NCBI GenBank assembly: GCA_028288995.1
Contig: JAQGHF010000001.1
Span: 1 to 52,701 of the forward strand
Reading direction: 5' to 3'
DNA from: Candidatus Saccharimonadota bacterium
GTDB taxonomy: Bacteria; Patescibacteriota; Saccharimonadia; Saccharimonadales; Saccharimonadaceae
Length of the DNA stretch: 52,701 nt
Below the pieces are notes generated by a model. It ran no database searches. It was not told the DNA's origin and saw nothing but the letters and a program-made list of their open reading frames with translations. A program made the position numbers and the translations under genes. Shown here piece after piece: positions 1-52,701 of the stretch. The stretch's first letter is position 1. Each line of letters starts with the position of its first letter.

Positions 1-948
1 ACTAATACAGATCCCGAAGCACATACTGACGTTCAGACGAACCCTACTCCAGCTGCACCGTCACCTGCTGTACGTCGCAGTAGCGGACGCTTCATGGATG
101 TTGTACATTCTTCTTCTGATATGCGACCATCAACTGGAAGCCGACCATCGATGCCATCCGTACCGAGCCTTCACCGCGAAGAAGTTGCTGAACGCGATGA
201 AGTAGCGAATCGACCAGAACCAGCTGCAGCCCCTAGCGCTGCCTTCCATTGGACAGATCCAATCGATGTTGCTGAACCTACCCCAGACCTAATAGAAGAA
301 GTTGAGCCCTCTTTTCCAGAACCAGCTGCTGAAGTGACTGAAGAACCCCCGATCGCTCACGAACTTGAGGATGAAAATGAGGACAAGGACGCTTCACCAC
401 TTGAATCGCCATTCTTAACAGATACAAAAGTAGAAAAGCGACCACTTGGTGCATTCTCTGGTGCTGATGCAGATCTCCCGCTTCTTGAAGATCCAATCCC
501 TTTCTCGGCGAACGTAGCACCTCAACCTCAACCTGAGTCTGTATCTGAAGTTGAAGAACCAGCCCATGAAGAACACGAAGAAATGCCATATGAGTTGCAT
601 CCAGACCTTCTTGCACTTGAAGGACATGGTCAAGAAGACCAAAAAGAAAGTAGTGATGATGAGCTGTTTCTTGAAGCGACAAATCCTCCTGATCCAGAAC
701 CAGTTCTAGCTGTTGAAGATGTCCCCACTGGTCCAACGTCAATTACGCAGCAATATACAGAACAACCAAGTACGGCAAGTGAGCCATCTGGTTCTATTTT
801 CGACACCGAGGCATACCACCAACCGTTGACACACCCTGCGAAGAAACGCTCAAAAGTATTGATCATCGTGTGGATTATTGCGCTGATTCTTGTTGGTGGT
901 GGTATCGGCGCTGGTATCTACTTTGTCGTCCTTCCGATGCTTGGCTAA
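1..948 (+). CDS. Acidic, proline-rich protein with C-terminal membrane anchor (5' partial)
   Basis: The reading frame is already open at base 1, so the true start lies upstream and only the last 315 codons are visible. The visible part is very rich in Glu, Asp, Pro and Ser and looks disordered. It ends in a basic stretch (KKRSK) followed by one strong hydrophobic segment (about 22 residues of I, V, L and G) and a tail of about 5 residues. The topology would be a large cytoplasmic acidic domain held by a C-terminal anchor. I recognise no catalytic motif. An internal ATG at 94 gives 284 aa but nothing favours it over the open upstream frame. It could be a regulatory or scaffold protein; function is unknown. 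Confidence 0.7.
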   Translation, partial: TNTDPEAHTDVQTNPTPAAPSPAVRRSSGRFMDVVHSSSDMRPSTGSRPSMPSVPSLHREEVAERDEVANRPEPAAAPSAAFHWTDPIDVAEPTPDLIEEVEPSFPEPAAEVTEEPPIAHELEDENEDKDASPLESPFLTDTKVEKRPLGAFSGADADLPLLEDPIPFSANVAPQPQPESVSEVEEPAHEEHEEMPYELHPDLLALEGHGQEDQKESSDDELFLEATNPPDPEPVLAVEDVPTGPTSITQQYTEQPSTASEPSGSIFDTEAYHQPLTHPAKKRSKVLIIVWIIALILVGGGIGAGIYFVVLPMLG

Positions 949-987
949 TCTCGTCAAAAACCATCATCTCTTGGCTCGCTTCTAGGC

Positions 988-993
988 TATAAT
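988..993 (+). promoter_or_regulatory. -10 box of the helicase gene, leaderless
   Basis: TATAAT ends 7 nt before the ATG at 1001. Transcription would normally begin 7 nt after the box, that is at the start codon. No ribosome-binding site is seen. Confidence 0.7.
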
Positions 994-1000
994 AAGAGTA

Positions 1001-3118
1001 ATGAATTTACTTGAGGGTTTAAACGAGGCACAAGCCACGGCGGTCGAAGTTGCGAAAGGACCGCTCCTTATTTTGGCGGGCGCAGGGAGTGGCAAGACAA
1101 AGACACTGACGCACAGGATTGCTCACCTTATTGCAAACGAGAATATTTGGCCAAATCAAATTTTGGCTGTGACATTTACAAATAAAGCTGCGAAAGAAAT
1201 GCGCGACCGTCTTGGTAAATTACTTGATCAAGATAGCAGTCGTCGCGACTTCATGCCTTGGATGGGAACATTCCATGGTATTTGTGTTCGTTTGTTACGG
1301 CAGGATGGGCAGGCAATCGGCATTAGCCGCAACTTTGTTATTTACGACGAGGATGATCGCCAATCTCTCATTAAACAAGCGATGAAACAACTTGGTCTTG
1401 TTGACCGCGAGATGAAACCGTCGCAAATTAGTGGTATTATTTCCAATTCTAAAAACCAGATGATTGATCCGGACGAGTTTGAAGCAAACGCTAGCTATCC
1501 TTATCAAAAGAATGTTGCGAAGATTTATCGTCAGTACGAAGAGATGCGTCGGAATGCAGGCGCACTCGATTTTGACGATTTGCTTCTTGATGGTGTTCGC
1601 CTCCTAAAGGATGCACCATCGATTCGTGAAAAATGGCGAACAAATTTTAAGCATATCTTAATTGATGAGTACCAAGACACGAATGCAGCGCAATATCAGA
1701 TTGTGAAACTACTCATTAATGACGACAAGAACATCTGCGTGGTTGGTGATGACTGGCAGTCAATTTATAGCTGGCGCGGTGCTGACTTTACGAATATTCT
1801 TAACTTTGAACGTGATTTCCCCGGCGCTGTTGTTGTGAAGCTTGAACAAAACTATCGAAGTACCGGTAATATTCTTGAAGCCGCTGCAAATGTGATTGAA
1901 AAAAACACACAGCGCACTGATAAGAAACTATGGACGGCTGAAGGTCCTGGGTCACCAGTCCAGGTACATGGTGTGTATGATGAAGCCGAAGAAGCTCGTA
2001 TGGTCGGTGAGCGAATCTCGACGCACGTGCAGATGAAGGCTCGCTCGTATGGTGATTTCGCCGTACTGTACCGCACAAACGCGCAGAGCTACACATTAGA
2101 GCGTGCATTCTTGCAGCTCCGTATACCGTACCAATTAGTTGGTGGGGTGAGGTTCTATGACCGAAAAGAAATTAAAGACGTCATTGCGTATCTGCGCCTC
2201 CTGTATCAACCAAATGATCGGATGAGCTTTACGCGTATCGCTAATGTTCCTGGTCGTGGTGTTGGTGCGACGAGTCTTGAAAAGTTCTTAAATTGGCAAT
2301 CAGAACACGGTTTTGACATTATTACTGCGCTTGGGCACATTGAGGAAACGAATGTCGTCACTGGTAAAGCGAAGCTTGGATTAGGTGCTTTGGGTCGTGC
2401 TTTGAAATCACTGCAAGGACAAGTCGAAACAGCTTCACCGGCAGAACTTATCGAAGCAGTTATCTCGAAGACTGGTTATCGTGATTTCATCCTTGATGGG
2501 TCACCTCAAGCCGAAGATCGTGAAGCAAACATTGGGTCGCTTCTTTCTGATGCCCAAACATTCACTGATCTCCCTGACTTTTTGGAAGAAGTGGCGCTCA
2601 TGTCGAGCGCAGACAAATCCGCTGATGGGCAAAAGGTGACGTTGATGACGTTGCACGCAGCAAAAGGACTCGAATTTCCTGTTGTCTTCATTATTGGTAT
2701 GGAGGAGGGGATCATTCCGCACGCTCGCGTCTTTGAAGCCGCACCAGCCGAACTTGAAGAGGAGCGGCGTCTTGCCTACGTCGGGATGACTCGTGCCCGC
2801 GAAGAGCTGCACCTTAGTTATGCATATAGCCGCCTCCAATTTGGACAGCGTGCCTATAATCCAATGTCACGTTTTATTACTGATATGGGTGATCAAATTT
2901 CACTCACTGATGCAAATCCTGGAATTATGGGACAACAACAGGACGACGAGCCATTCTATAGTGATGACATTGGACTTGAAGTCGGTGATGGTGTTCGTTC
3001 GGCAGCCTTCGGTGTTGGGGAAGTGATAGATGTCGATGGCATGGCTGTGACGATTCAATTCAGCAATGGTCAGACGAAAAAGCTCAATGCTGAGTATGCT
3101 CACCTGGAAAAGCTCTAG
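1001..3118 (+). CDS. pcrA: ATP-dependent 3'-5' DNA helicase, PcrA/UvrD type
   Basis: Superfamily 1A helicase that unwinds DNA in nucleotide excision repair, mismatch repair and fork rescue. All expected motifs are visible in order: Walker A GAGSGKT (residues 27-33), VTFTNKAAKEM (Ia), LIDEYQDTN (II), GDDWQSIYSWRGAD (III), LEQNYRST (IV), TLHAAKGLEF (V) and YVGMTRAREEL (VI). The last 40 or so residues (from GDGVRSAAFGVGEV) form the small beta-rich tail typical of PcrA. At 705 aa it is close to the usual length. The ATG is placed by the -10 box 7 nt upstream. UvrA and UvrC lie elsewhere in this window, so the repair partners are present. Confidence 0.96.
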   Translation: MNLLEGLNEAQATAVEVAKGPLLILAGAGSGKTKTLTHRIAHLIANENIWPNQILAVTFTNKAAKEMRDRLGKLLDQDSSRRDFMPWMGTFHGICVRLLRQDGQAIGISRNFVIYDEDDRQSLIKQAMKQLGLVDREMKPSQISGIISNSKNQMIDPDEFEANASYPYQKNVAKIYRQYEEMRRNAGALDFDDLLLDGVRLLKDAPSIREKWRTNFKHILIDEYQDTNAAQYQIVKLLINDDKNICVVGDDWQSIYSWRGADFTNILNFERDFPGAVVVKLEQNYRSTGNILEAAANVIEKNTQRTDKKLWTAEGPGSPVQVHGVYDEAEEARMVGERISTHVQMKARSYGDFAVLYRTNAQSYTLERAFLQLRIPYQLVGGVRFYDRKEIKDVIAYLRLLYQPNDRMSFTRIANVPGRGVGATSLEKFLNWQSEHGFDIITALGHIEETNVVTGKAKLGLGALGRALKSLQGQVETASPAELIEAVISKTGYRDFILDGSPQAEDREANIGSLLSDAQTFTDLPDFLEEVALMSSADKSADGQKVTLMTLHAAKGLEFPVVFIIGMEEGIIPHARVFEAAPAELEEERRLAYVGMTRAREELHLSYAYSRLQFGQRAYNPMSRFITDMGDQISLTDANPGIMGQQQDDEPFYSDDIGLEVGDGVRSAAFGVGEVIDVDGMAVTIQFSNGQTKKLNAEYAHLEKL

Positions 3119-3148
3119 TTTTTTAATTCGGATTCAACTTATTTTTGA

Positions 3149-3154
3149 TATAAT
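3149..3154 (+). promoter_or_regulatory. Extended -10 box of the RpfB-like gene
   Basis: TGA-TATAAT (3146-3154). It lies about 35 nt upstream of the ATG at 3190, so this gene has a real leader with an AGGGG stretch at 3171-3175. Confidence 0.6.
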
Positions 3155-3189
3155 AAGGACACACACGAGTAGGGGTGTGATTGCTATTC

Positions 3190-4389
3190 ATGAGACGTAT
3201 AATTCGTAAACCCACCACAATATGGGGCGCTGGTATTGCCATCGCTATTCTTTTGTTTGTATCACTTTTCTTTGTCATTCATAGTCGTGCAAATGCCCAA
3301 ACTGGTACTGGTGGACACCTTATTACGATTCATGATCGTGGCGAAGAAAAAGTACTCCTAAGTGATGCAGCGACAATCGGTGATGCGCTAAAAGGCGCCG
3401 GTATTACACTTGATAGCCATGATGCTGTTGAGCCTGCCGCAAGCCAGCAAATAGTTGCAGCTGAGTACCAAGTGAATATCTACCGAGCTCGACCAGTAAC
3501 AGTGGTTGACGGCGCGATTAGACAGAAAATTGTCACCGCTTATCAGACCGCCGAACAGATTGCAAAAGATGCAGGCATTACGCTTTATCCCGAAGACACG
3601 ACCAAACTGAGTCAGTCTGACAACCTTGTCACTAATGGTGCAGGTCTTCAGCTCACCATTAATCGTGCGGTCGCCTTTAACTTTACATTGTATGGTACTA
3701 CGTCGGTTGCACGTACCCAGGGTGCGACAGTGGGCGATATGCTCAAGGAAAAAGGCATTAAGATCGGTGAGAACGACCGTGTATCTGTTCCGCTCACAAC
3801 CCCTATTACTGCCAACAGCGATGTTCAACTATGGCGAGAAGGCAAACAAACAGTCACTGTTGAAGAATCGGTAGCGTTTGATACGCAGCAGATTAAGGAT
3901 GCTGATCAGGACTACGGATACAAAGCAGTGCAGACTGCTGGTGTGACAGGAAAAAAGAATGTCACTTATGAAATTGAAATCCGTAATGGTGTAGAAGTTG
4001 GTCGTACGGCGATCGCAAGTATTGTGACTGCGCAACCATCAACGCAAGTTGAGATCATTGGCGCAAAACTACCAACACCAACTAACCCAACAGATAACCA
4101 AGCGCTTGGACATATTATGATGTTGAACGCTGGTTACGGTGAAGATCAATGGTCATGTCTCTACACATTATGGATGCATGAATCTGGTTGGAAGACGACA
4201 TCAGGCAACCTTTCGTCTGGTGCATACGGTATTCCTCAGGCACTCCCTGCGACGAAGATGGCATCGTATGGTGCTGACTATCTCACAAGTTCACAGACAC
4301 AGATCTCTTGGGGACTCGATTATATCAAGGGTCGCTATGGTTCGCCGTGTAGTGCATGGAGCGCATGGCAGAATAAGGGCTGGTACTAG
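3190..4389 (+). CDS. RpfB/YabE-like secreted muralytic protein (DUF348-G5-lysozyme-like)
   Basis: The protein starts with a basic segment and a hydrophobic helix (about residues 13-32), so it is exported or anchored. Two ubiquitin-like DUF348 modules follow (from GHLITIHDRG and from LQLTINRAVA), then a G5 domain (KNVTYEIEIRNGVEVGR), then a C-terminal lysozyme-fold domain with the likely catalytic Glu in MHESGW and the conserved SGAYGIPQALP and KMASYG segments known from Apf/Rpf-type enzymes. It probably cleaves or remodels peptidoglycan. A TTG at 3181 is closer to the AGGGG box, but ATG 3190 gives a cleaner signal; the choice is uncertain. rsmA follows at once, as rpfB-ksgA does in Actinobacteria. 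Confidence 0.88.
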   Translation: MRRIIRKPTTIWGAGIAIAILLFVSLFFVIHSRANAQTGTGGHLITIHDRGEEKVLLSDAATIGDALKGAGITLDSHDAVEPAASQQIVAAEYQVNIYRARPVTVVDGAIRQKIVTAYQTAEQIAKDAGITLYPEDTTKLSQSDNLVTNGAGLQLTINRAVAFNFTLYGTTSVARTQGATVGDMLKEKGIKIGENDRVSVPLTTPITANSDVQLWREGKQTVTVEESVAFDTQQIKDADQDYGYKAVQTAGVTGKKNVTYEIEIRNGVEVGRTAIASIVTAQPSTQVEIIGAKLPTPTNPTDNQALGHIMMLNAGYGEDQWSCLYTLWMHESGWKTTSGNLSSGAYGIPQALPATKMASYGADYLTSSQTQISWGLDYIKGRYGSPCSAWSAWQNKGWY

Positions 4390-4395
4390 GATTGT

Positions 4396-5169
4396 ATGGC
4401 CGGTCCTAAAAAATCACTCGGGCAACACTGGCTAAAAGATCGACAAGTCCTGGCTGACATTGCAGATGCAGCAGGTATAACACCACTCGACACAGTGCTC
4501 GAGATTGGTCCTGGGCTAGGAACGCTAACGAGTGAGTTACTTCGTCGTGCAGAAAAGGTGATTGCTGTGGAGCTTGATGGTGAGTTGGCTGCGAAGCTAC
4601 CTGGTCAGTTTCCGGGCAAAACCCTTGAGGTGATTAATGAAGACATCTTGGACTTTGATCTCAGCGTGCTTCCGAAAAACTATATTGTCGTCGCAAACGT
4701 TCCCTACTACATTACGTCAAAAATCATTAAGAAATTGCTCACGAGTAACAATAAACCAAAGACGACAGTACTCCTTATTCAAAAAGAAGTTGCTGTGCGC
4801 CTTGCAGCCGAACCAGGAGATATGAGTATCCTCAGCATCAGTGCGCAGATATACGGTGAAGTGGAGCTTGATCAAATGGTCCCGGCGCATTTCTTTACTC
4901 CGCCACCAAAGGTTGATAGCCAAGTAGTGGTTGTGAGGACTCGAAAAAAGCCGTTGATTGCACCTGAAGATGAAAAGCAATTCTTTAAAGTTGTCAAAGC
5001 TGGGTTTTCTTCAAAACGTAAAAAATTACGAAGTAGTATTTCTGCTGGACTGAACCTTTCAAAGCCGGATGCGGAGATACTTTTAAAACAGGTCGGCATT
5101 AATCCCGACGATCGGGCTGAAGCACTCGCTATCAATCAGTGGATCGATTTGATGAAAATTGTCGGTTAA
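4396..5169 (+). CDS. rsmA: 16S rRNA (adenine-N6,N6)-dimethyltransferase
   Basis: KsgA/RsmA dimethylates two adjacent adenines in the 3' terminal helix of 16S rRNA during small-subunit maturation. The SAM-binding motif EIGPGLGTL (residues 36-44), the catalytic NVPYY (101-105), the KVDSQVV segment and the C-terminal KRKKLRSSI are visible. The length, 257 aa, is normal. It lies 6 nt after the stop of the RpfB-like gene and is probably co-transcribed with it. Confidence 0.96.
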   Translation: MAGPKKSLGQHWLKDRQVLADIADAAGITPLDTVLEIGPGLGTLTSELLRRAEKVIAVELDGELAAKLPGQFPGKTLEVINEDILDFDLSVLPKNYIVVANVPYYITSKIIKKLLTSNNKPKTTVLLIQKEVAVRLAAEPGDMSILSISAQIYGEVELDQMVPAHFFTPPPKVDSQVVVVRTRKKPLIAPEDEKQFFKVVKAGFSSKRKKLRSSISAGLNLSKPDAEILLKQVGINPDDRAEALAINQWIDLMKIVG

Positions 5170-5181
5170 TACCGCTCATGC

Positions 5182-5187
5182 TAAAAT
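5182..5187 (+). promoter_or_regulatory. Extended -10 box of the pilin-NHL gene
   Basis: TGC-TAAAAT (5179-5187) ends 9 nt before ATG 5197, so the transcript has at most a few leader bases. Confidence 0.55.
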
Positions 5188-5196
5188 AACAGCACA

Positions 5197-6606
5197 ATGC
5201 ATGCTTCCTTGAGACATCTTAAATCCCGCGGTTTTACGATTATTGAGCTTCTTGTTGTCATTGTTGTCATTGGTATTCTGGCTGCTATCACAATCGTTAC
5301 ATATAACGGTGTTCAAAAAAATGCGATTGATAAAAGTATTCTTTCGGATGCCGATTCACTTACTGGACCCGAAACGAGGTATGCAACAAACAATGGTACT
5401 GGCGGAAAGGCTTGGTACTCGGGGAGTGGCGCTGATACGGATTTGCAGTTTACGCCTAGCCCAGGGAATATTATTGATGTCGCTACTAACGTAAATGATT
5501 ATTGTATTCGGGCATATAACCCTAATTCATCGACGTATACGTCGCTTGCAAAGGCGATGACGAAAGAGTCATCACCCGGTGTATGTATTTCGATTGATGC
5601 CTCTGTAGCCGCCCAGACAGCAAGTCCATATGTAAACGGAAACGTTGTTACGACGTTTGCAGGATCAGGTGCATCTGCTAGTCTCGATGGAACCGGCACA
5701 GCTGCTCAGTTTACCGATCCTTCGGGTATTGCAATTGCAGGTGATGGTACTATGTATGTCGTTGAAGGTACCGGTTCACGTATACGTAAGATGACAACTT
5801 CCGGAGTTGTTACGACGTTTGCAGGATCAGGTACAATCGGAGCTGCTGATGGAACAGGGGCGGCGGCTCAGTTCTACTACCCAAGGGGTATCGCAATCGA
5901 TTCAACTGGTAATCTTTTCGTTGCGGATTTTCAAAATAACCGCATTCGAAAAATCACTCCTAACGCTGTCGTGACAACCTTTGCAGGTTCAACGAGTGGC
6001 TATGTCGATGGAACGGGGGCGGCGGCTAAATTCGCTGCTCCTAACGGTATAGTAATCGATAGCAATGACAATTTATACGTTACTGATACAAATAATTATC
6101 GGATTCGAAAGATTACCTCAGCAGGAGTTGTGACGACACTGGCTGGCTCTACTGTTGGGTATGCCGATGGCACTGGCGCTGCCGCACAGTTTAATATTCC
6201 TCAAAGTATCGTCATGGATACTTCTGGCGTCCTGTATGTTACTGACAAATTTAATAATATGATACGTAAGGTGACAACCGCAGGTGTGGTCACCACGGTA
6301 GCGGGCGCAACGACAAGCGGCTACGTCGATGCAACAGGCACGAGCGCACGATTTAAATGGCCGGATGCAATGGCAATTGATGGTGTTGGTAATCTGTATG
6401 TTTCGGATCAATACGGCAATTCCTATATTCGAAAGATTACCTCAGCGGGGGTCGTGACGACACTGGCTGGTGGCGCCGGTGGCTATGCGGATGGAACAGG
6501 TGCTGCTGCACGTTTCCAGGTGCCAATTCAAGGCATCGCAATCGACAGTAATTTGAAGATGTATATAGTAGACACTACGAACAGCCGTATTCGAGTCATG
6601 CAGTAG
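5197..6606 (+). CDS. Type IV pilin-like protein fused to a six-repeat NHL propeller
   Basis: The N-terminus is a class III prepilin signal: a short basic leader ending in RG, then FTIIELLVVIVVIGILAA, the hydrophobic helix that packs into pilus cores. A short pilin-like region with two cysteines (NDYCIRAY and PGVCISID) follows. From about residue 150 to the end are six repeats of 53-55 residues, each with V-V-T-T-x-A-G, a DGTGAAAxF segment, a P-x-G-I-x-I-D core and an RIRKI end. These are NHL repeats, enough for one six-bladed beta-propeller. Such propellers bind proteins, RNA or glycans. I infer a pilus-displayed or membrane-displayed binding module. The prepilin peptidase is not in this window. 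Confidence 0.9.
   Translation: MHASLRHLKSRGFTIIELLVVIVVIGILAAITIVTYNGVQKNAIDKSILSDADSLTGPETRYATNNGTGGKAWYSGSGADTDLQFTPSPGNIIDVATNVNDYCIRAYNPNSSTYTSLAKAMTKESSPGVCISIDASVAAQTASPYVNGNVVTTFAGSGASASLDGTGTAAQFTDPSGIAIAGDGTMYVVEGTGSRIRKMTTSGVVTTFAGSGTIGAADGTGAAAQFYYPRGIAIDSTGNLFVADFQNNRIRKITPNAVVTTFAGSTSGYVDGTGAAAKFAAPNGIVIDSNDNLYVTDTNNYRIRKITSAGVVTTLAGSTVGYADGTGAAAQFNIPQSIVMDTSGVLYVTDKFNNMIRKVTTAGVVTTVAGATTSGYVDATGTSARFKWPDAMAIDGVGNLYVSDQYGNSYIRKITSAGVVTTLAGGAGGYADGTGAAARFQVPIQGIAIDSNLKMYIVDTTNSRIRVMQ
5644..6603 (+). repeat. Six tandem NHL-repeat units inside the pilin-NHL gene
   Basis: Units start at 5644, 5806, 5968, 6127, 6286 and 6451, with periods of 159-165 nt. Each encodes VVTT-x-AG at its start and an RIRK-like end. 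Several units are also similar at the DNA level (for example gtgacgacactggctgg in two of them), which suggests recent unit duplication. Confidence 0.88.
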
Positions 6607-6629
6607 TTTTTGGTTCACCTTCAATCTGC

Positions 6630-6635
6630 TACAAT
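6630..6635 (+). promoter_or_regulatory. Extended -10 box of metG, leaderless
   Basis: TGC-TACAAT (6627-6635) ends 8 nt before ATG 6644. Confidence 0.6.
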
Positions 6636-6643
6636 AGTCAGTA

Positions 6644-8128
6644 ATGGAAAAGAAGCTCTACATCGCAACCGCTATTCCCTATGTGAATGGGACACCTCAT
6701 ATTGGAAATGCTCTTGATTATCTTCTTGCCGACATTTGGACTCGCTACCAAAAACAAAATGGTCATGAAGTTCGTTTTCAAGTAGGGACTGACGAGCACG
6801 GTAACAAGATTGCCGCAAAAGCAGCCGAGTTAGGTCTGACACCAAAAGCATACACTGATATGACGTATGTGAACTTTGAAGCGCTTATGAAAAAAGTTGG
6901 CGCGAGCTATACGGACTTTATTCGTACGACCGACGAGCATCACGTTACGTCTGTTGAGTATATCTGGGAACAACTTAAACCATATATTTACAAGAGTACC
7001 TACACTGGTTGGTACTGTGTTGGACATGAGGCCTTCTTTACTGATAAAGAAGTACAGGCGACGAATGGTATTTGTCCCGATCACCAAATTCCTTATGAAC
7101 AGGTGAGTGAAGAAAACTACTTCTTTAAAACAAGTAGTTTCACTGAACAAATTCGTACAGCTCTCACCGACGGAACGATGCAGATCTATCCAGATTTCCG
7201 AAAGCTGGAATTTTTAGAACTTATTAAAGATGGGCTTGCTGATGTCAGCATATCTCGCCCTAAGAAAAATTTAACATGGGGAATTCCCGTACCAGGTGAC
7301 CCGGACCAAATTATGTATGTCTGGCTTGATGCCTTAGCGAATTATATTACAGTGCTTGGCTATCCGGACCGACCTGAATGGAAAGAGTATTGGCCAGCAG
7401 ACGTTCAAGTAATTGGAAAAGATATCCTTCGTTTCCACGCTGGTATTTGGCCAGCAATGCTGCTTGGGTTAGGACTAGAGCTTCCGAAGAAACTGCTAGC
7501 GCACGGATTCGTCAATATCGGCGGTGCAAAAATTAGTAAAACCGTTGGCAATGTCATTGATCCAAACGAAATCATTGATAACTACGGTATCGATGCCTTT
7601 CGTTACTTCTTCTCGCGACATATTCCAACGCTTGAAGATGGTGATTTTACCTGGGAGAAATTTGAAAACGCTTACAACAACGAATTGGCTAATGACCTCG
7701 GGAACCTTATTCAGCGTGTTGCTGGCATGATCATGAAATACCAAGCGGGTGTTATTGGTGAAGCGCAACAGGCTGAGCATGATATGAGTGCCTATCACGA
7801 AGCAATGGAAGGTCTTGAATTTAACAAAGCAATTGATGAAGTATGGAACATGGTGCGAAGCCTGAATCAGTACATTGATAATGTCAAACCATGGGAAGTC
7901 GCAAAAGGTGTTGGCAAAGACCCTGAAGCAGAACCTCACCTTGCAGAAATTCTTGCACACTGTGCCGGTGCACTCGTTCAGATTGGCGACCTCCTACTAC
8001 CGTTCCTTCCGAACGCTGCCTCGAAGATCCAAGAGATCTTCGAAAGTGGTGTCGTAAAACTTTCTGAAGGCGTTCTTTTCCCGAAAGTGTACATTCATAC
8101 ACCTGATCCGCACGCGCCAAAGGCATAG
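6644..8128 (+). CDS. metG: Methionyl-tRNA synthetase
   Basis: Class I aminoacyl-tRNA synthetase charging tRNA-Met. The HIGH motif appears as PHIGNAL (around residue 18) and the KMSKS motif as KISKT (296-300). At 494 aa it consists of the catalytic core and anticodon-binding domain and lacks the optional C-terminal tRNA-binding extension. In the connective-peptide region where zinc-bearing MetRS have two CxxC knuckles, only single cysteines remain (WYCVGHE and GICPDHQ), so metal binding is probably altered or lost. tatD starts one base after the stop. Confidence 0.96.
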   Translation: MEKKLYIATAIPYVNGTPHIGNALDYLLADIWTRYQKQNGHEVRFQVGTDEHGNKIAAKAAELGLTPKAYTDMTYVNFEALMKKVGASYTDFIRTTDEHHVTSVEYIWEQLKPYIYKSTYTGWYCVGHEAFFTDKEVQATNGICPDHQIPYEQVSEENYFFKTSSFTEQIRTALTDGTMQIYPDFRKLEFLELIKDGLADVSISRPKKNLTWGIPVPGDPDQIMYVWLDALANYITVLGYPDRPEWKEYWPADVQVIGKDILRFHAGIWPAMLLGLGLELPKKLLAHGFVNIGGAKISKTVGNVIDPNEIIDNYGIDAFRYFFSRHIPTLEDGDFTWEKFENAYNNELANDLGNLIQRVAGMIMKYQAGVIGEAQQAEHDMSAYHEAMEGLEFNKAIDEVWNMVRSLNQYIDNVKPWEVAKGVGKDPEAEPHLAEILAHCAGALVQIGDLLLPFLPNAASKIQEIFESGVVKLSEGVLFPKVYIHTPDPHAPKA

Positions 8129-8129
8129 C

Positions 8130-8879
8130 ATGTTAGTTGATACACACTGTCATATCCATGAAGCTGATTTTCCACTTCCTATTGATGAAGTTTTATCTCG
8201 CGCAAAAGAGTCAGCCGTAGAGAAGCTGATCTGTGTTGGGACGAGCGAGGAGAGTTCTCGAGCTGCAATTGCCTTCGCTGAAGCACACGCTCATAACTGG
8301 GCTTCAATCGGGGTGCATCCGCATGACACGAAAGATGGCTACGGCGAAATTGCAAAACTAGCAGGCAGTTCGGACAAGATTATCGCGGTCGGTGAGATTG
8401 GACTCGATTATTTCTATACACATAGTCCGAAAGAACTGCAAATCCAGGCGCTAGAAGATCAAATCAAAGTTGCACTCGCGCATGATTTACCAATTATTTT
8501 TCACGTTCGTGAAGCCTTCGATGATTTTTGGCCGATCTTTGAAAAGTATCCTGGCATTCGTGGTGTACTCCACAGTTTTACTGACACGAAAGAGAATCTC
8601 GAAAAAGCACTTTCAAAAGGTTTGTACATTGGCGTGAACGGCATTAGCACCTTCACAAAAGATGAAGCACAAAAGGAAGTGTTTGATAGTATTCCACTCA
8701 ACCGTTTACTCTTTGAAACAGACGCTCCTTTCTTGACGCCAGCACCTTTTCGTGGTAAAGTAAATGAGCCAGCATTTGTGAGGAATATCGCTGAATATCA
8801 TGCCAATAGGCGAGATATTTCAATCGAAGAAATCGCATCTGCCACAACCGCGAATACACAGACACTATTCGCAATCTAA
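8130..8879 (+). CDS. tatD: TatD family metal-dependent hydrolase
   Basis: TIM-barrel metallohydrolase with the TatD signature: THCHIH near the N-terminus (first metal site), VGEIGLDYFY in the middle (bridging acidic residue), a histidine in IIFHVREA and the terminal ETDAPFLTP. Members are 3'-5' exonucleases or D-aminoacyl-tRNA deacylase-like enzymes; the exact substrate cannot be told from sequence. The length, 249 aa, is normal. Translation is probably coupled to metG, one base upstream. The metG-tatD pair is conserved in many bacteria. Confidence 0.93.
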   Translation: MLVDTHCHIHEADFPLPIDEVLSRAKESAVEKLICVGTSEESSRAAIAFAEAHAHNWASIGVHPHDTKDGYGEIAKLAGSSDKIIAVGEIGLDYFYTHSPKELQIQALEDQIKVALAHDLPIIFHVREAFDDFWPIFEKYPGIRGVLHSFTDTKENLEKALSKGLYIGVNGISTFTKDEAQKEVFDSIPLNRLLFETDAPFLTPAPFRGKVNEPAFVRNIAEYHANRRDISIEEIASATTANTQTLFAI

Positions 8880-8921
8880 CACCAACACCACAAAGATATT
8901 ACTCTAACGAGATCTTATAGT

Positions 8922-9155
8922 ATGGACAACGGACAATATCACATCCCCCCAGAAGAACTGATTCAAGAAATTGAGTCTGCTTTTGATCCCCGTGATGTTC
9001 AAGAGATGGAAAAGCAGCCTTCTCCATACGAAGTGGTAAAAAATACAGAACAAGAAATTGATGAATTTCGAGCAAACGCAACCGAAGATACAATTCCAAG
9101 GTACTCAATGATTACGCTTGCTCGTTCAGTAGTTAAAAGCATAATGGGGCGATAA
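8922..9155 (+). CDS. Small hypothetical protein
   Basis: A 77-residue acidic protein without membrane segment or cysteines. I do not recognise a family. It contains a Glu/Gln-rich helix-forming stretch (EELIQEIESAFDP) and ends in a basic SVVKSIMGR. Its stop overlaps the next start by one base, so the pair is co-translated. Both sit between tatD and the cysteine desulfurase gene. It may be a partner of the next protein. Confidence 0.6.
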   Translation: MDNGQYHIPPEELIQEIESAFDPRDVQEMEKQPSPYEVVKNTEQEIDEFRANATEDTIPRYSMITLARSVVKSIMGR

Positions 9156-9499
9156 TGGCTTTATTTACGTCAAACACAACGCAGCAAAGTCTCCATGACC
9201 GATTAGTAGAAATCGAGAGTGTTATTGGAGGCAACTTGTTTCCAAAGCCAGCTGGGGTCACAAAACAACGATTTTGGTATCACCAAGGTGATTGGTTCTA
9301 CGAAACACACGATGCGGTCGGTCCTATGGTTGCACGCTACCAGTTTGCAAATGGACAAGCGCATAAACTTGTTGATGGTAAACCGATTGCATTCGCTGAA
9401 GGTGAAATTGACAATCTACACAAAATGATTCAGCGCTATCGTGATGAAGTATATGCACAACTATATGCTCCACGAAACGACACTCGCGTCGCAGCGTAA
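9155..9499 (+). CDS. Small hypothetical protein
   Basis: 114 residues, soluble, rich in aromatic residues in the middle (RFWYHQGDWFYETHDAVG), with a C-terminal amphipathic helix (IDNLHKMIQRYRDEVYAQ). I recognise no family. Its ATG overlaps the TAA of the preceding small gene by one base (TAATG), a sign of translational coupling and that both are real. It lies just before the leaderless promoter of the desulfurase gene. Confidence 0.65.
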   Translation: MALFTSNTTQQSLHDRLVEIESVIGGNLFPKPAGVTKQRFWYHQGDWFYETHDAVGPMVARYQFANGQAHKLVDGKPIAFAEGEIDNLHKMIQRYRDEVYAQLYAPRNDTRVAA

Positions 9500-9503
9500 C
9501 TGG

Positions 9504-9509
9504 TATAAT
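9504..9509 (+). promoter_or_regulatory. Extended -10 box of the desulfurase gene, leaderless GTG start
   Basis: TGG-TATAAT (9501-9509) ends 7 nt before GTG 9517. The predicted transcription start coincides with the start codon. Confidence 0.7.
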
Positions 9510-9516
9510 AAAACAA

Positions 9517-10671
9517 GTGAACGACTCTATCATTTATCTTGACCATGCGGCAGCAACACCCATGGACCCTAAAGTGTTAGCTGCGATGCAGCCATATTTT
9601 TCTGATGACTTTTATAATCCCTCTGCACCCTACGCGCCAGCAATTGTTGTTCGACGTGCGTACGAAGCGGCGAAGGATAGTCTTGGACACGCTATTGGCG
9701 CAAAAGGCGATGAAATTGTTATGACAGCAGGGGCAACCGAGTCGGTGAATCTTGCGTTTTATAGTATTGGCGGCCATATTGTCACGGCAAATGTTGAGCA
9801 TCACGCCGTACTTGAAGCAGCGAAACAATTTGAACATACGTTAGTTGCTGCTGATGAACGTGGGTTCGTTTCGTCAGCTGCTATCAAAGCAGCAATCCAG
9901 GCTGATACACGACTTGTTAGTATCGCACTTGCAAATAACGAGCTTGGAACGATTCAACCGCTCCGTGACATTGCTGAAGTCGTTCGTACGGAACGTGAAG
10001 CAAGACTCTCAAGAGGTGATCATACGCCGATCTATTTACACAGCGATGCATCGCAGGGCGTGGGGCAGTTAGACGTGAATGTCGCACGACTTGGTGTCGA
10101 CCTTTTGACACTGAACGCTGCAAAAGTCTACGGTCCAAAACAGGTTGGTCTTTTATGGTCTGCATCACATGTTGCATTGAAGCCACAAGTTCGTGGTGGG
10201 GGACAAGAACGGGGTATTCGAAGCGGTACTGAAAATGTTGCTGGTGCGGTTGGCTTTGCAAAAGCATTAGAGCTTGCATCAGAACATCGTAAATACGAAT
10301 CTGATCGTCTTGGCACATTACGTGATGGGTTGGAATCAAAATTAGTCGCGGCATTCCCGCAAGCTGTTTTATCTGGTCACCGCAAACATCGTCTTGCTGG
10401 TCATCTTCACATTTCTTTCCCGAATCTTGATGCGGAACGAGTACTCTTTGCACTTGAATCTCGTGGTGTCCTGGTTGCAACGGGTAGTGCCTGCGCTGCA
10501 AATAAAGGAACACGGTCACACGTGTTGACTGCAATTGGGTTGGCAGCAGAAGTTGCCGATGGAAGTCTTCGTATGACACTTGGGCATCTTTCAAACGAAG
10601 AGAATATGGCGAAGGCGGCTGAATATATTATCGAAGAAGTGGGCCGCGAATATACCCGGGTGCAGTCATGA
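9517..10671 (+). CDS. Cysteine desulfurase (class V aminotransferase fold)
   Basis: PLP enzyme that takes sulfur from cysteine as an enzyme-bound persulfide. The N-terminus YLDHAAATPMDPKV is typical of NifS/IscS proteins. The PLP-binding lysine is K203 in LNAAKVYGPKQVG and the catalytic cysteine is C326 in TGSACAANKG. The length is 384 aa. The GTG start is fixed by the -10 box 7 nt upstream. The next-but-one gene is mnmA, which uses persulfide sulfur for tRNA 2-thiouridine, so this desulfurase is probably the MnmA donor. No IscU or Suf scaffold gene is nearby. Confidence 0.93.
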   Translation: MNDSIIYLDHAAATPMDPKVLAAMQPYFSDDFYNPSAPYAPAIVVRRAYEAAKDSLGHAIGAKGDEIVMTAGATESVNLAFYSIGGHIVTANVEHHAVLEAAKQFEHTLVAADERGFVSSAAIKAAIQADTRLVSIALANNELGTIQPLRDIAEVVRTEREARLSRGDHTPIYLHSDASQGVGQLDVNVARLGVDLLTLNAAKVYGPKQVGLLWSASHVALKPQVRGGGQERGIRSGTENVAGAVGFAKALELASEHRKYESDRLGTLRDGLESKLVAAFPQAVLSGHRKHRLAGHLHISFPNLDAERVLFALESRGVLVATGSACAANKGTRSHVLTAIGLAAEVADGSLRMTLGHLSNEENMAKAAEYIIEEVGREYTRVQS

Positions 10672-11276
10672 TAAAGTGGTTATTCATTATTCCGGGAGCG
10701 CTTGTTGCGATTATTCTTGGAATTAGTTTTTACCTGCAGCCGAATGATTTTATTGGCTGTGGTACTACACCACAGACGGGAGGTACGCACTGTGTAAAAG
10801 CTGATACGATCGTTGTCCTCAGTGGTGGTGACACCAATGCACGTACTGACGAGGGTATCAAATTATTTCAAAATGGCTGGGCAAACTCTATTGTTTTCTC
10901 TGGCGCAGCGCAGGACAAATCTGGTCCAAGTAATGCAGCGGCAATGCGCCTTCGAGCAGTGAATGCAGGCGTGCCAGCAGCTTCAATTTACATAGATGAA
11001 CAGTCAGCCACAACTAAAGAGAATGCGTTGAATACGCATGCAATATTTGCGGATAATAATTCTAATACGGTGATTTTAGTCACGTCAGGCTATCATCAGC
11101 GACGATCAGAACTTGAATTTAAGAAAGAGAATACCAACATTACGGTACTCAACCATCCGCTACTGAGGGACAAAGACTGGTCGTTCTGGTGGTGGGTGAC
11201 GCCACGTGGCTGGTGGCTCGCTGGCGGTGAGATTGTGAAGATCGTCATATTTTACGTAGGAGGCGCAGCCTCATGA
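10668..11276 (+). CDS. DUF218 / YdcF-SanA family protein
   Basis: 202 aa. The N-terminus carries one hydrophobic segment (about residues 3-22), followed by the DUF218 core with IVVLSGGDTNARTDEGIKLF and, later, VTSGYHQRRSELEF, motifs of the YdcF/ElyC/SanA fold. Family members are linked to envelope integrity or polyprenol-linked precursor metabolism, but no reaction is established for most. The gene overlaps the desulfurase (ATGA) and mnmA (ATGA), so three genes form one operon. A role in tRNA thiolation is not implied by the domain; the overlap may reflect packing only. Confidence 0.85.
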   Translation: MIKWLFIIPGALVAIILGISFYLQPNDFIGCGTTPQTGGTHCVKADTIVVLSGGDTNARTDEGIKLFQNGWANSIVFSGAAQDKSGPSNAAAMRLRAVNAGVPAASIYIDEQSATTKENALNTHAIFADNNSNTVILVTSGYHQRRSELEFKKENTNITVLNHPLLRDKDWSFWWWVTPRGWWLAGGEIVKIVIFYVGGAAS

Positions 11277-12310
11277 CAAAGGTATATGTTGGCATGAGTG
11301 GTGGCGTTGACTCTAGCCTTACTGCAGCACTTTTAAAAGAACAAGGCTACGATGTCACCGGTGTGTACATGAAAAACTGGACAAAGGATTTACCTGGCAT
11401 GAAGTGTCCTTGGGCTGATGATCTTGCTGATGCAAAACGTGTCGCAGTGCAACTTGGCATTGATTTTAAAGTCTTTGATTTTGAAAACGAATACAAACAC
11501 AAAGTCGTCGACTATATGATCGAGGAATATAAACTTGGTCGTACGCCAAACCCAGACATCATGTGTAACCAAGAAGTAAAGTTCAAGTTATTCCTAGAAA
11601 CTGCATTAGAAGATGGTGCTGACATGATCGCAACTGGTCATTATGCACGCGTCGAAGATGGTGTCCTCAAACAGGCAGTTGATGTGAATAAAGATCAAAC
11701 TTATTTCTTGTATCGGGTTACCGAGAAAGCCCTCCAGAAAACGTTATTTCCCCTGGGTGAATTTACAAAACCAGCTGTTCGCGAAATGGCGAAAGAACGC
11801 GGACTTTATACGGCAGCAAAAAAAGACAGCCAAGGTATTTGTTTCGTTGGTCAAATTGGCATTCGCGAGTTCCTCTCGCAGTATGTTGAACAAGTTGCGG
11901 GTCCAATTATTGACAAGAAATCTGGTAAAGTATTGGGTCAGCACGACGGTGCTATTTTCTACACCATTGGTCAGCGTCACGGACTTGATCTAGGCGGCGG
12001 ACTCCCTTACTATGTCGTCGGTAAAGATATGGATAAGAACGAAGTCTATGTCACCACCGATCTTAACGATGAAACACTGTGGAAACCAGAGTTAACACTT
12101 TCAAGCGTCCATTGGATTAATGCGGCGCCAACCGAAGGGACTTTCAAGGTTCGTATCCGTCACCGTGCGCCACTCGCATCGGCAACACTTGCTTTTGAAG
12201 GCGATGACGTCAAACTCGTCCTTCATGATGCTGAGCGTGCAGCCGCAGCCGGACAATCAGTCGTTATCTACGACGGAGATGTCTGTATTGGCGGCGGCAT
12301 CATCGCCTAG
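11273..12310 (+). CDS. mnmA: tRNA-specific 2-thiouridylase
   Basis: Catalyses 2-thiolation of U34 in tRNAs for Lys, Glu and Gln. The PP-loop SGGVDSS (residues 9-15) binds ATP. The two catalytic cysteines are C98 (NPDIMCNQEVKF) and C190 (QGICFVGQ). The C-terminal beta-barrel with VRIRHRAPLA is present. The length, 345 aa, is normal. It overlaps the DUF218 gene by 4 bases and lies in an operon with a cysteine desulfurase, the expected sulfur donor. Confidence 0.96.
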   Translation: MTKVYVGMSGGVDSSLTAALLKEQGYDVTGVYMKNWTKDLPGMKCPWADDLADAKRVAVQLGIDFKVFDFENEYKHKVVDYMIEEYKLGRTPNPDIMCNQEVKFKLFLETALEDGADMIATGHYARVEDGVLKQAVDVNKDQTYFLYRVTEKALQKTLFPLGEFTKPAVREMAKERGLYTAAKKDSQGICFVGQIGIREFLSQYVEQVAGPIIDKKSGKVLGQHDGAIFYTIGQRHGLDLGGGLPYYVVGKDMDKNEVYVTTDLNDETLWKPELTLSSVHWINAAPTEGTFKVRIRHRAPLASATLAFEGDDVKLVLHDAERAAAAGQSVVIYDGDVCIGGGIIA

Positions 12311-12336
12311 ACCTTGAGTTGTCGCCAGTATCCCTG

Positions 12337-12342
12337 TATAAA
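12337..12342 (+). promoter_or_regulatory. -10 box of the pilin gene, leaderless
   Basis: TATAAA ends 7 nt before ATG 12350. This spacing decides the start against the upstream in-frame TTG at 12314, which would lie upstream of the promoter. Confidence 0.6.
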
Positions 12343-12349
12343 TAAGCAT

Positions 12350-12808
12350 ATGCATAAAGCGTGGGCGACTAAAAACGGATTTACGATTATCGAATTGCTT
12401 GTCACTATCGTTGTGATTGGTATTTTAGCGACCATCATGATTGTTTCGTATACAGGTATTCAACAGCGATCTCGTGATACCGACCGAGGGAACGATATTA
12501 CACAACTCAAGATCGCAATCGAAAAATACCACGCCGATAGAAGTCAGTATCCGGATGTTTGTTCGGGTGGTGATGACGTGGAATGTGCCGCAAGCAGCCT
12601 TGCAACGGTGCTCGTCCCAACATATCTCAAGGTGATTCCTCATGATCCAAGAAATACTGCCGATTCAGCGATGGATTATCGTTATATTCGTGGCAATCCG
12701 ACGACCGACTCGTATGGTCTTCTTGTCACAAATGAAGCCAAGTCCTCATGCAAGACCGGTCAAAATATAAACGCTTCATGGTGGACGAGTACGGTTCCAA
12801 GCTGTTAA
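12350..12808 (+). CDS. Type IV pilin-like protein (pseudopilin)
   Basis: 152 aa with a prepilin leader (MHKAWATKNG) followed by FTIIELLVTIVVIGILATIMIV, the classic N-methylation and assembly helix with Glu5. The globular part begins with a polar helix (QQRSRDTDRGNDITQLKIAI) and contains four cysteines (YPDVCSGGDDVEC, SSCKTGQ and the final PSC), likely two disulfides. It resembles the GspG-type pseudopilin fold (a DPRNT segment and an SYGLLV end). It may be a major or core pilin with which the larger pilin fusions in this window assemble. No pilin motor genes are visible here. Confidence 0.88.
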   Translation: MHKAWATKNGFTIIELLVTIVVIGILATIMIVSYTGIQQRSRDTDRGNDITQLKIAIEKYHADRSQYPDVCSGGDDVECAASSLATVLVPTYLKVIPHDPRNTADSAMDYRYIRGNPTTDSYGLLVTNEAKSSCKTGQNINASWWTSTVPSC

Positions 12809-12833
12809 CGCTCGAAAATCTGATAGTAACTGG

Positions 12834-12839
12834 TATAAT
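12834..12839 (+). promoter_or_regulatory. Extended -10 box of alaS, leaderless
   Basis: TGG-TATAAT (12831-12839) ends 8 nt before ATG 12848. Confidence 0.7.
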
Positions 12840-12847
12840 TAACCCTA

Positions 12848-14740
12848 ATGAACGCTCAAGATATTCGAAACTCGTACCTAGAGTTCTTTAAAGAACGTGG
12901 CCACGCGATTATTCCGCGTGCCAAACTGATGCCATACAATGACCCAACAACGCTATTTACAGGGAGTGGTATGCAGCCGTTACTCCCATATCTGCTTGGT
13001 GAATCACATCAAGATGGCGTACGGCTTGTTGATAGTCAGACCTGCCTGCGTGCTCAGGATATTGAAGATGTTGGTGATAATCGTCACACCACTTTCTTTG
13101 AGATGCTTGGTAACTGGAGTCTTGGCGATTACTTTAAAGAACAACAAATTCGTTGGTTCTTCGAATTCCTAACTGAAAAAGTTGGTCTCGATCCAAATAA
13201 GATTTACGTGACAGCATTTATTGGTGATGAAAAACATGGCATCCCTCGCGATGACGAAGCGGCAAACATCTGGCAGAAAGTCTTTGAAGAAAAAGGTATT
13301 GAAGCGAAGATTGTTGAAGTTGGAAGCCAAGAAGATGGTAATGTACGCGGCATTAATCCAGGTGAGCGTATCTTCTTTTACGATGATGGCGAGAACTGGT
13401 GGAGCCGAGGTGGTGGACTTGATAAAACACCTATTGGCGACCCGTGCGGTCCTGACAGCGAAGTTTTTTATGACTTTGGTCCTGAAAACCACGCCACAGG
13501 CTATGGTCTAGCACACCCTGCAAGTGACAGTGGTCGGTTTATGGAAATCGGTAACCAAGTCTTTATGCAGTACCAACGACTTGATGATGGTTCGTTTGAG
13601 CCACTTGAAAAGAAGAACGTTGACTTTGGTGGTGGACTAGAGCGAATCGCCGCTGCGCAAATTAATAGCCCAGATGTCTTCAAGATTAGTCTTTTGTGGC
13701 CAATAATCGAACAGTTGCAGAAATTATCTGGCAAGAACTACGAAAGTAACACAGCAAGCATGCGTGTGATTGCTGACCACCTTCGTGCAGCAACTTTCCT
13801 TGCAGTCGATGACGTCAAACCTTCAAATAAAGAACAAGGCTACGTGATGCGTCGCCTGATTCGCCGTGCGGTTCGTTTTGCCTTCGACCTTGGTATCGAG
13901 CAGAATTTCCTTGAAGGTATCGTTCCTGTTATTGCTGACATGTACAGTAACGATTATCCAGAAGTTGCTCAGAAACGAGACGATATTATCGCGATGCTTG
14001 TAAAAGAAGAAAAGGTCTTCCGTCAGACACTTCGAAAAGGTCTTCGTGAACTTGAACGATTTGCCGAACAAGGCGTCACCGGATCTGAATTGTTCACACT
14101 GTATGACACATATGGATTTCCAGTCGAGCTTTCTACTGAAGAAGCCTTCAAGCAAGATATCAAACTTTCTGATACCTGGCGTGAAGAATTCGACGCAAAG
14201 ATGAAAGAACAGCGTGAGCGTTCACAAACCGCTGCAAAGGGAACTTTCAAGGGTGGTCTTGGTGGACAGACTGAGATCCACAAACAATACCACACCGCAA
14301 CACACTTGATGTACGCGGCACTTCGTCAGGTGCTTGGTGACCACGTTGTGCAGCACGGAAGTAATATTACCGAAGAGCGACTTCGCTTCGACTTTTCACA
14401 CCCTGATAAAATGACTCCTGAACAAATTAAAGAAGTCGAAGACATTGTGAACCGCGAAATTAATAAAGACCTCAAGGTGAGTTATGCCGAGTATCCGACA
14501 AAAGTCGCTCGTGAAGAAATGGGTGCGCTTGGACAGTTTGGTGATCGTTACGGTGAGACCGTGAAGGTTTACAAGATGATTGCAGACAATGAAGATACAC
14601 CCTTTAGTTTCGAAATCTGTGGTGGTCCTCACGTTGAACACACGCTCGAATTAATTCAGCCCGGTGATAAGGTCTTTAAGATTCTGAAAGAGGAATCAAG
14701 CAGCGCCGGTATCCGGCGTATCAAAGCCGTTCTTGTTTAA
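12848..14740 (+). CDS. alaS: Alanyl-tRNA synthetase lacking the C-terminal domain
   Basis: Class II synthetase for tRNA-Ala. The catalytic core starts with DIRNSYLEFFKERGH and contains TGSGMQPLLPYL and the GGLERIAA motif 3. The tRNA-recognition middle domain is followed by the editing domain, whose metal-ligand motifs are intact: HTATH (H482/H486) and CGGPH (C591/H595). The protein ends at 630 aa, right after the editing domain. The coiled coil and C-Ala (DHHA1) domain of ordinary AlaRS (about 870 aa) are missing, and the next gene on this strand is not a detached copy. Its stop shares two bases with the stop of the convergent gene. Confidence 0.95.
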   Translation: MNAQDIRNSYLEFFKERGHAIIPRAKLMPYNDPTTLFTGSGMQPLLPYLLGESHQDGVRLVDSQTCLRAQDIEDVGDNRHTTFFEMLGNWSLGDYFKEQQIRWFFEFLTEKVGLDPNKIYVTAFIGDEKHGIPRDDEAANIWQKVFEEKGIEAKIVEVGSQEDGNVRGINPGERIFFYDDGENWWSRGGGLDKTPIGDPCGPDSEVFYDFGPENHATGYGLAHPASDSGRFMEIGNQVFMQYQRLDDGSFEPLEKKNVDFGGGLERIAAAQINSPDVFKISLLWPIIEQLQKLSGKNYESNTASMRVIADHLRAATFLAVDDVKPSNKEQGYVMRRLIRRAVRFAFDLGIEQNFLEGIVPVIADMYSNDYPEVAQKRDDIIAMLVKEEKVFRQTLRKGLRELERFAEQGVTGSELFTLYDTYGFPVELSTEEAFKQDIKLSDTWREEFDAKMKEQRERSQTAAKGTFKGGLGGQTEIHKQYHTATHLMYAALRQVLGDHVVQHGSNITEERLRFDFSHPDKMTPEQIKEVEDIVNREINKDLKVSYAEYPTKVAREEMGALGQFGDRYGETVKVYKMIADNEDTPFSFEICGGPHVEHTLELIQPGDKVFKILKEESSSAGIRRIKAVLV

Positions 14741-15594
14741 GTAGCGTGGTGCTGGTGAATGATTTCTTGAAGCGCATTTTGAAATGTGGTGAAGTTATTG
14801 TGACTAAGAGGAAGCATTTGTGTATGTTCATGGGACACGATCTTGCCCTCATCCGCCAGTATGTCTGGAGTCTTACGATATGTCTTTAGCGAAATAGGGA
14901 GGTCGTGCTGATCAAGATCCTTGATTGAATCGAGCGTCATCTCTGAGTGATCAGTGCTACCATCTTCATGGAACGAAATAATTGAACGAGTAATCGTATT
15001 GTGTTGAATCATCTTGAAATTTGCGAGATCAATTGTTTCACTTCTCGAAAGCGTGATAGATTGCGCTGAAGTTTCGTCGAATGCGATTGGGATTTGAATT
15101 TTTTCAGTAACCTGCCATGCAGATGTTTTCGAAACCACAGTATCACGCCAGTCTGCATATCGTTCTGTGCCGTAAGTGCTGAAGTCTTCAATACCGAATC
15201 CTGCGAGTAATACTCGACTTTGGTCGTAGTCCATAAACTCTTGTCGTGAGTCGAATTGTTTATTTCGAACCTGGATAAGTGGCACATAGCCGAGAGTTTC
15301 GGTACGCATAAGTTTTGCTGCTCCCTGAATCCCTTTCAGAGGGAAAGAGAATTCATCGAGTACCATTTTTTGTGTGAGGTCATCATATCCCAGTACAATA
15401 TTTGCACCCCTCTGTTCATCGAGAGAGGCATCAAAATATGCTTCAAGTTCTTTAAGCATCACAGGGATAGCATGAACGCCTTCTAGTTGAAGTTTAAACC
15501 CGATACCGGGCTCTAGATCGCTTGTCGCAAATGCAAGAAGCTCAATAAGCTTTTTACCGCTGTATGTCTCTGCAGTCTTTGGGGATAATTCCAT
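14737..15594 (-). CDS. Hypothetical soluble protein
   Basis: 285 aa, acidic, with no signal peptide, membrane helix or cysteine cluster. I recognise no family or catalytic motif. It contains a long mixed alpha/beta sequence with many Ser/Thr/Asp residues and a His-rich C-terminus (LQEIIHQHHAT). It is convergent with alaS and divergent from ftsA. Its -10 box lies 6 nt upstream of the ATG, which supports both the start and the reality of the gene. Confidence 0.7.
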   Translation of the reverse strand: MELSPKTAETYSGKKLIELLAFATSDLEPGIGFKLQLEGVHAIPVMLKELEAYFDASLDEQRGANIVLGYDDLTQKMVLDEFSFPLKGIQGAAKLMRTETLGYVPLIQVRNKQFDSRQEFMDYDQSRVLLAGFGIEDFSTYGTERYADWRDTVVSKTSAWQVTEKIQIPIAFDETSAQSITLSRSETIDLANFKMIQHNTITRSIISFHEDGSTDHSEMTLDSIKDLDQHDLPISLKTYRKTPDILADEGKIVSHEHTQMLPLSHNNFTTFQNALQEIIHQHHAT

Positions 15595-15600
15595 CGGTAT

Positions 15601-15606
15601 ATTATA
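15601..15606 (-). promoter_or_regulatory. -10 box of the minus-strand hypothetical gene, leaderless
   Basis: On the minus strand TATAAT ends 6 nt before the ATG at 15594. Confidence 0.6.
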
Positions 15607-15656
15607 GAATATTTAGTATAAAAATACAATCCTTAGGAGCATAAGCACCAATGTTA

Positions 15657-15662
15657 TATAAT
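15657..15662 (+). promoter_or_regulatory. -10 box upstream of ftsA
   Basis: TATAAT (or TATATA at 15655-15660, extended by TG at 15652-15653). The box overlaps the first in-frame ATG (15661), so that ATG is unlikely to be transcribed. The next ATG at 15673 sits 10 nt after the box. Confidence 0.55.
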
Positions 15663-15672
15663 GGACGGTAAT

Positions 15673-16938
15673 ATGGTATTAGAAAAATTTCGAAAAGCTC
15701 GCAGAAAAGCGCCAGCCGATGACTACATTGTTGCACTTGATATTGGCACGGAATTCGTAAAAGCACTCATCGCTAAGGTTGGGGATGAAGATCTTGAAAT
15801 TGTTGGCGTTGGGCGCTCTCGCCAAGATGTGAGCGATATGCACTCTGGTGCAATTGCTGACATTGCTGGAGTTGTTCGTAACTGTGAAGAAGCACTTGCT
15901 GACGCTGAAGAACAAGCGGGACTCCAGGCAAAACGAGTCGTGATTGGTATCGCTGGTGAACTTGTAAAGGGTGTGACGGACACAATCCGCTATCGTCGTC
16001 CACAGCCGGATCGCCCACTCGACTCATCTGAAATGGAATTTATTATCGAAAAAGTACAAGAACGTGCCCAAATTAAAGCACAACGACAGATCGCTCTTGA
16101 ATCAGGTAACGACGAAGTTGAAGTGAAACTGGTGAACAGCGCACTTGTGAGTATCCATATCGATGGCTACAAAGTCAGTAACCCGATTGGCTTCCAAGGT
16201 CGTGATGTTGCAGTGCAAATCTACACTGCGTTTGCACCGATGGTCCACATTGGTGCACTAGAGCGTGTTGCTGATGAGCTTTCACTTGAACTGCTTGCAG
16301 TCGCTGCTGAACCGTTTGCGGTCAGTCGATCCGTGCTTGGTAACGATGCGAGCAGTAACTTTACCGCTATCCTTGCCGACGTTGGTGGTGGTACGACAGA
16401 CATTGCAGTTGTGAACGATGGTGGTGTTGAAGGCACGAAGATGTTTGGTATAGGTGGTCGAAGCTTCACGCAGACAATCGCCAGCGAAATGGAACTTTCA
16501 TACAAAGACGCTGAAAAGCTGAAGGTCAACATCGGTCACGATCAAATTAAGCCGAGTGTAGCGAAGGAAGTAAATGATGCAATCGATAAGACACTTGAGG
16601 TCTGGATTGCTGGCGTAGAACTTGCACTGAGTGAATTTGATTCGATTGACCATCTTCCAAATCGAATCCTACTTTGCGGTGGTGGTTCAAGCCTCGAAAA
16701 GCTCGTGACGGCACTTGAATCAAGCGAATGGCACAAAGACCTTCCATTTACGAAGAAGCCAACAGTTCATCATATTCAGCCTTCTGAGGTAATTGGTGTA
16801 ATCGACACCACCAAGGACGTTACAGACCACACCTTCATCACTGCCATGGGTCTTCTCAGAGTTGGCTATGATACAATACTAGGGAGTGGAGAGGGTGATT
16901 CTATTAAAGAAAAACTTAATCGCCTTTTGAGAATTTAA
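15673..16938 (+). CDS. ftsA: FtsA-like actin-fold cell division ATPase
   Basis: Actin/Hsp70-fold protein that in other bacteria tethers FtsZ to the membrane. Visible are phosphate 1 (ALDIGTEFVKALI), the SHS2 insertion (VVIGIAGELVKG and following), phosphate 2 ADVGGGTTDIAVV (near residue 236), the adenosine motif LCGGGSSLEKL and a C-terminal amphipathic helix (SIKEKLNRLLRI) fit for membrane targeting. I chose ATG 15673 (421 aa) because ATG 15661 lies inside the -10 box. It could instead act as a PilM-like type IV pilus actin homologue; family similarity and the targeting helix favour FtsA. The next gene starts one base after its stop. Confidence 0.85.
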   Translation: MVLEKFRKARRKAPADDYIVALDIGTEFVKALIAKVGDEDLEIVGVGRSRQDVSDMHSGAIADIAGVVRNCEEALADAEEQAGLQAKRVVIGIAGELVKGVTDTIRYRRPQPDRPLDSSEMEFIIEKVQERAQIKAQRQIALESGNDEVEVKLVNSALVSIHIDGYKVSNPIGFQGRDVAVQIYTAFAPMVHIGALERVADELSLELLAVAAEPFAVSRSVLGNDASSNFTAILADVGGGTTDIAVVNDGGVEGTKMFGIGGRSFTQTIASEMELSYKDAEKLKVNIGHDQIKPSVAKEVNDAIDKTLEVWIAGVELALSEFDSIDHLPNRILLCGGGSSLEKLVTALESSEWHKDLPFTKKPTVHHIQPSEVIGVIDTTKDVTDHTFITAMGLLRVGYDTILGSGEGDSIKEKLNRLLRI

Positions 16939-16939
16939 C

Positions 16940-18607
16940 ATGAATAAAGACGTTATTTACATTGATGTCGACGACGATGTTACAGCCATCATTGGCAAAA
17001 TAAAAAAAGCCAAAGAAAAAATCGTCGCCGTTGTTCCACCAAAACGAGCAGGAACGCTCCAAAGTGCAGTCAATCTGCGCCTTCTTGATCGTATGGCGAA
17101 AGCTGACAATAAGCAGTTAGTGCTTATTACGAATAACGTAGCACTTATTGCGCTTGCTGCTAATTCACTTATTCCGGTTGCAAAGAATCTTCAATCAAAA
17201 CCTGAAATTGCCGAAATTGCTGCGATTGCGATTGACGACAGTGACGATATTATTGATGGTGCTGACCTTCCGGTGGGCGATCATGCAAACAGTATCAAGG
17301 TAAAAGATAGCACCCGTCCGACCAGTACGGGAGTACGAAGTGACGCGATTGATTCAATTAACGTTGATGACGAGAATGCTACTGATGAACTTCCTATTGT
17401 AGCCGCAGCATCTTACGGCGCACTGAAAAGAGGAGCAAAAACGTCGAAGAGTAAGATAAAGATCCCTAACTTTGATAAATTCCGTAAGCGTCTTTTCCTT
17501 GGTATCGGTGGCGCTGTTCTTCTTGCCGCACTACTTATTTGGATGTTTGTCTTTGCGCCAGCCGCAACGATTATCGTGACGGCGGCAACAACCCCTAGCC
17601 CTGTGAGTGCAAGCGTCAAGCTTGGTGGTACCGCAGCGACTGATTTTAAAACAGGTGTCGTAAAGTCGCTCTCGCAGAGTGAGAAGAAGGACGAAACCAT
17701 CGGTTTTGATGCAACGGGAACCAAAGATCTTGGGACGCCAGCCACTGGTATAGTGAAGTTTTCTACATCTGATGCATCAACTGCTATTAACGGGGCAACG
17801 ATTCCTGCAGGAACACAGCTTACGACGACCTCTGGACTTGTCTTTACAACTGATAGTGCTGCTGTTGTTAACTCGCAGAATTACCAAAACGTACAAGTTG
17901 GCATCACCGCATCACACAGCGGCACTGACTATAACGGTGCAAGCGGTTCATTATCTGGTGCGCCAAGTAAAATAGCGGCGAATATTGTTAACAATACAGC
18001 CGGTGGAACAAGTAAGATTGTGAAAGTTCCATCACAAGCTGATATTGATCAAGCCACTGGTCAGCTCATCGGTAAATCAACCGATGCTGAAAAGAAAATA
18101 CTTTCTGCAAAATTTACCAACGGTGAAAAGATCATCGACAGTAGCTTTACTGTCGATCGTGCACCCGCCGTGTCTGCCCCTGCTGTTAATGCAGAAGCAA
18201 CTTCTGGCAAAGCAACGCTGACGATTTCGACAACCTATACCATCTACGCTATCGCAAGTGCGGATCTTGAGAGCTATCTCAATAGTAGCTTGAATGCGCA
18301 AATAACAGATGCAAGTAGTCAGAAAGTTTATGATACAGGTATTAAAAATGCTGGTCTTAGTAACTTTACTAACGAAGGTGGTGCTATGACTGTTGCTGTG
18401 ACTGCAACAGGTCAGATCGGTCCAAAGATAGACGAAACGCAGATTAAGAATCAGGTGAAGGGTAAGATTTACGGTGAAGTACAATCGACACTTCAGCAGA
18501 TTAAGGGCATTCAGAATGTAGACGTGAAGTTCTCATACTTCTGGGTACGAACGGTTCCAAATAACACCAATAAGATCAACATTCAATTCCAAGTTCAAAA
18601 TGGGTAG
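16940..18607 (+). CDS. Bitopic membrane protein with baseplate J-like extracellular region
   Basis: 555 aa. An N-terminal cytoplasmic domain of about 185 residues opens with DVIYIDVDDDVTAIIGKI. It is followed by a basic linker, one transmembrane helix (about 190-212, LFLGIGGAVLLAALLIWMFV) and a Thr/Ser/Ala-rich external region. That region includes a baseplate J-like stretch (ATGIVKFSTSDASTAINGATIP and AGTQLTTTSGLVFTTD). Proteins of this kind are commonly labelled baseplate J/gp47 family in CPR genomes; I know of no experimental role. It sits one base after ftsA and overlaps ruvX, so it probably works at the division site or in the envelope. Confidence 0.75.
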   Translation: MNKDVIYIDVDDDVTAIIGKIKKAKEKIVAVVPPKRAGTLQSAVNLRLLDRMAKADNKQLVLITNNVALIALAANSLIPVAKNLQSKPEIAEIAAIAIDDSDDIIDGADLPVGDHANSIKVKDSTRPTSTGVRSDAIDSINVDDENATDELPIVAAASYGALKRGAKTSKSKIKIPNFDKFRKRLFLGIGGAVLLAALLIWMFVFAPAATIIVTAATTPSPVSASVKLGGTAATDFKTGVVKSLSQSEKKDETIGFDATGTKDLGTPATGIVKFSTSDASTAINGATIPAGTQLTTTSGLVFTTDSAAVVNSQNYQNVQVGITASHSGTDYNGASGSLSGAPSKIAANIVNNTAGGTSKIVKVPSQADIDQATGQLIGKSTDAEKKILSAKFTNGEKIIDSSFTVDRAPAVSAPAVNAEATSGKATLTISTTYTIYAIASADLESYLNSSLNAQITDASSQKVYDTGIKNAGLSNFTNEGGAMTVAVTATGQIGPKIDETQIKNQVKGKIYGEVQSTLQQIKGIQNVDVKFSYFWVRTVPNNTNKINIQFQVQNG

Positions 18608-19001
18608 TCAATCACTCGTTTGTCTAGATGTGGGTGAAAAGCGCATCGGTGTCGCTGTCGCTGACGTGTCGGTTCGTATTGCTGTCGCCTTCGATACGAT
18701 TGTCGTAGATGGGGATGAACTGAGTAAAATCGCAGAGATTGTGATCCGTGAGGGTGCAAAGACGATCATCGTAGGGTATCCTCGTAATCAACAGGGTGAA
18801 ACTACTGCACAGACTAGCTATGTCGAACGATTTGCGGAGGGGCTCAAAGAGATTGCAGAAGAAATTGTTTTCCAGGATGAATCCCTTACCAGTGTCATGG
18901 CTGAAAATCGATTGATTGCTATGAAGAAGCCCTACGTAAAAGCTGATATTGATGCGCAAGCCGCGGCAATTATTCTTGAAGATTATATGGAGACGCATTA
19001 G
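18600..19001 (+). CDS. ruvX: RuvX/YqgF family putative pre-16S rRNA nuclease / Holliday junction resolvase-like
   Basis: 133 aa RNase H-like fold with CLDVGEKRIGVAVAD at the N-terminus (D10 is the first catalytic acid), VGYPRN in the middle, the FQDESLTS segment with the second acid, and D-x-D-A-Q-A-A-A near the end. In E. coli the homologue processes the 5' end of 16S rRNA. It overlaps the preceding gene by 8 bases and mltG by one base, so all are expressed together. The ruvX-mltG pairing is also seen in Firmicutes. Confidence 0.93.
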   Translation: MGSQSLVCLDVGEKRIGVAVADVSVRIAVAFDTIVVDGDELSKIAEIVIREGAKTIIVGYPRNQQGETTAQTSYVERFAEGLKEIAEEIVFQDESLTSVMAENRLIAMKKPYVKADIDAQAAAIILEDYMETH

Positions 19002-20155
19002 TGTTTCGAAAAGCAAAGATTCCAGAACTGGTAGAACCACAAGAACCACTCGATAATCAAGAGAGGGCTGCGCCACTCCCTATTAGCAACACTGCTTCTG
19101 GGTTGCAACTAGGGAAAACTCGTATCAAAACGAGCAAAAAAGTGAAAAAGATCGTTCTTTTCTCTGGACTAGGACTCGCCCTTTTGATTGTACTGCTTGC
19201 TGTCGGTAGTTTTATTTGGTACCAGTCACAGCTTCGCCCCGTTGGCTCTAGTAAAACGGTACTTATAAAGGTGACCATTAAAAGTGGGACAACACCGAAT
19301 GCTATCGGTGCACAGCTGAAGGAAAGCGGTATTATTCGTAATCAACAGGCATTTTCTCTCTATACACGCATTACTCGTACGCAAAATAAACTGCAAGCTG
19401 GCACATACCGGTTATCTCCTGGTGAAACAACTCCAGAGATTGTGAAACACCTTGTTGATGGCAATGTTGATACGTTCAGCATTCAATTCCTTCCAGGAGC
19501 AACTCTCGCGGAGAACCGCACGGTGCTCATAAAAGCAGGCTATAGCTCCGCTGAGGTTGATACGGCACTGTCAGGCGTCTATACCTCACCTTTGTTTGAT
19601 ACAAAACCATCACGTAGTGATCTTGAAGGATATATCTATGGTGAAACCTATAATTTCTCTAGCAGCGCCACTGTAGAAGATATTTTGAACCGAACGTTTG
19701 CCCAGTATGAGCAGGTTATTCAAGACAACGATCTTGTTGCTAAGTTTAAGTCTCACGGGTTAACGCTGTATCAGGGTATTACGTTGGCGTCGATTGTCCA
19801 AAGGGAAGCAGTAAAGGGAAGTGAGGCGCAAATTGCACAAGTATTCTATAGTCGATTAGCTCTTAATATGCCACTCGGATCAGACGTAACCTATCAATAC
19901 ATTGCTGATAAGACGGGTGTTCCCCGTGATCCAAACCTTGATTCGCCGTATAATACTCGTATTACTACGGGGTTGCCACCTGGGCCAATTTCCGTACCTG
20001 GTCTGGGTTCACTAGAAGCAGTAGCAAGTCCTGCCTCCGGTGATTATCTGTACTTCCTCAGTGGTGATGATAACGTGACCTATTATGCTCATACTTTAAG
20101 TGAACACGAAGCTAATATTAAGGCTCATTGTCAGATAAAATGCAGCACTCTTTAA
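19001..20155 (+). CDS. mltG: Endolytic murein transglycosylase
   Basis: MltG (YceG) cuts nascent glycan strands and sets their length. There is a cytoplasmic tail of about 45 residues, one transmembrane helix (about 47-70), a LysM-like subdomain and the catalytic domain. The domain carries EGYIYGETYNF, the catalytic glutamate E269 in ASIVQREA, then SDVTYQY, SPYNTR and GLPPGPI. The length, 384 aa, is normal. The GTG start overlaps the ruvX stop by one base. It fits the division and wall theme of the preceding ftsA-like gene. Confidence 0.95.
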   Translation: MFRKAKIPELVEPQEPLDNQERAAPLPISNTASGLQLGKTRIKTSKKVKKIVLFSGLGLALLIVLLAVGSFIWYQSQLRPVGSSKTVLIKVTIKSGTTPNAIGAQLKESGIIRNQQAFSLYTRITRTQNKLQAGTYRLSPGETTPEIVKHLVDGNVDTFSIQFLPGATLAENRTVLIKAGYSSAEVDTALSGVYTSPLFDTKPSRSDLEGYIYGETYNFSSSATVEDILNRTFAQYEQVIQDNDLVAKFKSHGLTLYQGITLASIVQREAVKGSEAQIAQVFYSRLALNMPLGSDVTYQYIADKTGVPRDPNLDSPYNTRITTGLPPGPISVPGLGSLEAVASPASGDYLYFLSGDDNVTYYAHTLSEHEANIKAHCQIKCSTL

Positions 20156-20166
20156 CAGAGGTAGTT

Positions 20167-20262
20167 ATGCACAACAAACCACAAACAAAATTGACCAAAA
20201 GCGATGTATTTGGTACACTTGGTGAAGCACATTACGTGGTACTGTCTACTGGTGATATCTAA
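20167..20262 (+). other. Possible 31-codon mini-ORF in the leader of the LysM-CHAP gene
   Basis: ATG at 20167 to TAA, encoding 31 residues (MHNKPQTKLTKSDVFGTLGE and onwards). No homology recognised. The predicted promoter at 20191-20219 lies inside it, so it would be translated only from mltG read-through. A second mini-ORF (28 codons, ATG 20278 to TAA 20364) follows. Either may be chance. Confidence 0.25.
20191..20219 (+). promoter_or_regulatory. Sigma70-type promoter for the LysM-CHAP gene leader
   Basis: TTGACC (20191-20196), a 17-bp spacer, then TGG-extended TACACT (20214-20219). It predicts a transcription start near 20226 and an untranslated leader of about 230 nt. This is one of only two sites in the window with a good -35 and ideal spacing. 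Confidence 0.6.
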
Positions 20263-20455
20263 ATAAGTACGATACTTATGAAAATAAACACAAGCGAGTG
20301 GGAAGAACAGAACATGAATGAGCCTGCCAAAACTGTCGCACGGGTACCGATAACGCTTAACTAATAATAGAAATAATATCAATTAAATCGGTCGACACGT
20401 ACCCCGTTCTTGAAAAAGAAGTAAGACTTAGTAAGGTAGACGCCCTCATAGTAAT
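20220..20455 (+). other. Long leader region of unknown function upstream of the LysM-CHAP gene
   Basis: No convincing gene. It contains a perfect 7-bp inverted repeat ATAAGTA-cga-TACTTAT (20263-20279) and an AAGCG (from about 20291) with a matching CGCTT about 60 nt later that could close a stem-loop. It is A-rich otherwise. It does not match any riboswitch consensus I know well enough to name. Confidence 0.4.
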
Positions 20456-21625
20456 ATGAGCGGCAGGAGAACGATAATTCGTAATCAGATCTCAGGCAAC
20501 ACTGCCCAAGGATCCGTTGCAGCTGCCAAGCCGCAAACGCTCGTTCGACCCCGATTAGCGAAAGCTAAGGGTCGGATAAAATCGTCAACCATTGCCGTCT
20601 ACGCAAGTGTTTTTGTACTCCTCGTAGTACTTATTGCTATTGGTTACCGTTCACCTCAGCAGGTGTCAGGAGTTGCAAATGCTGCGCCTCTCACCGCGAC
20701 AACGCCAACATCTACTAACACGCCTACGGCAGTGAATGATGTCATTGCGTCAAATATTGCCGCAAATGTCGCGACAGCAACGAACCTTTCCGTTGCACCA
20801 TCGGTAACAAGCCTTGCAATTTCAACACAGATTGAGAGTGAACTTCCAAGCTCTAACGATTCTTCAATTTCTAAGCCTCAGATTATCCAAGTTTCATCTG
20901 CAAGCCGTAAGATCACGAACTACACAGTTGCTGCAGGTGACACGACAGATTCAATCGCAGCCAAATTTGGTATTACAAAGCAGACATTGAAATGGGCTAA
21001 TAACCTCAATACCGATAATCTTACTGTTGGTTTAAGCCTCGATATTCTTCCACGAGATGGTATCGCCTACACCGTGAAGGCTGGTGATACAGCCCAAAGT
21101 ATCGCTGATAAGTATAAGTCAGATGCTTCCCTTATCACGACGTATAACGACCTCGAGATCAGTGGTTTAACAACTGGTCTTAAAATTATCGTTCCAAACG
21201 GTGTTCTTCCTGGAAATGAACAACCTGGGTACGTTACACCTGTCCTTACGTATAGCTCTGGCAGCTATTACGCTGGCTACCGTGCTGGATCGGTTGGTAA
21301 CCGTTACGCGTATGGTAACTGTACCTGGTACGCGTACGAGCGTCGTGCAGCCATGGGTATGCCTGTTGGTAGCTTCTGGGGTAACGGTGGTTCATGGGCA
21401 TATAGTGCTCGAGCTGCCGGCTACGTCGTAAACAACGTTCCATCTTACGGTGCAGTCCTTGTTGAAGCTGGAAGTCCAGGTCACGTTGCTGTTGTCGAAA
21501 GCGTTGCTGATGACGGAACCATTGTGGTGAGTGAGATGAATAACGCCGCTTACGGTGGATTCAACATCATCAACAACCGTATGATTAGTGCCGGTCAAGC
21601 AACCTTGTACCAGTATATTCACTAG
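20456..21625 (+). CDS. LysM-CHAP peptidoglycan hydrolase
   Basis: 389 aa. A basic cytoplasmic N-terminus and one membrane helix (about 44-63) are followed by a Thr/Ser/Ala-rich linker. Two LysM peptidoglycan-binding modules come next, from NYTVAAGDTTDSIAAKFG and from AYTVKAGDTAQSIADKYK. The C-terminal CHAP amidase/endopeptidase domain has catalytic C289 (YGNCTWYAYE) and H343 (GHVAVVES), with a polar third residue likely in VSEMNN. It probably cleaves peptidoglycan peptides during division or growth, or acts on a host wall. It has its own promoter and a long leader; a terminator follows. Confidence 0.93.
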   Translation: MSGRRTIIRNQISGNTAQGSVAAAKPQTLVRPRLAKAKGRIKSSTIAVYASVFVLLVVLIAIGYRSPQQVSGVANAAPLTATTPTSTNTPTAVNDVIASNIAANVATATNLSVAPSVTSLAISTQIESELPSSNDSSISKPQIIQVSSASRKITNYTVAAGDTTDSIAAKFGITKQTLKWANNLNTDNLTVGLSLDILPRDGIAYTVKAGDTAQSIADKYKSDASLITTYNDLEISGLTTGLKIIVPNGVLPGNEQPGYVTPVLTYSSGSYYAGYRAGSVGNRYAYGNCTWYAYERRAAMGMPVGSFWGNGGSWAYSARAAGYVVNNVPSYGAVLVEAGSPGHVAVVESVADDGTIVVSEMNNAAYGGFNIINNRMISAGQATLYQYIH

Positions 21626-21659
21626 ACCTTTCACCCGTTCATTTTAGCCAAGTGCGATT

Positions 21660-23000
<1,341 letters not shown>

Positions 23001-23018
23001 GTACTGAGCATAAGTCTA

Positions 23019-23047
23019 TTGACTTTTATATAACAAAGTGCTATAAT
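23019..23047 (+). promoter_or_regulatory. Near-consensus sigma70 promoter of the candidate RNA gene
   Basis: TTGACT (23019-23024), a 17-bp spacer and TATAAT (23042-23047), with an extended TGC before the -10. This is the best promoter in the window. Predicted start is near 23054. No open reading frame follows it. Confidence 0.85.
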
Positions 23048-23053
23048 GAAAAA

Positions 23054-23422
23054 GAATCAGTTGAAACACTTGTTTCCTGAGGAACATTCATAGCTAGGTA
23101 CATCAAGATTAAAAAACCACGGCGCTGCGCAGCCCAACTCCCCCAGTTGGAACGCTCGCCGTCGAACGTCACTTGGTCTTTCGACAAGCTCCCCCCTGGA
23201 GCTTGTCGGGGCCCCCGATCAAGTGGCGGAAATAGGAAAGGCGTGTTTACCCCGCCCGACCCCACGGTGGGGTGATGAAATGGCAGAGTCGCCCCCGACT
23301 CATTTGCCTACCGCTCGTCGGTATCATCACCCCTCCGTGGCACCCCCCACTTCATGTACCTAGCTATACTTTCTTTTTCATTAATCAATGTATACTTGAC
23401 GCGCCAGATGGCGTGTTTTTTG
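23054..23422 (+). ncRNA. Candidate structured non-coding RNA, unidentified class
   Basis: No gene is visible here, but the sequence is GC-rich and full of complementary arms. A 14-bp perfect helix (23090-23103 with 23354-23367), plus 3 more pairs after a mismatch, closes the core. Inside are: 23119-23124/23157-23162 around a CCAACT/AGTTGG hairpin; an 11-bp helix 23168-23178/23217-23227 containing a perfect 11-bp hairpin 23182-23192/23198-23208; and a 16-bp helix 23262-23278/23324-23340 closing a junction of two hairpins (23286-23301 and 23309-23323). A near-consensus promoter precedes it and a terminator follows at 23399. I see none of the conserved blocks of RNase P RNA, tmRNA or SRP RNA. 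The transcript class is unknown; the hairpins are read directly from sequence. Confidence 0.7.
23399..23422 (+). terminator. Terminator between the candidate RNA and sbcB
   Basis: Stem ACGCGCC/GGCGTGT (7 pairs, one G-U; 23399-23405 and 23410-23416) with an AGAT loop, followed by a T-run. The T-run leads directly into the TGT of the sbcB extended -10 box. Confidence 0.75.
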
Positions 23423-23423
23423 T

Positions 23424-23429
23424 TATGCT
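23424..23429 (+). promoter_or_regulatory. Extended -10 box of sbcB, leaderless
   Basis: TGT-TATGCT (23421-23429) ends 6 nt before ATG 23436. Confidence 0.6.
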
Positions 23430-23435
23430 AGATAT

Positions 23436-24854
23436 ATGTCTCAAACTTTTTTCTTTTATGACCTTGAAACCTCTGGACTTAGTGCACGTGATGATCGTAT
23501 TATGCAGTTTGCTGGTATTCGCACTACGATGGAACTCGAACCAATAGGCGAACCATATAATATTCTCGTCAAATTAAATGATGATACATTACCAAGTCCT
23601 GATGCATTGATGGTCACGAGTATTACACCGCAAGAAACACAAGCAGATGGTTACAGTGAAGCGGATTTTTCTAAACTACTTATTGACGAAATCTTTACGC
23701 CAGATACAATTACGGTTGGTTTTAATAATATTCGCTTTGATGATGAGTTTATTCGGCACCTTCTTTGGCGTAATTTCTATGATCCGTATGAGTGGTCGTG
23801 GAAAGATGGGCGATCACGTTGGGATATCCTTGATGTTGTTCGTTTGACTCGAGCGCTGCGCCCTGAAGGCATTGAGTGGCCATTCGTTGATGGCAAAGAA
23901 GCGAATAGGCTTGAACTGATCACGAAGTTGAATGGGATCGATCACCTTAAGGCTCACGATGCACTCAGTGATGTTGAGGCGTTGATTGCGGTTACAAAAC
24001 TGGTTAAGGATAATCAGCCGCAGCTGTATAGCTATCTGTTAAAGATTCGTGATAAAAAGGAAGTAAAGAAGCTAGTAAACCTTGAGGACAAGCAGCCGTT
24101 TGTCTATGTCAGCGGTAAGTTTAGCGTCGAGTTTCACAAGGCAACCGTTGCGTTTCCTTTGACAAGCGGTCGCAATGGAAATGTACTTACTTACGACCTT
24201 CGGTTTGATCCGACACCTTTTTTGAATCTATCACTGAACGAACTAGAGAAGCGTATGTTTGCGAGTTGGGAAGATCGTCAGAAAGACGATTTTGTGGCGA
24301 TTCCAGTCAAAGAAATGCAGTATAACCGCGCACCCGCTATTGCACCGCTTGGTGTCCTTGAACAAGCTGATGGTTGGAATCGTATTGGACTTACTGAGGC
24401 GATAATTACCGAGAATCGTAATAAATTATTATCTGTTCCAAGTTTTGCCGAAAATATTCGTAGTGTTCTTGAAAAACGTCCGGAATTTAAAAAGTCTCCA
24501 GATCCTGAAGCGCAGTTATATGACGGGTTCGTTGAGGGTGTTGATACGTTGCGCATTGAGAAGGTAAGACAAGCGGATGCACAGCAGCTCGCCGATCTAC
24601 ACCCTGAGTTTAATGATGAACGTTTATCACCACTTTTGCTTCACTATAAAGCGCGTAATTATCCACGAAGTCTCGCGGAAGACGAGGCAGTGTTGTGGGA
24701 GACGTGGCGCGCTGAACACATCACAAAGCAATTACCTGGTTTTGTAAAAAGATTACAAGATTTAAGTGCCACAATAAGCGATGAGAACAAACGTTTTGTG
24801 CTTGAAGAGCTGCAGCTATGGGCAGAAAGTATTGTTCCAACTGAAAACGATTAA
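23436..24854 (+). CDS. sbcB: Exodeoxyribonuclease I
   Basis: Single-strand 3'-5' DNA exonuclease of the DEDDh class. The catalytic acids are visible as YDLETSG (D9, E11), in GFNNIRFDDEF, and in the closing motif AHDALSDVEA (H and D). The ExoI-specific SH3-like and helical C-terminal domains appear to be present (SPLLLHYKARNYP is a typical ExoI segment). The length, 472 aa, matches the family. It would act in recombination and mismatch repair. Its TAA shares two bases with the stop codon of the convergent small gene. Confidence 0.94.
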   Translation: MSQTFFFYDLETSGLSARDDRIMQFAGIRTTMELEPIGEPYNILVKLNDDTLPSPDALMVTSITPQETQADGYSEADFSKLLIDEIFTPDTITVGFNNIRFDDEFIRHLLWRNFYDPYEWSWKDGRSRWDILDVVRLTRALRPEGIEWPFVDGKEANRLELITKLNGIDHLKAHDALSDVEALIAVTKLVKDNQPQLYSYLLKIRDKKEVKKLVNLEDKQPFVYVSGKFSVEFHKATVAFPLTSGRNGNVLTYDLRFDPTPFLNLSLNELEKRMFASWEDRQKDDFVAIPVKEMQYNRAPAIAPLGVLEQADGWNRIGLTEAIITENRNKLLSVPSFAENIRSVLEKRPEFKKSPDPEAQLYDGFVEGVDTLRIEKVRQADAQQLADLHPEFNDERLSPLLLHYKARNYPRSLAEDEAVLWETWRAEHITKQLPGFVKRLQDLSATISDENKRFVLEELQLWAESIVPTEND

Positions 24855-25105
24855 GCGTGCTGGTTTGATCGCTTGAGAGAGACACGATCAAATAGTGACA
24901 GAACAGCCTTGTTACCAATTCGCGCCAAGACAAATCCAATAAGGAGCGCAAAAACTGACATCATCGTGTTCGCACTAATCGATGTGCGGGTGCCTGGAAT
25001 TTCACCAGCGAGATAGAACATTGCAAAGGCGTGCCATGCATTAAAACTGTCGAGAATAATGACAGCTGAGAGGGCAAGACAGATGATGGTGATTACTTTT
25101 TTCAT
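24851..25105 (-). CDS. Small two-helix membrane protein
   Basis: 84 aa from the ATG at 25105; an ATG at 25165 would add 20 polar residues with little membrane character, so I prefer the shorter form. There are two hydrophobic segments, about residues 4-20 and 48-64, separated by an aromatic-rich loop, and a basic C-terminus. No family recognised. A TACAAT box lies about 18 nt upstream on the minus strand. The stop overlaps the sbcB stop by two bases. Confidence 0.6.
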   Translation of the reverse strand: MKKVITIICLALSAVIILDSFNAWHAFAMFYLAGEIPGTRTSISANTMMSVFALLIGFVLARIGNKAVLSLFDRVSLKRSNQHA

Positions 25106-25227
25106 TTCTCTACGAATCCTTGAATTGTAGGAACTATAGCAACGGGGGTGAGAATAAGCAAGCACAAGGGATATGGCAATATGCTCCTTTACTATGTATA
25201 GGACTAGAAAAAGTGTCTCGTAAAGCG

Positions 25228-25233
25228 TATAAT
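25228..25233 (+). promoter_or_regulatory. -10 box of uvrA, nearly leaderless
   Basis: TATAAT ends 9 nt before ATG 25243. Confidence 0.6.
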
Positions 25234-25242
25234 TAAACGGTT

Positions 25243-28059
25243 ATGTCAGAGGTTATACGGGTTGTTGGAGCTAGAGAGCACAACCTGAAGAATATTAGTG
25301 TTGAAATTCCACGCGACAAATTAGTTGTGATTACGGGATTGAGCGGTTCGGGTAAGTCGAGCCTTGCTTTTGATACCATTTACGCAGAAGGTCAGCGCCG
25401 CTACGTTGAAAGCCTTTCAAGTTATGCGCGCCAATTCTTGGGTCTCATGGAAAAGCCTGATGTCGATCAAATCGATGGACTCAGCCCAGCAATTAGCATT
25501 GATCAGAAATCAACCAGCCGGAACCCACGCAGTACCGTTGCTACTGTCACGGAAATTTATGACTATCTTCGTCTTCTGTTTGCCCGAATTGGTGTGCCGC
25601 ACTGTCCCGTATGTGGCAAGCCTGTCAGCCGTCGTACTCCAGAAGATATCATCGATGAAGTGATGAAGCTCCAGACTGGTGCACGATTGATGATCCTCGC
25701 ACCTATTGTGAAAAGCAAAAAAGGTGAGTTTGCGCACGTTCCTGAACAGTACCGTCGCCTCGGATTTGCACGTGCTCGTGTTGACGGCGTGGTGTATTCT
25801 CTAGATGAGTTTCCTGACCTTGATAAAAAGTTTAAACACGATATTGAAATTGTGGTTGACCGTATTGCGCTTGCCGATGACGTTCGTGCACGTGTTGCGC
25901 AGTCTGTTGAGCAATCACTTGAAATTGCTGATGGCGTCGTTCAAATTCTTGATGTGGATGCAGACACGAACTATGTGTATAGCCAACGATATGCCTGTAT
26001 TGATCACCCGAATGAGGAAATTCCAGAGCTAGAGCCACGACTCTTTAGCTTTAATGCACCACAAGGTGCCTGCCCTGTCTGTACCGGTCTTGGAAGTCGC
26101 CTTGATGTTGATCCAGAACTCGTCTTTAATCCAAACCTTACGCTTTCAGAAGGTGCGATTCGTCCGTATAACCGAGTCAATAGTGATGCCTGGTACATGA
26201 AGCGATTACAAGCAGTTGCTGATCGACACCGATTTAGTTTGAAGATTCCTGTTCGTGAATTACCTGACGAAGCGATTCAGAAAATTCTCTACGGAACCGG
26301 TGAGGAAAAGTATAAAGTCTCACTTGGTGATGGTCGTGCATACGACGCTGCCTATGAAGGGGTGATTCCTAATCTCGAACGTCGCTACAAAGAAACCGAT
26401 AGTGACTTTATGCGTAAAGATATCGAACGCTTTATGCGTGAGCGTGAGTGTACTGCATGTCACGGCGCACGCCTTAAGCCAGTTGTTTTGGCCGTCACGA
26501 TTCACGACTTGAACATTATGGACTTCGCAAGCCTTGGCGTTGATGCTGCTCTTGATATGTTTAGCAACAGACTCAAGCTGAGCGATCAGGAACAATTCAT
26601 TGCTGAGCAAATCATGAAAGAGATTAAGTCTCGACTTGGATTTATGAACAATGTTGGTCTTAACTATCTTGAGCTATCACGTGCAGCCAACACGTTATCT
26701 GGTGGTGAAGCACAGCGTATCCGTCTTGCAACACAGATTGGTTCTGGGCTTCAGGGTGTGCTCTACGTTCTTGATGAACCATCAATCGGACTGCACCAAC
26801 GTGATAACGATCGTCTTATTGAAACACTCAAGCACCTTCGTGATTTAGGCAACACAGTGCTTGTTGTTGAACACGACGAAGACACAATTCGTCAGGCTGA
26901 TTACCTCCTTGATATTGGTCCTGGTGCTGGAATTGCCGGTGGTCACGTTGTTGCGTCGGGAACGCCTGAAGAAGTTGGTAAGAACAAAGATAGTGTGACA
27001 GGTCGGTACCTCGTAGGCACTGAAAGGATCGAAGTTCCGAAAAAACGACGAACGATTCAAAAAGACCGTAACCTTATTATCAAGGGCGCTCGTGAAAACA
27101 ATCTTAAAAATATTGATGTCACATTCCCACTTGGCGTGATGACAGTTGTGAGTGGTGTCAGTGGCTCAGGAAAATCAACGCTGGTAAATGACATTTTGGC
27201 GAAAGAATTATCTGCTCGTCTTCACCGTGCCCATGTTGTGCCAGGTACCCATGATAATGTTGAAGGTATTGATCAACTCGATAAGGTTATTGTTATCGAT
27301 CAATCAGCGATTGGACGAACCCCCCGGTCAAACCCTGCAACATACACAGGTGTATTTACGCCAATTCGTGAACTATTCGCAAGTACAACTGAAGCCAATA
27401 TTCGTGGGTACAAAGCTGGACGATTTAGCTTTAACGTAAAGGGTGGTCGCTGTGAAAACTGTCAGGGTGATGGTGTTATCAAGATTGAAATGCATTTCCT
27501 TCCCGATGTCTATGTGACTTGTGACGTGTGCCACGGAAAGCGATATAACCGTGAAGCTTTGGAAATTAAGTACAAGGACGCGACAATTAGCGATATTCTC
27601 GATATGACTGTTGAGCAAGGTGCAGCTTTCTTTGAGAATATTCCAACGATCGCACGGAAGCTCGACACGCTTGTTGAGGTGGGTCTTGGCTACATTAAAC
27701 TTGGTCAACCAGCAACAACATTTAGCGGTGGCGAAGCACAACGAATTAAGCTTGCGTCGGAACTTTCACGTCGTTCAACCGGTAAGACATTGTATATCCT
27801 CGACGAGCCAACAACTGGTCTCCACAGTGCAGATGTGAAGCGTCTCCTCGTTATCTTGCAGCAACTCGTCCAGGGTGGTAATAGTATGATAATCATTGAA
27901 CACAACCTTGATGTTATTAAGACTGCCGACTATGTTATCGACATGGGTCCAGAAGGCGGACTTGGTGGTGGTATGGTTGTTGCTTCTGGAACCCCAGAAG
28001 ATATTACAAAAGTAGCCGATTCTTTTACCGGCAAATACTTGAAACTACTTTTGAAGTAA
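25243..28059 (+). CDS. uvrA: Excinuclease ABC subunit A
   Basis: Damage-sensing ATPase of nucleotide excision repair. Both ABC modules are intact: Walker [11 protein letters not shown] near the N-terminus and [10 protein letters not shown] in the second half, two signature motifs ([11 protein letters not shown] and [11 protein letters not shown]) and two Walker B ([13 protein letters not shown] and [13 protein letters not shown]). Zinc-binding cysteines appear as [25 protein letters not shown] and [18 protein letters not shown]. The length, 938 aa, is normal. UvrC is 8 kb downstream and the PcrA/UvrD helicase is at the start of the window; UvrB is not in view. Confidence 0.98.
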
Positions 28060-28068
28060 ACGTCCTTA

Positions 28069-29835
28069 TTAGTCTTGTGACAATATGACTATATTGTAAT
28101 CAGCCAGTTCTATATTGATGCGGTTGCTGCTATCTGTTGTAACGGTAGATGGTTTTGTCTCGTTAAAGTCAGGGCTATAGCCTTTCCAGCTACTGTTGAA
28201 GCGAACCTGCCATGTTCCCGCGATAGGTAATACTAGTTCATAACTTTTAAATCTTTGATCGTTAAAGTTAGCAATGACGATGACATCGTCGTGAACGCCG
28301 CCGTTTAGCCAGCGATGGTAGGCGATGACGCGGTTTTCATTGTCTTGGTGGAAGACGTTGATGCTTGGACCTGTCAGTCCAGTCGTATTGCCGTAAGCAT
28401 CAAGTCTCAATCCAATTAAATGTTGGTGGGCAAGGACGATACCAGCGAACTGTTTTGTCTTTGCCCAGTCCAGCATTTGCCAATCGTTAAAGTTTCCTTC
28501 CTGCATGAATTCTTCACCTTGAAGAAGCATCGGAATACCTGGTGCAGTGAGCATAATAGCATTAGCGAGTAATCCAAATTGACGCGCAAATACACTCCCT
28601 GCATTTCCAGGAGTTGCTGCTTCATTGATACGCACTGAACCGTTAGCTGCGGTATCGTGAGAGTCGCTAAAGATAACCTTCTGAAAGCCTTGACCATTGA
28701 AGTTGTGTGTTAATTCTTTTGCGAGACTATCGTCTGGCTGAGATCCACCGATATTCAGCATCGATCGAAGTGTGTAAGGAAAACCGAGCCCCCATTGGGC
28801 GTCATATCCAGCACCACCTTCGGAAATTGACTTGGTAATGTACTCGTTGCCAGAATTATCCTCAGCGATCATCAAAACGTGAGGATAGATTTTGTGGGCA
28901 AGTTTTGCCATATCTTGGAGTAATGACCAGGCATCTGGAATCTCAGTATCGTTGCCGCCGTCTGAGCCTTTGCTATTACGCATGTAAATCGTTGAATCGA
29001 TACGAAGCCCGTCGATGTGGTATTCGGTCAACCACATCGTTACGTTGTCTAAGATGAATTGTCGCACCTCTGGTCGTCCATAATCTGGTCGTCCACCCCA
29101 CGGAGTGTCACCACGTTCGTCGTTATAAAAGTAAATACCACCACGACCATTCTCGCTCCAGCCATCGAATTGCCAGAGTTCTGTCTGGTTGGAGAAGTGG
29201 TTGTAGACAACATCGAGGACGACGCTGATCCCTTTTTTGTGGCAAGCTTTAACGAAATCAAGTAATCCGCGACGACCACCATACGTATTCTCAACTGAGA
29301 AAATATGATTTGGCGCGTATCCCCATCCGTTGCTCGTTGCCATGCTTGTCACGGGCATGAGTTCAATTGTATTGACGCCGAGTGACTGCAGGTAATCGAT
29401 TTTTTCAATAGCAGTATAGAAGGTTCCTATCGTTGCCGCATCAGGACGATTAAATGTGCCGATGTGTAGTTCGTACATGATTTGCTTTTCTTTAGGAATA
29501 ACTGGCGGTACGGTATCTTCCCAGTCGTACCCTGGATCGACAACGACAGAATCACCATTGTCGGAAACGGTGAGCTGTCTCGCACGTGGATCGTTTCGCT
29601 CTATGGTTTGACCATCACGAGTATGGATGCGGTATTTGTAGGATTTTCCGGCCTTTACATCGTCAATGCTACCTGACCAGTAGCCATTCTCTTCACTTTC
29701 AAGAGGACTCTCGTTCCAATTGAAGTCAGTATTAATAAGGACGCTGACAGATTCAGCAAAGGGGGCCCAGACACGAAAATCGACGCCACTATCAGACAAG
29801 TGCGAACCGAGAAAGTGTGTTGTTTGATGCCCCAT
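28069..29835 (-). CDS. GH13 alpha-amylase-family enzyme, branching-enzyme-like
   Basis: 588 aa. An N-terminal beta-sandwich of CBM48/E-set type (VDFRVWAPFAESVSVLI) precedes a TIM-barrel. Catalytic residues are D280 (IDGLRIDSTIY), E325 (MIAEDNSG) and D394 (SDSHDTAANG). The YNHFS motif at 211-215 belongs to the first conserved region. The SHD form of the last motif and the overall layout recall glycogen branching enzyme and trehalohydrolase (TreZ) groups. I cannot separate these by eye. A cytoplasmic trehalase is encoded at 48.1 kb, so a trehalose or glycogen role is plausible. No signal peptide. Confidence 0.85.
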   Translation of the reverse strand: MGHQTTHFLGSHLSDSGVDFRVWAPFAESVSVLINTDFNWNESPLESEENGYWSGSIDDVKAGKSYKYRIHTRDGQTIERNDPRARQLTVSDNGDSVVVDPGYDWEDTVPPVIPKEKQIMYELHIGTFNRPDAATIGTFYTAIEKIDYLQSLGVNTIELMPVTSMATSNGWGYAPNHIFSVENTYGGRRGLLDFVKACHKKGISVVLDVVYNHFSNQTELWQFDGWSENGRGGIYFYNDERGDTPWGGRPDYGRPEVRQFILDNVTMWLTEYHIDGLRIDSTIYMRNSKGSDGGNDTEIPDAWSLLQDMAKLAHKIYPHVLMIAEDNSGNEYITKSISEGGAGYDAQWGLGFPYTLRSMLNIGGSQPDDSLAKELTHNFNGQGFQKVIFSDSHDTAANGSVRINEAATPGNAGSVFARQFGLLANAIMLTAPGIPMLLQGEEFMQEGNFNDWQMLDWAKTKQFAGIVLAHQHLIGLRLDAYGNTTGLTGPSINVFHQDNENRVIAYHRWLNGGVHDDVIVIANFNDQRFKSYELVLPIAGTWQVRFNSSWKGYSPDFNETKPSTVTTDSSNRINIELADYNIVILSQD

Positions 29836-29887
29836 ACCTAGCCTTTAGTATGGAGGCATAAGCGTTTTTTGACAACCCTAGTAACAG

Positions 29888-30562
29888 TTACTTACCGCTA
29901 CGAAAAATCATTGCGAATTGGCGTTTTGCACTATTCCATAGAGCATCGCGGTTTTTCTTATCCCGAAGTATGTGAATCACAGGTGGCAATATTGAAACGA
30001 TGATAATGAGGGCAACGATTGGCAGGAGCACCTGGTCAATATCTAAGCCCACTGCCTTAAATGATTTACCGAGAAGATATCCGGCGGATGTGACGCCTGC
30101 AGTCCACAAGAATGCACCGATAAGGTTAAAAGCGAGGAACCGTTTATACGGCATTTTTCCGGCACCTGCGACAATTGGCGCAAAGGTACGAACGACTGGA
30201 ATAAAGCGGGCGAGGACAATAGTCTTCGATCCGTGTTTTTCGTAAAAATCTTGTGCACGTTTGATATATTCTTGTTTGAAAAGCCGTGCATTAGGACGAC
30301 TGAAAATACGCCTACCAACACGTCGTCCAAATGAGTAACCAACTGAATCACCTAGTGCCGCAGCGATGAAAAGTACGAGTATTGCAACAAATATATTGAC
30401 AGGCAAGACGCCACTATACATAAGGAAGCCAGCAGTAAACAAGAGGCTATCACCAGGTAAGAAAAAGCCAATCAACAGACCTGATTCGGCAAAAATAACA
30501 AACGCAATACCAAGAAGGCTGACGGTTTGTATAAAGCTAACGAGGTCCACTCCAGGTATCAT
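29888..30562 (-). CDS. DedA family membrane protein
   Basis: 224 aa integral membrane protein. The DedA/SNARE-associated core shows FAESGLLIGFFLPGDSLLF, then GDSVGYSFGRRVG and the conserved FIPVVRTFAPIVAGAGKM re-entrant segment, with several more helices. Members act in lipid-carrier (undecaprenyl phosphate or phospholipid) scrambling and envelope homeostasis. I prefer ATG 30562 over a TTG at 30607, which would add residues lacking a good signal. A weak -10-like TAAACT sits 7 nt upstream. Confidence 0.9.
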   Translation of the reverse strand: MIPGVDLVSFIQTVSLLGIAFVIFAESGLLIGFFLPGDSLLFTAGFLMYSGVLPVNIFVAILVLFIAAALGDSVGYSFGRRVGRRIFSRPNARLFKQEYIKRAQDFYEKHGSKTIVLARFIPVVRTFAPIVAGAGKMPYKRFLAFNLIGAFLWTAGVTSAGYLLGKSFKAVGLDIDQVLLPIVALIIIVSILPPVIHILRDKKNRDALWNSAKRQFAMIFRSGK

Positions 30563-30588
30563 TCCTCTCAGTTTACCATTAAAAATGC

Positions 30589-30594
30589 TATAAT
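30589..30594 (+). promoter_or_regulatory. Extended -10 box of rplY
   Basis: TGC-TATAAT (30586-30594). The predicted start is near 30601, giving a leader of about 60 nt that ends in a canonical AAGGAGAG ribosome-binding site (30651-30658) before ATG 30662. This contrasts with the leaderless neighbours. Confidence 0.7.
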
Positions 30595-30661
30595 TGATAG
30601 GTGACAATTATATTTCCGTAAAGGTATCTATTATCCAATTAAAAGGAAAAGAAGGAGAGAC

Positions 30662-31429
30662 ATGGGAGATAAAATTAATCTAAAATTAGACCCACGAACC
30701 CTACAAGGGAAAAAGGTCAAACAACTACGTAAAGAGGGAATTGTTCCTGCGGTTGTATATGGACCGGGTTTCGAGCCAGTCAACGTTCAGGCTCCAATGA
30801 ACATTATCGATAAAGTGATTCGTGATGCTGGAAAGCACACACCAGTTCACCTTACTATTGATAATAAAAAAGAGATCGCAATGATCAAAGACGTTGAAAT
30901 TGATGCCGTACGAGGTCTCACGCTTCACGTTTCATTCCATGCCGTCAAGCAGAATGAACCGGTCAATGCTGAAGTGCCAATTCACCTGACAGGTCAAGGT
31001 GAGAGCGAAGCCGAAAAAGCTGGACTCATCGTGCTCCAAGCACTCGACCACATTGAAGTTCGTGCATTGCCGCTGAATCTTCCGGAAGCACTGGAAGTAT
31101 CAATTGCTGGTCTAAAAGTTGCAGGTGAACAGATCACACTTGGTGACATCACACTGCCTGAAAACGTCGCATTTGTTGAGCACACAACAGGACACGAAGA
31201 AGCTGACGAAGAAGCCCCAAAGCTTACTGACTTAGTGATCGCAAGTGTCTATGAACCTGCTGCACTTGAAGCTGCGAACGATGCAGCTGCCGGTGATGCA
31301 ACAATCGACACTGAAGTTGAATCTGACAACGGTGCAGATACAGACCAAGCTTCACAGGCTGAAGAAAAGCAACCTGGTGGAAAAGCTCAAGACGAGCCTA
31401 AACAATCAAACGTTGACGCTAACAAATAG
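30662..31429 (+). CDS. rplY: 50S ribosomal protein L25/CTC family
   Basis: Binds 5S rRNA in the large subunit. The L25 domain spans residues 1-92 (KLDPRTLQGKKVKQLRKEGIVPAVVYG) and the CTC/TL5-type beta domain about 93-190 (VPIHLTGQGESEAEKAG, ALDHIEVRALPLNLP). An acidic, disordered tail of about 60 residues rich in Ala, Glu, Asp and Gln follows. The length is 255 aa. It has a clear leader and a strong Shine-Dalgarno sequence, and it ends at a strong bidirectional terminator. Confidence 0.95.
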   Translation: MGDKINLKLDPRTLQGKKVKQLRKEGIVPAVVYGPGFEPVNVQAPMNIIDKVIRDAGKHTPVHLTIDNKKEIAMIKDVEIDAVRGLTLHVSFHAVKQNEPVNAEVPIHLTGQGESEAEKAGLIVLQALDHIEVRALPLNLPEALEVSIAGLKVAGEQITLGDITLPENVAFVEHTTGHEEADEEAPKLTDLVIASVYEPAALEAANDAAAGDATIDTEVESDNGADTDQASQAEEKQPGGKAQDEPKQSNVDANK

Positions 31430-31455
31430 TCTTTAGAATATAGTTAGTGCAACTC

Positions 31456-31495
31456 AATAAAATAACTCCCGATATATTTCGGGAGTTATTTTATT
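31456..31495. terminator. Bidirectional terminator between rplY and the ABC transporter gene
   Basis: A perfect 17-bp stem (AATAAAATAACTCCCGA at 31456-31472 with its complement at 31479-31495), a 6-nt loop, an A-rich side and a T-rich side. The stop codon of the minus-strand ABC gene (31491-31493) lies inside the stem. Confidence 0.92.
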
Positions 31496-33263
31496 CTTCG
31501 ATAAAGCCACCAGATTGTCGTGCCCAAAGTTTGGCGTACGTTCCTTTTTTCTTGACGAGGGCTTGGTGTGTCCCATCTTCAACAATCTTCCCGTCGTCGA
31601 GTACGATAACGCGGTCGAGACTGGCAATGGTTGAAAGTCGGTGAGCAATCACAATGCTTGTGCGATCTTTCATTAATTCAGCCAAGGCTTCTTGGATAAG
31701 ATGCTCACTCTCGCTATCAAGCGCCGAAGTTGCTTCGTCTAAAACAAGAATTGGCGCATCTTTAAGAATTGCACGGGCAATCGCAATACGTTGCCTTTGA
31801 CCGCCTGACAACTTCACACCACGCTCACCAACTAATGTTTCGTAGCCATTGGGGAGCTTGTCGATGAATTCTGTTGCATTCGCTTGGCTTGCTGCACGCT
31901 GCACTTCTTTTAATGTGGCATTTGGTTTTGAGTAGGCAATGTTTTCAAGCACGGTGCGGTGAAAAAGAAGTGGTTCTTGCGGAACGTAGGCAATATTTTC
32001 GTGAAGACTCTGTTGGGTGACTTGTTCGATGTTGTGTCCGCTGACAAGAATCTTTCCAGCATCGACGTCATAAAAACGCATCAATAGCTTAAGGAGTGTT
32101 GATTTACCTGAACCGCTGATACCAACGAGACCAATCTTTTCTTTACTTTTAATGCTCAGCGAGAAGTCTTTGAACAGTGCGTCGATCGAGGCATCATCTG
32201 GATCATTATCTGGATGACTGAAAGAAACATGTTCAAATACGATCGTTGGTTTTTTGACTAAGAGTGCCGTGTCTGTATTATCTTTGACAGCAACTGGCTG
32301 CTGAATAATAGCTAACGTATCGGCTGTATCACCGGTAATTTGATAGTACGACCGCAGTAGTCCGTTTACATTAAAGATTTCACTAATAAGGTTAAAAGTG
32401 TAGGTGAGGCTGATGTAAATGACAGCGGCATTACCGAAGCCAGCTTGTACGGACCAAATCGCTGCGACCAATGCACCAACTTTCATGAGTGTCGTGATTA
32501 AAGAATAGACGGACGTGACACGGATCATACTTTTTCGTGCCAAGAATTCTTTTTCAACCATAGCGTCGACTGATACGTCGAGAAGATCTTGCTCGTTGTC
32601 TTCTTTTGCATCAGTTTTGACTGCCATCATATTACTAATTGAGTCTGACAATTTTCCTGATATTTCGTTATAGGCGTTTGAGCGCTCCTTGAATCGTTTG
32701 CGTAAAAAACGTGTACCGAAAAATGCAGAAACGATGAATAGTATTGTTAAAATGAGGAGTATGATTGCATACTGCCAAATCAGGAAGAATAAACCGATAA
32801 TTGTGGCGAGAACCGTCGTCGCGAGAATGAGAACTTGGTTGGTACCGGTATTGACGAAATCCATATATGCAGAAGCAAAACGATTCACTTTCGATACAAG
32901 TGACCCAGTAAATGTATCGTTATAAAAAGAAAGAGAGTGCCGCGATAACTTATCATAAGCGAGCCGATACAGATGTGCCTCGCCTCTCACTTGTACCGTC
33001 CATGTCAGCCACAGTGCAACACGATACCCAATAACTTGGCTGATAACCTCAATGAATGAGAACAGCAAAATGACCCACAGCGAATTATAGAGAGTGATAT
33101 CGCCTGTTTGTAAGTGATTAAGCACATAACCAACCAAAAGTGGGGTGATGTACCGTTCAAGAATAACGGTGATAGGAAGAATTATCACGACAGGAATCAC
33201 GAGTTTTTTGTGTCGCCACGCTTCTTTGACAAAGAAAGAGAGAATGTTCGGTTTGTCGTTCAT
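31491..33263 (-). CDS. ABC exporter, fused permease and ATPase
   Basis: 590 aa half-transporter of the MsbA/LmrA (type IV exporter) kind. The N-terminal 330 residues contain about six membrane helices. The ATPase has Walker A GISGSGKST, Q-loop YVPQEPLLF, signature LSGGQRQRIAIARA, Walker B ILVLDEATSALD and the switch histidine in IVIAHRLST. It probably works as a homodimer exporting lipid, drug or peptide; the substrate is not evident. It is a single gene, convergent with rplY. Confidence 0.93.
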   Translation of the reverse strand: MNDKPNILSFFVKEAWRHKKLVIPVVIILPITVILERYITPLLVGYVLNHLQTGDITLYNSLWVILLFSFIEVISQVIGYRVALWLTWTVQVRGEAHLYRLAYDKLSRHSLSFYNDTFTGSLVSKVNRFASAYMDFVNTGTNQVLILATTVLATIIGLFFLIWQYAIILLILTILFIVSAFFGTRFLRKRFKERSNAYNEISGKLSDSISNMMAVKTDAKEDNEQDLLDVSVDAMVEKEFLARKSMIRVTSVYSLITTLMKVGALVAAIWSVQAGFGNAAVIYISLTYTFNLISEIFNVNGLLRSYYQITGDTADTLAIIQQPVAVKDNTDTALLVKKPTIVFEHVSFSHPDNDPDDASIDALFKDFSLSIKSKEKIGLVGISGSGKSTLLKLLMRFYDVDAGKILVSGHNIEQVTQQSLHENIAYVPQEPLLFHRTVLENIAYSKPNATLKEVQRAASQANATEFIDKLPNGYETLVGERGVKLSGGQRQRIAIARAILKDAPILVLDEATSALDSESEHLIQEALAELMKDRTSIVIAHRLSTIASLDRVIVLDDGKIVEDGTHQALVKKKGTYAKLWARQSGGFIEE

Positions 33264-33351
33264 AGTATCGGGCCTGCTGATTTCGTTAGATTAGTATTAT
33301 TGAGCTCGTCACTCAATACTCTTGCTCTTATAATAACACCGGTGGACGTGG

Positions 33352-33357
33352 TATAAT
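33352..33357 (+). promoter_or_regulatory. Extended -10 box of trhO, leaderless GTG start
   Basis: TGG-TATAAT (33349-33357) ends 7 nt before GTG 33365. Confidence 0.7.
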
Positions 33358-33364
33358 ACTATTT

Positions 33365-34261
33365 GTGCAAAAAATACTACTCTATTACAAATTCACACCG
33401 ATCAAAGATCCGAACGCTATTCGTTTGTGGCAAAAAACTTTGACGGAAAGTTTGAATTTGCGAGGACGTATTTTAATTTCTCCTCATGGGCTGAACGGAA
33501 CTGTTGGTGGTGAACTAGCAGACCTTAAAACATACATTAAGACGACAAAAGAATTGCCTGGCTTTAAGGACATCGTCTTCAAGTGGAGCGATGGTGGACG
33601 CGAAGATTTCCCCCGCATGAGCGTGAAAGTTCGTGCAGAAATCGTCGCCTTTGATGCTGCCGATGAACTTCGGGTTGATGAACATGGAGTTGTGGGTGGC
33701 GGAACTCACTTAAAACCAAAAGAAGTGAATAAGCTTGTGCAGGAACGTGATGACGTCATCTTTTTCGATGGTCGCAACGCGCATGAAGCAGCGATTGGCA
33801 AATTTAAGAATGCAGTCGTGCCGGATACTCACACCAGTCGTGATTTTATTAAAGAACTTGAAAGCGGCAAATACGACGATATTAAAGACAAGCCAATCGT
33901 TACTTATTGTACTGGCGGTATTCGCTGCGAAATCTTAAGCTCACTGATGATTAATCGTGGATTCAAGGAAGTGTATCAAATTGATGGTGGCATCGCAACA
34001 TACGGCGAAGAGTTCGGTGATGATGGGTTATGGGAAGGCAGTCTTCGCGTCTTTGATGATCGCATGACTGTCGATTTCTCTGACCATACTGCAGTGATTG
34101 GCGAGTGTAGTCATTGTCACGAGGCAACCAGTAATTATGAAAACTGTGCCTATGCAAACTGTAATGATCTCGTTTTAATCTGTGATACCTGTAAAGAAAA
34201 TCCTGACCTTTTATTTCACACAGAACTCTGTCGTGAACGAGTCGAAGTCGTTACTCAGTAA
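33365..34261 (+). CDS. trhO: tRNA uridine(34) hydroxylase, rhodanese family
   Basis: TrhO (YceA/UPF0176) forms 5-hydroxyuridine at the tRNA wobble position. The N-terminal acylphosphatase-like domain has [12 protein letters not shown]. The rhodanese domain has [10 protein letters not shown] and the catalytic loop YCTGGIRCE (C182, C188). The C-terminal about 60 residues contain a cysteine/histidine cluster (CSHCHEA, CAYANC, CDTC) likely to bind metal. The length is 298 aa. The GTG start is fixed by promoter spacing. mnmA in this window acts on the same nucleotide position of other tRNAs. Confidence 0.92.
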
Positions 34262-34275
34262 TTGATTTCAATTTC

Positions 34276-35997
34276 CTAGTGAGCCATCTCAAAGTCGATC
34301 TTGCGAGGAAGCAAGAAGCTGAGAAGGAATGTGATACCAACGAGTGAAATTGCGTAGATCATTGTGACGCTGAATGCGTTTGTAAAGTTATCACTCGCAG
34401 CTTGTTTTGTTGCACTTGTAATAATGTCACTAAGTTTTTGCGAACCAGGTGTTTGAGCCGCAGAAGTCGTTTCTAGTGCCTGACAACTTGCAGGCGTCTG
34501 TGTCGTATCTTTTTGACTTGTGCGATCAACATAACATGTTTGGATATTCTTCAGGATAGTGTCTTGAGCTTGTACAGGAACCATCTGCGAAGTTAATTCT
34601 GAGCGAATTTGAGGTTCGACAACCGCAAAGCTTGTCTGCGCATTTGAAGTCAGGTGTCCGAAGAAAATCACACCGACAATCGCAATACCAATCGCACCAC
34701 CAAGCTGAGAGACGGCATTCAGTGTACCGCTTGCTGATCCAGCGTGCTTTGTATCAACATCTTTCAGTGTCACCGAGAACATCAGTCCCATCACGAGTCC
34801 CATACCAGTACCGGTAAGGAGAAGACCTGGAATGAATTCCCAAGGCTGTGTGTCATGACCTGAGATCGCCAGCGCTAACACAATAGCACCAAGTCCGAGT
34901 GCCATAATAACTGCGCCAATTGACATAGTATAGCGACCAAGTTTCTTTGTGAGTTTTTGCGCAAGGAATCCGATACTGAAACTAATACCGACGGCTGTTG
35001 GAAGACCGGTCAGTGCGGCTTCAAGTACTTTGTAGCCGAGTCCAATCTGGAGCACTAACGTGAATGTGAAGAAGAATCCAAGCATGATCATTTGAAAGAC
35101 AATATTAACGATCAGTCCGATGCGGAATGAATTGGCTTTAAACAATGAAGGAATAATGAGCGGGGAACTGTCTTTTTTGTTCTTTTTTAGTTGCCATATC
35201 CAGAACACTGCAAAAATCGGTAGAGAAACTGCCATCATGATAAAGACCCAGGCAGGCCAGTCAAGCTCGCGACCTTCAATAAGAGGGAAGAGGAGAAGAC
35301 CGAGTGCCACAATAATTAAACCGGTACCAAAAATATCGAGTTTGAGTGGGTGAGGCGACTTGCCACTAGGAAGGTACTTAATAGCAGCAAAGAAAGCGAA
35401 TAGACCGATAGGAATGTTGATTAGGAAGATAGGGCGCCAGTCGAGACCGGCGATGTTTGCTTGGATAAGCAGTCCACCGACGACTGGACCAAGTGACGCA
35501 GCGAGTCCACCGAGTGCACCGAAGAGTCCCATGACTGCACCACGTTCTTTTGGTTTATACATGACTTGCATCAAGGACATAACTTGCGGCACCATCAATG
35601 CAGCCATTGCACCCTGAAAAAGGCGAGCACCAACCAGGATCTCTGTACTCCACGCAACACCACTGAGCAGCGATGCAATCGTAAATCCAGCAACACCAGT
35701 CATAAAGAGTTTTTTGTAACCAACGACGTCACCAAGACGTCCACCAGTAATAAGTAGGACAGCGAATGCAAGTGCATAGCCTGCGGTAAGCCATTGAATT
35801 GCAGAGTAGCTGGCGCCAAGGTCAATTTGAATCGATGGAATCGCAATATTAACAATCGTGTTATCTAGCAGGTCGATAACAAATGCGAGCGCAACAATGG
35901 TAAGTGCAATTGTACGCTGACGAGAAGTAAATTTTCCTGCGTGATGGTGTGCTGAATTGGTTGGGTGCACCTGATCTACGGTTTCAGCTTTCGCCAC
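34276..35997 (-). CDS. MFS drug exporter, DHA2 (EmrB/QacA) type
   Basis: 573 aa with about 14 membrane helices. The N-terminal core has DNTIVNIAIPSIQIDLGAS and the motif A region GGRLGDVVGYKKLF. The helix-5 antiporter motif appears as LGPVVGGLL. An extracytoplasmic insertion before the last helix contains two cysteines (QTCYVDR and ASCQAL). It probably extrudes hydrophobic compounds by proton antiport. The GTG start is supported by an AAAGGAG site 8 nt upstream (36006-36012 on the minus strand). Confidence 0.92.
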   Translation of the reverse strand: MAKAETVDQVHPTNSAHHHAGKFTSRQRTIALTIVALAFVIDLLDNTIVNIAIPSIQIDLGASYSAIQWLTAGYALAFAVLLITGGRLGDVVGYKKLFMTGVAGFTIASLLSGVAWSTEILVGARLFQGAMAALMVPQVMSLMQVMYKPKERGAVMGLFGALGGLAASLGPVVGGLLIQANIAGLDWRPIFLINIPIGLFAFFAAIKYLPSGKSPHPLKLDIFGTGLIIVALGLLLFPLIEGRELDWPAWVFIMMAVSLPIFAVFWIWQLKKNKKDSSPLIIPSLFKANSFRIGLIVNIVFQMIMLGFFFTFTLVLQIGLGYKVLEAALTGLPTAVGISFSIGFLAQKLTKKLGRYTMSIGAVIMALGLGAIVLALAISGHDTQPWEFIPGLLLTGTGMGLVMGLMFSVTLKDVDTKHAGSASGTLNAVSQLGGAIGIAIVGVIFFGHLTSNAQTSFAVVEPQIRSELTSQMVPVQAQDTILKNIQTCYVDRTSQKDTTQTPASCQALETTSAAQTPGSQKLSDIITSATKQAASDNFTNAFSVTMIYAISLVGITFLLSFLLPRKIDFEMAH

Positions 35998-36025
35998 AGT
36001 TGTACTCCTTTAAAATAATCTCACT

Positions 36026-36031
36026 ATTATA
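36026..36031 (-). promoter_or_regulatory. -10 box of the MFS gene
   Basis: On the minus strand TATAAT, giving a leader of about 21 nt with an AAAGGAG ribosome-binding site. It lies only 16 bp from the divergent uvrC -10 box. Confidence 0.65.
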
Positions 36032-36047
36032 CTATGGCGTTGACCGA

Positions 36048-36053
36048 TATAAT
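36048..36053 (+). promoter_or_regulatory. -10 box of uvrC, leaderless
   Basis: TATAAT ends 6 nt before ATG 36060. The open frame upstream back to 35949 is therefore not part of the protein. Confidence 0.7.
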
Positions 36054-36059
36054 AGAGAC

Positions 36060-37625
36060 ATGGAGTCAAAGACCAAAAAACTTCAAGATAAGTTAAAAAC
36101 ATTGCCACGATCACCTGGTGTTTATTTTCATAAGTCAAAATCTAACGAAATTATCTACGTAGGAAAAGCAGCGGTCCTCAAAAATCGTGTGCGCCAATAT
36201 TTTCAAAGTACTCGTGATATGGACATAAAGACCCGCGCATTAGTTGAGGAAATTTATGATACTGATTGGGTTGAAACCGAAAGTGAAATTGATGCACTCT
36301 TTCTTGAATCAGAAATGGTCAAACGCTACATGCCGAGGTTTAATATTTTGCTTCGTGATGATAAGTCACAAACATTCATTCGTATTGATATGAAGAGCGA
36401 ATGGCCAACGGTGAGCTTTACACGAAATCCAGTCGACGATACTGCTGAATATTTTGGTCCATACTACAATGGTTTTGCCATTAAAAAAGCCCTTCGTTAT
36501 CTTCGGAAAGTCTTTCCCTATTACACGACACCACCGAAAGAAAATGGTCGCCCCGACCTGGATTCGCATATCGGGCTGAGTCCTCGACTAGGTACGTCTT
36601 CATCGGAATATAAAGCGACACTTAAACGGTTGATTCGATACATGGAAGGTGGTCGGGGTGCAATTGTTCGTGAGCTTGAAAAAGAGATGCATCTTGCAGC
36701 GAAATTACATGACTTTGAAAATGCTGCAGCGTATAGAAATAAAATCAGCGACTTGAAATCTCTGCAGCAAAAAATTATGTTTGGTGATCGGGAATTCTTA
36801 GATATAAGTAAAGACAAGGCACTGAGTAGTTTGGTGACATTATTTGGGCTTCCAAAAATTCCCGCACGTATTGAAGGCTATGATATCAGCCACATGGGCG
36901 GTACAAATGTTGTTGCAAGTATGGTTGTCTTTACGAATGGCGTCAGTGACCGTGCAAGCTACCGAAAGTTTAAAACACGCATCGAACAAAACGATGATTA
37001 CTATAATATGCACGAAACATTACAACGCCGATTGAGTGAAAAGAATATGAAAGCATGGGGCAAGCCAGATCTGATTCTGATTGATGGTGGTAAAGGACAG
37101 TTGGATGCCGCGTTAAAAGCAGTCGAAGAGTACAATCTGAACATCCCAACAATTAGTATCGCCAAACGCGAAGAAGAAATTATTGTGCATCGAACCAGGT
37201 CAAATATTGGAACTGATGCATTGAAAGAATTCATTAAGAATCCCACCGAAGATGTTGCAGTGACTGTTTCAGGTGACTATTACGTTGTGAACTTACATGT
37301 CGGACAGTTGAATGCATCGTCACACTCCAAGAACCTGCGGAGTGCATCAATTCATTCAAGGTACACGGACGTTACGAAACTTTTCCAACGTATTCGAGAT
37401 GAGTCGCATCGCTTTGCTGTCAGTTATCACACAGTACTGAAGCGTGCAAAACAGACCGCCAACTTACTAGAAGAGATTCCTGGCGTTGGTCCTGCAACAA
37501 GACGAAAATTGATCCGCACTTTTGGGAGTATGCGTGGTGTTGTTTCAGCTGAAGAATCTGCAGTTATTGCAGTCATTGGCGAAAAGAAGGCAAAACTGAT
37601 CTTGCCGCTCATCAAACCCCAATAA
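36060..37625 (+). CDS. uvrC: Excinuclease ABC subunit C
   Basis: Makes the dual incisions in nucleotide excision repair. The GIY-YIG nuclease domain spans residues 15-90 (GVYFHKSKSNEIIYVGKAAVLKNRVRQYF, abbreviated here by its conserved GVY and YVGKA). The UVR domain contains FENAAAYRNKISDL, the RNase H-like endonuclease domain starts at EGYDISHMGG, and a helix-hairpin-helix end has IPGVGPATRRKLI. At 521 aa it is somewhat shorter than the usual 600. The start is chosen from the -10 box; the frame is open further upstream but contains no promoter-compatible start. Confidence 0.96.
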   Translation: MESKTKKLQDKLKTLPRSPGVYFHKSKSNEIIYVGKAAVLKNRVRQYFQSTRDMDIKTRALVEEIYDTDWVETESEIDALFLESEMVKRYMPRFNILLRDDKSQTFIRIDMKSEWPTVSFTRNPVDDTAEYFGPYYNGFAIKKALRYLRKVFPYYTTPPKENGRPDLDSHIGLSPRLGTSSSEYKATLKRLIRYMEGGRGAIVRELEKEMHLAAKLHDFENAAAYRNKISDLKSLQQKIMFGDREFLDISKDKALSSLVTLFGLPKIPARIEGYDISHMGGTNVVASMVVFTNGVSDRASYRKFKTRIEQNDDYYNMHETLQRRLSEKNMKAWGKPDLILIDGGKGQLDAALKAVEEYNLNIPTISIAKREEEIIVHRTRSNIGTDALKEFIKNPTEDVAVTVSGDYYVVNLHVGQLNASSHSKNLRSASIHSRYTDVTKLFQRIRDESHRFAVSYHTVLKRAKQTANLLEEIPGVGPATRRKLIRTFGSMRGVVSAEESAVIAVIGEKKAKLILPLIKPQ

Positions 37626-37700
37626 GTAGCAGTGAATAGTCACCATCATGACGCTTGTGCTAATAAGGGCGCCGCTATATTATGGTGGCAGAGTATATCT

Positions 37701-39866
37701 ATGGTGAGTATGATAAAAAACAAGTTTCGCTCCGCTTTTACAATTGTTGAGCTGATTGTGGTGATTGCGGTCATTGGTATTTTGGCTGGCATTGTTTTGG
37801 TTTCATATGGTGCGTGGCGAACATCAGTTGCCACCTCGTCTTTAAAAAGTGACCTCGGGCACGCTGCTTCTGCAATGGAATCAAGCCGAACATTTAATAA
37901 CGCGTATCCAACGACGATCCCGACAACCTTTACGCCAAGTAGCGGTAATACGATTACCTTGACACTTCCTGATACGAAATCATTTTGTATCGATGGTACG
38001 ACGACTCAGTCTGCTTCGATACAGTACTATATTGATAATTTGACGCAGACGAACGGTGCGTCGTCAGGAACTTGTGCAACACGGACGACACTGCCGATAC
38101 CAGGGGTCGTTGCGAACGTTACCTTTACGACAGGTTCCACGTCAATCGTCGTGAACTGGATACTTGCATCGCCGAATTATGCAAACCAATATCTTGTACA
38201 GTGTGCCTTCGACCCTGGTTTTATTACTGGGCTTATCCAGCAGACTGCGCTTGGCGGAACGACGACCACCACAACATTAACAGGGGCAAATGCGACGACA
38301 ACCTATTACTGTCGTGTCAGGGCCACTAATGTTAATGGTCAAAGTGACTGGAGTAATACAGGCAGTGGTGATACGCAGCAACATACTTGTTCAGACACGC
38401 AGCAGTACGGAACATATCCAGACTGTTACGATTATGATTCACTTCCCGTTGGTACGTCGATTGCTGGGTACTGGACAACTCCACCAGACCAGTACTTGCT
38501 TGAAGACGGGTCTGCTGTTTCACGAACAACCTACGCGGATTTGTTTGCACTCATCGGAACAACGTATGGCACTGGTGATGGATCGACCACCTTCAACGTT
38601 CCAGATTCTCGTGGGCGTGCAACAGTAGGGCTGAGCGCGGCAGATGCTGAATTTAATACCATAGGTGAGAAGTACGGTGAGAAGTCACATACGGTGACAC
38701 TCAATGAGATTCCGTCCCACAGTCATGCACAAAACGTGTCGGCTAATACTGGTGGCTCAGCAGTTCGTAATGACTATTCATCAGATGGTGCCGGGGGAAG
38801 CTATCCACAGGGAGTCAATACAAACACAGCTGGAGGAGGTGCTGCCTCTAATGTTATTCAGCCTTCGATTGTGATGCAGTATGCCATCAAATGGCGACCT
38901 TCAACGGGAGTGAATTCAACGCTTTCTCCTGGAACGACACTCCAAGGGTACTGGGCAACAGTTCCAACAGGATACACGTCAGAATCTGGAGGAACACTTT
39001 CTCGTACGTCGTACAGTAGCCTCTATGGCGTTATTGGTACGACCTATGGTGTCGGTGATGGCTCAACGACCTTCGGTGTCCCAAATTCACAAGGACGAGT
39101 TGGCGTGAATAAGAATACTTCCGATACGCAGTTCGCAACTCTCGGTCAGGTATTCGGTGAAAAAACACACTTGCTCACTATTGCTGAGATGGCAGTTCAC
39201 TCACATGTTGAAATTATTACCGCTAATAGCGGCGGTTCTGGAGCGAGGAATGACTATGCAGCAGATGCCGCCGGTGGGGTGTACGCCCAAGGAACAAATA
39301 CGAGTGGCGCCGGTGGGGGACAAGCCTTCAACGTCATACAGCCGAGCATCACAAAAAAATTGACGCTAAAGACTGCAGCTGCAGCCGGCTCTGTTGATGA
39401 TGCAGGGATGGTTCCAGGAACGAGTATTGAGGGATGGTGGTCGAGTGCGCCCGCCGGCTTCCTCCTTGAAGATGGTTCTGCCGTTTCACGAACAACCTAC
39501 TCGAATCTGTTTGCAGTTATTGGATCAGCTTACGGGTCTGGTGATGGCTCAACGACATTTAATGTACCTGATTCGCGCGGAAGAGTTGCGGTGAACAAGA
39601 ATGCAGGTGATACGCAGTTCGCAACGATTGGTCTTAAATTTGGTGAGAAGACACACATCATGAGTTTGTCAGAACTTCCTGTTCATAGTCACGCTCAGTG
39701 GGTAACGAACCCACTTGCAGGCGGTGGTGCAATTCGAAATGACTATAAGGCAGATGCGGCTGGGGGTTCGTATGCTCAGAATATATCTACTAACAGTACT
39801 GGTGGCAGCGTGGCATACAACGTTATTCAGCCATCAATTACAAAAATGTTTGCGATAAAGTATTAA
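37701..39866 (+). CDS. Pilin-like protein with fibronectin-like and three phage tail-collar domains
   Basis: About 721 aa. A prepilin-type start (MIKNKFRSA then FTIVELIVVIAVIGILAGIV) is followed by a small pilin head with CIDGTTTQ, then a fibronectin type III-like domain with YLVQCAF and YYCRVRATNVNGQSDWS. The rest is three tandem copies of a phage tail-collar domain (38451, 38931, 39417), each with a DGSTTFNVPDSRGR-like core, a HSHAQ-like histidine motif and an NVIQPSI end. Tail-collar domains trimerise at fibre tips of phages and also occur in Microcystin-dependent proteins. I infer a surface adhesin on a pilus or membrane. The start is uncertain (37632, 37701 or 37710). The cleavage site has Ala in place of Gly before Phe. 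Confidence 0.88.
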   Translation: MVSMIKNKFRSAFTIVELIVVIAVIGILAGIVLVSYGAWRTSVATSSLKSDLGHAASAMESSRTFNNAYPTTIPTTFTPSSGNTITLTLPDTKSFCIDGTTTQSASIQYYIDNLTQTNGASSGTCATRTTLPIPGVVANVTFTTGSTSIVVNWILASPNYANQYLVQCAFDPGFITGLIQQTALGGTTTTTTLTGANATTTYYCRVRATNVNGQSDWSNTGSGDTQQHTCSDTQQYGTYPDCYDYDSLPVGTSIAGYWTTPPDQYLLEDGSAVSRTTYADLFALIGTTYGTGDGSTTFNVPDSRGRATVGLSAADAEFNTIGEKYGEKSHTVTLNEIPSHSHAQNVSANTGGSAVRNDYSSDGAGGSYPQGVNTNTAGGGAASNVIQPSIVMQYAIKWRPSTGVNSTLSPGTTLQGYWATVPTGYTSESGGTLSRTSYSSLYGVIGTTYGVGDGSTTFGVPNSQGRVGVNKNTSDTQFATLGQVFGEKTHLLTIAEMAVHSHVEIITANSGGSGARNDYAADAAGGVYAQGTNTSGAGGGQAFNVIQPSITKKLTLKTAAAAGSVDDAGMVPGTSIEGWWSSAPAGFLLEDGSAVSRTTYSNLFAVIGSAYGSGDGSTTFNVPDSRGRVAVNKNAGDTQFATIGLKFGEKTHIMSLSELPVHSHAQWVTNPLAGGGAIRNDYKADAAGGSYAQNISTNSTGGSVAYNVIQPSITKMFAIKY
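38451..39863 (+). repeat. Three tandem tail-collar coding units
   Basis: Units begin at 38451, 38931 and 39417 (periods 480 and 486 nt; about 160 residues each). Units 1 and 3 share LLEDGSAVSRTTY exactly, and unit 2 has diverged at that place (SESGGTLSRTSY). Confidence 0.88.
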
Positions 39867-39874
39867 GGAATCAT

Positions 39875-40828
39875 ATGCAACCAACTATCATTTCTGAACC
39901 ACAACAAAATCGACACATCGTTTTGAAGACTATTCTTATTGTTGTCATCTTGGCTGTTATTGCTGGTGTGGTTGTACTGGTGATGAGAAACGTCCACCAA
40001 GCCAACCTAGAGAATACCGTAAAGACAGAACTCATAAAGCAGAATAAGTTAATGAAAGCAGCGGCTAAAAATAACGTCTACTCAGCGACAGTACCGAGTG
40101 GCGTAAAGACGACCGATACGGTGAGTATTAATGTAACTGTCAGCGCGAGTGGAACCGCATATTGTATCGACGGAACGAATAAGCAAGATGCAAAAGTCGT
40201 ATTTCATATGGATAAATCAACCCCTGATAATGAACCAGCCAAGGGAAATTGTTCAGATAATGCAACGGTGGCGCCTCTTGTGCCGTCAGATGTTGCACTC
40301 GGATCGGTTGGTGCCGGTGCTGTCAGCTTGACTTGGAATAAAGCTCCCTATGCTGCATCCTATACGGTGCAATGTACGACTGATAAAGCATTTATTTCAG
40401 AATTAAAATCACAGACAACAACTGAGACATCGATAACACTCAGTGATCTTGCTGGAAACACGCAGTATTACTGTCGAGTTGCTGCCGGTAATAGTATCGG
40501 ACAAAGCGCTTGGTCATCAACCATTGAGGGGCTGACGAATGCCGTTTCAGTTCTCCCAACGGAATTAAAGATTACAACTATTTCGAGCACCCAGCTACAT
40601 TATTCTTGGAAAGCCGTTCCGGGTGCAGTGTCGTATGTCGTCGAATATTCACCAGATATTAATTTTGTACAAGACGTCGTGCAGTTCACGACAACAGCAA
40701 CGTCTGGGGACGTAATGAATCTTAGGGTGTATACCGGATATAACTTCCACGTTAAAGCAGTGACTGCGCAATTTGATGCTGATCATGCCTCGTTCTCGGA
40801 GGAAATACTTGGTCGTACGGCGAAGTAG
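39875..40828 (+). CDS. Pilin-like membrane protein with two fibronectin type III-like domains
   Basis: 317 aa. The N-terminal hydrophobic helix (about 17-37) resembles a pilin helix but lacks the FTxxE motif, so it is a bitopic or diverged pilin-like protein. A small head with YCIDGTNKQDAKV matches CIDGTTTQ of the preceding gene. It is followed by an FN3-like domain (YTVQCTTDKAF, YYCRVAAGNSIGQSAWS) clearly paralogous to the one upstream, and by a second (LHYSWKAVPGAVSYVVEYS). AAGGA precedes the ATG by about 4 nt, and the start lies 8 nt after the previous stop, so the two are one operon. Probably a surface partner of the tail-collar protein. Confidence 0.82.
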   Translation: MQPTIISEPQQNRHIVLKTILIVVILAVIAGVVVLVMRNVHQANLENTVKTELIKQNKLMKAAAKNNVYSATVPSGVKTTDTVSINVTVSASGTAYCIDGTNKQDAKVVFHMDKSTPDNEPAKGNCSDNATVAPLVPSDVALGSVGAGAVSLTWNKAPYAASYTVQCTTDKAFISELKSQTTTETSITLSDLAGNTQYYCRVAAGNSIGQSAWSSTIEGLTNAVSVLPTELKITTISSTQLHYSWKAVPGAVSYVVEYSPDINFVQDVVQFTTTATSGDVMNLRVYTGYNFHVKAVTAQFDADHASFSEEILGRTAK

Positions 40829-40864
40829 TAACATTCGCTGGTCGACAGCAGAGCGTTAAACTTT

Positions 40865-40870
40865 TACAAT
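40865..40870 (+). promoter_or_regulatory. -10 box of pepP, leaderless
   Basis: TACAAT ends 7 nt before ATG 40878. Confidence 0.6.
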
Positions 40871-40877
40871 AGACTGA

Positions 40878-42071
40878 ATGGAAAAGGAATTCTTTACACA
40901 TAATCGACAGGCGATATATGAAGCCGCTGATGTGGATGTCGTTATTCTTGCAGGTAATGTGTCATTACAACGCTCGAACGATGCGTCCTATGCGTTTGAG
41001 CAAGAATCAAATTTTTGGTATTTAACTGGTGTAAACGCACCAGGCTGGTGGCTCGTGATAGAGAAAGAAATGAGCTACTTGGTAGCACCTGATGTTGATG
41101 AAATACATCATATTTTTGATGGCTCATTTTCTAGTACGGATGCAAAGACAATCAGTGGTGTTGATGTCGTACTGAAACATAAAGCGGGTGAGAACTTACT
41201 TGAGACACTCAAAGAGTCTGGCTCAAAGCTGGCAACAATTGGTGAAGATCCACACAAAGAACAGTATGACTTTGCGCTGAATCCAGGACCCGTCAACATG
41301 TTTCTAAAACTTCAAGATATCTTTGGAGAAATAAAAGATTGTCGTCATGAACTCGCAAAGCTGCGCGCTATCAAAACTCCTGAAGAAATTCAACTGATTC
41401 GTAATGCTATTCGCCTGACGATTAATGGGTTTGAAGCGGTGAGAAATAACATCCATAAGTATTCGTTTGAATATGAAATTGAAGCAGACTTTGATTACCG
41501 ATTCCGTAAGCAGGGCGCATCTGGTCATGCCTATGACCCGATTGTCGCCGCGGGTAAGAATGCCTGTACACTTCACTATGGTAAGAACCAAGATCCCCTT
41601 GTTCCGGGTGCATTTGTCTTACTAGATATTGGCGCAAGACTAAAGGGATACCCTGCCGACATTACGAGAACCTATGCGCATGGTGACGTATCAGATCGAC
41701 ATAGAGCAGTACACCTTGAAGTAGAAACAGCGCATCACAAGATTATTGAGCTCCTCGCGCCTGGTCTCAATGTGAAAGACTATTCTTACGAGGTCGACAG
41801 AATCATGCATGTCGCACTGGATAACCTCGGACTATTAAACGATGACTCTGACTATCGAAAGTATTTCCCTCATTCTATTAGTCACGGACTTGGTGTTGAT
41901 GTACATGATTCGTTAGGTGGTCCAGAAACGTTCCAGCCTGGTATGGTTCTGACAGTGGAACCCGGCATTTATATTCCTGAAGAGGGAATAGGTGTGCGTA
42001 TCGAAGATGATATTTTGATTACAGAGACTGGTCACGAGAATCTCTCGGACGGTCTCCCCACCAGTCTCTAG
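40878..42071 (+). CDS. pepP: Xaa-Pro aminopeptidase (aminopeptidase P, M24B)
   Basis: Removes the N-terminal residue before proline. The N-terminal creatinase-like domain (about 1-150, with SNFWYLTGV) is followed by the pita-bread catalytic domain. Metal ligands are visible: the two Asp in LLDIGARLKGYPADITRTY, His in HSISHGLGVDVHD, Glu in TVEPGIYIPE and Glu in GVRIEDDI. The length, 397 aa, is normal. No export signal, so it is cytoplasmic. In an organism with reduced biosynthesis such peptidases help recycle imported peptides. Confidence 0.95.
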   Translation: MEKEFFTHNRQAIYEAADVDVVILAGNVSLQRSNDASYAFEQESNFWYLTGVNAPGWWLVIEKEMSYLVAPDVDEIHHIFDGSFSSTDAKTISGVDVVLKHKAGENLLETLKESGSKLATIGEDPHKEQYDFALNPGPVNMFLKLQDIFGEIKDCRHELAKLRAIKTPEEIQLIRNAIRLTINGFEAVRNNIHKYSFEYEIEADFDYRFRKQGASGHAYDPIVAAGKNACTLHYGKNQDPLVPGAFVLLDIGARLKGYPADITRTYAHGDVSDRHRAVHLEVETAHHKIIELLAPGLNVKDYSYEVDRIMHVALDNLGLLNDDSDYRKYFPHSISHGLGVDVHDSLGGPETFQPGMVLTVEPGIYIPEEGIGVRIEDDILITETGHENLSDGLPTSL

Positions 42072-42083
42072 GTGTATTCGTGA

Positions 42084-42089
42084 TATACT
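42084..42089 (+). promoter_or_regulatory. Extended -10 box of the holin-like gene
   Basis: TGA-TATACT (42081-42089) ends 12 nt before ATG 42102, giving a leader of about 5 nt. Confidence 0.5.
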
Positions 42090-42101
42090 AAGCATAACGT
42101 T

Positions 42102-42500
42102 ATGAAATGGCAATTTCTTGTATTTATAGTGCGGTGGGTGTTGAACTCATTCGGACTTTGGGTTGCGGTGAGGCTACTTGGCACCGGTATCCAAAATGTT
42201 GAAGTCACAGCCGGAATTGGGGGCTTCTTGCTTGCTGGATTTATTTTCTCTGTGATTAATAGTATCTTCAAGCCTTTGGCGGTCGTCTTGTCGCTGCCGG
42301 CAATCCTCCTTAGTCTTGGACTCTTCGTTATTATCGTAAATGGTGCACTTGTTTATGTCTCAATTGCCCTTGCACCGGGCATTTCAATGTCATTCTTTAA
42401 CTCGATTCTTACCGGAATCATTCTGAGTCTGATAAACTATATAGTAAGTGCCGCAGTCGAGATTCGAGGCGGTAAATCAGGAGTAAATTATGACAATTGA
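42102..42500 (+). CDS. Four-helix membrane protein, phage holin family 4-like
   Basis: 132 aa with four predicted membrane helices. The sequence WVLNSFGLWVAVRLLGTGIQNV followed by FSVINSIFKPLAVVLSLPAILLSLGLF matches the pattern of the small family known as superfamily IV 4-TMS holins, which is widespread on chromosomes and usually not phage-linked. Function unknown. It overlaps secG by 11 bases, so the two are co-translated. Confidence 0.82.
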   Translation: MKWQFLVFIVRWVLNSFGLWVAVRLLGTGIQNVEVTAGIGGFLLAGFIFSVINSIFKPLAVVLSLPAILLSLGLFVIIVNGALVYVSIALAPGISMSFFNSILTGIILSLINYIVSAAVEIRGGKSGVNYDN

Positions 42501-42720
42501 TACAATTCTACAAATCGTGAACATCGGCTCCGCAATCCTTATGATCGTCTCTATTTTGCTTCAGCAGCGTGGTGCAACACTCGGTGCTGGATTTGGTAGT
42601 TCTGGTGAACTTTACACAACTCGTCGTGGTATTGATAAAAACCTCTTCGAAGTCAGTGTCGTTTTCGCGGTAATCTTCATTCTTTCGATCTTGGCCGGCC
42701 TTTTGCTGCCGACTAAATAA
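42490..42720 (+). CDS. secG: Preprotein translocase subunit SecG
   Basis: 76 aa with two membrane helices and the conserved loop QQRGATLGAGFGSSGELYTTRRG that marks SecG. It stimulates SecYEG-dependent export, which the many secreted proteins encoded here need. It starts inside the preceding gene and is followed by a solute-binding protein gene 18 nt downstream. Confidence 0.93.
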   Translation: MTIDTILQIVNIGSAILMIVSILLQQRGATLGAGFGSSGELYTTRRGIDKNLFEVSVVFAVIFILSILAGLLLPTK

Positions 42721-42738
42721 AGGAGCACTGAACTAAAA

Positions 42739-44532
42739 GTGGCTGAAAACCAACCCGGTAAATGGCGTCGCATTCCAAAATTGAGCTTTAGTTCTAAAGA
42801 CCTTTCGCGTCGCATGAAAAAAGTTGAGGGTGCCACAGTCCGGCACGCTCGTCGTTTTGTGTTTAAGCGCATGGATAGTATCCGTGAGGTACGACGGCAT
42901 ATTATTCTGTGGGTGTTAACAATTGGTCTTATTATTGGTGCGAGTGGATTACAGCTTATGTGGTACCAACAAAGCTATCGATCAACCGCGAATGCGAACA
43001 ACGGAACCTATGCAGAAGCAGTCCTCGGTCCCGTGAATACGCTCAACCCTATCTTTGCAAGCACCAGCGCCGAAGAATCGGCAAGCTATCTCCTATTCTC
43101 TCGTTTGCTGACATATGATCAGACTGGTCATCTTAACTACGACTTGGCACAGAGCATGGTCATTAGTACTGACCAAAAAACATACACAATAAAACTTCGT
43201 CCTGATGCGAAGTGGCAAGATGGTGTCTATGTACGAGCGAAAGACGTTGTGTATACGGTGAATCTCTTAAAGAACCCTGCAACACGCGCAACTATCACCG
43301 GTTGGAATACTATTACCGCAACTGCAGTTGATGACCTAACGGTGCAGTTTACGCTTCCGGATGTCTACGCGGCCTTCCCTCATGCGTTGAATTTCCTACC
43401 GATCCTACCTGAACATATTCTGCGTGACGTGGCACCAAGCGAAATGCGTCAAAATGCCTTTAGTACGAGTCCAATGGGAAGTGGTCCGTTTACGCTTCGC
43501 TTCATTCAAGCTATCGATACATCCACTGGTCGAAGTATTATTCACTTGGCACGAAATGACGCATATTATCGCGGTGCGCCAAAGCTTGAACGTTTCCAGC
43601 TACATATCTATGCAACTAGTGATGCTATCATTCATGCGGTCGCTACATCAGAAGTAAACGCTGCAACTGATTTGTCGGTATCGGATGTATCAAAAATTAC
43701 GAGCGATCGTTATGTTGTGGAACGTAAGCCGATTAATGCTGGCGTCTACGCGTTGTTTAATACCACCGTTGGTGTGATGTCAGATAAAACGGTGCGACAG
43801 GCATTACAGATGGGTACAGACACTGCTGCGGTACGTTCTGTGGTTGGGAAGAACACACCAGAGATTCATCTACCGTTTGTTACCGGACAGGTGACGGGCG
43901 ATGTGCCGTCTGAAGTTGTGTATAACAAAGCTGGTGCAGAGGCATTACTCGATCAGGCTGGATGGAAACTCGATGGAACAGTTCGAAAGAAAGATGGTAA
44001 TCTTCTACGTTTGACGGTCGTCACGACAAAGAATAATGACTTTGAAAAAGCACTTTCTAACATGGCTGAACAATGGCGAGGACTGGGTGTGACAGTGACG
44101 ACAAGTATCGTTGATCCGACAGACCCTTCACAAAACGTCGTGCAGAATATTTTACAACCTCGTGCGTATGATGTCTTGATGTATCAGTTAACGATTGGGG
44201 GTGACCCTGACGTGTATGCGTACTGGCATTCATCACAGGCGAGTAAAGGTTTTAACTTCTCGAACTACTCGAACCCTATTAGCGACGACGCACTTGCAAG
44301 TGCACGCATAAGGATTGAACCAAACCTTCGTAATGCAAAATATGTGACATTTGCGAAGCAGTGGATGGCTGATGCACCGGCTATTGGATTGTTCCAAGCA
44401 ACAATGCAGTACGTTCATAGTACGAATGTCCACGCGATGCCGGGTGACGAGGTGCTTGTCTCTGCGGCTGATCGTTACGCCGATGTTTTGTACTGGACGG
44501 TTGGCGATCGACTTGTTCAACAGACACCGTAG
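42739..44532 (+). CDS. Membrane-anchored peptide-type solute-binding protein (SBP family 5)
   Basis: 597 aa. A basic cytoplasmic N-terminus of about 55 residues and one membrane helix (56-76) take the place of the usual lipoprotein signal. The ectodomain is an OppA/DppA-like fold: VLGPVNTLNPIFA, then LAQSMVISTDQKTYTIKLRPDAKWQDG abbreviated by its conserved KLRPDAKWQDG, GSGPFTL, and ISDDALASA near the end. It would bind peptides or related ligands outside the cell. No ABC permease or ATPase gene is adjacent. The GTG start has an AGGAG 13 nt upstream, an unusually long spacing. Confidence 0.88.
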   Translation: MAENQPGKWRRIPKLSFSSKDLSRRMKKVEGATVRHARRFVFKRMDSIREVRRHIILWVLTIGLIIGASGLQLMWYQQSYRSTANANNGTYAEAVLGPVNTLNPIFASTSAEESASYLLFSRLLTYDQTGHLNYDLAQSMVISTDQKTYTIKLRPDAKWQDGVYVRAKDVVYTVNLLKNPATRATITGWNTITATAVDDLTVQFTLPDVYAAFPHALNFLPILPEHILRDVAPSEMRQNAFSTSPMGSGPFTLRFIQAIDTSTGRSIIHLARNDAYYRGAPKLERFQLHIYATSDAIIHAVATSEVNAATDLSVSDVSKITSDRYVVERKPINAGVYALFNTTVGVMSDKTVRQALQMGTDTAAVRSVVGKNTPEIHLPFVTGQVTGDVPSEVVYNKAGAEALLDQAGWKLDGTVRKKDGNLLRLTVVTTKNNDFEKALSNMAEQWRGLGVTVTTSIVDPTDPSQNVVQNILQPRAYDVLMYQLTIGGDPDVYAYWHSSQASKGFNFSNYSNPISDDALASARIRIEPNLRNAKYVTFAKQWMADAPAIGLFQATMQYVHSTNVHAMPGDEVLVSAADRYADVLYWTVGDRLVQQTP

Positions 44533-44541
44533 TGTTATAAT
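44513..44541 (+). promoter_or_regulatory. Promoter of tRNA-Val
   Basis: TTGTTC (44513-44518), a 17-bp spacer, TGT-extended TATAAT (44536-44541). It overlaps the end of the solute-binding protein gene. Predicted start is near 44548. Confidence 0.65.
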
Positions 44542-44553
44542 TCTCTCTTGTTA

Positions 44554-44630
44554 GGGCGCTTAGCTCAGTTGGCTAGAGCATCTCGTTTACACCGAGAGGG
44601 TCGGGGGTTCGAATCCCTCAGCGCCCACCA
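44554..44630 (+). tRNA. tRNA-Val (anticodon UAC)
   Basis: Complete cloverleaf: acceptor GGGCGCT/AGCGCCC, D arm GCTC...GAGC, anticodon stem TCTCG/CGAGA with loop TTTACAC (anticodon TAC), T arm GGGGG-TTCGAAT-CCCTC, and an encoded CCA end. Confidence 0.97.
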
Positions 44631-44640
44631 CAATGTGTAA

Positions 44641-44667
44641 GCTACCCTTATCGGTAGTTTATTTATT
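44641..44667 (+). terminator. Weak terminator-like hairpin after tRNA-Val
   Basis: Stem GCTACC/GGTAGT (one G-T pair) with a 6-nt loop followed by TTATTTATTT. Confidence 0.5.
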
Positions 44668-44682
44668 TAACAATATAGGTAT

Positions 44683-44769
44683 GCGCGTGTGCTGGAATTG
44701 GTAGACAGGCTAGCTTGAGGTGCTAGTGTTCGCAAGGACGTGGAGGTTCAAGTCCTCTCACGCGCACCA
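44683..44769 (+). tRNA. tRNA-Leu (anticodon GAG)
   Basis: 87 nt with a long variable arm (GTTC-GCAA-GGAC), acceptor GCGCGTG/CACGCGC, anticodon stem CTAGC/GCTAG around TTGAGGT (anticodon GAG), T arm with TTCAAGT, and an encoded CCA. It is a class II tRNA, as expected for Leu. Confidence 0.97.
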
Positions 44770-44778
44770 GATATCATG

Positions 44779-44814
44779 AAATAAAGCTCCATTTTCGGAG
44801 TTTTATTTTATTTC
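44779..44814 (+). terminator. Terminator after tRNA-Leu
   Basis: AAATAAAGCTCC and GGAGTTTTATTT form a stem around a 6-nt loop, ending in a T-rich tract. The next -10 box begins 4 nt later. Confidence 0.7.
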
Positions 44815-44817
44815 TGC

Positions 44818-44823
44818 TATTAT
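44818..44823 (+). promoter_or_regulatory. Extended -10 box of the transglutaminase-like gene, leaderless
   Basis: TGC-TATTAT (44815-44823) ends 6 nt before ATG 44830. Confidence 0.6.
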
Positions 44824-44829
44824 TTTAAA

Positions 44830-45453
44830 ATGAAACTGGTTGAAACAAATTCTTTTGCAAGAGATTTGGAACAAGGTCTTGGTGATGCCCATTGGTTATT
44901 CAAGGCGATCGATCCGCAACTTCGTCTACGGACATCAGTTTGCGGTGTGACTTCGACTGCAATAACAGAACATCTTCTTCGCCAAGGCTATGATGCCGAG
45001 ACAGTTATTTCGACCCCAAACCTTTCCGTTGATCCCACTATGAAGCATGTCGTTTCTATTGTTCATAGTGAAGGCGAAGATATTGTCATCGATGGTACCT
45101 ATTCACAGTTCTTGGCATATGCAGGACTTCATTTTGGCTATGTCATGATGGGCGGCAAGGATTTTTATCCTAAAGAGAAGATTGAGTCGTTCGATATGAA
45201 TGAATCTGAAGGCGTCGTCACAAAGCTAAGTCTTTTGTCGCGCTATGTACTTGATCACTACGAACCACTGCCGGATCATCTTGACTCACGTATGGAATTT
45301 GCCTTTTTAACTGACGAGGAAATAAAGGCCGAGCTATCAGAGATTTGGAATCCTGATAATTTCGATACATTCGAGCCATCACCAGACACACTGCAGGCAG
45401 CTTTAACGATTGCGCGGCGTATCGTTCCAGAGCACGTCAAACTGGTTGCATAA
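44830..45453 (+). CDS. Hypothetical protein, possible transglutaminase/papain-like fold
   Basis: 207 aa, soluble, acidic. Three spaced segments recall a cysteine-protease-like triad: Cys in RTSVCGVTSTAITEHLL, His in MKHVVSIVHSEGEDIV, and Asp in VIDGTYSQFLAYAG. The G-x-x-V/I-I-D-G-T-Y-x-Q-F ending is typical of transglutaminase-fold enzymes such as arylamine N-acetyltransferase and related amidases. The C-terminal 80 residues are helical and unassigned. This is inferred from pattern, not from full-length similarity. Its neighbours (tRNAs, typA) give no clue. Confidence 0.65.
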   Translation: MKLVETNSFARDLEQGLGDAHWLFKAIDPQLRLRTSVCGVTSTAITEHLLRQGYDAETVISTPNLSVDPTMKHVVSIVHSEGEDIVIDGTYSQFLAYAGLHFGYVMMGGKDFYPKEKIESFDMNESEGVVTKLSLLSRYVLDHYEPLPDHLDSRMEFAFLTDEEIKAELSEIWNPDNFDTFEPSPDTLQAALTIARRIVPEHVKLVA

Positions 45454-45468
45454 AAGCCAAATCTGTGC

Positions 45469-45474
45469 TTTAAT
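45469..45474 (+). promoter_or_regulatory. Extended -10 box of typA
   Basis: TGC-TTTAAT (45466-45474), about 45 nt before ATG 45520, predicting a leader of about 38 nt. There is no -35 and no strong ribosome-binding site. Confidence 0.4.
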
Positions 45475-45519
45475 TACAGATAAGGAAGCCCACGTAGAAA
45501 AGACGCAGGGCATATTTTT

Positions 45520-47346
45520 ATGAAAGACCCAAAATACATTCGCAACGTTGCCATTATTGCTCACGTCGACCACGGAAAGACGACGCTTCTTGATGGTCTA
45601 CTAAAGCAAAGCAACACTTTCCGCTCTAACCAAGCTGAAATGGAACAATCACTGATTATGGACAGTGGTGACCAAGAGCACGAACGTGGTATCACGATTA
45701 CCGCAAAGCAAACGGCCGTTTACCACGGTGACTACAAAATCAATATTGTCGATACCCCAGGACATGCCGACTTTTCTGGTGAAGTTGAGCGAACCCTTAA
45801 CATGGCCGATGGCGTTCTGTTAATCGTTGACGCCCAAGAAGGTCCAATGCCACAAACGAAGTTCGTCCTTTCAAAGGCGCTTGAACTTGGTTTGAAACCA
45901 GTCGTTGTTATTAACAAAATCGACAAGCCTTCACGTCGCATTGATGAAGTGAAAGATGAAGTTGATGACTTGTTCTTGGAACTTGCTGTTGATGACAGCC
46001 AGCTACATTATCCTGTGTACTACGCAATTGGTCGTGAAGGTAAGGCATGGTCTGAACTTCCTGAAAATACCGATATTCACACTGACCTGACACCAATTTT
46101 CGATGCAATCATTAATGATATTCCTGCACCTGACGTCAGCGTTGACGAGCCATTCCAGATGCTCGTGACCTCACTGTACTACGACTCATTCCTTGGAAAG
46201 TACGCAATTGGTCGTATCTCTCGTGGAAAGATCTCAAAAGCTTCACCACTCGTTCTTATCAAGCGTGACGGCACACAAGTTGCTGCAAAGATCGAAAAAC
46301 TCTTTGCATATCGTGGTCTGCAACGTGAAGAAATCACCGAAGCTGGTGCTGGTGACATTATCGCTTTGACTGGTATTGCTGACGCAAAGATCGGCGAGAC
46401 TATTGCTGATAAAGAACATCCTGATGCACTTCCTGTGATCGACATCGAAGCGCCAACACTTTCAATGTATCTTGGTCCAAACACGAGTCCTTTGAAGGGT
46501 AAAGAAGCAAAATTCAATACAAGTCGCCAAATCGGTGATCGTCTTCGCCAAGAAACTGAAACAAACGTGTCACTTCGTGTTTCTGAAGAAGGTATCGGAT
46601 TTGTTGTATCCGGACGTGGTGAGCTTCACCTTTCAGTCTTGATTGAAACACTTCGTCGTGAAGACTTCGAGTTTGAAGTCGGTCGTCCGCAAGCCGTCAC
46701 CATCGAAGAAGACGGCGAAATCAAAGAGCCTGTCGAAGAACTTCTTATTGAAGTTGGTGCTGAATTCCTTGGTGCTGTCAGTCAAGAACTTGGTACTCGT
46801 CGTGCTGCGCCGATTAAGCAAGAGACAACAAGTAGTGGAACAACTCGTTCTACCTACATTATTCCAACTCGTGCCATGATTGGTCTTCGTAACCTACTGC
46901 TTACCGCAACGAAGGGCACAGTGATCATGAACAGTCTGCCACACGGCTATCAGCCACTTGGTCAAAAGCTACAGCAGACTCGTAATGGTGCACTGATTGC
47001 AACTGAAGCTGGTTCGACAACAGCATACGCACTTGATGGTGCGGCTGCACGTGGTGAACTCTTCGTAGGTCCTGGAACAACTGTTTATCAGGGTATGATC
47101 GTTGGTATGTACAACCGCGGTGGTGACCTTGACTTGAACGTGTGTCGTGGAAAACAACTGACAAACATGCGTACCTCATCAAGTGATGGTGCGATTCAGT
47201 TGACGCCATTTACTGACCTTAGCCTTGAACAATCAATCGACTTTATCGAAAACGATGAACTTTTGGAAGTCACACCAAAGTCACTTCGCCTTCGAAAACG
47301 ATTCCTTGACCCAAACCAGCGCAAACGAAATTCTCAGAAAAATTAG
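45520..47346 (+). CDS. typA: Ribosome-associated translational GTPase TypA/BipA
   Basis: EF-G-like GTPase that assists 50S assembly and stress adaptation. The G domain has G1 AHVDHGKTT (14-22), switch [13 protein letters not shown]3 DTPGHADF, and G4 NKIDKPSR. Domain II (about 205-300), domains III and V, and the TypA-specific C-terminal domain ([33 protein letters not shown]) are all present. The length, 608 aa, is normal. Confidence 0.97.
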
Positions 47347-47369
47347 TTTGATAACAACGCTCCAGACTT

Positions 47370-47403
47370 GTACCACTCTTTAAAAGGGTGGTACACTTTA
47401 TTT
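47370..47403 (+). terminator. typA terminator hairpin that contains the next gene's promoter
   Basis: Stem GTACCACTC/GGGTGGTAC (47370-47378 and 47386-47394, one G-T pair) with a 7-nt loop, then ACTTTATTTAT. The extended -10 box TGG-TACACT of the next gene (47389-47397) lies across the 3' arm and its end. Confidence 0.7.
47392..47397 (+). promoter_or_regulatory. Extended -10 box of the hypothetical gene at 47404, leaderless
   Basis: TGG-TACACT (47389-47397) ends 6 nt before ATG 47404. It excludes the in-frame TTG at 47368. Confidence 0.6.
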
Positions 47404-48063
47404 ATGGCAGAGTCGTCTCGTGATGAACATGTATCTCATGAAAAAGGCCACATCCAGGCTGGCATTATTGAGGTTGAATATGACGATGGCGAAACAACTG
47501 TTTTGCAAACGGCAGAAGTGCGTTCAGCTTGGACGAAATTTCATGATAAAAAACTACACTATGACATTCTCGTTAATAGTAAAGACTATGAGTTAGAGCC
47601 GTATACTGTCTATGAGGACGAAACGTTACTGACATTTGGGAATTCTTTGGAAGAGACTTTCTCTGAAGAAGGAAAGTTTGCGCTACACTCAAAGCGGCAT
47701 GTTCTTGACCTTGGGTTTCTTGCGGTTGTCTCAAGCCAACCCGGAAGAAGGTATTTAGAGAATGATATAGCGCTGAGATTTTGGGAGGATTCAAACGATA
47801 TTCCATTAGATCTGAGCATACTCGTTGAGGATGAGGGATACGATCTTTGGGTTCGGCTAGAGCGACGTCAACAATTTCGCAGTGTTCCACTAGAGACAAT
47901 CATAGCAAGACTAGCCTTTATTGGTACAGGAGAAGAAGATAAAGTCACAATGGTTCCTTATATCAAATCTCACGATAGTTCTCAAACAGTACAGATTCCG
48001 CAGCAACTTACTTTTGGGCATCCGTGGCTATATGTCGGTGTAAATTATAACGATGTTTCTTAA
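47404..48063 (+). CDS. Hypothetical protein
   Basis: 219 aa, acidic, no membrane helix or signal. The pattern of short strands with alternating hydrophobic residues (QAGIIEVEYDDGETTVLQTAEV, here split by polar turns; YDLWVRLERRQQF) suggests a mostly beta fold. I recognise no family. The start is chosen from promoter spacing. It lies between typA and the trehalase gene. Confidence 0.65.
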   Translation: MAESSRDEHVSHEKGHIQAGIIEVEYDDGETTVLQTAEVRSAWTKFHDKKLHYDILVNSKDYELEPYTVYEDETLLTFGNSLEETFSEEGKFALHSKRHVLDLGFLAVVSSQPGRRYLENDIALRFWEDSNDIPLDLSILVEDEGYDLWVRLERRQQFRSVPLETIIARLAFIGTGEEDKVTMVPYIKSHDSSQTVQIPQQLTFGHPWLYVGVNYNDVS

Positions 48064-48109
48064 AAATAAGTTTTTTATTAAAAAGGCTTTCATCATTTCA
48101 ATACAGCTC

Positions 48110-48115
48110 TATAAT
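48110..48115 (+). promoter_or_regulatory. -10 box of the trehalase gene
   Basis: TATAAT, with predicted start near 48122 and AAGGA (48123-48127) at the very 5' end of the message, 8 nt before ATG 48136. Confidence 0.6.
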
Positions 48116-48135
48116 AGACACTAAGGATAACCTTT

Positions 48136-49731
48136 ATGTCAGCTAAAACATACACGGAGCAAAATATAGATTTACTGAAATCGTCACTTGTGAAAGCGAC
48201 GGGCGTTTTGTTGAAATCAAAAAAGGCACCCGATGAACTGCTGGGGGAATTATTTGGCGATGTCCAGACGCAGCAAGTATATCCTGATGGAAAGACGTTT
48301 GTTGACCTGGTTCCAAAAAAGCGCATTAGGTTAATTAAGGAAGAATACAAACTTTTAAAGTCTGACCCTAATTTTGATCTCCGTGAATTCGTGACCCGTC
48401 ATTTTACTGATCTTGCGCAAACGCTTCATACCAAAGAACCATTTGAGGTGCATGCAGATGATACCCTCGAAGAGCATATGACTCGTCTATGGGACTATCT
48501 TGAACGACGAAATCGCGTTGATCGTGGGTCCTTGATTGCATTACCACACAAATACATCGTACCTGGTGGTCGATTCAACGAGCAATTCTACTGGGATAGC
48601 TACTTCATTATGCTTGGGCTTGCTGCACAGGGTGAATGGAAAAAAGTAGAAGACATGGTGAAAAACGCTGCGTACATGATTCGAAAGTATGGCTACGTTC
48701 CAACGGCTAACCGAACCTATTTCCTGAGTCGTTCGCAACCACCGTTCTTTGTGATGATGGTACATCTGCTGGCTGAACATAAAGGCAAGAAAGTGCTTCG
48801 CTATTACTTGCCACACCTTTTGATTGAATATCGTTTTTGGATGAAGGGACGCCGCAAGCTCGAGGAGACAGAACATAACGCCTATCGACGTGTCGTACAG
48901 ATGTCTGACAAGAGTTTACTCAATCGTTATTACGACAATAAAGTGACTGCGCGCCCCGAGTCACTTCGTGAAGATACTGAAACAGCACATGCGTCCGGGG
49001 AGAGGATTCGTGATCGATTGTTTCTACATCTTCGTGCAGCAGCAGAATCAGGGTGGGATTTTAGCTCACGCTGGTTAGCTGACCCTAATGATTTAAAAAC
49101 AATTCATACTGCAGATATTATTCCTGTCGACTTAAATAGTTTGATGTACATGATGGAATCCACGATTGCTGATGCGTATAATTCGCTCCTTCATCCTATT
49201 CAAACACGGCGTTTTAGAAAAGCTGCCTCAAAACGAAAAGACGCCATTAATGAGTATCTTTGGGATGAAGACCAAAAGTTTTATATGGATTACAATTTCC
49301 ATCAACAAGAGAACACCACTGTTTTCAGCCTCGCTGGTGTCTTTCCATTATATGCTGGCGTTGCTGGTGAAGCAGAAGCAGAATACGTCGCTGCGATGAT
49401 TCAACGAGAGTTCTTGAAACCAGGTGGCGTGGTGACCACACTGATTGAAAATGGTCAGCAATGGGATAGTCCAAATGGCTGGGCACCGCTGCAATGGGTA
49501 ACTGTTCAAGGACTACGAAACTACGGCTACGATGAATTAGCTGAGACGATCGCGCATCGATGGATTGAACTGAATGAATCAGTCTTTAAGGACACACATC
49601 GCATGGTAGAGAAGTATAACGTCATGGGTGGCAACGGACTCGGTGGTGGTGGTGAGTATGTCCTGCAAGATGGCTTTGGTTGGACGAACGGCGTCTATCT
49701 GGCGTTGAAGAAATCACTCGAAGGTAATTAG
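48136..49731 (+). CDS. Trehalase, glycoside hydrolase family 37
   Basis: Hydrolyses trehalose to glucose. Both family signatures are present: PGGRFNEQFYWDSYF (143-157) and QQWDSPNGWAP (441-451). The catalytic acid is D308 (ESGWDFSSRW) and the base is E507 (GGGGEYVLQDGFGWTNG). At 531 aa with no signal peptide it is the cytoplasmic TreF-like form. It may act with the GH13 enzyme encoded at 28-30 kb. Its stop shares two bases with that of the convergent rarA gene. Confidence 0.96.
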   Translation: MSAKTYTEQNIDLLKSSLVKATGVLLKSKKAPDELLGELFGDVQTQQVYPDGKTFVDLVPKKRIRLIKEEYKLLKSDPNFDLREFVTRHFTDLAQTLHTKEPFEVHADDTLEEHMTRLWDYLERRNRVDRGSLIALPHKYIVPGGRFNEQFYWDSYFIMLGLAAQGEWKKVEDMVKNAAYMIRKYGYVPTANRTYFLSRSQPPFFVMMVHLLAEHKGKKVLRYYLPHLLIEYRFWMKGRRKLEETEHNAYRRVVQMSDKSLLNRYYDNKVTARPESLREDTETAHASGERIRDRLFLHLRAAAESGWDFSSRWLADPNDLKTIHTADIIPVDLNSLMYMMESTIADAYNSLLHPIQTRRFRKAASKRKDAINEYLWDEDQKFYMDYNFHQQENTTVFSLAGVFPLYAGVAGEAEAEYVAAMIQREFLKPGGVVTTLIENGQQWDSPNGWAPLQWVTVQGLRNYGYDELAETIAHRWIELNESVFKDTHRMVEKYNVMGGNGLGGGGEYVLQDGFGWTNGVYLALKKSLEGN

Positions 49732-50900
49732 AAGATTTTCTCGTCCTTTAATTCATCTGGCAAAAAGCCTTTTCCTGGTTTAAAGTCTGCTTCCCATTTG
49801 TAGCCTTTGCCATAGTCGAGATCTTTCATGAGTTTTGTCGGTGCATTTCGTAGCCACAGCGGAACGGGTGCTTCTGAATATTGTTTCGCTAGTGCAGTTG
49901 CACGTCCCATAGCATCAGTTGTCTGGCGAGATTTTTCACTTTTTGCGAGTGCCGTTGCGACGTGGAACAGAATATAACTTGATTCCGGCATGCCGATGCG
50001 TTCAACTGCCTGGAAAGCATTGAGGGCAAGTCCAAGTGCGCCGTTGCCAGCTAGCCCAATATCCTCTGAAGCAAAAATAACCATTCGACGCGCGATAAAC
50101 TTCGGATCTTCGCCGGCATCGATCATGCGTGCTAAATAATAAAGTGTTGCGTCAACATTGCTGCCACGCATACTTTTAATAAATGCTGAAATGACGTTGT
50201 AATGCATATCGCCTTTTTTGTCATAACCTGGAAGTCGTTTTTGGGCTGCCGTCTTTACTACTTCAACGGTTACCTTATCTGCCATTCCTAGTGCGAGTTC
50301 AAGATTGCCAAGTGCAACGCGGGCGTCACCGCCTGAAAGCTCGGCAATATAATCAATCGATTTCGCATCAATACGAGATGATACTTTTTCGATCTTTACT
50401 GCGCGTTTTAGAATTGTGATAACTTCAGGTTTTGCGAGTGGTTCAAGGACAAGCACCCGTGTTCGACTGAGGAGCGGTGTAATAACTTCAAAACTTGGAT
50501 TTTCGGTCGTTGCGCCAATCAGTGTGATCAAACCCGATTCAACGTGGGGAAGGAAAGCATCTTGTTGAGCTTTATTAAAACGGTGGATTTCGTCCACGAA
50601 TAAAATTGTGCGCAGTTGGAGGTTCCAGTTTTGCCTGGCATGTTCAACGATGCGCTCAACGTCTTTTTTGCCACTCGTGACAGCAGAGATTTCAATAAAC
50701 TCAGCGTTTACTTCTTTTGCAATGATGCGCGCAAGGGTTGTTTTGCCACTTCCAGGAGGGCCCCAAAGGATGAGGCTGACTGGTTCTCGGTTTTTTACAA
50801 TCTGTTTGAGGATCTCGTGATCACCCAAAAGATGTGTCTGACCAATGACCTCGTCAAGGGTTTCTGGTCGCATTCGCTCCGCAAGTGGTACTCTTTGCAT
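49728..50900 (-). CDS. rarA: Replication-associated recombination protein A (AAA+ ATPase)
   Basis: RarA/MgsA-type clamp-loader-like ATPase at stalled forks. Walker [10 protein letters not shown] (47-55), Walker [13 protein letters not shown], sensor 1 [12 protein letters not shown] and the SRTRV arginine-finger region are seen. The C-terminal tetramerisation domain contains [23 protein letters not shown] (abbreviated by [11 protein letters not shown]-like motif) and the ASEDIGLAG segment. The length, 390 aa, is slightly shorter than in E. coli. The -10 box lies 6 nt upstream. Confidence 0.96.
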
Positions 50901-50906
50901 GTTTCT

Positions 50907-50914
50907 ATTATACT
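50907..50914. promoter_or_regulatory. Overlapping divergent -10 boxes for rarA and ddl
   Basis: On the minus strand TATAAT occupies 50912-50907 and ends 6 nt before the rarA ATG. On the plus strand TATACT occupies 50909-50914 and ends 7 nt before the ddl ATG. The boxes share 4 bp, and only 21 bp separate the two start codons. Confidence 0.75.
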
Positions 50915-50921
50915 TAATCCA

Positions 50922-51941
50922 ATGAAGACAGTACTATTACTATTTGGGGGCGAATCAACTGAACATGAAGTATCCGTTGCCTCAGCGCTAAACGTCAGTC
51001 AAGCACTCGATAAAGACACATTTACCATTATCTATAGCTACATCGACCGTAACGGCGTGTGGTGGCATGTTGATGGTATTACTACTGACCTTACGGCTGA
51101 TGCAAAGCAACTTTTGCCACAATTTGGTCGAAAATCTTTTATTCTTGAAGGGACTGAAACAACACTTACCCCCGATGTGATTCTTCCAATACTTCATGGT
51201 CGAAACGGTGAAGACGGGACAGTCCAGGCGGTTGCCCAATTAGTTCACGTTCCAGTTGTCGGCTGTGACATGACTTCTAGTGCCGCAGCGATGAATAAAT
51301 ACCTTACAAAACAAATCGCGATGGCGAATAACATTCGGGTTGCGCCGTTTACAGTTCACTATACGGCCGATTCGAACCCTATCTATACTGAAGTGAGTGA
51401 GAAACTCGGTGCGACGTTATTTGTGAAACCAGCTAGCGCTGGTAGTTCAGTTGGCGTCTATAAAGTCACCAATCAAGAAGAACTCGATAAAGCTATCATT
51501 GGCGCACATATGTTCGATGACATCGTACTAATCGAGACTGCAATCGATGCGAGGGAATTAGAGATTGCCGTACTTGGGAACTATCCAGCAATTGAAGCAA
51601 GTGTTGTGGGTGAAATTAAACCACAAGGTGAGTTTTATAGTTATGAATCGAAGTACGACGAACTGAGTGAGTCATCAGTTGTAATACCTGCAGAAATTTC
51701 ACCAGAACTGAGTGACGAACTACGTCGACAAGCTGTCCTTATTTTCCATATCTTGGGCTGCAGCGGTATGGCTCGTGTCGACTTCTTTATCGACAAGAAT
51801 ACGCATGACATTTATCTCAATGAAGTGAATACAATTCCAGGCTTTACAGACATCAGCATGTATCCAAAGACGTGGGAACACGCCGGTGTTAGTTATGCTG
51901 AACTTATCGAACGATTAATCAATCTCGCTGCCGCCAAGTAA
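50922..51941 (+). CDS. ddl: D-alanine--D-alanine ligase
   Basis: ATP-grasp enzyme making the D-Ala-D-Ala end of peptidoglycan precursors. Visible: LLFGGESTEHEVSVASA at the N-terminus, ILHGRNGEDGTVQ, FVKPASAGSSVGV, the YSYESKYDE segment with the Tyr typical of dipeptide-forming ligases, and the terminal NEVNTIPGFTDISMYP. 339 aa from ATG 50922. The frame is open upstream back to 50616, but that stretch is antisense to rarA and upstream of the promoter. A ligase here indicates that the cell makes its own peptidoglycan. Confidence 0.96.
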   Translation: MKTVLLLFGGESTEHEVSVASALNVSQALDKDTFTIIYSYIDRNGVWWHVDGITTDLTADAKQLLPQFGRKSFILEGTETTLTPDVILPILHGRNGEDGTVQAVAQLVHVPVVGCDMTSSAAAMNKYLTKQIAMANNIRVAPFTVHYTADSNPIYTEVSEKLGATLFVKPASAGSSVGVYKVTNQEELDKAIIGAHMFDDIVLIETAIDARELEIAVLGNYPAIEASVVGEIKPQGEFYSYESKYDELSESSVVIPAEISPELSDELRRQAVLIFHILGCSGMARVDFFIDKNTHDIYLNEVNTIPGFTDISMYPKTWEHAGVSYAELIERLINLAAAK

Positions 51942-51962
51942 CGCCTCAGCTGCCAAATAGGC

Positions 51963-51968
51963 TATACT
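51963..51968 (+). promoter_or_regulatory. -10 box of the slipin gene
   Basis: TATACT, with a short leader carrying AGGGGG (51981-51986) 5 nt before ATG 51992. A second TATAAA lies at 51974-51979. Confidence 0.5.
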
Positions 51969-51991
51969 AAGACTATAAACAGGGGGTTTGT

Positions 51992-52701
51992 ATGGGATTA
52001 TTTTTCTGGACAGTCGTTATTATCGTCGTTATCTTTATTCTGAGTGGATTAAAGGTTATTAATCAGTATCAAAGAGGTGTTGTGTTGACGCTCGGTAAGT
52101 TTAAAGGAATCAAACAACCAGGACTTCGCATTATTGTTCCTATTTTTCAGACAATGGTTCGTGTGGATATCCGTTCAACACCGATTGATGTGCCGAAGCA
52201 AGAAATTATCACGAAAGATAACGTGACTGCTGCGGTTGATGCCGTTGTCTACATTCGTGTTGTTGATCCTGCGAAAGCCGTCCTTGAAACGACCAACTAT
52301 GCGTTTGCCACCAGTCAATTTGCCCAAGCAGCGCTTCGTGATGTAACGGGTAACGTTGAACTGGATGACTTACTTTCAAAGCGTGAGGAAATTAGCACCC
52401 AAATTAAAGAGATTGTTGATAAGCAGACTGAACAATGGGGTGTCGATATTGAAAACGTTCGTGTCCAAAATATTGAACTGCCACAAGATATGAAACGTGC
52501 AATGGCGAAACAGGCTGAAGCTGAACGTGAACGTCGTGCAAACATCATTAGTGCAAATGGTGAAAAGCTAGCTGCACAGAATCTTGCCGATGCTGCTGCG
52601 ATTTTTGCCAAAGTACCTGGTGCATTAAACCTGCGTACACTTGGGACACTCGAACGTATTAGTTCTGAGCCAAGCCAAAAGACCATGATGCTGTTCCCAG
52701 T
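51992..52701 (+). CDS. SPFH/band 7 (slipin-stomatin) membrane protein, 3' partial
   Basis: 236 codons visible; the frame is open at the window end. One N-terminal membrane helix (about 2-20) is followed by the SPFH domain: YQRGVVLTLGKFKGIKQPGL, DIRSTPIDVPKQEIITKDNV (abbreviated by IDVPKQEIITKD), AVVYIRVVDPAKAV, ALRDVTGNVELDDLL and VRVQNIELPQDM. A helical, coiled-coil-prone region with MKRAMAKQAEAERERRA comes next. Slipins form membrane-associated rings and are often paired with NfeD proteins, which may lie beyond the window. Start chosen with the AGGGGG site. Confidence 0.93.
   Translation, partial: MGLFFWTVVIIVVIFILSGLKVINQYQRGVVLTLGKFKGIKQPGLRIIVPIFQTMVRVDIRSTPIDVPKQEIITKDNVTAAVDAVVYIRVVDPAKAVLETTNYAFATSQFAQAALRDVTGNVELDDLLSKREEISTQIKEIVDKQTEQWGVDIENVRVQNIELPQDMKRAMAKQAEAERERRANIISANGEKLAAQNLADAAAIFAKVPGALNLRTLGTLERISSEPSQKTMMLFP

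Follow-up and report, generated by a model that had tools for sequence, protein, structure and literature searches.

A class of structured RNAs, probable from its architecture, between obgE and sbcB in Saccharibacteria

ROOL, GOLLD, HEARO, OLE and raiA RNAs are long, multi-branched and strongly structured, and the function of each was unknown at its discovery. RNAIII of Staphylococcus aureus is a large structured RNA with long-range pairing, which carries a small ORF and places C-rich loops on ribosome-binding sites. The 6C RNA is much smaller than the RNA considered here. The B11 sRNA, the 6C RNA of Actinobacteria, is reported to regulate gene expression and has hairpins with C-rich loops (PMC10470900). 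The DNA analysed in this study, a stretch of 52,701 nucleotides from the genome of a Candidatus Saccharimonadota bacterium (the window), itself contains a lysM-TM7 RNA (RF03005) at 20322-20469 (97.7 bits), which overlaps the start of a LysM-like ORF at 20456. The RNA of interest lies further along, between two genes that we take to be obgE and sbcB, names that follow an earlier sequence-only reading of the window. The gap and its flanks are laid out as follows.

21702 to 23000, plus strand: ORF of obgE (GTPase), found in 17 of 17 genus genomes
23019 to 23047, plus strand: sigma-70-type promoter TTGACT-17-TATAAT with a TG extended -10; 11 of 12 bases agree with the consensus, and the spacer is 17 bp
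23054 to 23425, plus strand: predicted transcript of about 350-370 nt, its start expected about 7 nt past the -10
23398 to 23424, plus strand: intrinsic terminator, a stem (23398-23417) conserved in relatives and then a T run
23436 to 24854, plus strand: ORF of sbcB (exodeoxyribonuclease I-like), found in 188 of 198 family genomes

The sequence-only reading had proposed a strongly promoted, highly structured RNA at 23019-23422, and the present analysis confirms that observation overall, with its coordinates right. The promoter it called near-consensus is one of six TTGAC-N15-TG-N-TATAAT sites in the genome (836,540 bases), against 0 for a reversed-pattern control, and it recurs at the equivalent place in the obgE-sbcB gap of most relatives; the terminator is likewise as described. 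GC content, said to be raised, is 0.59 across 23090-23367, compared with an average of 0.451 (sd 0.033) for the window, and this core is the highest-GC 278-nt stretch of the window, equalled by no other. A DNA search finds the core in single copy in the genome, so that it is not a dispersed repeat. From the strength of the promoter we infer that the RNA is highly abundant. A -10-like TATGCT at 23424-23429, 7-12 nt before the start codon of sbcB, suggests that in the window and in relatives sbcB may have its own start and a nearly leaderless mRNA. A role for the window RNA as a leader of sbcB is unlikely, because the terminator intervenes, because sbcB keeps its position in genomes that lack the RNA, and because of this -10-like element.

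Searched with cmscan against Rfam 15, the check that the earlier reading had called for, the window RNA matches no family at the gathering threshold, and at E<=5 the locus gives weak, unrelated chance matches only. Across the whole window the only matches are lysM-TM7 RNA and two tRNAs, and among 19 related loci no family appears except for one tRNA in locus L207. The statement that the RNA is not RNase P RNA, tmRNA or SRP RNA holds. Canonical copies of the first two lie elsewhere in the window genome, G000 (RNase P RNA, RF00010, at G000:C5:344316-344649, 259.5 bits; tmRNA, RF00023, at G000:C5:347541-347919, 101.6 bits), and bacterial SRP RNA gives no signal at the locus at E<=5. ARAGORN finds no tmRNA in the window and, run on L128 with a tRNA-like or antisense-tRNA element in mind, nothing there. 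Because the small bacterial SRP model RF00169 has no match in 17 of 17 genus genomes and the 6S RNA model (RF00013) has none in the window genome, the SRP and 6S slots look open, as they would if the locus encoded a strongly diverged housekeeping RNA of one of these kinds. That explanation is nevertheless extremely improbable: at the locus neither 6S RNA nor SRP RNA gives a signal with E-values up to 5 admitted, tmRNA and RNase P RNA both have canonical copies elsewhere, and the RNA is missing from the gap in two near-complete genomes considered below. The predicted fold of the window RNA, moreover, is multi-branched and not a rod, whereas 6S RNA forms a long rod with an open bubble that resembles a promoter. 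Its parts are these.

23057 to 23080, plus strand: 5' hairpin UCAG-UU-GAAAC-ACUU-GUUUC-CUGA with a 5' UU bulge, from the predicted fold; it recurs in the leaders of relatives
23090 to 23107, plus strand: 5' strand of the closing helix, P1, from the P1 pairing tests
23119 to 23162, plus strand: hairpin A, with apical CCAACU-CCCCC-AGUUGG (23134-23150), from the fold; its outer helix is common to genome G001
23167 to 23228, plus strand: hairpin B, from the fold, with outer helix 23167-23178/23217-23228, inner helix 23182-23192/23198-23208 and loop CCCCU
23262 to 23340, plus strand: last domain, supported by covariation, with stem 23262-23278/23324-23340 and an inner C-loop hairpin GAGUCG-CCCC-CGACUC (23286-23301)
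23343 to 23348, plus strand: CCCCCC linker joining the last domain to P1, one of five C5+ runs counted against shuffles
23350 to 23367, plus strand: 3' strand of P1, from the P1 pairing tests

The minimum free energy of this fold is -155.2 kcal/mol, whereas dinucleotide shuffles average -104.4 +- 6.1 (z -8.3), and 0 of 100 shuffles is as good. Because the opposite strand folds equally well (-161.5 vs -155.2), the direction assigned to the RNA rests on the promoter and terminator. The 14-bp closing helix claimed at 23090-23103/23354-23367 is indeed perfect, and reaches 18 nt when extended (94%); the claim of further helices is likewise borne out by both helices of hairpin B and by the stem of the last domain (17 nt, 94%). 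The polarity of G-U pairs in the helices was considered as evidence and rejected, since the pair scoring favours G-U by construction. The RNA has five runs of C5 or longer, compared with 1.4 in shuffles (0 of 300 had as many), and no G5+ run; three of the five sit in or at hairpin loops of the predicted fold. Among relatives the enrichment recurs in L012 (P 0.013), is not significant in L013, and is not seen in several noncoding members (L076, L080 and the second unit of L141). Apical loops rich in C recur in both of the nearest relatives that bear the RNA.

A DNA search of the genus with the window RNA recovers fragments in few genomes only, and relatives were therefore sought by synteny. Fifteen of the 17 genus genomes have an obgE-sbcB gap of 437-1211 bp with such a unit; the window genome belongs to the same genus as Candidatus Microsaccharimonas sossegonensis (genome G001, locus L122). 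In G007 the gap is shorter than 75 bp. G006 is a very close relative, its SbcB being 93% identical over the first 150 residues; its gap has lost the promoter and core but keeps the last part of the 5' hairpin and P1's 3' strand. Both of these genomes are near-complete. Combining the family sample with a contig collection gave 68 nonredundant loci with obgE and sbcB adjacent, of which 22 have gaps below 130 bp (empty), 34 have a long gap with a detected promoter, and 12 have a long gap in which no promoter passes the threshold used. Several of those 12 (L048, L054, L159, L164 and L061) still show the P1 plan on reading, and one of the 34, L072, is doubtful, having been counted through a promoter match near sbcB; the RNA is therefore present in roughly 40 of the 68 loci, a figure that, like all unit counts here, depends on thresholds. 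The relatives' RNAs are mostly unalignable, their sequence turning over far faster than the flanking genes. The sequence-only reading had offered an abundant housekeeping-type or large regulatory RNA. The structured RNA gene of no recognized class stands, and the housekeeping part does not: about a third of the gaps are empty, turnover is rapid, and, decisively for a strict housekeeping role, so near a relative as G006 has lost the RNA.

Presence and absence at one site, tandem copies there (three units in L128; two each in L021, L141 and L165) and the hypervariable core would also suit an element that works as DNA, its inverted repeats forming folded single-stranded DNA, for instance a recombination site for cassette turnover. 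We think this very improbable, for nearly every unit carries a strong promoter and a terminator in the same orientation, no recombinase is seen, and the 29 matches to the P1-leader motif in viral contigs are promoterless and apparently within coding sequence, as expected by chance. Compared as DNA with phage and plasmid records, the window RNA has no match.

What the units share is a plan: promoter, 5' hairpin, P1 of 12-18 bp, long 5' hairpin, variable core, long 3' hairpin and terminator. In most units the 5' hairpin has the 5' UU bulge, often with a GAG...CUC inner stem, and a spacer like ACATTRAC precedes the 5' strand of P1, which is often ACAAGTTGGATA yet differs freely among units. The long 3' hairpin has a purine-rich 5' strand and a pyrimidine-rich 3' strand, and P1 is completed after it, ahead of the terminator. 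Because the P1 strands were chosen for complementarity, it is not the raw P1 score but a control, in which 5' strands were paired with the 3' strands of other species, that serves as evidence: pairing averages 11.1 within species and 7.0 between species (sd 1.4), and 16 of 30 units rank first in both directions. With hand-anchored strands, the unit's own pairing scores above all cross pairings in 23 of 28 cases, and 0 of 2000 permutations reach the observed sum. Aligned with G001, the window RNA has 86 consensus pairs, nine of them changed on both sides and none broken; two outer pairs of hairpin B covary, and the 5' hairpin is unchanged or G-U consistent. Across three near species, 7 of the 17 pairs of the last stem are doubly changed with 96% of cells paired, a degree of covariation reached by 1 of 500 shuffles and lost when the columns are slid by 1-3. 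The check for covariation in related gaps thus came out in favour of base pairs under selection. The two nearest RNA-bearing relatives fold with z of -12.7 and -7.8, and the median of 50 units is about -7. A covariance model of the promoter and 5' leader, built from 27 units and yielding E-values that are rough, has its best match in the window genome at the window locus, and recovers units outside its build set (the second of L128 at 39.5 bits, the first of L141 at 44.3, and L131 at 37.4); its matches elsewhere in genomes are weaker than at the locus. The window RNA shows the promoter, UU-bulge 5' hairpin, covarying P1, long 3' hairpin and terminator that define the proposed P1-closed class between obgE and sbcB, and we hold with high confidence that this is a real class of structured RNA.

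Some matches of the leader model elsewhere in genomes deserve record. L338, L341, L344 and L345 share a well conserved leader that contains TTAACAARTCRGATC, and TTAACAARTCRGATCATTACAGYGCATGTC or a near variant; it precedes orphan ORFs that differ among these loci, and is related to the class's own 5' leader. L346 is predicted to be another P1-closed transcript. Because of these five loci, the leader may be used beyond the RNA class. The strong extended -10 promoter, by comparison, was rejected as a marker of the class, since it also drives typA-like and rpsB-like genes and many orphan proteins. In the window genome such promoters at G000:C1:26640, C2:160255, C4:64803 and C5:263658 (L086, L087, L089 and L091) drive orphan proteins with third-position GC of 0.64-0.70; a Pfam scan of the L086, L087 and L089 proteins found no match, and the L087 mRNA has complementary 5' and 3' ends. 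GC-rich codons of "alien" appearance were likewise set aside as a mark of foreign ORFs; because the rpsB-like gene has a similar third-position GC of 0.62, they may mark high expression only.

The window copy itself is quite probably noncoding. A 74-aa ORF on the minus strand has no conserved frame in relatives, a 91-aa ORF on the plus strand owes its matches to out-of-frame overlap with sbcB, and a scan of the window RNA for Shine-Dalgarno ORFs and mini-ORFs, as expected of an RNAIII-like dual-function RNA, found none. Such ORFs are also lacking in the two nearest RNA-bearing relatives (L012 and L013, where an MKWR-like reading falls inside the last stem), in L063, L076 and L080, and in units 2 and 3 of L128.

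Many other members of the class appear to be translated, judging by their reading frames. Shine-Dalgarno mini-ORFs of at most 12 codons number 40 in the units against 11.9 +- 3.5 in shuffles, and those ending in TAG number 24 against 3.3 +- 1.8. Two C-termini recur before the stop, SGF[T/I/E] and [KR]-R-[HYC]-x. The codons of SGFx vary, with Ser as TCN and AGY, both Phe codons, and several Gly and Thr codons, so that the peptide is conserved and not the RNA alone; these mini-ORFs possibly encode stop-codon arrest peptides, and they occur beyond the obgE-sbcB locus too (L202, L203, L207). SGF(T/M/K/I/E)-stop mini-ORFs, nearly always with UAG, are seen in L202, L203, L204 and L207 and in units L047, L056, L077, L078, L126, L134 and L165. 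The second type, M-x-[KR]-R-[HYC]-x-UAG, is seen in L014, L016, L018, L022, L024, L126 and L134, examples being MKKRHM, MVKRHR, MMRRHC, MMRKRYI, MMKWRHS, MKRCR and MRRHM, and its UAG often lies at the base of a GC-rich hairpin. The cassettes of L141 and L167 encode secreted-looking small proteins with a common KGQDW motif and no Pfam match.

These frames raise the alternative that the locus serves as a cassette for expressing short-lived small proteins and mini-peptides at a high level, the window copy being a structured mRNA that has lost its frame and retains little function. The excess of Shine-Dalgarno ORFs in the scaffold of many relatives speaks for it, as do GC-rich ORFs of 25-55 aa in units (with longer ones in L046, L050, L141 and L167) and the other strong promoters of the genome, which drive orphan proteins without a Pfam match. 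It is at odds with the compensatory change that keeps the structure among the noncoding G000, G001 and G012, and with the fact that most noncoding members, at z of about -8 to -16, are more structured than most coding ones; we judge it unlikely.

The reading we prefer, held tentatively, is that the window carries a genuine noncoding RNA gene, a member of an undescribed Saccharibacteria class between obgE and sbcB. The RNA would be produced in quantity from its strong promoter, P1 and the 5' hairpin would protect its ends, and it would act in trans, setting the translation of mRNAs whose G-rich ribosome-binding regions pair with its exposed CCCCC and CUCCCC loops, as proposed for 6C/B11 RNA or RNAIII. 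The antisense action of the C-rich loops, taken by itself, is possible but rather doubtful. The repeated C5 loops and the end-protecting architecture would also suit a structural or sponge RNA that binds ribosomes or a protein (a KH or cold-shock protein with affinity for poly(C), for example), with mini-ORF members parking ribosomes at UAG, and the local structure at mini-ORF UAGs is indeed somewhat more stable (26-nt MFE -5.0 vs -3.4, p 0.025). That hairpin effect is modest, however, the partner is hypothetical, and the window RNA is without a mini-ORF by the scan used, so that we consider a sponge improbable. Since the scaffold of relatives also carries apparently translated mini-ORFs, we infer that the class is regulatory or dual-function, not housekeeping. 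A broader and rather speculative possibility, which we would not call likely, is a scaffold at a fixed site that keeps its closing helix and end hairpins, replaces its core, and switches between a structured RNA and a polycistronic mini-ORF RNA whose SGFT-UAG and KRH-x-UAG peptides may arrest or park ribosomes. Such an RNA, for which no counterpart is described, would regulate ribosomes or translation in epibiotic bacteria of ultra-small size.

Although the genomes of Saccharibacteria are very small, many of them keep a strongly promoted structured RNA of 350-900 nt at one site. If the promoter is a true guide to its abundance, this RNA would be a prime candidate for a main riboregulator of these organisms. 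The conserved endings of the mini-ORFs in relatives offer a testable, possibly new ribosome-arrest or peptide-signal element. The complete genome of TM7i carries a member of the class (L131).

A large structured RNA is, as a kind of thing, already known. A search of open-licence papers turned up no account of an RNA like this in Saccharibacteria, and what is apparently new is a class anchored to a locus that keeps its architecture, replaces its sequence, and switches between noncoding and mini-ORF forms. The lysM-TM7 RNA is likewise a structured RNA of this lineage and lies in the same window, but Rfam lists it as cis-regulatory, it stands at the start of another gene, and its model has no match at the RNA locus. 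The 6C/B11 RNA has C-rich hairpin loops in common with the window RNA, although the locus has no 6C match at E<=5, and we know of no closed, multi-branched P1 architecture in 6C RNA. RNAIII, as generally described, resembles the window RNA in being a large structured RNA with long-range pairing and C-rich loops; it differs in that the window member is without a supported ORF, and a relation in sequence is not expected. ROOL, GOLLD, HEARO, OLE and raiA, none of which cmscan matches here, conserve sequence, whereas this class conserves mainly its architecture; such replacement of sequence would hide the class from sequence-based searches and so explain its absence from Rfam.
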